Below are positions 1 to 48,664 of a stretch of DNA of 48,664 nt, in pieces. Below the pieces are notes generated by a model. That model was given only the letters and a program-made list of their open reading frames with translations, did no database searches and had not been told where the DNA came from. Origin of the DNA: Verrucomicrobiales bacterium (lineage in GTDB: Bacteria; Verrucomicrobiota; Verrucomicrobiia; Verrucomicrobiales; V1-33). How positions within the stretch are numbered: the stretch's first letter is position 1; every line of letters begins with the position of its first letter. The translations under genes were made by a program, and so were the position numbers. Location: assembly GCA_028293125.1 (NCBI GenBank), contig JAQGPJ010000065.1:1-48664 (forward strand), given 5' to 3'.

Positions 1-1
1 T

Positions 2-1996
2 CTGGGCTCCATGCGGGCGCTGGCCACCGGGGGCTACGGGTCCTTCCGCTACCGCATCGCCACCGCCAGCCCGGCGGTCTCCTTCGCCGCCGCGGGCCTG
101 CCGCCGGGACTGGCGCTGGACACCGCCGCCGGCATCATCACCGGCACCGCCACCCAGCCGGGGCGGTATTCCGTGATTCTGTCCGCCACCAACGCCCACG
201 GCACCGACCAGCGGGAACTGATCCTGACGGTGACCGGCAAGCCGGCCTGGGTGGAGGGAGGACTGCGGGAAAACTGGACCGTGGGCCTGCCCAATCCCGG
301 GCGGGTCCTGGCGAGCGGGGATGCGGTGTTCTCCGCCACCGGCCTGCCGTCGGGCACAGGGATCGACCCCGCCACCGGCGCCATCACCGGCGCGCCGTCC
401 CTGCCCGGTCTCTACTCCGTCACCTTCTCCCTCACCAACCCCCTGGGCACCACCGTCAAAACCATGGAGATCGGAGTGTCCAATATTCACATGTGGGGGC
501 CGGGCAACACCTCCCTCATCTATCCTCCGGACATCAAAAACACCACCGGCCATGTGCCGGCGGGAATATCCTGCGCGGTGGCCGTCGCGGCCGGCAGGGG
601 CCATACGGTGGCGCTGAGCAGCGACGGCGCGGTGTTTTCATGGAGCCGCCCCGGATTCCAGCTGGGGGTTCCCTCCAGCCTTGACGGAGTGAAGGTGAAG
701 GCCATCGCGGCGGGATCCTATCATTCCCTGGCGGTGCGGGAGGATGGCACCATCACCGCCTGGGGCGAAAATATTGAAGGGGTGACCGATGTGCCCGCGG
801 GGCTCACGGGGGCGGTGGCGGCGGCGGCGGGAATGTCCTATTCATTGGCGCTGAAGGACGACGGAACGGTGGCCGGCTGGCCGCCGGGCTCTCCGGCTTA
901 CAGCCCCGGCGAAGTGCCGGCCGGCCTTTCAGGCGTGAAAGCCATTGCGGGCGGCGGGCAGCATGCCGTCGCCCTCCGGCAGGACGGCACCGTGGTGGTC
1001 TGGGGCAACAACTCCTGGGGCCAGACCAACATGCCCGCGGGCCTGACGGATGTCACCGCCATCGCCGCGGGAGGCAATGCGAGTCTGGCCCTGAAGCGGG
1101 ACGGCACCGTGGTGGCCTGGGGGCAAAATCTCACGGGGCAGCTCAACGTTCCCGCAGGACTCACGGATGTGGCGGCCATCGCCATGGGTGAGGAGCACTG
1201 CCTGGCGCTGAGGCGTGACGGCACCGTGGCCGTCTGGGGTGGCAGCCCCCCCGGCGTCATCTCCCGGCCTCTCATCAACCGCGGGGTGGCGGCCATCGCC
1301 GGCGGAACATTTTTCTCCGTGCTGCTGCGGGGGCCGGAGATGACCTCGCCGTCCACCGCCAGCGGGCGCGTTTCGACCCCCTTCTCCCGCACTGTCACCT
1401 CGTGGCCGGGGGCCGCCATCTCCATCGCCAGTCCTCCTCCGGGACTGGTCTTCAACCCCGCCACCGGGGTCCTGTCCGGATCCGTGGCGCAGGCCGGGCG
1501 CTATGACATGGAGGTCACCCTGGGCTATCCCGGCTATCTGTCCGCCAACAGCGTGCTCACCCTGTATGTGCTCGACAGCAGCTTCGCCGCCTGGCAGGCC
1601 CGGTGCTTCGCCGGTGCCGGAACCGCCCTGACCGGCCCCGCGGACGACCCCGACGGCGACGGCATGGCCAACATGGTGGAGTATGGACGCGGCACCCACC
1701 CGCTCACGGCTGACGCCCAGAACTATGCCGTGCCATCGGCGGCAGCGGGCGGGGGAGGAGGAGCCGCCGCCGGGCCTTTGGAAATCACTCTGGAGGTGCT
1801 GGCCCCCATGGCCGCGGAACTCGATGTCCACGCCCGCTTCGGCGGCGTGCCCGCCGCCACCCTGCCTGAAACCGTGCCTACCCCCGCCGTCAGTCAGGCC
1901 TTGGACAACGGCTATTACCGGTTTGTTTTCCGCGATGCCGCCACCGGCCCGGCCCTGCGCCGGTTCGGACAACTGGTGCTGTCGCTGAAGCCCTAG
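2..1996 (+). CDS. Secreted putative-Ig / RCC1-repeat protein (5' end outside window)
   Basis: The reading frame is open to the left edge, so this is the C-terminal part of a longer protein. An ATG at 11 is in frame but lies inside a domain and is unlikely to be the start. Two putative-Ig (He_PIG-like) modules come first, with LPPGLALD and GIITGT-type motifs. About six RCC1-type repeats of roughly 40 residues follow (repeated VALRQDGTVVVWG-like units, residues about 195-440), which should form a beta-propeller. Another Ig-like module and a tail with a calcium-loop-like DPDGDGMANMVEYGRGTHPL segment close the protein. RCC1-like propellers in bacteria are usually found in large secreted or surface proteins. 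The ligand is unknown. A dispersed repeat begins two bases after the TAG stop. Confidence 0.85.
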   Translation: MGSMRALATGGYGSFRYRIATASPAVSFAAAGLPPGLALDTAAGIITGTATQPGRYSVILSATNAHGTDQRELILTVTGKPAWVEGGLRENWTVGLPNPGRVLASGDAVFSATGLPSGTGIDPATGAITGAPSLPGLYSVTFSLTNPLGTTVKTMEIGVSNIHMWGPGNTSLIYPPDIKNTTGHVPAGISCAVAVAAGRGHTVALSSDGAVFSWSRPGFQLGVPSSLDGVKVKAIAAGSYHSLAVREDGTITAWGENIEGVTDVPAGLTGAVAAAAGMSYSLALKDDGTVAGWPPGSPAYSPGEVPAGLSGVKAIAGGGQHAVALRQDGTVVVWGNNSWGQTNMPAGLTDVTAIAAGGNASLALKRDGTVVAWGQNLTGQLNVPAGLTDVAAIAMGEEHCLALRRDGTVAVWGGSPPGVISRPLINRGVAAIAGGTFFSVLLRGPEMTSPSTASGRVSTPFSRTVTSWPGAAISIASPPPGLVFNPATGVLSGSVAQAGRYDMEVTLGYPGYLSANSVLTLYVLDSSFAAWQARCFAGAGTALTGPADDPDGDGMANMVEYGRGTHPLTADAQNYAVPSAAAGGGGGAAAGPLEITLEVLAPMAAELDVHARFGGVPAATLPETVPTPAVSQALDNGYYRFVFRDAATGPALRRFGQLVLSLKP

Positions 1997-1997
1997 G

Positions 1998-2172
1998 AAA
2001 GGTTCAAGGGTTCAGGGTTTAGGATGCACTGAATGGACAAACTGAAAGCTGCCCGACTGTAAAGGTGCTCTTCCAAGCTTCCGCGCCCATGAATTGAAGA
2101 GCCCGCATCCAATAACTAATAACCAATAACCACCCCCCCCTTGAACCCTGAACCACGGATTCCTTCAACCTC
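1998..2172 (+). repeat. Dispersed intergenic inverted-end element, copy 1
   Basis: It begins with AAGGTTCAAGGGTTCAGGG and ends with CCTTGAACCCTGAACC plus TTCAACCT. Between them lie the shared body signatures GAATGGACAAACTGAAAGC, CCAAGCTTCC and three AATAACY heptamers. It has the same orientation as the copies at 15329 and 19730. It follows the stop codon of the RCC1 protein directly, and its right end overlaps the stop codon of the small membrane protein on the other strand. Confidence 0.75.
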
Positions 2173-2344
2173 TTCGGGAATTCCGCCGGGCCTTGAATTC
2201 AAGATAAAGAAATACGACTCCGAACACCGCATTGGCCAAGGCCAGATGATTCCGGGCGGCTTTGCTGATTTCGATCAATCCCTGATCAAACACCACTGAA
2301 GCCAACAGCAAGGTGCCAAATACAAAACCGAACGCGTTTCTCAT
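2165..2344 (-). CDS. Small two-helix membrane protein (59 aa)
   Basis: The start ATG is at 2344. The protein has two hydrophobic stretches (residues about 4-20 and 33-49) and a basic tail ending KARRNSRRG. I know no named family for it. Support for coding comes from a second locus at 12124-12300 (minus strand) that encodes a protein of the same size and layout, with a shared FGxL motif, a D at the same place and a basic C-terminus. The DNA just before both starts is also alike (CTTCACCATCC and TTTCATCATCC). A start six codons upstream (2362) is possible. The 3' end abuts a dispersed repeat. Function unknown. Confidence 0.5.
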   Translation of the reverse strand: MRNAFGFVFGTLLLASVVFDQGLIEISKAARNHLALANAVFGVVFLYLEFKARRNSRRG

Positions 2345-2543
2345 GGATGGTGAAGGTGCCATAATCTCAAATGGGCCGGGGAAAGGCCTGCCGGCATTGA
2401 CGGACGCGGACGGGGGCTGGGGCTGAGGGCCATCATTCGGGCCGCTGGCGCACTGGCAGCCATGCGGCCATGGCACGTTGGAATGAAGGGGGAAAAACAA
2501 ACGCTTGGGCTTCTGCAAGCGGCCATAAGCCATCCATGGGGAA

Positions 2544-3626
2544 TCATTTCCCGGCCCCGCCGGATGTCAGGTATTTTCGGGCGAACTCCACCGACAGGTC
2601 CTTCCCCGCCGCCAGCCAGGCGGCCTCGTCCCGGCGGACTTTGGCCTCCAGGGCGGTGCCTTTGGCGAGCAGGGCTCTCACGTCCTTACCCACCCGTTTG
2701 GGAGTCCATTTTTCACCCAGGGGCATCACGGCCACGGCAAATCTGCCAAACAGCCGCCGATTCTCCGCCGCCTCCGCGGCTTTGGTGGAGGCGATGCAGT
2801 AGGCGAAGGCGGCGTTGACCGCGGAGTTCCGCTCCCAGTCGCCAGAGATGAGCACATCGCCCAGGGCCTCCTGCAGCAGGGGATTGTCGAAATCAGCGAA
2901 GCGCATCATGCCCAGGATGCCTTTGATGGCCGGTGCCCGGTCCTCCTCCGTCCACCGGACACCCGCCGGCGTTTGCTGATTCAGGACAAACCGGGCGAAT
3001 CCGCACGGCGGCTCCTCCCCCTCCTTTCCTGCGGACTCCCGGGCGGGGGGCTCCCGCCCCGCCGCGGCCGCCTGCCGCTCCATCAGCCACAGCACCAGCC
3101 AGCGCTGGTATTTCTCCCGGCCAAAGTGGGCGTTGGGATTAATCCCCAGCGCCTTGTCGATGCAGGCCACAGCCTCCTTGAGTTCCCCGGTGTAAATATA
3201 AAAGGTGCCCAGATTCGACCACGTCTCATAGAGGCCGGGGGCCACGCTCTCCTTTTGCCGCATGGTGGCGACGGCCTCGCGGTGCCGGCCCAGCTTGTGC
3301 TGGGAGACGGCGAGGTCGTCATACAGCGCGGGCTGGCCGGGATTGCCCTTCAGCGCCTTCAGGCATTTGGCGGCCCGCCATTCGTGGAACAAGGCGGAGT
3401 GCCGGGGAAAACCGCCCGTCAGCACCTGCAGCGCCTCCGGAAAGCGGCCTTTCTCGGTGGCGATTGTCTCCTTCTCACTCTCCGTGGCCATGGTCTCCGA
3501 GTCCCACAGGCAGGCCCGCGCGGCGGGCACGCCAACCGCAGCCGTCATCAGAACCGCAACTGCGGTCGCCAGCGGGAGCGGCGCAAACTTCAGCATGGCC
3601 ACAGACCCGGGCAGGATGTGTTTCAT
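2544..3626 (-). CDS. Exported TPR-repeat protein
   Basis: This 360-residue protein has an N-terminal signal sequence (hydrophobic stretch about residues 10-35, ending VPAARAC). It is followed by a conserved-looking CLWDSETMATE segment and by TPR-like helical repeats, for example ALYDDLAVSQHKLGRHREAV and WSNLGTFYIYTGELKEAV at about residues 95-170. A C after ARA could indicate a lipoprotein, but the site is not a clean lipobox. TPR domains bind other proteins, so this is probably a periplasmic scaffold. The start at 3626 (MKHILPG) places the signal peptide correctly; an upstream in-frame start at 3662 would add 12 residues. No operon partner is evident. Confidence 0.8.
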   Translation of the reverse strand: MKHILPGSVAMLKFAPLPLATAVAVLMTAAVGVPAARACLWDSETMATESEKETIATEKGRFPEALQVLTGGFPRHSALFHEWRAAKCLKALKGNPGQPALYDDLAVSQHKLGRHREAVATMRQKESVAPGLYETWSNLGTFYIYTGELKEAVACIDKALGINPNAHFGREKYQRWLVLWLMERQAAAAGREPPARESAGKEGEEPPCGFARFVLNQQTPAGVRWTEEDRAPAIKGILGMMRFADFDNPLLQEALGDVLISGDWERNSAVNAAFAYCIASTKAAEAAENRRLFGRFAVAVMPLGEKWTPKRVGKDVRALLAKGTALEAKVRRDEAAWLAAGKDLSVEFARKYLTSGGAGK

Positions 3627-3675
3627 GGGATAACGGAATCGCCGCAAAGACAAAAACGGCAAGGGGGGAAGGAAG

Positions 3676-3798
3676 TTTCAGTTTTCAGTTTTCAACAGTT
3701 GGACACTGTGTCCTCTCGCTGCGGGCAGGTTTTACTGAGTCCACCGGTCCTTTCAGGGCCCGCCAACCTCTCCTTTCTGAAAATTGAAAACTGCCTAT
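3676..3798. repeat. Heptamer-type inverted repeat unit (TTTTCAG/TGAAAAY)
   Basis: The left end carries TTTCAGTTTTCAGTTTTCAA. About 80 bases further on, the right end carries CTGAAAATTGAAAACTG, so the two ends are inverted copies built from 7-base units. The same unit type recurs at 33389-33412. It lies in the 376-base gap before the DUF4394 gene. The rest of that gap is AT-richer and shows no recognisable gene. Confidence 0.5.
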
Positions 3799-4038
3799 CC
3801 CATTCAGTACCGGAAAACGCCAGCTTTTTAATATAACTTTTTGTAACCAATGCGGCACCGTCTATCCCACATGACCTTTTTCTTGGAAATGAATGGATAA
3901 AAGATAGACATCTCTGGAAGAACAGTGGAAATGCATGCACCCACGCCGCGCCGCCTCTCGTTGCAACGGGGCTTGGCACTGTCAGGCGGACAATCCCCTC
4001 ATGTCCATGTCCCACCCCTACCCCTCTACCCCCCATCA

Positions 4039-4887
4039 ATGAAAACATTTCCTGCCCTCCTTCTGGCGCTGGCCTCCAGCGTCTCCACCGGATCCGCCGG
4101 CCTGCTTTACGGCTTGGATGAGCTGAATGGCCTGTTTATCTTCAACTCCGCCAGTCCCGCCGCCGCGGTGCACGTGGGGACCATTTCCCAGCCCGGGATT
4201 GTGGATATCGACTTCTCTCCGGTAAACGGCGCTCTTTACGGGGCCACGGCGGATGGCAGCCTTTACACCATCAACATTTTCACGGGAGCCGCCGCCCTGG
4301 TCGTCACCCCCGCCTCCAGCATGGGCACGGTGACGGATATTGATTTCAATCCCGCCGCCGACCGCGTGCGGGTGTTTTCCGAGGGCGATCAGAATTACCG
4401 TCTGACTCCGGATGCCAGCGCCTACAACAACCCCGGCCTGACGGCGGGCGTGGTGACCAATGACGGCACCTTCTCCAATCCGGGTGTCTCCCTCGTCGGC
4501 AGCGCCTACACCAATCCCGTGGACGGCACGGCGGTGACCACGCTCTACAGCATCGACAACACCTCCAACAGCCTGATCCGCCACGACAACGGCGCGGCCT
4601 TCAGCACCGTCACCGTGGTCGGCTCTCTGGGGGTGGATCCCGGCCCCGTCGCCGGTTTTGACATCGGCAGCGATGGCATCGCTTGGCTGTCCGCCGGCAA
4701 TGATCTTTACAGTGTGAACCTCCAAACCGGAGCCGCCACCGCCACTGGAGCCATCGGGGCCCCGGGCAGCCCCGCCGTGCTGAGCATCGCCTCCGCCGTG
4801 ACCGTGGTGCCGGTGCCCGAGGCCTCCGTTTCCTCCGCCCTGCTGCTGACCGGTCTGGCCGCCATGGGCCGCCGCCGGCGGAAGTGA
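4039..4887 (+). CDS. DUF4394-family exported protein with PEP-CTERM-like anchor
   Basis: This 282-residue protein has a signal peptide (MKTFPALLLALASSVSTGSAG). A DUF4394-type domain covers about residues 20-250: repeated LYGLDELN, IDFSPVNGALYGATADG and DFNPAADRVRVFSEG motifs, consistent with a beta-propeller-like fold. The C-terminus has a VPVPEA motif, a short hydrophobic helix and a final RRRRK cluster, which is the layout of PEP-CTERM sorting signals with Ala in place of the second Pro. In that system an exosortase processes the tail at the inner membrane for surface delivery. No exosortase gene lies in this window. The ATG at 4039 is chosen because it begins the signal peptide. Ligand unknown. 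Confidence 0.85.
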   Translation: MKTFPALLLALASSVSTGSAGLLYGLDELNGLFIFNSASPAAAVHVGTISQPGIVDIDFSPVNGALYGATADGSLYTINIFTGAAALVVTPASSMGTVTDIDFNPAADRVRVFSEGDQNYRLTPDASAYNNPGLTAGVVTNDGTFSNPGVSLVGSAYTNPVDGTAVTTLYSIDNTSNSLIRHDNGAAFSTVTVVGSLGVDPGPVAGFDIGSDGIAWLSAGNDLYSVNLQTGAATATGAIGAPGSPAVLSIASAVTVVPVPEASVSSALLLTGLAAMGRRRRK

Positions 4888-4942
4888 TGGGTGCGGCATC
4901 CGGCCTCACGCCGTTTGCCCGTTCCATTTTGTTTTATTTCAT

Positions 4943-4978
4943 CCCGCCGCCGCATGGGTTCCCGCCAGTGCGGCGGCT
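4943..4978. terminator. Possible bidirectional terminator hairpin
   Basis: CGCCGCCGCATG and GTGCGGCGGC form a GC-rich hairpin between the convergent DUF4394 gene and the giant glycosidase-like gene. No clear T-tract follows on either side, so the call is weak. Confidence 0.35.
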
Positions 4979-5085
4979 TGGTGTTTATTGCCGGCACCGG
5001 CGGAGCTGAAGTGGCCGCACAGGCACCGCTTCCATGAACTATTGAGGGGTGGAGCCTGCCGGTCCATGCCCGCTGCGCTGCGCAG

Positions 5086-8000
5086 TCAAGGATTCACCAG
5101 CAGCAGCGTGATAGTGGCCGGGGGCAGATCCAGTTCAAAGTCCGACAGTTCCTGGATGGGGACGGGCTGCGGCTCACTCCAATCAACCGCATTAGGCTGG
5201 GACGCCGTGTTCCAAGTCAGGAACCGGGAGCCCAGACCGGTGGTGCCCACGGCCGCCAAGCGCTCCACGGTGGCCGAGGAGGCGGTGGCGGCGGGACCGC
5301 GGATTCCCAGACGCACCCGGGCGGGACGCTCCTGCCACAGATTGCCGCACCAGATGGACAGTTTGCCGGTGGCGGTGTCCCGGGTGGCGTAAATGCGCAC
5401 CCCGTCGCCGCCGTCACCTCCGTGGTAGGCCACCGGGGCATATTGATAGATGACTTTGTCTCCAAGATGGGCGTTCAGCTTTTGATACAGCTTCAGCGAG
5501 GCCACCGCCGTATCCCGGGCACCCGTGGCGTCGCCCGTGACCGGCATATTCACATCATGATACCACCAGCAGGCGCCGTTGTATCCCCGGTCCCGCAGAA
5601 TAAACAGGGTTTCCATGTTCGCCAGGACGCCATACAAGGTCATTTGAGGCAGCTGGCCGGCCAGCCTCCCCGCGGGAGCCCAGATCTGGGCATGGCTCAT
5701 GGGATCGTACTCGCTGGCGAAGATCTCCAGGTTTTTGCGGGCTCTTCCCATGCGGGTGATATACTCGTCAACCAAGCCTTCCCTGAGGCTGAACAGCGCC
5801 CCGGCGGGGCTTCTCAGGGACCGCAGACCCGCCTCCATCTCCCGGCCGGCATTCCAGAACTGGAGCGGGCTTGCCGGAGGGGAGGCGAGCACCAGATGGC
5901 GCCAGGGCACCAGAACCTTTTGCAGGGAGTCGTAGGGATGGATGGCAATGAAGTCGGTTTGGCCCGCGTAGCCGGGCTTGAAAATCTCCATGGTCCGGGG
6001 ACGGAGGCTCCAGAATTCCCCGCTGCCCAGAGCAGGTCCGATTTTAAGGTCGGGAATCGACGGGTCCAGCCCTTTGATTTCAGCGTTCACTGCCCGCATG
6101 CGGGCCTCGATGGCCCGGTAGGCCTCCCCGTAGTTATAGTTCACAGCCGTCCGGTGATCGGGCTCATTGCCCACCTCCCAGTAAGTGGCGCAGTCGGTCA
6201 CGGTATCCGATGCCCGTGGAAGCTTGTCCTCAAGGCCGCCCGCCATGGTCTGCAGGAGATTGTAATCTTTGGGATCGGCCATCAGGGTGGGCGGATTTTC
6301 GACCGTGAAGTGACGGATCGTATAGTTCACATACCTGACATAATCCCCTGCCAGCTCCGCCAGTTCCCGTATATTGTCCTGACTGAGCACTTGGCTGGGT
6401 TCCGTCAGGAGCGGATAATGAAGGCGTCCGGCATCCACTCCCAGCAGGGGCACACAACCCGCGGCCTTCAGATTCCGCATGAAGTTGAGGACGGTTCTGG
6501 CCCAGTAGTATCCCGGTTTGGCGGGATCCGGATTCAGACCGGACTTCCACGTGGTGACCGTGGGCGATATAGCTGGATGGGACGGCGTGGCCGGTGCAGC
6601 CTGGGTGAACCAGCTTTCGGCGGCGGCCACCGGTCCGCGCACGAGGATTCCCGGGGCGAATGAAGGGGCACCGCCCGGAGTCTCGCCGGGTTTGGGAAGC
6701 CTTTTCAGACCGCCCGCCTGGCCCAGCAGCCGCTTGTCGAATGGCACGCCTTCGGCGCTGACGTCGATCAGGTGTGGACGGCTCAGATCCGAGGAGTCCA
6801 CCGGCGAGGCGTTGCGTATTTTTTCAATGAGCAAAGGACGGGGACCGGTGTCCGCGGAAAGCTCGGCCGCCACCACGCGGTCGGTTTGACCAGGGGCCCA
6901 TGCCTCGTCTCCCGGAGCCAAGGCCAGAATCAGGCCATCATCCTTCCGCAGTGTGACCGGCGTGAGGAAGCTCAGCTCCTGCATGTCCACCGTGGTGGAT
7001 CCATGCGGAGCCATGGGGCACCGCTGATTCCCCAGCACGGTGCAGCTTCCGGATGCGGTCACTTTTCCGAACACGAGACAGGCCGTGTTGCTGAATCCGC
7101 CCCAGTTGTTCAGTTTGATTTTTCCCTCCCACGCATAAACGCCGGCCGCACCGGCTTTGAAGGACAGGCCGGATATTCCGTAATAGCGCGACGTCGTGGA
7201 CCGCGCGGCCCCCATCATGTCCTCCAGAGGCCACCAGATGGGATACGGACCGGCCACGGCGTTGGTGGCAGTGGTCCACCGGCGGGCGGCGCGGTTCCAG
7301 GTGAGGCCCTCATATTGGGGGGGGTCCGCGATGGCGGCCACAGGGTCCGTGGTGCAGTCCCTCACTTTGAACGCCCACCATTCCTCTCCGGCCACCGGTC
7401 CCGGGCGCGGATTGAGGCCGGACTCATCCGGCATCCGCGTGGAGACAGGAAGCAGCGTGGTGGCGCCGTCCACCACCGACCGGATGAAGAGCCGGTTGTT
7501 TTTAACGCGGGGCGGATTCAGGCACAGGGCGGGCGAGCTGTTGGTTCCGGGATGCAGACTGATGGCCAGCGACTCCCTGGCGGCCAGAGCCACGCCCTGC
7601 AGGGCGGGGATGCCGCCCAAATCGAACTCCTGCGCCGCCTGAGCAGGGGTGAAGTCCTTCGTGTGCAGGCCGGTATAGGCGGTGCCGGAGATTTTGCCGA
7701 AGCGGATATTCCCTTTGCCGCCGACTCCGGACCGGCCCCAGTCGGCAATTTGGACCAGCCCTTTCCAAGAGTAAGTGCCTGCCTTCGCCGGAGTGAACAC
7801 CAGCGAAGCCACGCCCCCGGGAGAAGACATCCCGTCCCGGGCGGAGTTCAGCGCAAAGTCCGCGGAATACCAGCCGGGACCGCCGGCGGTCATGGCCGTG
7901 CCCCTCCACCGTCCCTGGCCGGAGTGGTGGGCGGCGCTGTCCCACACCATAGGCACATAGGAGGACACCGCTGCGGGGTCCCCTCCCGGAATCTGATAGA

Positions 8001-10095
8001 CCTGCCACTGGTTGCCCTCCTCGTCCTGGCTGGGATTCACGGTGCCGGTGGTGGTCTCCGCCGCCGGCATGCCGTGCGGGACATCGATCACCGTGGATCC
8101 CGGCCGGTTGCGGGCTCCGGGCTGGATCATCACATTGCCCAGCGGGGAGCGCATCCTGAGCCCAAAGGAGGTGTTGTCGCCGGGCACCACATGCAGCGTC
8201 AGGGAATCCCCGGCCATGAGGGTGATTTGATCCAGGCCGGCGATGCTCGCCGCATCGGCCGCCACCGCGCCGCTGAAGGTCCACCGGGCGATCTCCTGAT
8301 ACCGGGTGCCGCTGTTGTCAATCCGGCCGAAGGCCACGTAACCGCCGGGCGGACGGGAGGGCGGGAGGCGGTTGTCGATCTGGAACTGGCCGCTCCATGA
8401 ATAGACTCCGGCCCTCGCCGGCGTGAAACGCAGGTAGGGCATCCCAACGGCCCCGGCGCTGCGGGAGGAGGTCAGCACCGCTGTGGATTGGTGCCAGGAG
8501 GGCGTGTTGTTGATGAGGGTGCCTCCCCGGTATCCGTTGATGGCCGGGTTCCAAGTCATGGGATGGTAAAAGCCTGCGGCAGTGGCGGGCAGCGCGGGCA
8601 GCTGCCCCGCCTCCCATTGGTTGCCGGCGGTGTCCTCCGCCGGATTGTCCCCGCCTTCGCCGGGCGTGTCCGTGAACACATTGTGCGACGCGGGCAGGCG
8701 GTCGATGGAGACCGGATTCCCCGCCACCGGATTGAAATAGGCCGCACGGGCGGCACCCGCCGGGGAGGACACCACAATGGCCAGCATATCGCCGCTGTTG
8801 AGGAGGATGGCCCTCAGCGGTGATTTGGTCCCCAAATCAATCCCGCTGCGCGTGGGCAGGGTTTCCAAGACGTCCTCCTGATAGAGCTCATCCGGGATGT
8901 AGGTGCCCGGCTCTTCCTGGGTGAACCTGATCATGGTGATCCGCGTGGCCTGCGCACCGCCGCCGCCGCCACTGCCCCCGCCGCCGCCGTCCCTATTCCC
9001 ATTCCCATTCCCGCATTCCAGGATCCCTGTCATTTCATAGAAACCCGGCCTCCAGCTTTTGAAGACCATGGCCGATCTCCGCTCATGGGCGGGGGTTGAT
9101 TCCGGGCCCGCCGCGGACAGCGCCGATGAGCCGGGGCGGTAGCCGGGGTGTGCCCCCTGATTCAACGGCTCCCCGCCCTGCCAGCAGGCACCGACGTCAT
9201 TCCATTTCATCAGCCGGTAATTTTGGAAGTTGGCCGCGGATCCAGTGTGCTCCTCCGTGATTTCCCTGAGGGACCATTCCCCCTCCGGGGACTGGTGATT
9301 GGGGTTGCTTCCCACACTGGAAAAATCAGGAACCGCATTCACCGGTCCCACGCGGGTGATGGTCAACTCATGGCCGGGCACGGTCAGGTGCGCATCGCCG
9401 GATCCGGATGAGGCGGCAGGCATGACCACCATTACCATCCTTTCCCCGTTTTTCACCGGCATGGACCGCAGCCCGGGCACTGTCGCCAAGTCGAGGGTGG
9501 CCCCATGGGCCACTTTGGTCTCCCACTGGTCCACCCAGTGACCATCCGGAGACAGCCTGCCGAAAATCAGGACGGTGGCGGTGTGCCAGGCCGCCGGGTC
9601 GCCGCAGAGGATCCTGCCGCTCCATGAGTAGAGTCCAGCATCTGTTGGCTGGAAAGCCACGGCGGCGGGGCGGGGTTTCCCCTCATACCATTCCCCCCGC
9701 GAGGTCAGGATTCCATTGCTGGTCCGGTAGGAGGGGTGGTTCCCACCCTCCCTGTCATCAGGGCTCCACGGGAAGTCCCCCGCGAAAGAGTCATCCATCT
9801 CGTTTCCGTCGGGAAGAAGGTTGGAGTACATGGCCTCGTTCCGGTGCGGCACGGAGGTGCCGTCATCCGCGATCCGGTAAAAAGTCCAGGAGCCCCCGGT
9901 CACGCTGTAGCGAGGGACGATCGCGGTAGTGGCAGTGGCAGTGGCGGTAGTGTTGTTGTTGTTGGCGGGGCTCAGACTTGCAGGGGCCGGCACCGTGAAG
10001 GCGGCATGGCCGGTTCCTGCCAGCAGATTGCCGGCAAGGAAGAGGATGCGGATGATGCCATGCATCCATCGCTTTCGGTTGGCGGGTTTATTCAT
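5086..10095 (-). CDS. Giant exported protein: five beta modules plus clan GH-A-like glycosidase domain
   Basis: This 1669-residue protein starts at MNKPANRKRW and has a signal peptide (residues about 11-31, ending GTGHA). Five modules of about 205 residues follow. Each begins near a GxxW motif (about residues 68, 272, 491, 694, 903) and each carries an AGxYSWSG-type strand (about 153, 349, 562, 771, 984). Low-complexity Gly/Asn linkers occur at about 362-380. The C-terminal part (about 1165-1600) resembles a (beta/alpha)8 hydrolase of clan GH-A (GH39/GH51-like). It has an acid/base candidate in YWEVGNEPD (E1311), a nucleophile candidate in FASEYDP (E1462) and a terminal beta segment ending TITLLLVNP. 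It probably cleaves an arabinose-, xylose- or related plant or algal glycan outside the cell; the exact substrate cannot be read from the sequence. It is divergent from the prepilin-like gene at 10311. Confidence 0.8.
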   Translation of the reverse strand: MNKPANRKRWMHGIIRILFLAGNLLAGTGHAAFTVPAPASLSPANNNNTTATATATTAIVPRYSVTGGSWTFYRIADDGTSVPHRNEAMYSNLLPDGNEMDDSFAGDFPWSPDDREGGNHPSYRTSNGILTSRGEWYEGKPRPAAVAFQPTDAGLYSWSGRILCGDPAAWHTATVLIFGRLSPDGHWVDQWETKVAHGATLDLATVPGLRSMPVKNGERMVMVVMPAASSGSGDAHLTVPGHELTITRVGPVNAVPDFSSVGSNPNHQSPEGEWSLREITEEHTGSAANFQNYRLMKWNDVGACWQGGEPLNQGAHPGYRPGSSALSAAGPESTPAHERRSAMVFKSWRPGFYEMTGILECGNGNGNRDGGGGGSGGGGGAQATRITMIRFTQEEPGTYIPDELYQEDVLETLPTRSGIDLGTKSPLRAILLNSGDMLAIVVSSPAGAARAAYFNPVAGNPVSIDRLPASHNVFTDTPGEGGDNPAEDTAGNQWEAGQLPALPATAAGFYHPMTWNPAINGYRGGTLINNTPSWHQSTAVLTSSRSAGAVGMPYLRFTPARAGVYSWSGQFQIDNRLPPSRPPGGYVAFGRIDNSGTRYQEIARWTFSGAVAADAASIAGLDQITLMAGDSLTLHVVPGDNTSFGLRMRSPLGNVMIQPGARNRPGSTVIDVPHGMPAAETTTGTVNPSQDEEGNQWQVYQIPGGDPAAVSSYVPMVWDSAAHHSGQGRWRGTAMTAGGPGWYSADFALNSARDGMSSPGGVASLVFTPAKAGTYSWKGLVQIADWGRSGVGGKGNIRFGKISGTAYTGLHTKDFTPAQAAQEFDLGGIPALQGVALAARESLAISLHPGTNSSPALCLNPPRVKNNRLFIRSVVDGATTLLPVSTRMPDESGLNPRPGPVAGEEWWAFKVRDCTTDPVAAIADPPQYEGLTWNRAARRWTTATNAVAGPYPIWWPLEDMMGAARSTTSRYYGISGLSFKAGAAGVYAWEGKIKLNNWGGFSNTACLVFGKVTASGSCTVLGNQRCPMAPHGSTTVDMQELSFLTPVTLRKDDGLILALAPGDEAWAPGQTDRVVAAELSADTGPRPLLIEKIRNASPVDSSDLSRPHLIDVSAEGVPFDKRLLGQAGGLKRLPKPGETPGGAPSFAPGILVRGPVAAAESWFTQAAPATPSHPAISPTVTTWKSGLNPDPAKPGYYWARTVLNFMRNLKAAGCVPLLGVDAGRLHYPLLTEPSQVLSQDNIRELAELAGDYVRYVNYTIRHFTVENPPTLMADPKDYNLLQTMAGGLEDKLPRASDTVTDCATYWEVGNEPDHRTAVNYNYGEAYRAIEARMRAVNAEIKGLDPSIPDLKIGPALGSGEFWSLRPRTMEIFKPGYAGQTDFIAIHPYDSLQKVLVPWRHLVLASPPASPLQFWNAGREMEAGLRSLRSPAGALFSLREGLVDEYITRMGRARKNLEIFASEYDPMSHAQIWAPAGRLAGQLPQMTLYGVLANMETLFILRDRGYNGACWWYHDVNMPVTGDATGARDTAVASLKLYQKLNAHLGDKVIYQYAPVAYHGGDGGDGVRIYATRDTATGKLSIWCGNLWQERPARVRLGIRGPAATASSATVERLAAVGTTGLGSRFLTWNTASQPNAVDWSEPQPVPIQELSDFELDLPPATITLLLVNP

Positions 10096-10310
10096 TATCG
10101 ATAACACAGCATACGGGGCGGGCGGGCATGAAGGACTCCCTGTGGAGCACACTTTTCCCGGGCTCCTGCTCCGGCTCCTTTCCCATCCTTGCAGCCACAG
10201 GGCTGTGGAAATGCTGGTCAACGCGCCGCGGATTGGTTATCCTAAGCGGGAAAACCGCATCCCCATCCCCAGGCCTGCCCGCATCCTGTGCTCGCCCCTG
10301 TCTCTGTCCT

Positions 10311-11042
10311 ATGAAACTGTCAGCGCACTTTCCCGATAGGCCGCACCGTTCCCGCCTAGGAATCTTTCTTGGGAATGCGGGCTTCACCCGCTCGGAACTG
10401 AACACCGTCATCACGCTGGTCATGATGTTGGCGGTTTGGGTTATGCTTCCCTTTGGCAAGGGCCACCCCATCACGCCGGCGATGCGTGTCAACTCCGCCT
10501 CCAGAACCGGCAAAGCCATTTACACCTGGATGCAGGCCTACGCCAATGACAACAACGGGAAATTCCCCGAGGCTCCGGATTTCTCCAACACCGCCTTCCG
10601 CCAGCTCTTTGTGGCCAAATACCTCGACGATGAGCAGGGCTTCGCCATTCCCATGGACGCCTGGCTGAACCAAGCGCCGGGGGGCAATAAAAAGCCGGAC
10701 AATGACATCGGGAATGGACCGGACTTCGCCCAGGCGCTGGCACCGGGTGAATGCTCGTGGGCCTACGTGACCGGGCTGACGCCCCGGTCGGATCCCACGC
10801 TGCCGTTGCTGGGCAACGCCTTCTCGGAAACCATCGGAGTCTATGCAAAGAACCAGAACAAAAAGGGCGGTGTCTTCAAAGGAGAAAAAGCGATCTGGAT
10901 CAGTGTCGGCGGCACAGCGCGGGTGGTTGACCTGGGGAAGGATCTGACCGTCACGGAGGAAAAGGACGGCAAAACCGTCAATGTCTATTCCAAGGAATGG
11001 GGCACGGCGCCGGGGAATGTGAGGAATCCGGCGGGAGGTTAA
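10311..11042 (+). CDS. Prepilin-like protein, tandem copy 1
   Basis: This 243-residue protein has a 24-residue basic leader ending in G, then FTRSEL and a hydrophobic helix (about 30-48). This is a type IV prepilin/pseudopilin signature: cleavage after G24, with Glu at position 5 of the mature protein (E29). The helix is followed by an amphipathic stretch (SRTGKAIYTWMQAYANDNNG) of the kind found in GspG/GspH-type pseudopilins, and then a Verrucomicrobia-style globular domain. It is nearly identical over about 150 residues to the next gene, so the pair is a recent tandem duplication. The TAA stop lies inside the inverted end of a dispersed repeat. The start at 10311 is preferred because it gives the leader. 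No prepilin peptidase or secretion ATPase is nearby. Confidence 0.8.
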   Translation: MKLSAHFPDRPHRSRLGIFLGNAGFTRSELNTVITLVMMLAVWVMLPFGKGHPITPAMRVNSASRTGKAIYTWMQAYANDNNGKFPEAPDFSNTAFRQLFVAKYLDDEQGFAIPMDAWLNQAPGGNKKPDNDIGNGPDFAQALAPGECSWAYVTGLTPRSDPTLPLLGNAFSETIGVYAKNQNKKGGVFKGEKAIWISVGGTARVVDLGKDLTVTEEKDGKTVNVYSKEWGTAPGNVRNPAGG

Positions 11043-11200
11043 AGGGTTCAGGGTTCAGGGGGCATGGTTATTAGTTACTAGTTATTGGGCCAGGCTGATG
11101 GATTCATGGAGCGCGGAAGCTTGGGACCACACATTTTCACTCCGGTCAGATTTCAGTTTGTCCATCCAGTCGATCCAGTCCACCCTGAATCTTTTAACCT
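11036..11200 (-). repeat. Dispersed intergenic inverted-end element, copy 2 (best preserved ends)
   Basis: The ends AGGTTAAAGGGTTCAGGG (11036-11053) and CCCTGAATCTTTTAACCT (11183-11200) pair over 18 positions, with only two G-T mismatches that would be G-U pairs in RNA. Eight T residues follow the right end. The body, read on the minus strand, matches the other copies (TGGATGGACAAACTGAAA, CCCAAGCTTCC, CATGAATCCA, AATAACY heptamers). The element fills the whole gap between two genes and supplies the upstream gene's TAA stop. Confidence 0.8.
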
Positions 11201-11210
11201 TTTTTTTCCT

Positions 11211-11915
11211 ATGAAATCCGCCGCTCATCCCCTCCCCAAAACGCGCCGCCGGACCCAAGCCTTCACCCGCCGGGAGCTTCTGTTCACCCTCGTGCTGCTA
11301 GTGGTTGCAGCGGCCTTGTTTGCTGGCTGGCCTCCCGGCTACCGCATCCCTGCATCGAGACGCATCAATAGCGCCGCCAAAACGGGAAAAGCCATTCACA
11401 CCTGGCTGCAGGCATACGCCATTGAGCATAACGGCAAATTTCCCGAGGCTCCGGACTTTTCCAACACCGCCTTCCGCCAGCTTTTTGTGAAAAAATACCT
11501 TGACGATGAGCAGGGCTTCGCCATCCCGGGGGACGCCTGGCTGAACCACGCGCCGGGAGGCAATAAAAAGCCGGACAACGACATCGGGGAGGAACCGGAC
11601 TTCGCCCAGGCGCTGATGCCGGGTGAATGCTCGTGGGCCTACGTGACCGGGCTGACGCCCCGGTCGGATCCCACGCTGCCGTTGCTGGGGAACGCCTTCT
11701 CGGAAACCATCGGAGTCTATGCCAAGAACCGGACCCAAAAGGGCGGTGTTTTCGGCGGGGAAAATGGCGTATGGGTCACCGTCGGAGGCTCGGCGAGAGC
11801 GCAGCCACTGAGCCGGGACCTGACTATCACCGGCGAGAAAAACGGCAAAACCGTCAATGTCTATTCCAAGGAATGGGGCACGGAGCCGGGGAATGTGAGG
11901 AATCCGGCGGGCTGA
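11211..11915 (+). CDS. Prepilin-like protein, tandem copy 2
   Basis: This 234-residue paralogue of the gene at 10311 has a 17-residue leader (MKSAAHPLPKTRRRTQA) followed by FTRREL and a hydrophobic helix (about 23-40). The leader residue before the cleavage site is Ala rather than Gly, which prepilin peptidases sometimes tolerate. Residues about 55-170 are almost identical to copy 1 and include a DNA stretch of about 70 bases without change (from 11627), which suggests recent duplication or gene conversion. The N-terminal leaders and C-terminal thirds differ more. The start at 11211 lies directly after the repeat and its T-tract, so its 5' untranslated region is short or repeat-derived. Likely an inner-membrane/periplasm pilin-like subunit. 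Confidence 0.8.
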   Translation: MKSAAHPLPKTRRRTQAFTRRELLFTLVLLVVAAALFAGWPPGYRIPASRRINSAAKTGKAIHTWLQAYAIEHNGKFPEAPDFSNTAFRQLFVKKYLDDEQGFAIPGDAWLNHAPGGNKKPDNDIGEEPDFAQALMPGECSWAYVTGLTPRSDPTLPLLGNAFSETIGVYAKNRTQKGGVFGGENGVWVTVGGSARAQPLSRDLTITGEKNGKTVNVYSKEWGTEPGNVRNPAG

Positions 11916-11930
11916 GCCAGAGGGGGAGAT

Positions 11931-12124
11931 TGAAGGTTCAGGGTTCAGAGTTCAGGGGGTGGTTATCGGTTAATAGATACTGGGCCGGTCTCATGGATTC
12001 ATGGAGCCTGGAAGTCTGGAGCCACGCCTCTCCACTCAGGGAGCAGGGCAGCTTTCAGTTTGTCCACTCCGTCCGTCCGATCCAGTTCGCCCTCTCAGTC
12101 CATTCTGAGCGCTTCAGCTCCTTT
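11931..12124 (-). repeat. Dispersed intergenic inverted-end element, copy 3
   Basis: It has the same orientation as copy 2. It carries GGTTCAGGGTTCAGAGTTCAGG at one end, then GGTTATCGGTTAATAG, ATGGATTCATGGAGC and TTTCAGTTTGTCCACTC. The far end is degraded. It begins about 15 bases after the stop of the second prepilin-like gene and abuts the stop of the small membrane protein on the minus strand. Confidence 0.7.
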
Positions 12125-12300
12125 CAGGATTTCCTCCCCCATTTGACTGCCCGATTCCAAAACACAATGATCAGGCCCGCCGCTACATAAACTATGACCA
12201 GCGCAGTCCAGAAATTCCCCTGCAATTTAACCACATTAAAATCGCGCATCAAAAAAATGATCGATAATATGCCAAATATATTCTCAGCAGCGGTTTTCAC
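12124..12300 (-). CDS. Small two-helix membrane protein with GTG start (58 aa)
   Basis: Read on the minus strand, a GTG at 12300 opens a 58-codon frame: (M)KTAAENIFGILSIIFLMRDF, then a second hydrophobic segment (FWTALVIVYVAAGLIIVFW) and a basic end (NRAVKWGRKS). It aligns with the 59-residue protein at 2165-2344: same length, FGxL at the same position, an Asp between the helices, a Gly in helix 2 and a basic tail. The GTG aligns with that gene's ATG. An internal ATG at 12249 would drop the first helix. No Shine-Dalgarno sequence is visible. Function unknown; both copies end against a dispersed repeat. Confidence 0.55.
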   Translation of the reverse strand: MKTAAENIFGILSIIFLMRDFNVVKLQGNFWTALVIVYVAAGLIIVFWNRAVKWGRKS

Positions 12301-12578
12301 GGATGATGAAAGGATGAGCGTTTGAAGCTTGGCGCATCAAGGCCTGCCAGCTTTGACCACCGGTGACTGTCAGCAGTGGGAATGGACGCCATTCCCATGG
12401 AGGTGAAAGCGAAAAAACACGGGTTTGATCTTTAAAGCAGCTGGCCAGTCCGCAGAGCGCTCTGAGACTCCGGACCCGTTTTCAACGATACGCCTTGCCC
12501 GGCGGAGCGCAGTGCCACAGAGCGGGGAATTCCCATTTCAAGCTTCACCCACGCAGGGAAATTTGTTAAGAACGGCTC

Positions 12579-13058
12579 ATGACGAGCACACACAGTCCCC
12601 ACAGCCGCAGCTACAGAACCCACGCCGCCCGGTGAATGGATGTTGGGCGCTGCTGCTGTCCCTGATGCTCCTGATTGGATTCATCGCCGCAACCGCTTTT
12701 CACCAGCAACAGGGGATTGTTGAGAACGCCCGCAGGACGGATACCCGCGTTTTGGCCAAAGGCATCGCGGAGGCTCTGGTGCAGTATCGGGCGGATCAGG
12801 GCCATTATCCCTAGCCGCCCGCACCCGGCACGGTGGAGAACACTGACACCAACACCGACACGGATACCGACACCTCCGATGAGGAGGGCCTCATCCGAAT
12901 ATTGATCGGCAGGGAGCCGGAGCCCAGCCCCATAAGCCCGCACCGGGGAATCAACCACTTGGACGGCATGAAGTCCGCCAAGATCCGCGCCACCGGTCCC
13001 CGCCGGGAAGGACGGCAAATGGGAGACTTGGGAGGACAATCCCAAATCTTGGGATTGA
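12579..13058 (+). pseudogene. Dead copy of the tailed pseudopilin-like family
   Basis: The DNA matches the paralogue at 13868 but has three lesions. The ATG at 12579 is out of frame with the body, so an early frameshift is needed. The in-frame TAG at 12812-12814 replaces a Gly codon of the paralogue (HYP-stop-PP against HFPGPP). After the conserved TGPR segment, about 200 bases are missing, and the remaining AGKDGKWETWEDNPKSWD end is in another frame. The membrane helix (RRPVNGCWALLLSLMLLIGF) and the DTDTDTDTSDEEG segment are still readable. The upstream GGGAAATTTG promoter block is also preserved. Confidence 0.75.
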
Positions 13059-13115
13059 AAGTTAATGCTTTTTCATTTCACAGGCACAACAGTATTCGAG
13101 TACCATGTAAATACT

Positions 13116-13814
13116 ATGGATGCACAAAATACCTCCAAAGAGCTTCCCCCAACAACCCCGCCCCCGCCTACAAGACCCGAGCGGGTGCCCCCGCCCCCGC
13201 CCGTTGATGACAGAGAAAGCCCCCTCAAATGGCTGCTGCTACTCCTGATTTTGGTGGGGCTTTTCGTAATGCCATTTTTCCTGAATCGACGGCAGCCTGA
13301 CCGCAAAAGCAGCGACTCCCGGGTGCTGGGCAAGGGCATTGCGGACGCCATCACGCAGTACTACGGAGACTACAACCGGCTGCCCCGCCCCGCCAGCGCC
13401 ACCGCCGGTAAGGACGCCGATACTGACACCTCCACCGCGGAGGGCATGATCCGGATCCTGACCGGAAAGGAGCCGGGGGAATCAGTCACTGTGCAGAACT
13501 CCCGCAAAACCAACTACCTCGAAGGCATGAAGGCCGCCAAAGCCCGCACCGGCGTCCGCCAGGCGGAGGCCAAAGGCAGTGACAAATGGGTGAGCGGGCT
13601 GGTGATGGACGAAGGCACGCTGGAGGCGGTGGATGGCTGGGGCGGCTACTACCGCATCCGCATGGACTCCAACTACGACGGCGAAATGGTCAATCCCAAC
13701 ACCAAGGAAGTGGGCGAAGGTCGCCAGAAGCTGCCCAACCGGGTCATTATCTGGGGTGCCGGGAAGGATGGCAAGTGGGAGACTTGGGATGACAATGTGA
13801 AATCGTGGGACTGA
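13116..13814 (+). CDS. Pseudopilin-like protein with proline-rich N-terminal tail (copy A)
   Basis: This 232-residue protein has a cytoplasmic tail rich in Pro (residues about 10-38), one membrane helix (KWLLLLLILVGLFVMPFFL, about 44-62) and then an amphipathic helix (SRVLGKGIADAITQYYGDYN). The latter resembles the alpha spine of GspG-type pseudopilins, including the following RLP. The C-terminal part has VDGWGGYYRIRMD and IIWGAGKDGKWETW, which recall the DxWGxPYxY and SxGxDGxxG motifs of the GspG calcium-loop domain. There is no prepilin cleavage motif before the helix, and the acidic DADTDTS repeat lies between helix and domain. It is one of four intact paralogues here. Role unknown; a membrane-anchored pilin-derived protein is the best guess. 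Confidence 0.75.
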   Translation: MDAQNTSKELPPTTPPPPTRPERVPPPPPVDDRESPLKWLLLLLILVGLFVMPFFLNRRQPDRKSSDSRVLGKGIADAITQYYGDYNRLPRPASATAGKDADTDTSTAEGMIRILTGKEPGESVTVQNSRKTNYLEGMKAAKARTGVRQAEAKGSDKWVSGLVMDEGTLEAVDGWGGYYRIRMDSNYDGEMVNPNTKEVGEGRQKLPNRVIIWGAGKDGKWETWDDNVKSWD

Positions 13815-13830
13815 GGCAAAGGGAAGCAAT

Positions 13831-13859
13831 TAACAGGCGCATGGAAATTTGCTAAACTG
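13831..13859 (+). promoter_or_regulatory. Promoter of copy B, near-leaderless
   Basis: TTAACA (13831-13836) and TAAACT (13854-13859) are separated by 17 bases. The ATG is at 13868, so transcription would begin within a few bases of the start codon. The GGAAATTTGCTA block recurs at 20943-20953 and before the dead copy (12561-12570). Confidence 0.55.
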
Positions 13860-13867
13860 AAGATGTT

Positions 13868-14563
13868 ATGAGCACAGAGGAAACCTCCCGCCTTGATCCA
13901 TCCCCGGTGCCGCAACCCCATTCACCGCCCCCGCGCCGGCCTGTGAATGGATGTCTGGCGCTGCTGCTGTGCCTGATGCTTCTGGTTGGATTGATCGCGG
14001 CAGCCTCTTTTCACCAAAAGCAGAGGTTCATTGAGAACGTCCGCAGGGTGGATACCCGCGTTTGTGGCAAAGGCATCGCGGACGCGGTTATGGAATATTA
14101 TGCGGACCAAGCCCATTTTCCAGGGCCGCCCATGTCCGGCACGGCAAAGGGCATGGGCACCGACACGGAAACCGACACATCCGATGAGGAGGGGCTCATC
14201 AGAATACTGGTCGGCCGGGAGCCGGAGCCCGGCCCCATGAGCCCGCACCGCGGGATCAACCACCTCGAAGGCATGAAGTCCGCCAAATTCCGCAGCACCG
14301 GTCCCCGCCAAGCTGAAGCCAAAGGAAGCGACCGATGGGTGAGCGGACTCGTAGACGACCGGGGCCGGCTGGAGGCGGTGGATGGCTGGGGCGGTTATTT
14401 CCGCATCCGGCTGGATACCGATGGCGATCGGGAGGTGGTCAATCCCAACTTGGAGGAGGCCGCTGCCGGTCGGCCAAAGCTGTCCGTTCAGGCCATCGTC
14501 TGGAGCGCCGGCAAGGACGGCAAATGGGAGACTTGGGATGACAATGTGAAATCGTGGGACTGA
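13868..14563 (+). CDS. Pseudopilin-like protein with N-terminal tail (copy B)
   Basis: This 231-residue protein has the family layout: a Pro-rich tail (about 10-24), a membrane helix (LALLLCLMLLVGLIAAASF), the spine VDTRVCGKGIADAVMEYYAD, an acidic GTDTETDTSDEEG segment, LIRILVGREPEPG, the conserved RGINHLEGMKSAK block, DGWGGYFRIRLDTDGD, and a terminal AGKDGKWETWDDNVKSWD. It is closest to the dead copy at 12579, with which it shares the EPEPxPxSPHRGINHL insertion absent from the other copies. It lies 53 bases after copy A and 66 before copy C. Each gene has its own upstream promoter-like block, so they may be separate units rather than one operon. Confidence 0.75.
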   Translation: MSTEETSRLDPSPVPQPHSPPPRRPVNGCLALLLCLMLLVGLIAAASFHQKQRFIENVRRVDTRVCGKGIADAVMEYYADQAHFPGPPMSGTAKGMGTDTETDTSDEEGLIRILVGREPEPGPMSPHRGINHLEGMKSAKFRSTGPRQAEAKGSDRWVSGLVDDRGRLEAVDGWGGYFRIRLDTDGDREVVNPNLEEAAAGRPKLSVQAIVWSAGKDGKWETWDDNVKSWD

Positions 14564-14629
14564 GGATGTGATTTCCCGTTCACAGGCGGGGAATTTATGA
14601 CCCTGTATGTTCATCATCATATAAACACC

Positions 14630-15304
14630 ATGAATACAGAGAATGCCTCCCGCCGTGCTTCATCCCCGGTGCCGTCATCGGACGGCATGGCAGGGCCCAT
14701 GAAATGGCTGCTACTGGTGCCGCTGATTTCGGCATTCATGATCGTGCCACTGCTTTACGACAAGTATTTTCCCAAGGGGAACAGAGTCGATTCACGGGCT
14801 CTGAGCAAGGACATCGCGAACGCCATCACGCAGTATTCCGCAGACTACAACCGGCTGCCCCGGCCCGCCAGCGTCAGCGCCAACGCCGGTGCGGACCATG
14901 ATGCCGACACTGACACCTCCGCCGCGGAGGGCCTGATCAGAATCCTGACGGGAAAGGAGGAGGTGGGGGAAGCGGCCACCGTGCAGAATTCCCGGAAAAC
15001 CAACTACCTCGAAGGCATGAAGGCCGCCAAGACCCGCACCGGTATCCGCAAGGCGGAAGTGGCCGGGAGTGACAAGTGGGTAAGCGGTCTGGTGATAGAG
15101 GAAGGCAGTCCGGAAGCGGTTGATGGCTGGGGAAACTATTTCCTCATCCGTCTGGACTCCAATAATGACGGCGAAGTCGCCAACCCCAATACGGATGAGG
15201 TGGCCGACGGCCGCCTGAAGCTGGCTCACCGGGCCATCGTCTGGAGCGCCGGAAAGGATGGCAAATGGGAGACGTGGGGGGACAACTTAAAATCGTGGGA
15301 TTGA
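14630..15304 (+). CDS. Pseudopilin-like protein with N-terminal tail (copy C)
   Basis: This 224-residue protein has a Ser/Pro tail, a membrane helix (KWLLLVPLISAFMIVPLLY, about 25-43), the spine SRALSKDIANAITQYSADYN, DADTDTSAAEGLIRILTGKE, the SRKTNYLEGMKAAK block and DGWGNYFLIRLDSNNDG, ending GKWETWGDNLKSWD. It is closest to copies A and D. The tail is not cleavable by the prepilin rules that can be read here. The downstream gap holds dispersed repeat copy 4, starting 25 bases after the stop. Confidence 0.75.
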   Translation: MNTENASRRASSPVPSSDGMAGPMKWLLLVPLISAFMIVPLLYDKYFPKGNRVDSRALSKDIANAITQYSADYNRLPRPASVSANAGADHDADTDTSAAEGLIRILTGKEEVGEAATVQNSRKTNYLEGMKAAKTRTGIRKAEVAGSDKWVSGLVIEEGSPEAVDGWGNYFLIRLDSNNDGEVANPNTDEVADGRLKLAHRAIVWSAGKDGKWETWGDNLKSWD

Positions 15305-15328
15305 GAATGCGGACGGCGCATGAGGGGA

Positions 15329-15520
15329 GATGTTAAAAAGTTCAGGGGTCAGGAGAAAAGGCTGCAGGATGGACTGAGTGGATTGAATAGGCAAAGTGAA
15401 AGCCTCGCGCAGCAGGAGGACACGGCTCCAGGCTTCCAAGCTCTGCGAACCCACGTCCCTGACACCCAATAACCAGTAACAAATAACCACTCCCTAAACT
15501 CTAAGCCCTGAATCTTGCCA
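15329..15520 (+). repeat. Dispersed intergenic inverted-end element, copy 4 (degraded)
   Basis: It starts GATGTTAAAAAGTTCAGGGG, has AGGATGGACTGAGTGGA, GGCTTCCAAGCT, CCAATAACCAGTAACAAATAACC, and ends near CTAAGCCCTGAATC. It has the same orientation as copies 1 and 6. It lies in the 400-base gap before the gene at 15705. The next 150 bases show nothing recognisable until the promoter. Confidence 0.7.
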
Positions 15521-15670
15521 AAAAAATTACCGGTCCACGGACGGCGGCCTGCCGCTGTTCAGGCCTGATGAATGGCTGGGCATACCGGTTGTTGGAAAAG
15601 CTCAAATGGACTGCATGCCTCGCATAAAAGGGAGCAATTTTAGAAATTCTTGCAGATTCATAAGAAAATT

Positions 15671-15699
15671 TTGGACAACTTTAATTTGTCCATTATAGG
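15671..15699 (+). promoter_or_regulatory. Promoter with internal operator-like palindrome
   Basis: TGGACA (15672-15677) and TATAGG (15694-15699) are 16 bases apart. GGACAA (15673-15678) and TTGTCC (15686-15691) form an exact inverted repeat with a 7-base spacer filling the space between -35 and -10, where a dimeric repressor could bind. The ATG of the next gene is six bases after the -10 box, suggesting a leaderless transcript. Confidence 0.5.
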
Positions 15700-15704
15700 G
15701 GTCG

Positions 15705-18584
15705 ATGAAATTCACATTAAATTTTACAGGCCGACGGCTGATGCCATTGCTGCCTGTTTTGATATGCAGGACCACACTGACCGCCCAAACGGTTCCCGTT
15801 GACTGGATGGATATCAGCGGTGCGCATGCGGAGGGGAACACCCTGATCGCGGATGACTTCAACGCGGCCGCCCGTTCAAGCCAGACCATCATCGCCGACG
15901 GTGCGGGGTCCTTTCAGTTCACCGTCTTCGCGCAGAGCCACCATGTCACCGCCGGCCTGACAAACGGTGTGGCCGCCGCGACCCGCGCGCAGATGCCGTT
16001 CGCCATCGATCTGAATGGCGGATCCAGCGCGGAGGTTTGGGAATCCGGCACTTACAAGGGTGAGACGACCTATGCGGTCGGGGATGTTTTCTCATTTTCG
16101 GTCTCTGACAGCGGTGTGAATTATCTGAAGAACGGCACCGCCTTCCACACCACGGCCGGCACCGCTGTTTCCTACCCGGTGTCACTCAGCGCGCTTCCTG
16201 TTCACCCGGTGCCCGGCAGCCGTCTCTTCAATGCCACGGCGACCACCTCCCTGCCCGCCACGTTCCTCGTCAGCCCCGCGGGGTCGCATGTCACCTTCAG
16301 CCCGGATTCCCCCCAGCGCGTGGCCTCCGGTGATCCGGTTTCGTTCACCGTGGTGGCGGATCCCGGATACACCCGCTCAGCCGTCGGAGGTTCCGCCCCC
16401 GCGGGAAGTTTCACCGGGAATGTTTACACCACCGGACCCATCACCGCGGACTGCAGCGTCGTCTTTTCAGCATCCCCCACCACCGGTTCCGCCGGCATCA
16501 CGGCAGTCTGGGCAAACGACGGCGCGGACAAAGTGGTCCGTGATGAAATCCGCGCCACCACCAACCCCGCCGGAGTCGGAAACAGCGTCTGGGATGGGAC
16601 GGTGGCCCGGCAGTTTGGAGCGCGGAATGAAGTGGTTTCGATCAACTTCATCATTGAGGCGGCCATCACCCCGGCGGCGGATCTCAGCGTGGGCCTGTCG
16701 GACCTGACCGGTCCGGGAGGATCCGTGATCCGCTCCGCCCCGCGCCCGGCCCATGCCCTTTTCACCTGGACCGGCACTGAGTGCGAGCTCTTCCTGGTCC
16801 GTTATCTGGAGATAAAGGGGCTCAGCGCCTTCGGATATGGTTTGTATAGCGGCAGTGAGCCTCAAATTCCCGAAAAGCTCCGCCTTCCGTTGGTGAATGG
16901 GAATTACACGGGAGGGTGGTCCGACCGTCCCCATCACGACAAGTTTTATCCGGATATTGCGGTCCCCATGGAACTGGCTCCGGTTTTCAGCATTCCGGCC
17001 GGGAGCAGTCAGAGTGTGTGGGCCGATATTTATATTCCCAAAACAGCCGCCGCCGGGCTTCACACCGGCAGTTTCAGCCTTTCCGCTAACGGCGGCCTGC
17101 TGCGGAAAATCCCCGTGGCCCTGACAGTGAGGAATTTTGAGCTGCCCGATGTCCCCAGCTCCAAAACCATGCTGTTCACGGGGTATGGAACGGTGTCGCG
17201 CCGATACACCGGAGTGACTTTCCCGGAAAGGGGAACTCCGGAGGATACCCGGACCCTGCAGGTGCTTCACCATCAAAGGCTGATGGCCCACCGGCATAAA
17301 ATTTCCCTTATCGGGGATGATGCGACCCGGAATCCGGGAAGTGATCAGCCGGGTGATGCCTACCGTCCGTTTCTTTCCGGGGACGCCTTCACGGCAGCCA
17401 ATGGATATGCGGGACCGGGAACCGGGGTGGGCAACGGCATTTATTCCATAGGAACCTACAGGAGCTGGGCAGGCGAATGGGGAGTCACGCAAACCGCCAT
17501 CCGAAGCCATACGGATCAATGGGAAACCTGGTTCCAGACCAATTTCCCGGCCACGGAGCGGTTTCTTTACCTGATCGATGAATCAACCAATTATGCCGAA
17601 ACGGAGACCTGGGCCAACTGGATGAAAACAAATTCCGGGATTGGAAGGAATCTGGCATCCATGGCGACGGTGAGCGCCCCTGCGGCCGCATCCCAAATCC
17701 CCTCGCTCACCATTGCCGCCAGCACCTTTGGCAGTGGGGTGACGGAGGAGTGGCAGAACGCCGTGGATGCCCTCAGGGCCGCGGGGAGGAAAGTCATGCT
17801 GTACAATGGCAAACGACCGGGTCAGGGGGCCTTCTCCACAGAGTGTGACGGGGTGGATCTGCGTGAAATTCCGTGGGGCCAGCACAAGAAAGGAATCGAC
17901 CGGTGGTTTTTCTGGGAAGCCACTTATTACAATGATTTCCAATATGGCCAGGGGGAGACGGATGTTTTCAACCAGGCCAAAACCATCGGAGTGGGTAAAA
18001 CCCGGCATTCGTCCTACGGATTGCAGGGAGGAAATGCCAGCAACGGCGACGGCGTGCTTTTTTACCCTGGAACGGACCTTGTCTTCCCAGCCTCATCCTA
18101 TGGGGTCGATGGTCCTCTGGCCAGCCTGCGCCTGAAGCATTGGAGACGGGGAATCCAGGATGTGGACTATCTGGCGCTGGCAGGCGCCAAAGATGCGGCG
18201 GCAGTCGCCGCCCTGGTCCAGCGGATGGTCCCCAAAGCCATGTGGGAACTGCCTATCACCGATCCCAACGATCCGAGCTATTATGCCAACGTGGCTCCCA
18301 GCTGGAGCATGAACCCCGACGATTGGGAGGCGTCCCGCAAGAGCCTCGGGGACATCATTGAGGGATCATCCGCTCCCGGCAACGGCCCCGGACTGGCCGT
18401 GATCCACACGCCGGACGGTGCGATGGCCATTTGGGATGACGCTGCCAAAGGCTGGATCCTTCAGCAGTCGGCGGACCTCTCAGGCTGGTCGGATGTTGGA
18501 AACCCCATTTCGGCTGCCGGCAGTCACACCTATTCGGGAAACGCCAAAAAGCTTTTCATAAGATTGGCGAAGCTGGCTCCCTGA
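15705..18584 (+). CDS. Large exported protein with DUF4091/GH123-like C-terminal region
   Basis: This 959-residue protein has a signal sequence (about 1-28, ending TLTAQ). The N-terminal region (about 30-185) is beta-rich and SPRY-like (DDFNAAARSSQTI, VGDVFSFSVSDSGVNYLKNG). An InlB-type repeat-like module follows at about 187-262. The main part (about 268-890) contains ADIYIPKTAAAGLHTG and LPDVPSSKTML, and later GDGVLFYPGTD and ASLRLKHWRRGIQDVDYL, typical of DUF4091, a family related to GH123 N-acetylgalactosaminidase-like proteins. The end carries LQQSADLSGWSDV and FIRLAKLAP, a C-terminal module shared with other large proteins here. It is likely an extracellular glycan-active protein. A catalytic pair cannot be assigned with certainty. 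Confidence 0.75.
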   Translation: MKFTLNFTGRRLMPLLPVLICRTTLTAQTVPVDWMDISGAHAEGNTLIADDFNAAARSSQTIIADGAGSFQFTVFAQSHHVTAGLTNGVAAATRAQMPFAIDLNGGSSAEVWESGTYKGETTYAVGDVFSFSVSDSGVNYLKNGTAFHTTAGTAVSYPVSLSALPVHPVPGSRLFNATATTSLPATFLVSPAGSHVTFSPDSPQRVASGDPVSFTVVADPGYTRSAVGGSAPAGSFTGNVYTTGPITADCSVVFSASPTTGSAGITAVWANDGADKVVRDEIRATTNPAGVGNSVWDGTVARQFGARNEVVSINFIIEAAITPAADLSVGLSDLTGPGGSVIRSAPRPAHALFTWTGTECELFLVRYLEIKGLSAFGYGLYSGSEPQIPEKLRLPLVNGNYTGGWSDRPHHDKFYPDIAVPMELAPVFSIPAGSSQSVWADIYIPKTAAAGLHTGSFSLSANGGLLRKIPVALTVRNFELPDVPSSKTMLFTGYGTVSRRYTGVTFPERGTPEDTRTLQVLHHQRLMAHRHKISLIGDDATRNPGSDQPGDAYRPFLSGDAFTAANGYAGPGTGVGNGIYSIGTYRSWAGEWGVTQTAIRSHTDQWETWFQTNFPATERFLYLIDESTNYAETETWANWMKTNSGIGRNLASMATVSAPAAASQIPSLTIAASTFGSGVTEEWQNAVDALRAAGRKVMLYNGKRPGQGAFSTECDGVDLREIPWGQHKKGIDRWFFWEATYYNDFQYGQGETDVFNQAKTIGVGKTRHSSYGLQGGNASNGDGVLFYPGTDLVFPASSYGVDGPLASLRLKHWRRGIQDVDYLALAGAKDAAAVAALVQRMVPKAMWELPITDPNDPSYYANVAPSWSMNPDDWEASRKSLGDIIEGSSAPGNGPGLAVIHTPDGAMAIWDDAAKGWILQQSADLSGWSDVGNPISAAGSHTYSGNAKKLFIRLAKLAP

Positions 18585-18644
18585 ACGGAAATTTCCAGCC
18601 AGCCGCTGAAACTGTTTCCTGAAGCTGGAGGATTTTGCTATCGC

Positions 18645-18692
18645 TTCCTGAACCCTGAACCCTGAACCCTGAACCCTGAACCCTTCAACCTT
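18645..18692 (+). repeat. Tandem AACCCTG heptamers (solo end of the dispersed element)
   Basis: CCTGAACCCTGAACCCTGAA continues to five AACCCTG-type units, ending CCCTTCAACC. This is the right end of the dispersed element alone, without a body, about 60 bases after the stop of the DUF4091-like gene. Confidence 0.7.
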
Positions 18693-18704
18693 CTCCCCGC
18701 CAGC

Positions 18705-19607
18705 TCAAGACGTGGAATCCGCCCTCCCCGCGTCCTGCGCCACCTGATCCAGCTCCGCCACCGCGGCCGGCGGCAGGACCGCCCCGGCCGCGGCCAGGTT
18801 TTCAGTCAGGTGGGCCAGGGAGGAGGTGCCCGGAATCAGGAGAATGTTCGGGGACTGCTGCAGCAGCCAGGCAAGAGCCAGCTGCCTGGAGGTGAGGCCC
18901 AGCCATGAGGCCACATCGCTCAGCGTCCGGGACTGCAGCGGCGAGAACCCGCCAAGCGGGAAGAAGGGGACGTAGGCGATGCCCTGCCCCGTGAGATCAT
19001 CAATGAAGGCATCATCGGCCCGGTGGGCGATGTTGTAAAAATTCTGAATGCACACCACGGGCGCGATGCCCCGGACTTCGGCCAGTTGGACGGGGCTGAC
19101 ATTGCTGAGACCGAGGTGGCGGATGAGTCCCTCTTTTTGCAGATCCGCCAGGACCCCAAAGGGCTCGGCGATGGAGGAATGGTCAGGCGCGGCGAGGCCG
19201 CCCACCCGGAGGTTCACCACCGGGAGCGCCTCCAGTCCCAGGCGGCCCAGATTGTCATGCACCGCCCGGCGCAGATCCTCCGGCCGCAGTGCGGGTTTCC
19301 AGGAGGCGTCACCGCCGCGGAGGACTCCGACCTTGGTGACCAGCACCAAGTCCTCCGGATAGGGATGCAGGGCCTCCCGGATGATTTCATTGGTCACGTG
19401 CGGGCCATAGAAGTCGGAGGTGTCAATGTGGTTCACCCCGCGCGCGATGGCTTCGCGCAGCACGGCCACACAGCCGGCGCGGTCGCGCGGCGGGCCGAAG
19501 ACACCGGGTCCGGCCAGCTGCATGGCGCCATAGCCCATCCGGCGGACAGAGTACGGAGTGCCGGGAAAGGTGAAGGCGCCGCCAAGCAGGCTTTGTGAGG
19601 AATCCAT
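18705..19607 (-). CDS. pdxI: Aldo/keto reductase, pyridoxal reductase PdxI (YdbC) type
   Basis: This 300-residue protein matches E. coli YdbC closely from memory. Shared segments include RMGYGAMQLAGPGVFGPPRD, GVNHIDTSDFYGPHVTNEII, AHRADDAFID, GIAYVPFFPLGGFSPLQS and LAWLLQQSPNILLIPGTSS. YdbC (PdxI) reduces pyridoxal to pyridoxine with NADPH in vitamin B6 salvage. The Asp and Tyr of the AKR tetrad are in HIDTSDFYG and the Lys in LVTKVG. The usual His position reads NLRVGG (Arg), as in YdbC itself. The start at 19607 is chosen by homology; the frame continues upstream into a repeat, which is not coding. Nothing nearby belongs to B6 metabolism. Confidence 0.9.
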   Translation of the reverse strand: MDSSQSLLGGAFTFPGTPYSVRRMGYGAMQLAGPGVFGPPRDRAGCVAVLREAIARGVNHIDTSDFYGPHVTNEIIREALHPYPEDLVLVTKVGVLRGGDASWKPALRPEDLRRAVHDNLGRLGLEALPVVNLRVGGLAAPDHSSIAEPFGVLADLQKEGLIRHLGLSNVSPVQLAEVRGIAPVVCIQNFYNIAHRADDAFIDDLTGQGIAYVPFFPLGGFSPLQSRTLSDVASWLGLTSRQLALAWLLQQSPNILLIPGTSSLAHLTENLAAAGAVLPPAAVAELDQVAQDAGRADSTS

Positions 19608-19729
19608 GGTTCCAAGAATAGGACCGGGCCGCCTGAACTCAAGTGACTGCGGTAGGTCCGGCGGCGCAGGGTGCCGGATGATACCGGACTCTTCCGGGTG
19701 CATTGCCGGACCGTGAGGCGGATTTCTGA

Positions 19730-19921
19730 AGCAAAGCTGCTGAATGGACTGGGTGGACTGGGTGGACTGGATGGACGAAGTGGACAAACTGAAAGCCGCC
19801 CGAAGCAGAAAGACACGGTCCCAAGCTTCCAAACCCCATGAATCCACGAGCCCGGCACCTGATAACTAATAATTAATAATCACTTCCTGAACCCTGAACC
19901 CTGACCCTTTAACCTCTCCCC
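19730..19921 (+). repeat. Dispersed intergenic inverted-end element, copy 6
   Basis: The body has expanded TGGACTGGG units (19745-19780), GTGGACAAACTGAAAGCCGC, CCCAAGCTTCC, CATGAATCCACGAG and ATAACTAATAATTAATAATC, then CCTGAACCCTGAACCCTG and TTTAACCTC. The left inverted end is lost. It fills most of the 321-base gap between the reductase and the gene at 19929 (minus). Confidence 0.75.
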
Positions 19922-19928
19922 TCCTCCT

Positions 19929-20786
19929 TCACACCAGCCTCACCGGATAAAGGGGCACGTTTTTCAGACCATATTCCAAGCAGGCCCAGCGGAACCGCTG
20001 GGAAACCACCAGCAGATGCCCGCTATCACGGGGGCCGGGCACTCCAATTTCCTCGCGCGTCCACGCGGCATCGAAGGAGCCCATAGCCTCAACTTCGCAG
20101 CGTGGAAACCGGAGTTCGGGCGGATCGTATCCCCGGTCCTCGTAAAAGCGTGTGCCCATCTCATCCTGCACCACAGGCAGGAGACAGGGAGGCATGACGT
20201 GGGGGGTGTCGATCTCCCAGAAAGCCCCGCGGGCCCGCTCGGGGTGATCCCATTCCAGCGGATGATAATCAAGCTCCAGCCCCTGATTTTCAAAATACGC
20301 CCGCACTTTGGGATGGATGAAGTAATTGTGCCATCCATCCACTACTCCATGCGACTGCTGCCAGTATTGCCGCGTGGATTTGCCCACACCCTGCGCATAC
20401 CCCACCCATCGTTTTCCATTCCTTCCGGCAAAGCCGGTGATGTGCCAGCGCCCCCAGCCATCCCCAAGCCGCAGCAGCTCCGCAGCGTCCAGCTCGGTCC
20501 GGCTCCACTTCACCACGGTCCGCACATTGAAATGGGTCTCCAACAGATGCGGCGGGGCATATCCGTAGTAGGGCGTCCAGCCCTCCTCCTTTAATGCGCT
20601 GAAGAGCGGCTCCCATCCGGGATGGTCTTCCCGGTTGTTTATGGTGGATGAGAAGGCCTTGCCGGGCGGTGCCAGCCCAGTCTCCACGGCGATAGCGAGG
20701 ATGCGTTCGCAGCGCTGCTGATCAAGAATCACTGGCCCCCACTGGCTTGGAGACCCGCTTATGTGCAAATAAATTACTTTTTCCAT
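19929..20786 (-). CDS. Hypothetical 285-aa protein, possibly immunity-like
   Basis: A soluble protein with no signal sequence and no membrane helix. It is rich in Trp and Tyr (for example WTPYYGYAPP, GRWHITGFAGRNGKRW). The last 40 residues (GHLLVVSQRFRWACLEYG then VPLYPVRLV) resemble the end of some contact-dependent immunity-type proteins (Imm43/double-CXXCG class), where a 'S-R-F ... PV' ending is common. The Cys pairs of the double-CXXCG class are absent. I do not recognise a family with confidence. The start ATG at 20786 is preceded by AT-rich DNA. It is divergent from the pseudopilin-like copy D. Confidence 0.55.
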   Translation of the reverse strand: MEKVIYLHISGSPSQWGPVILDQQRCERILAIAVETGLAPPGKAFSSTINNREDHPGWEPLFSALKEEGWTPYYGYAPPHLLETHFNVRTVVKWSRTELDAAELLRLGDGWGRWHITGFAGRNGKRWVGYAQGVGKSTRQYWQQSHGVVDGWHNYFIHPKVRAYFENQGLELDYHPLEWDHPERARGAFWEIDTPHVMPPCLLPVVQDEMGTRFYEDRGYDPPELRFPRCEVEAMGSFDAAWTREEIGVPGPRDSGHLLVVSQRFRWACLEYGLKNVPLYPVRLV

Positions 20787-20927
20787 TCAGCCCATGGTGT
20801 TGTCAAAGTGCACTTACAGCCGTGGTTTCCGGCACAGTCAACCCTCCATTCGATTCCAAGCAAGTCATGGCGGTTCAGCATCGAAGGAGGGTCATGCCGC
20901 TGGAACAGCCGGGGCCTCACTTTGAAC

Positions 20928-20957
20928 TTCACGCACACCGGAGAAATTTGCTATAAC
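20928..20957 (+). promoter_or_regulatory. Promoter of copy D, leaderless
   Basis: TTCACG (20928-20933) and TATAAC (20952-20957) are spaced by 18 bases. The ATG is at 20964, seven bases after the -10. The GAGAAATTTGCTATAAC block matches the block before copy B and before the dead copy. Confidence 0.55.
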
Positions 20958-20963
20958 TGACAC

Positions 20964-21626
20964 ATGACTCATTCCAATGACTCCCCCGGACCGGAGACTC
21001 CTCCGCATCCTTCGTCACACGGACACCGGTCCGTTGCGGGGTGGCTGATGCTTCTCCTTCCTCCGCTGCTGCTGCTGGGAATCCTGATTATTGCCGCTAA
21101 TTCACCATATTCGCGGATCCCTGAAAATGCGCGTAAAACAGACACCCGGGTTCTGTGCAAGGGGATCCAGGAAGCCGTAACGCAGTTTTACGGGGATTAC
21201 AACAGACTGCCCTGGTCTCCCACCCGCACAGCCGGGGAGGACACGGACACGGACACCTCCGCCGCCGCAGGCATGATCAGAATCCTGACCGGCAAGGACA
21301 CGATGCGGAATTCCCGAAACACCAACTACCTCGAAGGCATGAAGGCCGCCAAAGCCCGCACCGGCATCCGCCAGGCGGAGGCCAAAGGCAGCAATAAATG
21401 GGTGAGCGGGTTGGTCGTCGATGACAGCGCGCCGGAGGCGGTGGATGGGTGGGGCGGTTACTACCGCATCCGCATGGACTCCAACCGCGATGGCGAAGTG
21501 GCCAATCCCAACCCGGATGAGGCGGCTGCCGGACGTCTGAGGCTGTCCACTTGGGCCATCGTCTGGAGTGCCGGGAAAGATGGCAAGTGGGAGACTTGGG
21601 GAGACAACGTGAAATCGTGGGACTGA
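20964..21626 (+). CDS. Pseudopilin-like protein with N-terminal tail (copy D)
   Basis: This 220-residue fourth intact paralogue lies about 5.7 kb from the main cluster. It has a tail of about 25 residues rich in Pro/His/Ser, a membrane helix (WLMLLLPPLLLLGILIIAA), the spine KTDTRVLCKGIQEAVTQFYG, EDTDTDTSAAAG, the NTNYLEGMKAAKART block, DGWGGYYRIRMDSNRDG and the terminal GKDGKWETWGDNVKSWD. No FTLIE-like cleavage motif precedes the helix. Its relation to copy A is very close in the C-terminal half (RQAEAKGSNKWVSGLV against RQAEAKGSDKWVSGLV), which suggests duplication or conversion within the genome. Confidence 0.75.
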   Translation: MTHSNDSPGPETPPHPSSHGHRSVAGWLMLLLPPLLLLGILIIAANSPYSRIPENARKTDTRVLCKGIQEAVTQFYGDYNRLPWSPTRTAGEDTDTDTSAAAGMIRILTGKDTMRNSRNTNYLEGMKAAKARTGIRQAEAKGSNKWVSGLVVDDSAPEAVDGWGGYYRIRMDSNRDGEVANPNPDEAAAGRLRLSTWAIVWSAGKDGKWETWGDNVKSWD

Positions 21627-21677
21627 CACCGGGATTCCAATGCCGACGCCCATGGTGCGCCGGCGGTCGGCACCTGT

Positions 21678-22154
21678 TTATTTGGCGGCGGGACGCAGTT
21701 CCATCCTTCCATCCGGCAGGTGGTCGGCGGTGAGAACGGCATCCTCCGGAGTGAAGGAACGATTCAGGGCCTCCTGGGAGAAATCGGCCTCGTGCCGGGG
21801 ATGGAGCACGGACAGGACCACCTTTCCGCCGGCGGTGAACACCAGCAGGTTGCGGTCATCCATCATCCCGATTTTCGTTAGGTGCCTGTCCCGCCATGGA
21901 AAGCCCAGCGCGGCATTCACCTGCTCCGGGCTGGTATAGGGCCCGAAGATGTGCAGGCGCTCCCAAGGGATCTCCGTGAGCCGGCGGAGCTGAATGCCTC
22001 CGGAATCGCGATGCTCCTCCACCGCCGCGTTGAGAGCGTGGCTGAAACGGTCGGCTGGCGTGGACCGCAGGAGGGCATACACACAGGAGACAAACACCAG
22101 GACCACGCCCAAGGCTGCAATGACGAGTCTTTTTTTCAAGGTGTTTGCCAACAT
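21678..22154 (-). CDS. Small membrane-anchored hypothetical protein
   Basis: This 158-residue protein has one N-terminal helix (about 10-28: LVIAALGVVLVFVSCVYALL) and then a periplasmic or extracellular domain. A motif WERLHIFGPYTSPEQV followed by ALGFPW and LLVFTAGGKVVLSVLHPR is typical of a widespread uncharacterised family of small lipoprotein-like proteins in Firmicutes and Bacteroidota; no function is known to me. A Cys in the helix (VSCVY) could be a degenerate lipobox. It is convergent with copy D and separated by about 50 bases. It may be co-transcribed with the upstream DUF6714 gene (29-base gap, same strand). Confidence 0.65.
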   Translation of the reverse strand: MLANTLKKRLVIAALGVVLVFVSCVYALLRSTPADRFSHALNAAVEEHRDSGGIQLRRLTEIPWERLHIFGPYTSPEQVNAALGFPWRDRHLTKIGMMDDRNLLVFTAGGKVVLSVLHPRHEADFSQEALNRSFTPEDAVLTADHLPDGRMELRPAAK

Positions 22155-22183
22155 GCTTTATCCTGATATTGGAATTCCGGACT

Positions 22184-22711
22184 TCAATCCCTATCATTGC
22201 CTGCAGCCTGCCACTTCCGGCACAGGTCCAGAAACTCATCAATGAATTCAATCTGAGGCGGGGTGATCAGGTCAAAGCGCTCCTTGGTCTGACAGACCGC
22301 ATGCACCGCCTTCCAGCCGCCAAACGGAAACTCCGCCAAATAATGCCGCAGAAAGGCCGGAAGATAAAACCGCCAGCCCTCGGCATCTGAAAAGGTGAAA
22401 TACTCCTGGAACTGCTGCGCCTCCGCCGGAACCTCCCACCAGTGCTGCTCCGGATCGAGCGCCGTCAGCTCGGCCACCCGCTCATCGGACAGGAACCACT
22501 CATCATCATAACCGCGGGCCACGTGCAGGGTTATACGGGGCCGCAGGGGGTCCCCGAAAACCTCCGGCAGACGCACGGCAAGCGCCATCGCATCCGCATG
22601 GGCCGCCTGCCAGAGGTCATACAGCTCCTCCACCGCCTCCCGCCGCATGCTTCCCGCCAGCAGCTCCTCACGGCTGGGAAACGGCACTTTCATGGAATCC
22701 GCAAGGGACAT
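22184..22711 (-). CDS. DUF6714-like protein
   Basis: This 175-residue soluble protein has WWEVPAEAQQFQEYFTFSD and GWRFYLPAFLRHYLAEF, the core signature of DUF6714. That family is frequent in Verrucomicrobia and related bacteria and often sits in accessory regions; its biochemical role is unknown. The ATG at 22711 is chosen, and 22693 (MKVPFPSREELL) is equally possible because no ribosome site favours either. A perfect 10-bp palindrome lies 40-63 bases before the start. Confidence 0.65.
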   Translation of the reverse strand: MSLADSMKVPFPSREELLAGSMRREAVEELYDLWQAAHADAMALAVRLPEVFGDPLRPRITLHVARGYDDEWFLSDERVAELTALDPEQHWWEVPAEAQQFQEYFTFSDAEGWRFYLPAFLRHYLAEFPFGGWKAVHAVCQTKERFDLITPPQIEFIDEFLDLCRKWQAAGNDRD

Positions 22712-22750
22712 GGAGTGATCATGGGTTGGGTGACACCGGCCATCAAATGT

Positions 22751-22774
22751 TTGGGTGTTAAAAATAACACCCAA
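22751..22774. promoter_or_regulatory. Perfect 10-bp inverted repeat
   Basis: TTGGGTGTTA (22751-22760), AAAA, TAACACCCAA (22765-22774). The arms match exactly. It lies upstream of the DUF6714 gene in a 308-base gap that otherwise shows no gene. There is no T-tract, so an operator is more likely than a terminator. Confidence 0.5.
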
Positions 22775-23019
22775 AAGACCTGCTGTCTCCAAAACGGAAT
22801 TGCCGGATCTGATGGAGCAGACTCAGACGCTGATGAATTCCCTCAAGTTGAAATGACTGCGACCAGGCGGACCCGGCCGGGTGGCAGGGTTGTGACCGCC
22901 GGGGAACGCCGAGGCCGCCGACGCCGCCGCTTCACCCATGCCATGGTTGATCTGCACACCCGCGCGCCGTGCGGCGGCGATGGCGGCCTGTCAGCCGCGC
23001 CATGAATGACACCACGCTT

Positions 23020-24390
23020 TCACCGCGCCACCGCGAAGGCCGGCCGGGACAGCACGCCGTGGGAGAGCTCGCCGTAGTGGTCGGAGCGCCAGAAGTCCTT
23101 CAGATCGGCGGCGGTGATGAGCTGCAGACCCGGGGTGGCCACGGCGGGGTTGCAGAGGATGTAGAGGTCCTCCGCCGCAATATAGCCGCAGACATTGAGG
23201 GTGTGGCCGGCGCTGCCGCCGGGGTATTGCGGGCCGATGTATTTGAAGTCCACGACCACGGGGCGGCCGGCGTCGAGCTCGCTTTTCAGAAAGGCGGTGG
23301 CCTCGCTGAAACCGGCGTCGTCGGGCGTGAAGGTGAGGAGTTTCCACTTCTGGCCGATTTTGCTGGAGGCGTCGAGCAGATGGCCCCAGTCGGTGCCGGT
23401 GCCCAGCGGGGAGGGGCAGAGTTTTTTGTAGTCCCACCCGCCGACGGTGGCCCCTTGGAACCTTGCGAAGGCGGCGCAGGCGCTGGCCCCGCAGTTGTTA
23501 TAGCCCTGATGCACATGCGGCATCTCCACGAAGGCGAACCGTCCCGGCTCCCCTTTGCGCTTCCGATAGTCGATGAGCTTCAGGAGGTCCGCGCCCATCT
23601 GCGCGGAGGCGTTGGCGGAGGGCTGCGCGGGGTGGCCGGTGGGACCGATGGGGCGGAGCGCGGAAGCTTTGGTCCAAGTGGCTTTGGCCGCCTCCAGGTC
23701 CCCGGCCTGGAACTGCATTTCCCCCAGCACCACGAGGCCCGAGGGGTCGTTCAGCTCCGCGGCGCGCTCCGCCAGGCGGCGGGCCTCCGCAGGGTCGGAC
23801 GGCACGCCCTCACCGGAATAATACGCCATGGCCGCGCAGGCCGCCGCCCGCCCGTGGCCGGACACCGCCGCTTTTTTCCACCAGTCCAGCGCGCGCGGGA
23901 TGTCCTGCTCCGTGCCCTGTGCTCCGAAATAACACTGGCCGAGATTGAAGGCGGCCTGGGCGGATTTCTCCGCCGCCGCTTTGAAATAACCGAAGGCGAT
24001 CACAGGATTGCCCTGGAGGGCGCTGCCCCGCAGGTAGGCCGCGCCGATGAAATCCATGGCGTCCTCATTGCCGGCATCCGCCGCGCGGTGCGCCCAGCGC
24101 AGAGCTTCGGCATCGTCTTTGGGCACTCCCTTTCCGTCCCGGAGCATCACCGCCAGCTCCAGCTGCGCGGCGGTGTCGCCCTGCCCGGCTTTGGCGGTGA
24201 GTTCCTTCAGCCTGTCCGTGGCCGCTGTGGCTATGGCCGTGGCCGTGCCGGCAGCGGCGTCAGGCTGGGCGTGAGTGAGGATGTGGGGTGTCACAGCCAG
24301 CAGGGTGGTGAGGAGGATCGTGGTGGTGGTGGTATGGAGGTGTTTGAGGAACATAGGGTGCTGAATCGTCGTCGTCGTCATCATCGTCAT
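23020..24390 (-). CDS. Exported Sel1-repeat protein with C39-like cysteine peptidase domain
   Basis: A 456-residue protein. The N-terminus is unusually Thr-rich but has a hydrophobic signal (TTILLTTLLAVTPHILTHAQ). Sel1-type repeats run from about residue 60 to 210: AQLELAVMLRDGKGVPKDDA, AAFNLGQCYFGAQGTEQDIP and AAACAAMAYYSGEGVPSDPA. A papain-like peptidase domain of the C39 type follows at about 265-456: HQGYNNCGASACAAF gives the catalytic Cys, GHTLNVCGY the His, and ILCNPA the probable Asn. Such domains often process or bind peptides in the periplasm. The start codon (24390) follows the stop of the SASA esterase gene with a two-base gap, so the two are translationally linked. The first codons lie in a GTC/ATC-repeat tract. 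Confidence 0.8.
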   Translation of the reverse strand: MTMMTTTTIQHPMFLKHLHTTTTTILLTTLLAVTPHILTHAQPDAAAGTATAIATAATDRLKELTAKAGQGDTAAQLELAVMLRDGKGVPKDDAEALRWAHRAADAGNEDAMDFIGAAYLRGSALQGNPVIAFGYFKAAAEKSAQAAFNLGQCYFGAQGTEQDIPRALDWWKKAAVSGHGRAAACAAMAYYSGEGVPSDPAEARRLAERAAELNDPSGLVVLGEMQFQAGDLEAAKATWTKASALRPIGPTGHPAQPSANASAQMGADLLKLIDYRKRKGEPGRFAFVEMPHVHQGYNNCGASACAAFARFQGATVGGWDYKKLCPSPLGTGTDWGHLLDASSKIGQKWKLLTFTPDDAGFSEATAFLKSELDAGRPVVVDFKYIGPQYPGGSAGHTLNVCGYIAAEDLYILCNPAVATPGLQLITAADLKDFWRSDHYGELSHGVLSRPAFAVAR

Positions 24391-24392
24391 GA

Positions 24393-25658
24393 TCAGGGCT
24401 GTGAGCGTTTCCGCATCATGCCGAGGGCCGACTCCGCGAATGCCTTGCCCATGAGGGCGAAGGTTTTGGCGCAGCCGAGGTAGTGGTAGCCGGCGTTGGA
24501 GGCCCCTCGCTCCCACAGCGCGGCCTCGGCGGGGGTGATGACCGTGGCCTCGAACTCCTTCAGATATTCACGCTTCCGCTCATCGGTCATGGTCCCGTCG
24601 GCGTTGGCGTGGTCCTTGTGCTTTGTATCCAGATACCACGCCATCTGACTCACCTTCTCCTTTTTGGCGGCGATGGCTCCGAGTTCCTCCGACCAGAACG
24701 GGGCGGTCTCCACGGCGGCGACCGTGCCCGCGAATTCCGGCAGCAGGGCGGGGGCAGCCATGGCCCGGCGGAAAGCCTTGATATTGTCGTCCGCCCGCGC
24801 GCCGTCCACGCCCAGCACCCCGATGACAAAGGGCATTCGCGGAGTGGCGAACTCCTTGCGCACATCACGGATCAAATCCGCCAGCCATGCGCTGTACTGG
24901 GCGTAATCATTCACCTGCTCCCCGGGCTTCGGCGGGTAAACATTGCCAGCCACCAGATCATTGAAACCCTGCAGCCAGACGAAGCCCGCTATCTCCCACC
25001 CCTGCTTTTCGTCGTACTCAGGGCACACGCGCCGGATGTCAGCGGTCACACGTTTCACATGCGCGGTCATCAGCCGGTAATAAGCGCCCGTGGCTTTGGC
25101 CTGCTCCTTTTCCTCCTCCGGTTTCTCTTTCCATCTTTTGAGATCCTCCGCCGTCGGCACATAGGGCCCGGCGGACGGCGGTCGGAAATCCGTGTGCAGG
25201 CTTTTGCCGCCCCACGCGGTCTTGATGATGAGCACCGGCTCGCCAAGCGCGGCCTCCATGGTGAGGCCGAAGGTGAACTCCGGTCCGATTTTGCCGCCGT
25301 CCTCCGCCGGATTGTCCCGCGAGCCGTATCCCGCGGTGAGTTTCCCGAAGCCCTCGCCGTTCTCCTCTCCAATGCCGGTCAGATAGGAAATCCACACCTG
25401 GCGGCAGACCGCCGGCTTTCCGTCCGCGCCACGCATTTGCCGCAGCAGCGGCGCGGTCGCGGGGTCGTCGCCGATGTAATCAAACGTGCGGATCTCCGCA
25501 TGCCCCTCCATGTTCGACTGGCCGGCGAGGATGAAAATTTTCAGCGGTTTGGCCGGTGCCGCTGCCGCCGTGGCTCCGCCGCACAGCAGCGCGGAGGCGG
25601 CGGGAAGCAGCAGGCTGTGTTTGAGGACGCTCCGTCTGGTGGTCAGTCTGGTGGTCAT
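24393..25658 (-). CDS. Exported SASA-family carbohydrate/sialate O-acetylesterase
   Basis: This 421-residue protein has a twin-arginine signal (TTRRSVLKHSLLLPAASALL). The SASA domain starts with the nucleophile block ILAGQSNMEGH (Ser). It continues with IKTAWGGKSL, an oxyanion/Gly block, and GFVWLQGFNDL, corresponding to the WxQGExD block but with Phe-Asn in place of Glu-x. It ends with a His in AGYHYLGCAKTFALMGKA. The family removes acetyl groups from carbohydrates such as sialic acid or xylan. It is the first gene of a two-gene unit with the Sel1/C39 protein. The start is at 25658, opposite the divergent gene at 25754. Confidence 0.85.
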   Translation of the reverse strand: MTTRLTTRRSVLKHSLLLPAASALLCGGATAAAAPAKPLKIFILAGQSNMEGHAEIRTFDYIGDDPATAPLLRQMRGADGKPAVCRQVWISYLTGIGEENGEGFGKLTAGYGSRDNPAEDGGKIGPEFTFGLTMEAALGEPVLIIKTAWGGKSLHTDFRPPSAGPYVPTAEDLKRWKEKPEEEKEQAKATGAYYRLMTAHVKRVTADIRRVCPEYDEKQGWEIAGFVWLQGFNDLVAGNVYPPKPGEQVNDYAQYSAWLADLIRDVRKEFATPRMPFVIGVLGVDGARADDNIKAFRRAMAAPALLPEFAGTVAAVETAPFWSEELGAIAAKKEKVSQMAWYLDTKHKDHANADGTMTDERKREYLKEFEATVITPAEAALWERGASNAGYHYLGCAKTFALMGKAFAESALGMMRKRSQP

Positions 25659-25753
25659 GGAATTTGAGAAGGAATACGGGGCCGCTCCGCAGACCTTGCC
25701 GCCCCGCATGGATCATATTGGAAAATGGCGCATTCCGCCAGACAGTCAGCGGC

Positions 25754-26560
25754 ATGAGATCCTTGGATTTGAGTTCGTGGCAGGGCGTCCTGTCGAGTTT
25801 GCTGGGCCTGGCGCTTTTCGCGCTGATGGGGGTTGGCATCCGGGTGCTGCTGACCATGACCGTGCAGCAGCGGCGGGAGCGGGCCAACCGCCAGATCAAT
25901 GAGCGGCTGAAAACCCTGATGGCGGCCTACAAGGTCCTCGGCGGGTCGTTCACCGGGAATCTGGCGGTGGATCCGTCGCACCTGCGGGAAATCCGGCTGC
26001 GGTCCCAGTCCCAGTCCCGGCAGCCTGACCTGGAGGGCGGCGGGGGGGCGGATTTGCAGGGAATCACCCTGCCCGGCTCCGGCATCGGCTCCGGCGGGAC
26101 AGACGTAACAGGGGATGGCGCCGGCTCCGAACGGTCCCGGCGCATTCGGGACGCGGTGGAGGCTGCGTTGTCCGACATCCTGCTGCTGGGCACGGAGGAG
26201 CAGGTGCGCCTGGCGGCCAATGCAGTGGCCGAAATGGTGGAGGGCCGCCCCATCCACACGGCGGAGCTGGTGGTCTCCCTGCGGGACTTTATCCGCAGGG
26301 CGCTGGATCTGGATCCCATCCCCGCCGATGTGAAGGTTCCCCTCCAAGGCCCGGCGAGGCCGTCGGGCGGCGGGGGAGGAGGAGGCAGCCGTTCCGGCGG
26401 CGGAGACAGAGGCGGTAAAGGTGGTGGGGGCGGCGGCGGAGGGGGAGGGGGAGGGGGCGGAGCAGGAGGAGAGCAAGGAGGAGGCGGTGGTGGTATGATG
26501 GGAATCAGGACGGGCGGGAAAACCGACGAGGAGGAGGAGCACCGGGAGACGGGGCATTGA
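25754..26560 (+). CDS. Membrane protein with conserved core and polyglycine tail
   Basis: This 268-residue protein has one N-terminal membrane helix (VLSSLLGLALFALMGVGIRV) followed by QQRRERANRQINERLKTLMA and AYKVLGGSFTGNLAVDPSHL, then RIRDAVEAALSDILLLGTEE, VRLAANAVAEMV, and VVSLRDFIRRALDLDPIP. I recognise this core from uncharacterised proteins in many Proteobacteria, so it is probably widespread and mobile. The C-terminal 60 residues are almost pure Gly with a short acidic end (TDEEEEHRETGH). The Gly tract comes from GGN repeats in the DNA (26370-26500), which may vary in length. Function unknown. Confidence 0.75.
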   Translation: MRSLDLSSWQGVLSSLLGLALFALMGVGIRVLLTMTVQQRRERANRQINERLKTLMAAYKVLGGSFTGNLAVDPSHLREIRLRSQSQSRQPDLEGGGGADLQGITLPGSGIGSGGTDVTGDGAGSERSRRIRDAVEAALSDILLLGTEEQVRLAANAVAEMVEGRPIHTAELVVSLRDFIRRALDLDPIPADVKVPLQGPARPSGGGGGGGSRSGGGDRGGKGGGGGGGGGGGGGGAGGEQGGGGGGMMGIRTGGKTDEEEEHRETGH

Positions 26561-26681
26561 AATCATGATTCAAAAAAACATCGCCGCACTGTCTGCTATC
26601 CTCACATTCACCAAGGCCCCTTTCTGAATCAAACCACATTCAGTTATTGCGCAGTAAATCTGTCATGAAATTATCCGTCCG

Positions 26682-26947
26682 GGTTCAGCAACCGGGTAGA
26701 ACAGGCGTCCCGTCTGTCCCGGCGGGCATCCTGCCCGGTGCCGGAGCATTGGTTTTTCAGCCCCCCTAATTCGCATCCATACCATATACACATATCACAT
26801 TCTGATCAGATATCACTTGGGGTTTTCAGTAATAATCTGATAAATTCAGTTATATCAAATACGGAAATATCACTCGCCAAGGCAGCGGCACCGGGCAGGA
26901 TGCCCGGCGGGACAGGCGGGACGCCTGTTCTACCCGGGCCGCTGAAA
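26682..26947. mobile_element. MITE-like element: 62-bp inverted repeats around an AT-rich core
   Basis: The left arm (26682-26743) and right arm (26886-26947) are near-identical inverted copies; both contain GGGTAGAACAGGCGTCCCG and CGGGCATCCTGCCCGGTGCC. The 142-base core is much AT-richer than the genome and has no frame of note. GC-rich GGCGTCCCGCCTGTC-type repeats are known from Verrucomicrobia and relatives. The element fills most of the 408-base gap between two genes. No transposase or clear target-site duplication was seen, so the mobile nature is inferred. Confidence 0.6.
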
Positions 26948-26968
26948 CTATGCATAATATGCGCCGCA

Positions 26969-29900
26969 TCAGGGCATCACATGGACGCGGTAGTACTGCC
27001 GCCCCCGCGGCACGGGATCGGTCAGTGCGTAATGCAGCAGCCCCCCTGTCAGGATCTCCGTTCCGGCCACGCTTCCCCCCAGCGGTTCCCATGTCACGAG
27101 ATCGGCGGAGGTTTCGATCACCACGCGCCCGGCATCGGCGCCGGGGCGGCGCGTCCACGACAGGCGCACGCCGCCGCCTCCGGGCTGCATGACGGCGGTC
27201 AGGGCGGCGTTTTCGCCCATCACATATTCCATCAGGTTGCTGAGGCTGTCCCCGTCATCGTCGCCGCCGGGATTGGCCGGGGCAGGCAGGGCATCGCTGG
27301 TGCCGGGACTGCCGTCGAGGGCGGGGACAGTGCCGGGACGCCAGTGGGCGGGGTCGGCATGATGGGCGTCACCGGCAGCGGGATTCATGTGGACCAGGCT
27401 GTGGCCGTCCCCGTCCGCCAGCGTGGACCAGGGGAAGATGTCGCCATAGCTGAACTCCACGACGGTGCTCCCGGTGGCGTCCTCCACTTTCAGTTTCTCA
27501 CCGGCATTGTCCAGCGCGGTGCCTTCCGGGAACGTGCCCGCAATGCGCTCCGCCGGCACCGCCGGCCATGCCGCCTGGAAAGCCGGCAGGCTGCGCACCA
27601 CCAGCAGGCGCCCGCCGGGCGGAAGGCTGGTCCCGGTGGCGAAGGTGAAATAAACCGGCGCGCCCAGGGCATCCGTGCCGGTGAGGCCCTTGGTGATTTT
27701 CACGCCGGTGAGATCCAGCGCCGTGTCCCCGCTGACATTCACAAACTCCAGAAACTCGGTTTCGTCCCCGGCCCCGGGCGGATTGTAATAAATGGCGCTC
27801 ATGGCCAGGAACCGCTGCGCGTCGCTGGGCGCGGCGGTGGTGGTCATCGTGGCCACCACAATGCCCGCGCTGTTTTTCAAGGTCAGGACCTCGCCCAGAT
27901 TGTTGAGGTGCCCCTGATAGGGACCGGTCACCAACAGGCGCTCACCGCCGCGCGGGCTGACGGTCCGCTGCCGGAAGGCGTAACGGTCAGGGGTGACATA
28001 CAGGCTTTGGCCGGCGGGCAGCACGGTGCCGCCCGCAAAGGTGAAGCTCACGCCGCCCGCCAGCGTCCAGCCGCTGAGATCGGCGTCAAAAGCGTTGGGG
28101 TTCCGCAGCTCGATATACTCCTGATCCTGATTGCCGCCGGCGGGGTTGGATTCCACCGCGCCGAATGCCATGGCCGCGTCAGCCGCCTGCGGAGCCGGCA
28201 CCCCGAGCGATCCGGCCCCGGTGGTGAAGTTCAGGGAATACGGCGCGCCGTGGCCAGTGCCGGTGGTGCCCGTGAGATAAGTGGACCGGTTGGCCAAGTG
28301 GAGAGTTTTGATGCGGTTGATGCTTTGGGCGAGCGTGTAGGCGGTGCCTCCGGTCCATGAAAAGTGCGAATTGCCGCGCCACTTGGCGTGATCCGCCTCA
28401 ACATCGGCGGCGATCACCGGAGCCATGGCGTCCATGCGGCTGCCGAACCAGCCCGTGGCCAGAAATTGGTCATTCAGCGAGCGGATGCGCCGCGCGATCA
28501 TTTGCCGGGTGCGCGGCGTTTTGGCCAAGGCCTCGATCATCCGGTTGAACTTGCCGGCGTGCAGCTGCCAGGGGCGCGCGCCGATGAGGGGATGGCTGGC
28601 GCAGGCGGGGGCGGAGGGGGCGCTGCGGTTGTAAACCATGGTGTCGGTGTTCAGCGCGTCGGGCCCGAATGTGAGGTCCACATCCCACGGCAGCACCGAC
28701 CACTCCCGCGATCCCCGGGTGTCCCGGTGGATATAGTAATTTTTGTTGGAGGCGTCGATATTCTGGCTGATCACGCTGCCTGCGTGCCAGTTCACCCACG
28801 AGGGCAGGTCCACGTTGTCAAACAGCCACGTTTCCAACGCGGCGCCGGACAGGCCCAGACTGGTCACCACGCTCTGCAGATCCGTCCGCCCCTCCGATAC
28901 CCGGTTCTTCTTTTCAAAAGCCGCCGCGGAGGTGAAGTCACAGAGTGCCCCATCCCCCACGGCCTTGTAGAACGACCCGTTGGGGTCGATCCCGTGCCGG
29001 TCCAGAAAGAAACCATCCACATTCTCCACACACAGCGCCACACTGTAAAAGGCCCCGTTCTGACGCTGGTGGATGTGGAATATTTCCGGCGACGCGATGC
29101 CGCTCAGCGCATGCATTTCAAAAGCCATGAAGGCGCGCAGATAACTCTTGTCCGTGTAGGTGGTGTTCAGGTTCAGCTCGCTCACCCGCGGGGCCTCCGC
29201 CTCTCCCGGCAGGGCCGGCCTGAGGGGCACGCGGCGGCCCGGCGGCAGATCGATCTTATGGCTCTTCTTTGGAAATCCGCGCGAGGTGTTGCCCCGGATG
29301 CGGATGCGGCAGTGGTCATGGAATTCCCCGTTGTAAAAAATACTGCAGTAGCCGCCGCTCTCGGTGTCCGCCTGGGAGACGGTCTGGATGAACCGCTGAA
29401 ACACCGGCAACGGCGTGGACACTGAGGGGTCGGCGATGACAGTGCCGAAGTATTCGGGGCCCGCGGCCAGCAGACGCTGCGGCGCGCGGCGGGTGGAGCC
29501 ACGGGTGGTTTTGGCGGTGATGGACCACCCGATCATCTGCCCCGCCGTTGCGCCGTGGGAGGAGGGGATGGTGCCGGTGAAAATGCGGTCGCCGGCGGCG
29601 GCATCGCCATTCAGCCCGTCATCGTGCATGGGCACGGTGGTCTCCGGCTGATACATGACCCGCCAGGCCAGGGTGGCCTCTGCTATCCGGTTTTCCTCTT
29701 CCCCGCCTCCGCCGCCGGGTGCCGGTTCCCCCTGCTCTGCCCGGATGAGGGCGGTCACCTTTATTTCCATGCCGGGCGGGGGGGGCTCCGCCGGATGTGT
29801 CTCCTTGGTGATGACCGGGCCGGCCGGAGCGGTGGCTGTGTTGCTGTTGTTGACCCGGCCCTGCGTGGGGGTTTTGAAATAGGCGGTTTCCTGGGTGCCG

Positions 29901-30391
29901 GTCTTCAGGCCGTAGGAGACATTCGTCTCCTGCGGATAACGGTGGGGCAGCAACTCCATGCCCGGTGGCGGCGCGGTCAGGGGCGATGTGTAGCCGTGCA
30001 CCACCGTGACCCCGTCCGGCGCGGTCAGGGCCAGGTCCTCATCATCATTGAGCTGGAAGTTCGCGTGCAGGGGTTTCCCTGCCACCCGCCGGTCCTTGTT
30101 GCTGGCCCACACCGTCAGATAACCACCCGCCGGGATCGTGACCGCCGGAAAACGCCACTTCCTTTTGTTCACCCCGGGCTCGTCCGAAAGATAATAACCG
30201 TCCAGATCCACGGGCGCGGCGGAGGTGTTCAGGAGCTCGATCCAGTCCGGGGAATCATCATCATCGTCCACTGCCCCGCCAACGTTGTCCGTCAGGTATT
30301 CCGAGATCACCACCCCGTCCGCCCGCAGCGCCCCGGGAGCGCCAACAAGAAATGCCGCCAGGGAAATGCTGAAAATCGGATTAAAGCGCAT
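26969..30391 (-). CDS. Exported CotH-like protein with lamin-tail domains
   Basis: A 1140-residue protein with a signal peptide (about 1-24). A lamin-tail domain covers about 25-165 (VVISEYLTDN, DWIELLNTSAAPVDLDGYYL). The CotH-type kinase-like region (about 345-700) has RIRIRGNTSRGFPKKSHKID, VALCVENVDGFFLDRHG, and NYYIHRDTRGS with VLPWDVDLTFG, the catalytic-loop-like block of secreted CotH kinases. Two further lamin-tail domains occur at about 740-850 and 860-1000. The C-terminal module carries IETSADLVTWEPL and ends YYRVHVMP. CotH proteins phosphorylate surface proteins in spore formers, and exported relatives in this phylum are uncharacterised. It probably acts on the cell surface or extracellular matrix. 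The start ATG at 30391 matches the signal peptide. Confidence 0.85.
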   Translation of the reverse strand: MRFNPIFSISLAAFLVGAPGALRADGVVISEYLTDNVGGAVDDDDDSPDWIELLNTSAAPVDLDGYYLSDEPGVNKRKWRFPAVTIPAGGYLTVWASNKDRRVAGKPLHANFQLNDDEDLALTAPDGVTVVHGYTSPLTAPPPGMELLPHRYPQETNVSYGLKTGTQETAYFKTPTQGRVNNSNTATAPAGPVITKETHPAEPPPPGMEIKVTALIRAEQGEPAPGGGGGEEENRIAEATLAWRVMYQPETTVPMHDDGLNGDAAAGDRIFTGTIPSSHGATAGQMIGWSITAKTTRGSTRRAPQRLLAAGPEYFGTVIADPSVSTPLPVFQRFIQTVSQADTESGGYCSIFYNGEFHDHCRIRIRGNTSRGFPKKSHKIDLPPGRRVPLRPALPGEAEAPRVSELNLNTTYTDKSYLRAFMAFEMHALSGIASPEIFHIHQRQNGAFYSVALCVENVDGFFLDRHGIDPNGSFYKAVGDGALCDFTSAAAFEKKNRVSEGRTDLQSVVTSLGLSGAALETWLFDNVDLPSWVNWHAGSVISQNIDASNKNYYIHRDTRGSREWSVLPWDVDLTFGPDALNTDTMVYNRSAPSAPACASHPLIGARPWQLHAGKFNRMIEALAKTPRTRQMIARRIRSLNDQFLATGWFGSRMDAMAPVIAADVEADHAKWRGNSHFSWTGGTAYTLAQSINRIKTLHLANRSTYLTGTTGTGHGAPYSLNFTTGAGSLGVPAPQAADAAMAFGAVESNPAGGNQDQEYIELRNPNAFDADLSGWTLAGGVSFTFAGGTVLPAGQSLYVTPDRYAFRQRTVSPRGGERLLVTGPYQGHLNNLGEVLTLKNSAGIVVATMTTTAAPSDAQRFLAMSAIYYNPPGAGDETEFLEFVNVSGDTALDLTGVKITKGLTGTDALGAPVYFTFATGTSLPPGGRLLVVRSLPAFQAAWPAVPAERIAGTFPEGTALDNAGEKLKVEDATGSTVVEFSYGDIFPWSTLADGDGHSLVHMNPAAGDAHHADPAHWRPGTVPALDGSPGTSDALPAPANPGGDDDGDSLSNLMEYVMGENAALTAVMQPGGGGVRLSWTRRPGADAGRVVIETSADLVTWEPLGGSVAGTEILTGGLLHYALTDPVPRGRQYYRVHVMP

Positions 30392-30436
30392 GGGGAGGGT
30401 TTAGCAGAGACGCGGTGGGTTCACAAGCTTTGTCGT

Positions 30437-30560
30437 TCGAAGGTTAAAGGGTTCAGGGTTCAGATGAAAAAGCTGCTGAGTGGACCGAGTGGACTGGGCT
30501 GGAACCGATCCATAACCCTCAGTTCTGAAAGAGGTTAAAAGATTCAGGACCAGAACTTTG
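30437..30560 (+). repeat. Two truncated left ends of the dispersed element
   Basis: GGTTAAAGGGTTCAGGGTTCAG (30440 on), followed by TGAGTGGACCGAGTGGACTGGG, is the left part of the element. A second left end, AGGTTAAAAGATTCAGG, begins at 30532. Both lack the right half. They lie behind the CotH gene promoter side, in a 410-base gap. Confidence 0.65.
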
Positions 30561-30667
30561 GAGCAACATCCTCCCGCTCCGCCAACAAGTCAGCGTCCAC
30601 TCAGTACATCCTCCGGAACCCGGAGCATCTATAATCAATAAAGACAGCGCTGTTAATTTCTGCATAA

Positions 30668-30701
30668 CTCCTGGCTCCTGGCTCCTGACTCCTGACGCCG
30701 A
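30668..30701 (+). repeat. CTCCTGR heptamer tandem repeat
   Basis: Four consecutive units of CTCCTGG/CTCCTGA occur here, followed by CG. It belongs to the same class of 7-base intergenic repeats as the AACCCTG and TGAAAAY units. The remainder of the gap to 30801 shows no gene. Confidence 0.5.
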
Positions 30702-30801
30702 CCAAGGCCGGGAACAGGTAATACTTCAATGACCTCTGACTGAATTTAAAAATGAAATCTTCTTGCCTTGGGAGAGATTTTTGTATTCACCATGGCTGGA
30801 C

Positions 30802-32940
30802 ATGAACTCCCCTTATTCTCTGCCCGCCGGTGTTTATTCATGTTTTAATCTTTTCCGATATTCGTCAGGATGGATTTTGCCGCTTTTATGCTGCGGCGGA
30901 ATGGTTTCCCGGGCCGCCGCCGCGCCGGTGAATGATGATTTTGAAGCAGCCCTCCCTCTTGCGGGCCTGCCGGCCACGGCGGAGGGCACGAATGCGGGCG
31001 CCACTCTTCAGTCGGGGGAGCCCGGCAGTCCTGACGGTTATGGCCGCGCCTCCCTCTGGTGGCGCTGGATAGCTCCCTCATCGGGCTGGGTGGAGATCGA
31101 CACTCTGGGCAGCGGCTATGACACGGAACTGGCGGTCCACACCGGTGCCGCCCTGACCAGTCTCACTCCGGTTAAATACAACGACGACGCCATGGGCACC
31201 CGCCAGAGCCGTCTGCGGTTCAACGCGGCGGAAGGCACGGAATACCGCATCCAGGTGCTGAGCTGGCTGCAGGACCCCGGCACCGCCGCGCTCCGGATCC
31301 AAGCCGGCACCGCCCCGCAGCCGGCCACGGTCAAAAGCCTGAAACTAACTCCCGATTCCGTGAGCGCGGAGAATTCCCTCGGCAGTTACATGATCGCCTC
31401 CAGCACCGGCATTCAGGCTCCGGACGGATTGCGGAAGGCCGTCCTGCTTTTGACAGGACCGCAGGGAGGGAGTACCCGGTTTGACCTCGCCGGCCGGGAG
31501 CCCGCCTCTGCTCCGGGAGATCCTGCCACGAAAGTTTACAACGATCTGAACGTCTTCTCCACCAGCGTCCTTGGACCCGCCGGCGGCCCCTCCGTGCTCG
31601 CCGGGGAGTGGAAAATTCAGGTGCTGCTGACGGATGACTACGGGGAGACCACCGCCTATGGCGGCCTTGGCGATCCCCCCCTGCCCGCAGGGAGCACCAC
31701 ACATCTGACCGTCACCGGGTCCGAGGACACTAACAACCCGGTTCTCACCTCGGCCACCGTCACGCCGGACACATTGGATATCGGAGGGGTGCTGCGGACG
31801 CTGACACTGGAGATGGCCGCGTCCGATGACCGGGCAATGGGCAGCTTCAGTGTCACGCTCGTCAATCCCGTCACCGGAGCCGCGATCCACGTCAATGAAT
31901 TCAGCCAGGTCTCCGGCAGCCCGCAACAGGGCGTGTGGCGGGGCACCTTCACGGTGCCCGCCCTGCTGGCTCCGGGTGAATATCAGCTGGAGTATTCGAT
32001 CAGCGACCTCGCCAGCCGGGGCGTGTATTATTCCACCCGGAGCGGAATGCCCCTGCCCGCAGGCGTGCAGGGAAAGGTCACGCTGACCAACACCGGCGCC
32101 TTCGACACCGTGAAACCGGTGGTGAAATCCGCCACGGCCTCCGCCCTGAGATTCGCGGCGGATGCGGTGCCTGACAAAATCACCATCCGGGTGGAGGCGG
32201 AGGATGACATGGGCATCACCAGCTGCGGCGCCGGCTTTTACACCGAATGGAACCCGGGGAGCACTCTCCTGCAAAAAATCCAGGGCACAGGAACCGCCGG
32301 GGTCTGGGAGGGGACTGTGGATCTGCGCTCCGCCGGCCGGCCCGGCATCTATCCTATGAACTGCTATCTTCTGGACCAAGCAGGAAATCGGACCATTGCC
32401 GGGGCCGGACCCTGGTCTTTCCTCGCGGCGGCGCCCGCCCCCCCCGCCCCGGCCCTGCCAGTCATCACCATCACGCCCGGCGCGCGGGACGCCTACACCC
32501 TGTGGCGGGCCGGATATCCGCCGCTGGCCGGCGCGGAGGGCGAATTCGATGCCGATGCGGACCACGACGGATTCATCAACGCCGTGGAGTTCCTGTGCGG
32601 CACCGATCCCCTGTTGCCTAGCGGTCCCGGCAAACCAGATCCACGCGGCGAACGCGCCCCCCGTCTCACCGCGGACCCATCCGGCCTGCGGCTGGAGTAC
32701 CGGCTCTCCGCCGCCAACGTGCAAAACGGCGAAGGCACTTACTGGGAGCTGCGCCCCTCCTTCCTACGGCCCTCCCTGCATCCCGGCTGGTCCTGGCCTG
32801 ACAGCCATGGTGGCTCCAGCTCCCGCAGGGTAGCCAAAGATCTCCTCCGCGCGGAGCTGCCTTTCAGCGGATCCGCCAGTGGCTTTATGCGGCTGACGCT
32901 TCAGACCAGCGACCGTCCCTACTGGTTTTATGAGCCCTGA
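30802..32940 (+). CDS. Large secreted beta-sandwich protein
   Basis: A 712-residue protein with a signal sequence (hydrophobic LPLLCCGGMVSRAAA, about 25-40). The N-terminal domain (about 42-165: NDDFEAALPLAGLPATAEGT, LWWRWIAPSSGWVEIDTLGS) resembles pre-peptidase C-terminal-type beta domains. At least three similar Ig-like modules follow, marked by VKSLKLTPDSVSAENSLGS, LTSATVTPDTLDIGGVLRTL, VKSATASALRFA and GVWRGTFTVPALLAPGEYQL. Near the C-terminus DADADHDGFINAVEFLCGTD is a calcium-loop-like stretch found in other large secreted proteins here. No enzymatic motif was seen, so it is probably a structural or adhesive surface protein. The start at 30802 is tentative; an in-frame codon 13 residues upstream exists. 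Confidence 0.7.
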   Translation: MNSPYSLPAGVYSCFNLFRYSSGWILPLLCCGGMVSRAAAAPVNDDFEAALPLAGLPATAEGTNAGATLQSGEPGSPDGYGRASLWWRWIAPSSGWVEIDTLGSGYDTELAVHTGAALTSLTPVKYNDDAMGTRQSRLRFNAAEGTEYRIQVLSWLQDPGTAALRIQAGTAPQPATVKSLKLTPDSVSAENSLGSYMIASSTGIQAPDGLRKAVLLLTGPQGGSTRFDLAGREPASAPGDPATKVYNDLNVFSTSVLGPAGGPSVLAGEWKIQVLLTDDYGETTAYGGLGDPPLPAGSTTHLTVTGSEDTNNPVLTSATVTPDTLDIGGVLRTLTLEMAASDDRAMGSFSVTLVNPVTGAAIHVNEFSQVSGSPQQGVWRGTFTVPALLAPGEYQLEYSISDLASRGVYYSTRSGMPLPAGVQGKVTLTNTGAFDTVKPVVKSATASALRFAADAVPDKITIRVEAEDDMGITSCGAGFYTEWNPGSTLLQKIQGTGTAGVWEGTVDLRSAGRPGIYPMNCYLLDQAGNRTIAGAGPWSFLAAAPAPPAPALPVITITPGARDAYTLWRAGYPPLAGAEGEFDADADHDGFINAVEFLCGTDPLLPSGPGKPDPRGERAPRLTADPSGLRLEYRLSAANVQNGEGTYWELRPSFLRPSLHPGWSWPDSHGGSSSRRVAKDLLRAELPFSGSASGFMRLTLQTSDRPYWFYEP

Positions 32941-32964
32941 GCCATGCCCCGCCGGATGCGCGGA

Positions 32965-33372
32965 GTCTCCGTCTCACGGGTGCACCGGGACCGGGCGGCG
33001 GCTCACTCCCGCGTGGCGGATCTGGGAGAACTGCCCTCCGCCCTGCCCTTCTTTTCCTGGCCGGACGTGCCGTGGAATCTGGAGACCCTGAAAATCATCC
33101 TGCCCACCTCCGTGGCCCTGGCCGCGGTGGGGCTGCTTGAATCCCTGATGACGGCCTCCATCGTCGATGACATGACCGAGACCCCGAGCAACAAAAACCG
33201 GGAGTGTGCCGGCCAGGGGCTGGCCAACATCGTCAGCGGCTGCTTCGGCGGCATGGCCGGCTGCGTCATGATCGGACGGTGCTCGGCCTCAACGAGGCCA
33301 GCGCCACCCTCGTGGTACAAACCGGGAGTCCATAACAAACCGGACGCCTTGGAACGCCTCCTCGAACACTGA
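32965..33372 (+). pseudogene. SulP-family sulfate permease relic
   Basis: A readable stretch ([70 protein letters not shown]) is the conserved middle of SulP anion transporters. The N-terminal helices are missing. After MIG the sequence jumps to the carrier's C-terminal STAS-type end (LNEASATLV in one frame, then [13 protein letters not shown] in the other), so there is an internal deletion and a frameshift. It is only about 140 codons against about 500 for the family. It is not functional. A TGAAAAY-type heptamer repeat lies directly downstream. Confidence 0.8.
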
Positions 33373-33388
33373 CCGTCCTCAGCCGGGC

Positions 33389-33412
33389 AGCTGAAAACTG
33401 AGAATTGAAAAC
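33389..33412 (+). repeat. TGAAAAY heptamer units
   Basis: CTGAAAACTGAGAATTGAAA and the next bases form three 7-base units like those at 3676-3798. They lie between the SulP relic and the pgk terminator. Confidence 0.5.
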
Positions 33413-33465
33413 TTCTCTCCAGCGGTGTTGTCCTGGCGAAGCCAAGTATTCGCCGCTGAAAGGCT

Positions 33466-33499
33466 GGAGTGGGACAGCGCCTGCAGGCTGCCCCACTCC
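33466..33499 (-). terminator. Hairpin downstream of pgk
   Basis: GGAGTGGGACAGC and GCTGCCCCACTCC pair over 13 positions with one mismatch, with a short loop. It is located 27 bases beyond the pgk stop. No strong T-tract follows, so it may act with Rho or as a 3' stabiliser. Confidence 0.6.
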
Positions 33500-33525
33500 G
33501 TTCCTGAATGAATGAATAAATCTTG

Positions 33526-34740
33526 TTATTTCTCCGCCAGTGCGGCCACACCGGGAAGCTCCTTGCCCTCCAGCAGCTCCAGACTGGCTCCGCCACCGGT
33601 GGAGATGAAGGTCACCTTGTCACCGACACCGGCCTTCTTGACGGCCTTCACGCTGTCACCGCCGCCGATGATGCTTTTCGCGCCCTGATTGGCGGCGATG
33701 GCCTCGGCGACGTCAAAGGTGCCCTTGGCGCAGGATTTGATCTCGAACACCCCCATGGGACCGTTCCACAGGATGGTTTTGGCCTTGGCGATCTCCTCGT
33801 TAAAAAGCTTGACGGATTCCGGGCCGATATCCACGCCCTCCCAGCCGTCAGGAATGTTTTCGCCGGGCTGGGTGTATTTCGTGGTGCCGACGGTTTTCGT
33901 GTCAAAATCGAAGCTGTCGGTGATCAGCGCGTCCACCGGGATCAGGAACTTCACCCCGCGGGCCTTGGCCTTGTCCAGCGCCGCGGCGGCGATGGGCTCC
34001 CACTCCGGCTTGTAGAGGCTGTTCCCAAGCGTGATGCCCTGCACCAGCTTGCGGAAGGTGTAGGCCATGCCGCCGCCGATGATGACGGTGTCCGCCTTCT
34101 CCAGCAGGGCGTTGATGACGTTGATCTTATCGCTGACCTTGGCACCGCCAAGGATCACCACGAAGGGGCGCTCCGGATTCTGCAGCTCGTCGTGCATGTA
34201 GGTCAGCTCCTTCTCCATCAGCAGGCCGCTGACGGCGGGCAGGCAGGCGGCCACGCCCGCCGTGGAGCTGTGGGCGCGGTGGGCGCTGCCGAAGGCGTCA
34301 TTCACGTAAATCTCCGCCAAGGCGGCGAACTGTTTGGCCAGTTCGGCGTCGTTCTGCTCCTCGCCGGCGTGGAAGCGCACATTCTCCAGCAGCAGCACGC
34401 CGCCGTCGGGCAGCGCTTTGGCCTTGGCCTCCGCCTCGGGTCCCGTGCTCTCGGAGGAGAACTCCACCGGCACGCCCAGCAGGCTGCTGAGGGCTCCGGC
34501 CACCGGGGCCAGACTCTGCTTCGGATCCACCTTGCCCTTCGGGCGGCCGAGGTGGCTGCACAGGATCACCTTGGCGCCTTTGCCGATGAGGTATTTCAGC
34601 GTTGGCAGGGTCTCCTCGATGCGGGTGGCGTCCGTAATGACCATGGCGCCGTCCTTCTCCTCCAGCGGCACGTTGAAATCCACGCGCACCAGGCAGCGCT
34701 TGCCGGCAGGATCAATGTCACGGATACTTTTTTTGGCCAT
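33526..34740 (-). CDS. pgk: Phosphoglycerate kinase
   Basis: A 404-residue cytoplasmic enzyme of glycolysis and gluconeogenesis that converts 1,3-bisphosphoglycerate and ADP to 3-phosphoglycerate and ATP. The substrate block [69 protein letters not shown], the nucleotide block [13 protein letters not shown], and [11 protein letters not shown] with [10 protein letters not shown] and [15 protein letters not shown] are all intact. The length is normal. The start at 34740 gives [10 protein letters not shown]; the frame runs upstream but without homology. It stands alone, without gap or tpiA beside it, so it seems to be monocistronic. Confidence 0.98.
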
Positions 34741-35148
34741 AAATGTCAGGATGGTTTGGGGATCGGAATAAGTCGGGAAAAGGGAAAGCGGCCACGCGGC
34801 GGAGCAGAACGCAGCGCAGCCTAAACCGCGCCGTACCCCCGCCCCCGCCAAAATGCAAACGGCGGGTCGCTTCGGAGCCGGCCCTTTTTGCGGACGCGGC
34901 GAAAAATCCCGCAGGGGCGGCCAAGTTTCAATTCACCACCCCACAGCCATTTTTCCGGAGCCCGCCGGGCATATCCACTGCGCCTGCGCCGTGCCAAGGC
35001 TGGCAGGAACGATCCATTTCACAGTTCGGTCCGGACCTCATTGATCCTGGCTCAGATCCGGATTACGGTGCATGAGGGCCGCTATGCCTGTCACCTGCGT
35101 GGAAGACAATCCGGCAATCAAATAAACCAAGCACTGAACCTTGTTTCG

Positions 35149-35979
35149 ATGATGAAATCCGTTGAAGACATTATAAACGCCGCCCATCAGCATGGTTTCG
35201 GGCATTTGGCGGCGGAGGTGGCCCAAAGCGCCCGCCGGACGCTTTTGCTTCGGCCTTCGAAGGATGTGGCCCCCGCGGTCGGCACGTCAAAATTCGGAGG
35301 CTGCCCTGACTTGCCTGATGGAATCGTCTGGCCGGAATCCGGGCCGGAAAATGAAGAATTGGGAACCAGTTATCCACAATACCAGTATGAGCCTGGCCCC
35401 ATGCGTTTTATAGCTCAAATCAATCTTTCTGAACTACCATTCGTTCCAGATGGACTAAAACTACCCAGCAGTGGACTGATTTATTTTTTTGCGGCTGTTC
35501 AAAAAATAGATTTTCCATTAACGGGTTGTTTCGGCGAGGATTGGCATGTATTTTCATCAAGTGATCACGAAAAATTAGTCAGAGCCTCACCCCCTATTCC
35601 AAGCCTTAAGTTTATTGAAGCAAGTCGATTTGCTGATTTAGGTGTTGATGAAAATACAGGGATCGTGCTACCTGAACACAGAATGGAATTTCATGAGGAT
35701 TGGATTCCCGACCATAAAATACTTTATGGCTGCGGATTAGGCGCGGGACCATACACGGCTTATTTCAGAGGGTGCCCTCAACACAGACTTGGCGGGTATC
35801 CAAATCATATACAGAGCCCCGTAGACGCTGCTGATTTTTCAATGCTGGCTCAGTTTGACACCGATCACTCCATTGGATTAATTTGGGCTTTTGGAGGTCG
35901 CGCCTTTTTTATGGGCAACTCCATGGAGATTGAATTAGGAAATTTTCATAAAATTATATTGATTACACAGTGCAGTTAG
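35149..35979 (+). CDS. DUF1963 (YwqG-like) protein
   Basis: This 276-residue soluble protein has the family pattern: KFGGCPDLPDGIVWPESG near residue 50, MRFIAQINLSELPF, GLIYFFAAVQ, HRLGGYPNHIQSPV, SMLAQFDTDHS, IGLIWAFGGRAFFM and a final ITQCS. YwqG-type proteins are small cytoplasmic proteins without a proven function, and several are encoded near toxins as candidate immunity proteins. The gene is clearly AT-richer than its surroundings from about 35330 on, which suggests recent acquisition. The ATG at 35149 or 35152 starts it. The 408-base gap upstream holds no recognisable gene, apart from a 16-base match to the 16S rRNA 5' region. Confidence 0.8.
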   Translation: MMKSVEDIINAAHQHGFGHLAAEVAQSARRTLLLRPSKDVAPAVGTSKFGGCPDLPDGIVWPESGPENEELGTSYPQYQYEPGPMRFIAQINLSELPFVPDGLKLPSSGLIYFFAAVQKIDFPLTGCFGEDWHVFSSSDHEKLVRASPPIPSLKFIEASRFADLGVDENTGIVLPEHRMEFHEDWIPDHKILYGCGLGAGPYTAYFRGCPQHRLGGYPNHIQSPVDAADFSMLAQFDTDHSIGLIWAFGGRAFFMGNSMEIELGNFHKIILITQCS

Positions 35980-36154
35980 AAATACTGTGAAAGGAGCGAA
36001 TTTGGTTCGCACCGGCTTCCGCCGGCTGGCGAAGCGGCTCTTCCCCCAATACTGGACAGAGAGAGTTTGACAAAAATTCCTATCCGGGCAGCGGTTGCGT
36101 TTTGATAACAATATTTCCGACGAACACCGATGCTGTCCAGCTGACCATGCACCG

Positions 36155-36379
36155 TCAATAATTTGGATCGGTGTGGTCAGCGGCTCCCCGCACAGCACGC
36201 TCAAAATCCGCTCCCTCCTCTCCGGACATGCAGCCCGCAGTGGCGCGCAGAGCGGCCCGACGGCGCAGGGAAGCCTCTGCATCCGAAGGCTACAGCCGGC
36301 GGATGGGACGGGAGATTTCCACAAGCATGCGGGGCGGCAGTTCCCGCAGGTCCTGAACGATGGATTCAAGAAGGCTCAT
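36155..36379 (-). pseudogene. Antitoxin-like gene interrupted by TAG
   Basis: Minus strand from ATG at 36379: MSLLESIVQDLRELPPRMLV, then EISRPIRRL, an in-frame TAG (36290-36292), then PSDAEASLRRRAALRATAGC and MSGEEGADFERAVRGAADHT, ending DPNY. The 'LPP ... E(I/V)SxxIxRL' start and 'TAGxxSGEEGxxFERAV ... DP' end are typical of small antitoxins paired with PIN-type toxins. Apart from the TAG, the frame is intact over 74 codons. No intact toxin follows. Part of the 587-base stretch between the DUF1963 and DUF2239 genes is thus explained as toxin-antitoxin remains; the rest shows nothing. Confidence 0.65.
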
Positions 36380-36517
36380 CCGGGCAAAAACTAGTTCCGC
36401 CGGAACCTAAAGACAAGCGAAGCGCCAAGGCGTTTGGCCGCCTCCCCAGCGGATTTGATCTGCGACGCCTCTTTTGAACAGCGCGGACAAAGCAGCGCAC
36501 TCGCAATCAAAGATTTC

Positions 36518-36558
36518 ACCCGGATAAAATTTGACACTTATTTTTATCCGGGTAAATA
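36518..36558 (+). promoter_or_regulatory. Promoter and 12-bp perfect inverted repeat of the DUF2239 gene
   Basis: ACCCGGATAAAA (36518-36529) and TTTTATCCGGGT (36542-36553) are exact inverted copies separated by 12 bases. The -35 TTGACA (36531-36536) lies between the arms, and the -10 TAAATA (36553-36558) overlaps the end of the right arm, with 16-base spacing. A regulator dimer bound here would block the promoter. The ATG at 36567 follows within nine bases, so the message is probably leaderless. Confidence 0.7.
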
Positions 36559-36566
36559 ATTCCTCC

Positions 36567-37229
36567 ATGGACTTTCCCACTCAAAATCGCGTATCTGCAC
36601 CCACACCCGCATTACCAAACTGGACCGCGTTTCAGGCGGACCGGCTTTTCGCCACCGGCAGCCCGGACCAAGTGGCGGCGGCTGTAAAAACCGCCACCGA
36701 TCACGGCAAGGCGGAGGGCTTGCTGGTATTCGAAGACGCCACCGGCCGGACGGTGGACCTCGACCTGCGCGGCACTGTGCAGGATGTGCTGGCCAGGCTT
36801 TCCCTGACAAAAAATGACACCCCATCCATCCCGTCCACCTCAGCGGCGGCACGCGGCCGGGGACGCCCCAAACTCGGCGTGACGGCCCGGGAAATAACAC
36901 TGCTGCCCCGGCACTGGGAGTGGCTGGCGGAGCAGCCCGGCGGGGCCTCCGTGGTGATCCGCCGCCTGGTGGAGACCGCCCGTCTGGCCAGCGTGAACGC
37001 CGGCGCGGACCGTCAACGGAAAGCGCGTGAAGCCACCTACCGCTTCATGACCACCATGGCCGGCAATCTGCCCGGTTACGAGGAGGCCATCCGGGCGCTC
37101 TTCGCGGGCCACAGTTCCGACTTTTTCAACGGCATTCAGCCTTGGCCCGGGGACATTCGGCACTACATTCAGAGGCTGGCGGAAACCGCCTTTGAAGAGG
37201 GTTTCACTCTGGATCAGGATTTATTGTAA
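36567..37229 (+). CDS. DUF2239 family protein
   Basis: This 220-residue protein has all the hallmarks of DUF2239: WTAFQADRLFATGSPDQVAA, LLVFEDATGRTVDLDLRGT, RGRPKLGVTAREITLLPRHW, EWLAEQPGGASVVIRRLVE, ATYRFMTTMAGNLPGYEEAI and RALFAGHSSDFF. The family is widespread in Proteobacteria and others; its function is unknown, but a regulatory role is often assumed. It is cytoplasmic. It is preceded by a strong promoter with a perfect operator-like palindrome and followed by a 9-bp hairpin. Confidence 0.9.
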   Translation: MDFPTQNRVSAPTPALPNWTAFQADRLFATGSPDQVAAAVKTATDHGKAEGLLVFEDATGRTVDLDLRGTVQDVLARLSLTKNDTPSIPSTSAAARGRGRPKLGVTAREITLLPRHWEWLAEQPGGASVVIRRLVETARLASVNAGADRQRKAREATYRFMTTMAGNLPGYEEAIRALFAGHSSDFFNGIQPWPGDIRHYIQRLAETAFEEGFTLDQDLL

Positions 37230-37268
37230 TAGTATCAGTTCCACCCCTTCTTACTGTCTATGCATCTC

Positions 37269-37302
37269 CCCGGCGGCCATGGCTTCCCAGAAAGCCGCCG
37301 GG
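37269..37302. terminator. Hairpin between DUF2239 and coiled-coil gene
   Basis: CCCGGCGGC (37269-37277) and GCCGCCGGG (37294-37302) are exact inverted copies. They lie between convergent genes and could serve both. No T-tract is present. Confidence 0.5.
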
Positions 37303-37345
37303 AAGCAGGGTTTCAGACGCGTGCCGGATTTACCGGCCACTTTTG

Positions 37346-37549
37346 TCAGAGGCCGATGGGCATCGGGTGCTGCCCGTGCTCATGGCGCTCCAGAATTTTG
37401 TGATCCTGATCGAAGGAATGCTGCAGGCGGTTCACCTTGTGGTCCTCCTCGCGGATCAGGGCCTCCAAACGGTCCACACGCTCAAGGGCGTGGCGGAGTT
37501 CATATTCCAGTGACTCGATTCGACGGTGCAGCCCGGATATCTCATACAT
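37346..37549 (-). CDS. Small coiled-coil protein (67 aa)
   Basis: MYEISGLHRRIESLEYELRH continues as a single heptad-patterned helix to residue about 57 and ends HGQHPMPIGL. A clear Shine-Dalgarno AAGGAG sits seven bases before the ATG at 37549, which is rare in this window and supports a real gene. It is somewhat SlyX-like in size and coil but lacks the family's motifs. Cytoplasmic; function unknown. The 389 bases upstream to 37938 hold no recognised gene. Confidence 0.65.
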   Translation of the reverse strand: MYEISGLHRRIESLEYELRHALERVDRLEALIREEDHKVNRLQHSFDQDHKILERHEHGQHPMPIGL

Positions 37550-37938
37550 AGGGTCTCCTTGGTTGAGTTAAGAACGGTGAAATCTCCGTTAAACACCATC
37601 CGCGTGCAAGTTTTTTCACAGCCGGATATGCGGGCCGGAAAGCCGGCGCGGGCATCCGACTCATATTTTCCCAATGCGGCAAAAATGTTCTTGAATTTGG
37701 CACTTCCAAGCAACAGTTTCAGTTTTTTCCTCGAAATCACCTAATTTTCATGCAATCGAGCCGGTCAGCCAGTCCCATGGCCCGGCCTGTGCTGTGACTG
37801 CCAGTCACCCAGCTCTGTTTTCCCAAGGCCGTCACCGGCGGCGGGGAACTCCGGGCTTATTCCTCCCACAGGCGCAACCATGCCCGATTCTTCGACTGTG
37901 ACGGCGCCTTCAACCAAGAATCCAAACCACCCCCCCGT

Positions 37939-39918
37939 ATGAGAAAAACCATTGCCGGCACTGCCGCCCTCACTCTGCTTTCCGGAGTTTCCCTTCAGGC
38001 TTCGATATCGGACTGGCAGACTGCCGCCACCACCGGAGCCACTCCTGCGGCGACCTATTTTCTTGAGGACTCCGTATCGGCGGTTTCCGGAGCTGCGCCC
38101 CAAGCCTTCTTCATCGGCAACTTTGACGGCAGCCGGTCGTTCGAGTTCATCGTCAATGCCGGAAACGCCGGCACCTCCTCCGCGGTGCTGGGCCTGTCCG
38201 GGCTTCAGGCGCTGAAGTTTGAGCAGTATGACAGCACCGGCGTGATCGGCATCACCAACTACGGTGTGGCGGACCACCTTTCCACAGCCCCCTCCCCTTT
38301 GAATGAGGAGGCCCAGCTGGTGTTCACCAGCGACGGTGCCGACACTCTGCTTTATGTGAACGGCGAGCTGGCCCACACCTTCACGGGAGTGCCCCTGCAG
38401 CTTACCGGCACCGTCGGCCTGGGTGCCACGATGGACGATGCCGGCGCTGGCATCGGCGACCGGTTGGATGGCCACATCCTCGGATTCACCAGCTATGCCA
38501 GCGTGCTCACCCCGGCACAGATCACGGCGCATTATCAGGCCCTGATCAAGGACCGCAAACCGGTTTACCTGGCGGCCTGGCAGGCAGCGGTGGGAGCAGG
38601 GCCCGTGACTCCGGCGCAGACGCTTTTCCAGACGGTCTCCGGCATGGCCCCGGCGCTGCTGAATGTCGGGGAGCTGGACGGGCCGAGGACGTTTGAGTTC
38701 ATCACCTATGCGGGTGATGCCGGAGCCTCGGGGGCATTGATGGGACGGGGTGGTTTTCAAGGCCTGAAATTTGAGCAGTGGAACAACTTGGGCACGGTGG
38801 GACTCACCACTTTCGGTGTTGCCGACTACGACTCCGGTATCGCCTCCCCCTTTCTGACGGTGGCGCAGGTGGCCTATGTGTCGGATGGGACCAATACCGA
38901 CCTCTACCTCAATGGGGAGCTGCAGTATACCTTTGAGGGTGCGCCGCTCAGCCTTACCGGCTACCAGGGGTTGGGCGCGGCAGGCAACATCACGGAGGCG
39001 GGGGGCGAGATCGTCTTCCGGGATCCGCTGGAGGGCCAGGTGCTGCGTTTCGCCAGCTACGACCGGGCTCTGACCGAGGCGGAGGTGACCGCGCATTACA
39101 CCGGATTCGCGGCTGACGCCGGGGCCGGGAACTTCACCGCCTGGCAGACCGCCGTGGCCGCTGCCTCGCCCACCGCCACCCGCAGGGAGCCGGCGGCCGG
39201 CGCGGACGGCGTGACGGTGGATGTGGGGCCGCTGACAGGGGACCGGACCTTTGAATTTGTGGTCAACTCCGGCATCTCCACCGCCAATGGCACGCTTCTG
39301 GGCGGCAATGCCCAGGCGCTGAAATACGAGCAGTGGAACGACACCGGCATGATCGGCATGACCAACTACGGCGTGGCCGACTACACCTCGCCGGCCGCCT
39401 CGCCCGACAGCGTGGACACCCACATCGTTTACACCTCCGACGGCACGGACACCACGCTCTATGTGGACGGGGTTCTGCAGCACACCTTCACAGGCGCGCC
39501 GCTCACGGGCACCGGACTGCAGGGCCTGGCGACCGCCGCAGGGCTGCCTGTGCTGGGAGCCACTTACTTCGATGTCCTGGACGGGCACATTCTCGGATTC
39601 GCCAGCTATGCCGATGCCCTTACGCCGGCGGTGCTGGCGGCCCACTACAAAGCCCTGACGGAAGGCTCCGCAGTGGTGCCCTCCGGCAGCTTCCAGATCA
39701 CCGCCTTCAGCCGCGATGCCGCCACCGGAGCCATCACCCTCACCTGGCCGTCCGCGGCGGGCGAGACCTTCTCCATCAAATATGGCACCAGCACTGCCGA
39801 CTTCACCGGCACCGCGGTGGCCAGCGTCCCCGCCTCCGCCGGGACCTCCACCACCGCCACCTTTGCCCCCCCGGTGGCGGGAGCGGCCCGCCTCTTCTTC
39901 CGCGTCGTCAAAAACTGA
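37939..39918 (+). CDS. Exported protein with three LamG-like modules
   Basis: A 659-residue protein with a signal peptide (MRKTIAGTAALTLLSGVSLQ). Three tandem concanavalin-A/LamG-like modules of about 190 residues follow. Each has a (S/P)RxFEFI(V/T) strand, LKFEQW or LKYEQW, a GxxGxTxxGVAD motif, an LYVNGEL or LYVDGVL strand, an HILGFASY or equivalent strand, and AHYxA. A short C-terminal FN3-like module (about 575-659) ends LFFRVVKN. LamG modules bind sugars or proteins. The same module occurs in the next two genes. There is no PEP-CTERM anchor on this one. Confidence 0.85.
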   Translation: MRKTIAGTAALTLLSGVSLQASISDWQTAATTGATPAATYFLEDSVSAVSGAAPQAFFIGNFDGSRSFEFIVNAGNAGTSSAVLGLSGLQALKFEQYDSTGVIGITNYGVADHLSTAPSPLNEEAQLVFTSDGADTLLYVNGELAHTFTGVPLQLTGTVGLGATMDDAGAGIGDRLDGHILGFTSYASVLTPAQITAHYQALIKDRKPVYLAAWQAAVGAGPVTPAQTLFQTVSGMAPALLNVGELDGPRTFEFITYAGDAGASGALMGRGGFQGLKFEQWNNLGTVGLTTFGVADYDSGIASPFLTVAQVAYVSDGTNTDLYLNGELQYTFEGAPLSLTGYQGLGAAGNITEAGGEIVFRDPLEGQVLRFASYDRALTEAEVTAHYTGFAADAGAGNFTAWQTAVAAASPTATRREPAAGADGVTVDVGPLTGDRTFEFVVNSGISTANGTLLGGNAQALKYEQWNDTGMIGMTNYGVADYTSPAASPDSVDTHIVYTSDGTDTTLYVDGVLQHTFTGAPLTGTGLQGLATAAGLPVLGATYFDVLDGHILGFASYADALTPAVLAAHYKALTEGSAVVPSGSFQITAFSRDAATGAITLTWPSAAGETFSIKYGTSTADFTGTAVASVPASAGTSTTATFAPPVAGAARLFFRVVKN

Positions 39919-39973
39919 TGCCCCCATGCTTCCCCCCTGCCCAAACACACTCCCATACCGCGATACCTCATCT

Positions 39974-40681
39974 ATGAAAATCCGCCATACTGCCAAAATC
40001 CTTGCCGCCGCCGCGGTCACCGCCGCGGCCTCCCTGAACGCCACTGCGGCCCTGACCCAGTGGCAGGATGCCGTGACCGCCGGACCGGCCACCGCCTCCA
40101 CCCATTTCACCACTGTTTCCACCGGCACGCAGGTGGATGTGGGCACCCTGGCCGGTGACCGCGCCTTCGAATTTGTGATCAACGCGACATCCAAAGCCAC
40201 ACCCTCCTCCGCGCTTCTGGGCACGTTCGAGGATGCCGGCGGCAAGCAGGCATTGAAGTTTGATCAATGGAACGCGACAGGCAATTTTGGCGTGACCAGC
40301 TTCGGGGTGGAGGACTTTTACACCACTGTGGCGGCTCCCTCGGGTGTGGACACCCATGTGGTGTTCACCTTCAATGGCACCAAGACAGACCTGTATGTGA
40401 ACGGCGTTTTCCAAACCACCATCAAAAGTGCGGCAAACGGGGATGTCGCCCTGGCCCTTACCGGAATGCAGGGGCTGGGCGGAGCCTTCAACGGGGGAGC
40501 CTATGTGGATCCCCTGCAGGGCAGCATTCTGGGTTTTGCCAGCTACGACAGTTCATTGAGCGCGGGGGATATTTCGGCCCACTACGCGGCTTTTGCCGCC
40601 CCTGTGCCCGAGGCCGGCTCCACCGCCCTCATGGGGCTGACGGTGATGGGGGCATGCCTGGTCCGCCGCCGGAAATCATAA
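39974..40681 (+). CDS. LamG-like protein with PEP-CTERM-like anchor
   Basis: A 235-residue single-module relative of the previous gene, in the same orientation and 55 bases downstream. It has a signal peptide (about 1-26, ending LNATA), one LamG-like module (about 27-205: AFEFVINATSKATPSSALLG, LKFDQWNATGNFGVTSFGVE, TDLYVNGVF, SILGFASYDSSLSAGDISAH) and a tail with VPEAG, a short helix and RRRKS at the very end. The tail is the same VPEA-type sorting signal as the DUF4394 protein at 4039. It is likely anchored at the surface by an exosortase pathway. Confidence 0.85.
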   Translation: MKIRHTAKILAAAAVTAAASLNATAALTQWQDAVTAGPATASTHFTTVSTGTQVDVGTLAGDRAFEFVINATSKATPSSALLGTFEDAGGKQALKFDQWNATGNFGVTSFGVEDFYTTVAAPSGVDTHVVFTFNGTKTDLYVNGVFQTTIKSAANGDVALALTGMQGLGGAFNGGAYVDPLQGSILGFASYDSSLSAGDISAHYAAFAAPVPEAGSTALMGLTVMGACLVRRRKS

Positions 40682-40779
40682 AAATCCGGTAACACGGATT
40701 ATTTTCCCCGCTGAAGTAAAACATTGACTTCCGTGCCGGAAAACTGAATTTTCCATTAAATATATAAGTGAGTGGGGAT

Positions 40780-40815
40780 CCGTCCGCAGCCTGCGGGCGG
40801 TTCCTCATTTTTAGT
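40780..40815 (+). terminator. Rho-independent-like terminator
   Basis: CCGTCCGCAGCCTGCGGGCGG forms a hairpin, followed by TTCCTCATTTTT. It is about 100 bases beyond the stop of the LamG/PEP-CTERM gene. AT-rich DNA with possible -10 boxes (AATATATAAG) lies just before it. The rest of the gap to 41114 shows no gene. Confidence 0.55.
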
Positions 40816-41114
40816 TCCGGCTTTCCATGCCGCCCCCGCCCCGCCCCTCCGTGATTCAAGGCTGAACCTCCGCGGGCCATTTGATAACCGCGCCAGCGAC
40901 ACCGGCAGGCCGGCACCTGAACGGAAAGGATCGGGAACATCCGCCGCGTATCCGGTCAGGAGAACCCTATCCATGCACCCCATTTGGCTGGATGCATGCT
41001 TTCCGGCAGCTTCCCTCCGATTCCAATCCCGTGTCCCTCCCCCTGATTCCCTGTCCGGCCAAGTCCGGCACTCTGTCCTCCGTCCGGAAAATCCGCTTCC
41101 GTCAGGGGGGGTGG

Positions 41115-44100
41115 ATGGCTTCTCTCTGCTTTCTGCTGCCCTTTGCCCACCTGCCGGCCCGTGCCGGACTGACGGAATATGATGCCGCCGTGGCTGCGGA
41201 TGCCGCCGCCGGGCTGGATCCCACCGCCCGCCTGACGGATGCCGCCACTTTCCTGGGCAGCGGCGGCATCCCCTTTGATTTTGGCGGCGTGACCGGGGAC
41301 GGCACCTTCGAGTGCATTGTGGAAGCCACCGGAAACGTCAGCAGCGGCTATCTGGCGGTCGGTGCCAATACAGCCAGCAATCTGCGGATTCAGCAGTGGC
41401 CTAACACCGGCCAGGTCGGCCTGACGCAGCTTGGGGTGGCCGATTATCTGTTCACCCCGGCGGTCTCCGCGCCTGCCGCCCCCGCCCATCTGGCCTATGT
41501 CTGGGACGGGGCGGGGACGATGCAGCTTTATGTCAATGGCATGCCGGCCGGCAGCATCAGTTCCGTCACCCCGGATTTCGGCCTGCCCTCCGGCGAAGGC
41601 TGGCTGGGGGCCAATCCCTCCAATGGAGAGGGTATGTCCGGCACCGTTTACCGGGTGACCTGTTATGACTCCATGCTCAGCGGAACCGTGCTGAAGCGGC
41701 ATGGGGACGCGTTCCAGGGTTTGGCACCGCAACCGGTCATTGAGTTCTTCACCGCCGATCCCGTCACCGTTCCCGCCGGCAGTCCGGCCACCCTGCACTG
41801 GCAGGTCACGGGGGCGGATGCCGTCCGGCTGGATGGCGTGGACGTGAACGGACTTTCCCAAAAAACCGTCACTCCCGCGGCCACCACCACCTGGACTCTC
41901 ACGGCGGAGAACTCCCAGGGCACAGCGCAGGCATCTGTTCAGGTGCAGGTCACGCCGGTCACCCCCCCTCCAGCCGGCGACCGTGTGGTCATCAACGAAT
42001 TCATGGCCGCCAACTCCTCCACCCTGGCGGATTCCGACGGGGAATTCTCCGACTGGCTGGAGCTTTACAACCCCACCGCTTCCACCGTGAATTTGGGTGG
42101 CTTCTTTCTGACAGACAAAGCCTCCTGGCCGCAGCAGTGGGCCCTGCCCGCCGTGGAGCTGCCGCCCGGCTCCTGGCGGATCGTGTTTCTCTCCGGCAAG
42201 GACCGGATTGCCCCCGGCGGCGAATGGCATGCCAATTTCAAACTTTCCAAGAACGGCGAATACCTGGCGCTGACCGGGCCTGACAGCGGAGTGGTGCACG
42301 CGTTCTCCCCGTCGTACCCGGCGCAGGAGGACGATGTCAGCTACGGCCTGGCCAGCGGCGATCCGGGGATCGCCGGCTATCTGGGCCATCCCACGCCGGG
42401 CGCGGCCAATGACCCCTCCCCGCCCACTCCGGCGCGCATTGTGTTTTCCGAAACCGGTGGACTGCTGCGGCAGCCGGTCACCCTGACGCTCAGCTGCGCC
42501 ACCGCCGGCGCGGAGATCCGCTATCAGATCAACAAGGCTGCGGAGGCTGTCTACACCGCGCCCATTCCCATCACCGCCACCACCAAAATCCGGGCATGGG
42601 CGGTGCGGCAGGGCCGGAAAGGGCCGGAATCTCTGATCAGCTGGGTGAAACTGGCCCCGAATCTGGCCGGTTACACCTCGCCGCTGCCGATCATGCTGAT
42701 CGACAATTTCGCCGCCGGTCCCGTGCCTCAGAAAGGGTGGAGCGGCGATGGCTCCGGAATCCGCCAGGTGCCACGCCAGACCGCCGCGTGGGTGGGCTGG
42801 GACCGGTCCGGCAGCACGGCGTCCACGGGGGACGGGCCGCAGTTTTTCAGCAGCATCGGCATCCGGGGGCGCGGAGCTTTCTCCAGCTCCTGGAGACAGA
42901 AACCGTACTCCGTGGAGGCCATGGACGCCGGTGGCGGGGAGCGGGAGGTGCCGGTGCTGGACATGCCGGCCCACTCCGACTGGATCTTTTATTTCCCCGA
43001 CCCCGACGAAAGCAGGGACCCCACCCTGCTGTTCAACACTTTCGTTTATGACCTGAGCCGGCGGCTGGGCCATGACGCGCCACGGTTCCGGTGGGTGGAG
43101 CTGTTTGTAAATGAGGATGGGGGCGACATCTCCCTGACCGACCGGCGCGGGGTTTACGCGGTGCTGGAGAAAGTCTCGCGCGGGCCGGACCGCCTCAACT
43201 TTCAAAAACTGAGCGTCGACGGCACCCAGGGCAGCTGGCTGCTGAGCCTGAACCGCATGGACGCCATCCCGGAAAAGGGATGGCCGGCGGAGAACGGCGT
43301 GCGGACACCCCAGTTTTTCCGCACGGCCGGCCCCAACCGCATTCTCCAGACCCAGCCCAACAACCCGGCCCAGATTGGCGACGATCAGCCGCAGCAGAGC
43401 AATGGGTTTCTGAATTTCGACAATCCCGGCGGCTACACCATCAACCCCGCCCAGCGGGCCGCCATCGAGGGGTGGTTCAAAAATTTTGAGGATGTGCTCT
43501 ACAGCAACTCCCAGTGGAGGGACCCGGTCAACGGCTACCGCAAATGGCTGGATGACCGGGATTTCGCGGAATACTTCATCTTCAACGAACTGACCAAAAA
43601 CGGCGATGGCCTGCTCATTTCCATGTATCCTTGGAAAGGCGATGATGGACGGCTGCGCATGGGGCCCGCCTGGGACTACAACTGGTCGAGCTACTACGTC
43701 GGGGGCGGGGCCACAGATGGGCTGCGCTGGCGCGGGGACCGGCTGTGGTATGCCCGGCTGTTCGCGGATCCGGACTTCATGCAGCTCTACACGGACCGCT
43801 GGTTCGCCTTCCGCCAGTCTGCCATGAGCAACGACGGCATGTCGGCCATCATTGACGCCCAGGCGGCGGAAATCACCTCCGCCAAGGCAGTGGCCCAGGG
43901 GATTTCCAGCGCCTCCGCCTGGCAGGGCCGGCTGACCCGGATGAAAAACTGGCTCAACAGCCGCGCCGACTGGGTCGATGCCCAGTATGTGGCCCGTCCC
44001 GTGTTGGGGGTGGCCGGAGGAACCGTGCCTTCCGGGCAGACGGTGGGCATTACGGTATCGGCGGGCAGCGCTTATTATACACTGGATGGCAGTGATCCGC

Positions 44101-45083
44101 GGGCTTCGGGAGGGAACATCTCTGTCTCCGCAAAGGCGGGCAATGCCGTCACTCTGTCCGGCGACACCCGCCTGACGGCGCGGGCGCGGGTGTCCACCAC
44201 CCGGTGGAGCGCGCCGGTGACGGCGGTGTATGTGACGGACGCCATGCCGGCGTCGGCGGGAAATCTGACGGTTTCCGAAATCCATTACCACCCCGCCGAT
44301 CCCTCCCCTGCGGAAACCGCCGCCGGCTTCACCGACACCGGGGATTTCGAATTCATCGAACTGCTGAACAGCGGCACTCAGAAAATCAGTCTCAGTGGAC
44401 TGCGCTTTGAGACCGGTTCCGGCGGTGAGGGAATCGGCTACGCGTTTGACAATGGCACCCAGTGGTCCGTGGAGCCGGGACAGAGGGTGGTCCTGGTGAA
44501 AAACGCCGCCGCCTTCACCCTGCGCTACGGACCGGGCATCCGCATTGCGGGCACTTACACGGGAAATCTGGGCAACCGTGGAGACACCCTCACCCTGGTG
44601 GACGGCCTGGGGTCGGTGATCCAGTCACTGCATTATACGGACACCGCTCCCTGGCCTGCGGAGGCGGACGGGACGGGCCGCAGTCTCACTCTGCTGGACG
44701 GCACTCCCGCGGCCCAGGCCGCAGCAGCGGGATCCTGGCGGGCCAGTGTGGCGGCGGGAGGATCGCCCGGTGCCTTGGACAGCGTGCCGCCACCAGCGGC
44801 GGACGGCGATTTGGCAGCCTATGTGTTTGAATCATTTCCGCTGGAGTGGAGCTGGCAAAACGGCAAAGCCACCGTGCGCCAGCGCCGGGTGGCCGGCAGC
44901 GATGCGGTGCTGGTGCGTCTGGAGTATTCCCCTGATCTGAGGGACTGGACGCCGGTGGGGCCGGAGGAGGCCGCAGGGGCCGTGGACCCGGCAGCCGCGG
45001 ATGGCACCGTGGTGCTGGAGCGCGGGCTGCCGGTCGGAATTCAGGGATTTATCCGCTGGCGGATCACGCGGCGCATGCCATAA
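41115..45083 (+). CDS. Giant exported LamG / lamin-tail / CotH protein
   Basis: A 1322-residue protein. A short signal (MASLCFLLPFAHLPARAG) is followed by a LamG-like module (about 20-205, with VGLTQLGVADY and LYVNGM), an Ig-like module (about 212-280), a lamin-tail domain (about 290-420: VVINEFMAANSSTLADSDGE, WLELYNPTASTVNLGGFFL), a chitobiase-type C-terminal module (about 440-515), a CotH region (about 570-870: IGIRGRGAFSSSWRQKPYSV, GVYAVLEKVSRGPDRLN, FNELTKNGDG, GPAWDYNWSS), another chitobiase-type module (about 965-1040), a second lamin-tail domain (about 1050-1190) and a C-terminal module with LEYSPDLRDWTPV. A start at 40992 is possible, but it would give a long N-terminal extension. It is probably surface exposed and kinase-like. 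Confidence 0.85.
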   Translation: MASLCFLLPFAHLPARAGLTEYDAAVAADAAAGLDPTARLTDAATFLGSGGIPFDFGGVTGDGTFECIVEATGNVSSGYLAVGANTASNLRIQQWPNTGQVGLTQLGVADYLFTPAVSAPAAPAHLAYVWDGAGTMQLYVNGMPAGSISSVTPDFGLPSGEGWLGANPSNGEGMSGTVYRVTCYDSMLSGTVLKRHGDAFQGLAPQPVIEFFTADPVTVPAGSPATLHWQVTGADAVRLDGVDVNGLSQKTVTPAATTTWTLTAENSQGTAQASVQVQVTPVTPPPAGDRVVINEFMAANSSTLADSDGEFSDWLELYNPTASTVNLGGFFLTDKASWPQQWALPAVELPPGSWRIVFLSGKDRIAPGGEWHANFKLSKNGEYLALTGPDSGVVHAFSPSYPAQEDDVSYGLASGDPGIAGYLGHPTPGAANDPSPPTPARIVFSETGGLLRQPVTLTLSCATAGAEIRYQINKAAEAVYTAPIPITATTKIRAWAVRQGRKGPESLISWVKLAPNLAGYTSPLPIMLIDNFAAGPVPQKGWSGDGSGIRQVPRQTAAWVGWDRSGSTASTGDGPQFFSSIGIRGRGAFSSSWRQKPYSVEAMDAGGGEREVPVLDMPAHSDWIFYFPDPDESRDPTLLFNTFVYDLSRRLGHDAPRFRWVELFVNEDGGDISLTDRRGVYAVLEKVSRGPDRLNFQKLSVDGTQGSWLLSLNRMDAIPEKGWPAENGVRTPQFFRTAGPNRILQTQPNNPAQIGDDQPQQSNGFLNFDNPGGYTINPAQRAAIEGWFKNFEDVLYSNSQWRDPVNGYRKWLDDRDFAEYFIFNELTKNGDGLLISMYPWKGDDGRLRMGPAWDYNWSSYYVGGGATDGLRWRGDRLWYARLFADPDFMQLYTDRWFAFRQSAMSNDGMSAIIDAQAAEITSAKAVAQGISSASAWQGRLTRMKNWLNSRADWVDAQYVARPVLGVAGGTVPSGQTVGITVSAGSAYYTLDGSDPRASGGNISVSAKAGNAVTLSGDTRLTARARVSTTRWSAPVTAVYVTDAMPASAGNLTVSEIHYHPADPSPAETAAGFTDTGDFEFIELLNSGTQKISLSGLRFETGSGGEGIGYAFDNGTQWSVEPGQRVVLVKNAAAFTLRYGPGIRIAGTYTGNLGNRGDTLTLVDGLGSVIQSLHYTDTAPWPAEADGTGRSLTLLDGTPAAQAAAAGSWRASVAAGGSPGALDSVPPPAADGDLAAYVFESFPLEWSWQNGKATVRQRRVAGSDAVLVRLEYSPDLRDWTPVGPEEAAGAVDPAAADGTVVLERGLPVGIQGFIRWRITRRMP

Positions 45084-45190
45084 ATCCCGCCCTCCGCGCT
45101 GGTCCGGAATCCCCGTGGGCCACTTCATTTTGAACAAAACCCCTCCGGTCCGGTCATTAAACCGAAAAGACTTCCGGAGGCGCTGGAGGA

Positions 45191-45219
45191 TTGCCAACCC
45201 CCCCGCACACTGTTAAACT
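45191..45219 (+). promoter_or_regulatory. Promoter of the coiled-coil/TPR gene
   Basis: TTGCCA (45191-45196) and TAAACT (45214-45219) are separated by 17 bases. The ATG at 45244 follows with a short leader. Confidence 0.5.
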
Positions 45220-45243
45220 GCGCGCCCCCTGTCCTTTAGGCCC

Positions 45244-47361
45244 ATGAAATTGCTTCCTTTTGCAGGTGCCTGTGCCTGCGCCCTGATGCTGATCTGCTCC
45301 CCTCCTGCGTGGGCGCAGCAGCCTGCATCCCCCGCCGGCCCCCCCATGCGCGCGGCCCAGGATTCCGCCTCCGCCATCTTTCTTCAGGGGCATCTGATTC
45401 TCAAGGAGGGTCTGGACAAGGAGAAAGCCGGGGATTTCGCCGGAGCTTATTTCAAATACCGGGACGCCCGCGACCTCTTTGACGCCGCCTACCGGGCGGA
45501 CTCCACCTGGCAGCCGGATGTGGTGGAGCGCCGCCGCCGCATTTCCCGCGATGACATGGAGCGCGTGCGCCAGATGGAGATCAAACGCCGGGCCGCCGGC
45601 GGCGAAATCTCCCTTTCCGGAGTGGTCGGATCCAGTCCTGATCCTGCGGATATGGACCGCAAATCCGTTCCCCCGGCCACAGGACGGAACACCGCGGAGG
45701 TGATCGACGAGCGGATGCGCGGCCTTCAGCAGCAGATTGAGGCCCTGAGCCAAAGGAACGAGGAGGTCATCCGGAAACTCGGTGCCCGCGAGGAGGAGCT
45801 GCGGAGCGCCAACCGGGAACTGCTGACCTCCCGCCGGAGTGAGACAGAACTGCGCAACGATTTGGAGGACGCCAAAACCAGTCTTCAGACTGCCGGCATC
45901 TCGGAAAAACGCCGCAATGCGGCGCTGACGAAAAAGGTGGCTGAACTGGAGGGACAATTGAAGGAGGCCGTGGCCAAACTCACCCAGTCCAACGATGAGA
46001 AGACCAAACTCCTGACCCAGCTGGAGGAGGCCTACGGAGAAATTAAACAGCGCACCCGGGAGCGTGATGACCTGCAGCGGGAGCGCGACGAGCTGGCCGC
46101 CCTGGTGGCGGGTGCGGACAATGGCAAGGGCATCGAAAAACTGAAAATCATCGAGGACAACAAGCGCCTGCGGAAGGAACTGGACACCGCACAGTCGCAG
46201 ATCGCCAAACTGACCGCTGAAAAATCAGCGGATTTGGCCCAGATCACGGCCCTGCGGAAGCAGGTGCAGGGCGTGCAGGAGGAACTGGCGAAGTTCCAGC
46301 AGGACAATCTGGACTACCGCCAGCAGATCGCGGCCCTGACCTCCCGACTGGACGAGACCAGCCGCCGCCTGGGCGATGTGGCCGAGGGGGCGGTGCCCGA
46401 AGTGGAGGCCAGCATGGAAAACAAGGTCCTGCGGGGCCTGATCCTCCAGCAGCTCAAGCAGCAGGCCAAACGCGAGGCCGCCCAGAGGAACATCCTGGAC
46501 GATCTGGCCCGCGAGGGGGTGCTGGACAAAATGAACGAGATGGGCGTGGAAACGGAGAAGCTGATGCGCTCCCTCCATGAAATGGCCTCCTCTGTGCCCC
46601 TCACCAAGGAGCAGCGGGGCCTGCTGAGCAATTCCAAGCTGGAAAGCTATCTCATGCAGAACGGCGTGGGCGAGCTCATGATGACCCAGGACATCGACGA
46701 GCTGAAAAACGGTGGCCCCAGCGCTTCCGGAGCTGACAGCCCGTCCGGCGGGGATCCCGATGCCTCTGCCGTCAGCTCCACCGGAGTGCGGGACAAAGCC
46801 GAGCTTTCCCCGGAGCTGAAAGCTTACGCCAACGCCGCCGAAATCCAGTTCGCGCAGGGGGATTTCACAACCGCGGAGTCCCAGTACCGCAAGATTCTGC
46901 TGGTGGATCCCATCAATGTTTATGGTCTGGTCAATCTCGGCGTGACCCAGATGCGGCAGGGGAAAAATGACGAGGCCAAGGAAAACATCCAGAAAGCCTT
47001 GGCCTATGACTATGACCGCGGCTCCACCCATTACCTGATGGGCATGCTGCACATGCGCATGAACAACATGGAAAAGGCCGTGGAGGACATCCGGCAGGGC
47101 CTCATTCTGGAACCCCAAAACGCCAACGCGCATCTGGCACTGGGAGTCATTGCCTTTCAGAGCAAGCGCATGGCGGATGCCGAGCGCGAGCTGAAGCAGG
47201 CTATCATCATCGACTCCTCCTGCGCCATGGCCCACTACAATCTCGCGGTTCTCTACGCCGGCGACGAGAAAAAGCTGGCCCAGGGCCGCGAGCACTACCG
47301 CCAGGCGCTCCGCCACGGTGCCGACCATGATCCCCGCATGGACAGCTTTTACGGGATTTAA
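45244..47361 (+). CDS. Periplasmic coiled-coil and TPR protein
   Basis: A 705-residue protein with a signal peptide (about 1-24, ending PPAWAQQ). A first helical repeat (about 45-80: LILKEGLDKEKAGDFAGAYF) is followed by a long coiled coil of Lys/Glu/Gln heptads (about 150-385). After a helical middle segment, four to five TPR units fill about 530-690 (AAEIQFAQGDFTTAESQYRK, LVNLGVTQMRQGKNDEAKEN, HYLMGMLHMRMNNMEKAVED, HLALGVIAFQSKRMADAERE). It resembles verrucomicrobial TPR scaffold proteins of the envelope. No enzymatic motif was seen. Its own promoter lies upstream. Confidence 0.8.
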   Translation: MKLLPFAGACACALMLICSPPAWAQQPASPAGPPMRAAQDSASAIFLQGHLILKEGLDKEKAGDFAGAYFKYRDARDLFDAAYRADSTWQPDVVERRRRISRDDMERVRQMEIKRRAAGGEISLSGVVGSSPDPADMDRKSVPPATGRNTAEVIDERMRGLQQQIEALSQRNEEVIRKLGAREEELRSANRELLTSRRSETELRNDLEDAKTSLQTAGISEKRRNAALTKKVAELEGQLKEAVAKLTQSNDEKTKLLTQLEEAYGEIKQRTRERDDLQRERDELAALVAGADNGKGIEKLKIIEDNKRLRKELDTAQSQIAKLTAEKSADLAQITALRKQVQGVQEELAKFQQDNLDYRQQIAALTSRLDETSRRLGDVAEGAVPEVEASMENKVLRGLILQQLKQQAKREAAQRNILDDLAREGVLDKMNEMGVETEKLMRSLHEMASSVPLTKEQRGLLSNSKLESYLMQNGVGELMMTQDIDELKNGGPSASGADSPSGGDPDASAVSSTGVRDKAELSPELKAYANAAEIQFAQGDFTTAESQYRKILLVDPINVYGLVNLGVTQMRQGKNDEAKENIQKALAYDYDRGSTHYLMGMLHMRMNNMEKAVEDIRQGLILEPQNANAHLALGVIAFQSKRMADAERELKQAIIIDSSCAMAHYNLAVLYAGDEKKLAQGREHYRQALRHGADHDPRMDSFYGI

Positions 47362-47506
47362 GACCGCTGTGGCGCGCTGGGAGAAAGCAGCCCGCCAGCC
47401 GCCAGCCGGAATCCGCCCAGGGGTGCCTGTGCGCGTCCTTCCTGAATCCGCAGGACTTACGCAATTCGTAGCAACAGTGGCGGAGAGCCGGACACCAAGG
47501 GCCACC

Positions 47507-48400
47507 ATGATGCAAAATCCAAATTCACGAAAAATCCTTATTACCGGCGCAACCGGTCAGGTGGGTCGGAAAACGCTTGAACTGCTTTTGCGGAATAAGG
47601 ATATTGAAATCGTGGCCGCAGTGCGCTCCCCTGAAAAGGCAGCGGCCTTCAGTGCCAGGGGAATCACGGCCGTCATTCTCGATTTCGACGACGAAACGAC
47701 CCATTTGCCCGCTTTTACCGGCATCGACGGAGTCTTTGTGGTGACGGCCTACACCGTTGACATGCTGAGACAGAGCAAGGTTTTATTGGACAATGCCAAA
47801 AAGGCGGGAGTGCGGCATGTGGTGCATCTTGGCGCATGCGGCGGTGACGACACCACTGTCGCCCACTGGGCATGGCATCAATTGGTTGAGCGCTACATTG
47901 AGTGGTCCGGCTTTTCATACACCCATCTGCGGCCGGAAACCTTTATGCAGAATCTGCTGAGCTACGGGGGTAAAAAGTCCATCATCAATGGAACTATTCA
48001 TGCCTACGTTGAGGGTGCACGCCTGAGCTGGGTGGATGTGGATGATGTGGCGCAGGTGGCCGCACTGGCTTTGGCGCATCCGGAGCAGCATGGCGGCCGG
48101 ACCTACAGACTCGGGTATGACGCCAAAACTTTTGGTGAACTGGCGGAGCTGATGACTTCCCTTATTGGAAAACCCTTCCGCTATGAACCGCTGGCCCCGG
48201 AGGTGTTTTTGCAGTCCATGATGAATGCGGGGGCGGAAATGGCCTATATGGGTTGTGTGTATGATCACTACAAGCGCTATGCGGCGGGGACTATTCCCGG
48301 CGCGGATGACACATTTGACAACTTCCCTGAAATCACTGGAGCACAGCCCGTAAGGTGGGTTGATTTTATTGGGAGGCACAGAAGCGAACTGGACTATTGA
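47507..48400 (+). CDS. NmrA-like NAD(P)-binding oxidoreductase
   Basis: A 297-residue atypical short-chain dehydrogenase. The N-terminal dinucleotide motif is ILITGATGQVGRKTLELLL. GVFVVTAYTVDML and VRHVVHLGACGGDD with YTHLRPETFMQNLL are NmrA/azoreductase-like (QorB-type) positions, and LSWVDVDDVAQVAALAL closes the Rossmann part. The Tyr-Lys pair of classical SDR enzymes is absent, as in NmrA regulators and quinone reductases of this class. The ATG at 47507 or 47510 fits. Substrate unknown. It is probably monocistronic. Confidence 0.85.
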   Translation: MMQNPNSRKILITGATGQVGRKTLELLLRNKDIEIVAAVRSPEKAAAFSARGITAVILDFDDETTHLPAFTGIDGVFVVTAYTVDMLRQSKVLLDNAKKAGVRHVVHLGACGGDDTTVAHWAWHQLVERYIEWSGFSYTHLRPETFMQNLLSYGGKKSIINGTIHAYVEGARLSWVDVDDVAQVAALALAHPEQHGGRTYRLGYDAKTFGELAELMTSLIGKPFRYEPLAPEVFLQSMMNAGAEMAYMGCVYDHYKRYAAGTIPGADDTFDNFPEITGAQPVRWVDFIGRHRSELDY

Positions 48401-48497
48401 GCTGCTTGGTTCCTGGTTTTGGAACAAGTGCTGGGAGGTGCTCCCCGACGGTATCCCGTGCTGGTTTTGCCGGGAATCCCCTCCTGAAAACACTTTT

Positions 48498-48532
48498 CCC
48501 GCCGCCACCGCAGAGAACTGCGGCAACGGCGG
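48498..48532. terminator. Double-stem hairpin between convergent genes
   Basis: CCCGCCG, CCGCAG, AGAA, CTGCGG, CGGCGGG form two coaxial stems separated by a CCA/CAA bulge. It lies between the NmrA-like gene and the gene at the right edge. Confidence 0.6.
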
Positions 48533-48567
48533 GAAGCAGAGCGTGGGTCGGATCGGACCGGATCAGC

Positions 48568-48664
48568 TTAGATCAGGGAGACCTCGCTGCTGAACTCATT
48601 GCGGGTGTTGAAGCCCCCCACAGCGTTGTTGCAGGTGTAGGAGGTGTTGCCGCTGTCGGAGTCG
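48568..48664 (-). CDS. C-terminal end of an unknown protein (partial)
   Basis: Reading the minus strand from the right edge gives DSDSGNTSYTCNNAVGGFNT, then RNEFSSEVSLI and TAA at 48568-48570. Only 31 codons are inside the window. The composition fits the end of a small exported or pilin-like protein, but no family can be assigned. Confidence 0.55.
   Translation of the reverse strand, partial: DSDSGNTSYTCNNAVGGFNTRNEFSSEVSLI

Follow-up and report, generated by a model that had tools for sequence, protein, structure and literature searches.

A LamG-type module common to three neighbouring genes, one encoding a CotH domain, in a Verrucomicrobiales bacterium

Introduction

To our knowledge, a worked-out role for a bacterial CotH protein is known only for spore coats. 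In Bacillus subtilis the CotH kinase and its substrates are clustered in the genome, and mutation of D228 and D251 inactivates the enzyme (PMC7821199). Sfz6, an SH3-CotH protein of stalk-forming Zetaproteobacteria, is also a large CotH fusion within a candidate set of surface-structure genes (PMC8250860). Here we describe three neighbouring genes on the + strand of a Verrucomicrobiales genome (37939-45083) to which a LamG-type module is common. The window, that is, the whole stretch of 48,664 nucleotides that was analysed, is a complete contig (C110) of a 6.48 Mb genome that is 99% complete.

The locus resembles the B. subtilis CotH/CotB/CotG spore coat cluster in that equivalents of D228 and D251 are present and a kinase-like gene is clustered with those of surface-layer proteins. 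Unlike B. subtilis CotH, however, the CotH domain of gene 3 sits in a secreted-type protein and is fused to LamG, Ig-like, LTD and CHB_HEX_C_1 domains, the host bacterium has exosortases, and the neighbours are lectin-like and lack the Ser/Lys/Arg repeats of CotB and CotG. Gene 3 also differs from Sfz6, in which SH3 takes the place of LamG, which lies far from the core cluster in two of the genomes, and which is not known to have a module in common with its neighbours. Gene 2 has the signal peptide, ectodomain and PEP-CTERM tail of PEP-CTERM/exosortase surface proteins, although its ectodomain is a private LamG module that recurs in a CotH protein. The predicted fold of one module is like that of CBM40 sialic-acid modules, pentraxins and other LamG/ConA-like lectins, whereas the modules in the window, unlike those domains, occur in tandem and fused to CotH. 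All parts of the set come from known families; in the literature searched we found no earlier description of their association, and a search of partial coverage returned no description of LamG-CotH proteins in the phylum Verrucomicrobiota.

Results

Laminin_G_3 (PF13385) matches occur three times in gene 1, once in gene 2 with its sorting tail and once in gene 3 (Table 1), a distribution already proposed in the earlier note and on which Pfam, alignment and profile searches agree. The scores are 73 bits for gene 1 (three copies), 34 bits for gene 2 and 31 bits for gene 3, all above the cut-off of 27.6, and all five modules align end to end. Pairwise identity among modules 1a, 1b, 1c and that of gene 2 is 45-51%, whereas the gene 3 module has diverged (30-34% identity to the others). 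The short motifs that the note had quoted for all three genes hold almost to the letter in genes 1 and 2; gene 3 has them in degenerate form, with LRIQQW, GVADY and LYVNG present and GFASY and AHY missing. When the whole genome was searched with a profile, the five copies scored 225-277 bits and the next LamG domain 34 bits; this profile included the gene 3 module, and the independent check is a profile made from only the four modules of genes 1 and 2. The latter gives the gene 3 module 72.7 bits; at the next-best loci of the genome no other single LamG domain scores above 23 bits, and the maximum for 200 shuffles of the gene 3 module is 9.7 bits. Sharing of the module across the three genes is real and beyond chance, and the module is private to them within this genome.

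Table 1. Coordinates of the three genes and their features in the window.
Feature	Position	Strand	Description	Evidence
Gene 1	37939..39918	+	659 aa; signal peptide, three LamG-type modules, C-terminal domain ending FFRVVKN	Pfam Laminin_G_3 x3, alignment, three-module orthologues in G010 and G002
LamG-type module 1a	38005..38553	+		alignment, genome-wide profile search
LamG-type module 1b	38554..39114	+		alignment, genome-wide profile search; predicted structure (pLDDT 89.5)
LamG-type module 1c	39127..39666	+		alignment, genome-wide profile search
Gene 1 C-terminal domain	39667..39915	+	kind present at 33 places in the genome	
Gene 2	39974..40681	+	235 aa; signal peptide, one LamG-type module, PEP-CTERM tail	Pfam/TIGRFAM profiles, alignment
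LamG-type module of gene 2	40046..40606	+		alignment, genome-wide profile search
PEP-CTERM sorting tail of gene 2	40601..40678	+	VPEAG...RRRKS	PF07589 21.6 bits (cut-off 20.7); TIGR02595 16.6 (cut-off 16)
Terminator-like hairpin with T-rich tail	40772..40812	+	between genes 2 and 3	RNA fold
Gene 3	41115..45083 (start approximate)	+	about 1322 aa	Pfam; start by alignment of the G006 orthologue
LamG-type module of gene 3	41172..41742	+	CotH-fused subfamily	alignment, profiles, tree
CotH domain of gene 3	42861..43976	+		PF08757 116 bits; profile match to 5jd9; residue table

The AlphaFold model of module 1b consists mostly of strands and has the ConA-like beta-sandwich fold of Laminin_G_3, with Z scores of up to 17 to ConA-like lectin domains. 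Against CBM40 sialic-acid lectin domains Z is 16-17 over about 160 residues (16.2 for structures 4c1w and 6er4), domain 4 of the arabinanase AbnA gives 15.8 and pentraxins about 14; sequence identity to the CBM40, pentraxin and ConA-like lectin domains is 8-18%. As modelled, the match is not specific to CBM40, given that pentraxins and other lectins have the same fold. The module is therefore described here as having a predicted CBM40/pentraxin-like lectin fold, and on the basis of that fold it may bind sugar, a shared fold being no proof of sugar binding.

All three products are apparently secreted, judging from signal peptides read by eye. The 55 bp between genes 1 and 2 suggest that these two may form one transcript, and gene 3 lies 433 bp from the nearest LamG-module gene in the window. 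The strong hairpin with T residues that precedes gene 3 (minimum free energy of -54 kcal/mol and z of -3.4 for an RNA fold of 171 nt around it) suggests a separate transcription start for this gene, whose ATG at 41115 is the most likely start because the first methionine of the orthologue in a family relative (G006) aligns there. The tail of gene 2 has the PEP-CTERM pattern (C-terminal PEP motif, transmembrane stretch and basic end), with marginal profile scores, and is kept in the orthologues; moreover, the genome has three exosortase matches (PF09721, 83-168 bits). For a DUF2239 gene upstream of the cluster (36531-37229), the family's 12 other genomes contain no close match, and an RCC1-repeat protein with putative Ig domains is encoded at 11-1996.

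Gene 3 was said to place the module ahead of lamin-tail and CotH domains, and Pfam confirms this: in addition to the LamG match, CotH (PF08757) reaches 116 bits against a cut-off of 23.8, and there are two LTD and two CHB_HEX_C_1/Fn3_assoc stretches. The order is LamG-type module, Ig-like stretch, LTD, CHB_HEX_C_1, CotH, CHB_HEX_C_1, LTD and C-terminal domain. Searches of PDB sequences with the single CotH region or with a tight family alignment (A5) returned no match, and the Bacillus CotH structure 5jd9 was matched only with a diverse alignment (A2). This profile alignment pairs the NxD and WDxD motifs, which in 5jd9 are spaced by 23 residues (251-228), so that the Asp codons of NGD (43605-43607) and WDYN (43674-43676) in gene 3 match B. 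subtilis D228 and D251. Both motifs, together with a conserved Lys and Glu, are invariant in 18 relatives according to a residue table. The second Asp of WDxD is Asn throughout this CotH subfamily (43671-43682 in the window; loci L074-L091), whereas 5jd9 has WDYD. The AlphaFold model of the CotH domain is poor (pLDDT 41). By alignment, the catalytic residues are kept in gene 3, and phosphotransfer activity is putative. The window has a second CotH domain (26969-30391, - strand), in a frame with three LTD stretches and no LamG.

Among the 13 genomes of the family, a three-module orthologue of gene 1 is present in G010 and G002, gene 2 has orthologues in G010 and G006, and gene 3 has one in G006 (59% identity over the full length). 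These orthologues are always on separate contigs among unrelated genes; although some of the contigs are short and not all of the genomes are complete, several flanks extend far enough to rule out the order of the window. Genes 1 and 2 are present in G010, which is 87% complete, and LamG-CotH is absent from it. The TPR gene lying 3' of gene 3 in the window is preceded by different genes in two congeners (G001 and G004); the same block is found at a contig end in a third (G003), and no clean empty site was seen at this TPR gene in the congeners. Our search of relatives found the exact order of the three genes in this genome alone, and so far as the data show it is an accessory feature there. 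The family-level search had led to the view that the cluster is not conserved, which was overturned by the search of the taxonomic order.

The conservation argument rests on the order-level and named-genome searches, the phylum-level sample having found only the window's genome. Although the gene order that the earlier note proposed to look for recurs in no relative found, LamG-CotH genes do lie beside tandem-LamG genes in at least three lineages; in the Akkermansiaceae and in a third lineage the order and orientation differ from those of the window. Of 16 LamG-CotH loci fetched from named genomes, nine have a LamG-module gene within 300 bp, in three arrangements. In the Akkermansiaceae, the LamG-CotH gene (about 1640 codons) is convergent with a two-module gene (706-723 codons) at a distance of 23-24 bp, followed in the complete clusters (L084, L088 and L091) by an FG-GAP/ASPIC gene and a single-module PEP-CTERM gene (245-250 codons); L085, L086 and L087 are partial clusters, and at L083 only the single-module gene is nearby. 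At L077 LamG-CotH is preceded on its own strand, at a distance of 142 bp, by a four-module gene; at L074 a four-module gene comes directly after it. Five loci with a usable flank on at least one side (L075, L076, L078, L079 and L080) have no LamG neighbour, and two (L081 and L082) are cut by contig ends. Four of the genomes concerned (G730, G732, G733 and G734, with L076, L078, L079 and L080) encode LamG-CotH and no separate LamG-module gene at all; the partners are therefore not obligate, and the module cannot exist only to dock on them. Counted by genus within the order, a separate LamG gene is present in all four LamG-CotH genera, and 14 of 50 genera have one (p 0.004); by genome the figures are 9 of 9 versus 23 of 387, with a p of 2e-12 that is inflated by relatedness, six genomes being of one genus. 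The linkage is recurrent and the association non-random. The FG-GAP/ASPIC-UnbV protein inside these clusters has about 1250 residues (L084 15661-19404, - strand, and related Akkermansiaceae loci), and BLAST found no counterpart in the window.

A tree of the modules has two deep clades with 100/99 support each, one joining the gene 1 and gene 2 modules of the window with those of family relatives, the other containing every CotH-fused module together with the neighbouring tandem or single modules of the Akkermansiaceae and of L074 and L077. The gene 3 module belongs to an old subfamily of CotH-fused modules, and because of this split the neighbourhood probably arose by more than one assembly event, or its modules were homogenised locally. 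The four modules of L074 and L077 pair one to one, and so their four-module gene is old in its lineage, with the CotH partner kept while the order changed. The single and tandem modules of one Akkermansiaceae genome, G605 (L084, 13395-15512 and 19535-20269), are very close to each other, a sign that modules were recently copied, or moved by gene conversion, between neighbouring genes. In the CotH tree, relatives that have CotH and no LamG are interspersed with LamG-CotH proteins; gain or loss of the fusion has therefore probably happened more than once. That the five modules of this genome come from recent local duplication was considered and is ruled out by the trees.

Discussion

We favour, tentatively and with somewhat less than even confidence, the reading that the three genes are an accessory set whose secreted products share one sugar-type ligand at the cell surface, with the CotH protein recruited to that layer. 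With its three lectin-like modules gene 1 would bind multivalently, gene 2 would present one module on the cell envelope by its PEP-CTERM/exosortase anchor, and the module of gene 3 would act as a targeting arm by which the kinase-like domain reaches this glycan or surface layer. The three proteins would meet on one ligand, and CotH might phosphorylate something at that layer. A common glycan ligand would be the simplest reason for module sharing, because the module is predicted to be a ConA-like sandwich nearest to sugar-binding domains. Support comes from the private module, the domain order, the anchor and exosortases, the CotH residues and the linkage in three lineages. On these grounds, and given the secreted look of the products, the surface assembly envisaged in the earlier note is partly sustained, but as one whose members are not obligate partners. 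Against the shared-ligand reading stand the LamG-CotH genes in genomes without LamG genes, G010 without LamG-CotH and the dispersal of orthologues in family relatives; the hairpin, by which gene 3 may be transcribed separately, also counts against it.

The CotH protein might instead act directly on the products of genes 1 and 2, by phosphorylation or module-module docking, as in the Bacillus spore cotB/cotG/cotH cluster. The retained active-site residues, the recurrent linkage of LamG-CotH to tandem-LamG and single-LamG genes and the clustering of the B. subtilis kinase with its substrates (PMC7821199) are all consistent with such action. Nevertheless, nothing indicates the phosphorylation of these two products that the earlier note had suggested: Ser/Lys/Arg-rich repeats, which known CotH substrates have, were sought in both and none was seen, no more than 7 of 30 residues being S, K or R in gene 1, and no more than 6 of 30 in gene 2. 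In addition, several genomes have LamG-CotH without any LamG partner gene, and the module resembles glycan-binding folds and not a known homotypic docking domain, so that we regard direct action as unlikely.

Slightly less doubtful, if still improbable, is that the locus is a neighbourhood of paralogues in which LamG modules were copied locally between adjacent surface genes whose proteins work separately. Module shuffling is easy in multi-domain surface genes, and the two-module and single-module genes of the Akkermansiaceae have modules that are close kin, those in G605 suggesting recent local copying or conversion. The modules in the window, however, fall in two deep clades, and the adjacency is therefore not a recent duplication; moreover, L074 and L077 retain the partner despite a changed order, and similar sets are seen in three lineages. 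We give least credence to CotH being a structural or pseudokinase scaffold, with gene 3 as one more adhesive protein of the matrix, in the class of lamin-tail giants. This would fit with the 30 CotH domains of the genome, all above the Pfam cut-off and mostly in frames of more than 1000 residues, and with the Asn of WDYN across the whole subfamily, but the two required Asp residues and the conserved Lys and Glu are invariant among the 18 relatives.

The recurrent grouping of CotH with lectin-like partners that share its module offers a concrete and testable substrate/ligand hypothesis for CotH proteins of non-sporulating bacteria. A bolder extension, to which we assign a low probability, is a recurrent surface cassette that Verrucomicrobiota would have assembled on more than one occasion. 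Its extracellular CotH kinase would be aimed at a matrix by a lectin module that the matrix and anchor partners also have, with extracellular phosphorylation patterning a glycan-bound layer outside spores.

Most of the 33 genomic matches to the C-terminal domain of gene 1 (84 residues, ending FFRV) lie in large frames, and this domain may represent a surface or export tail of an undescribed kind. A similar domain also ends tandem-LamG proteins of other lineages.
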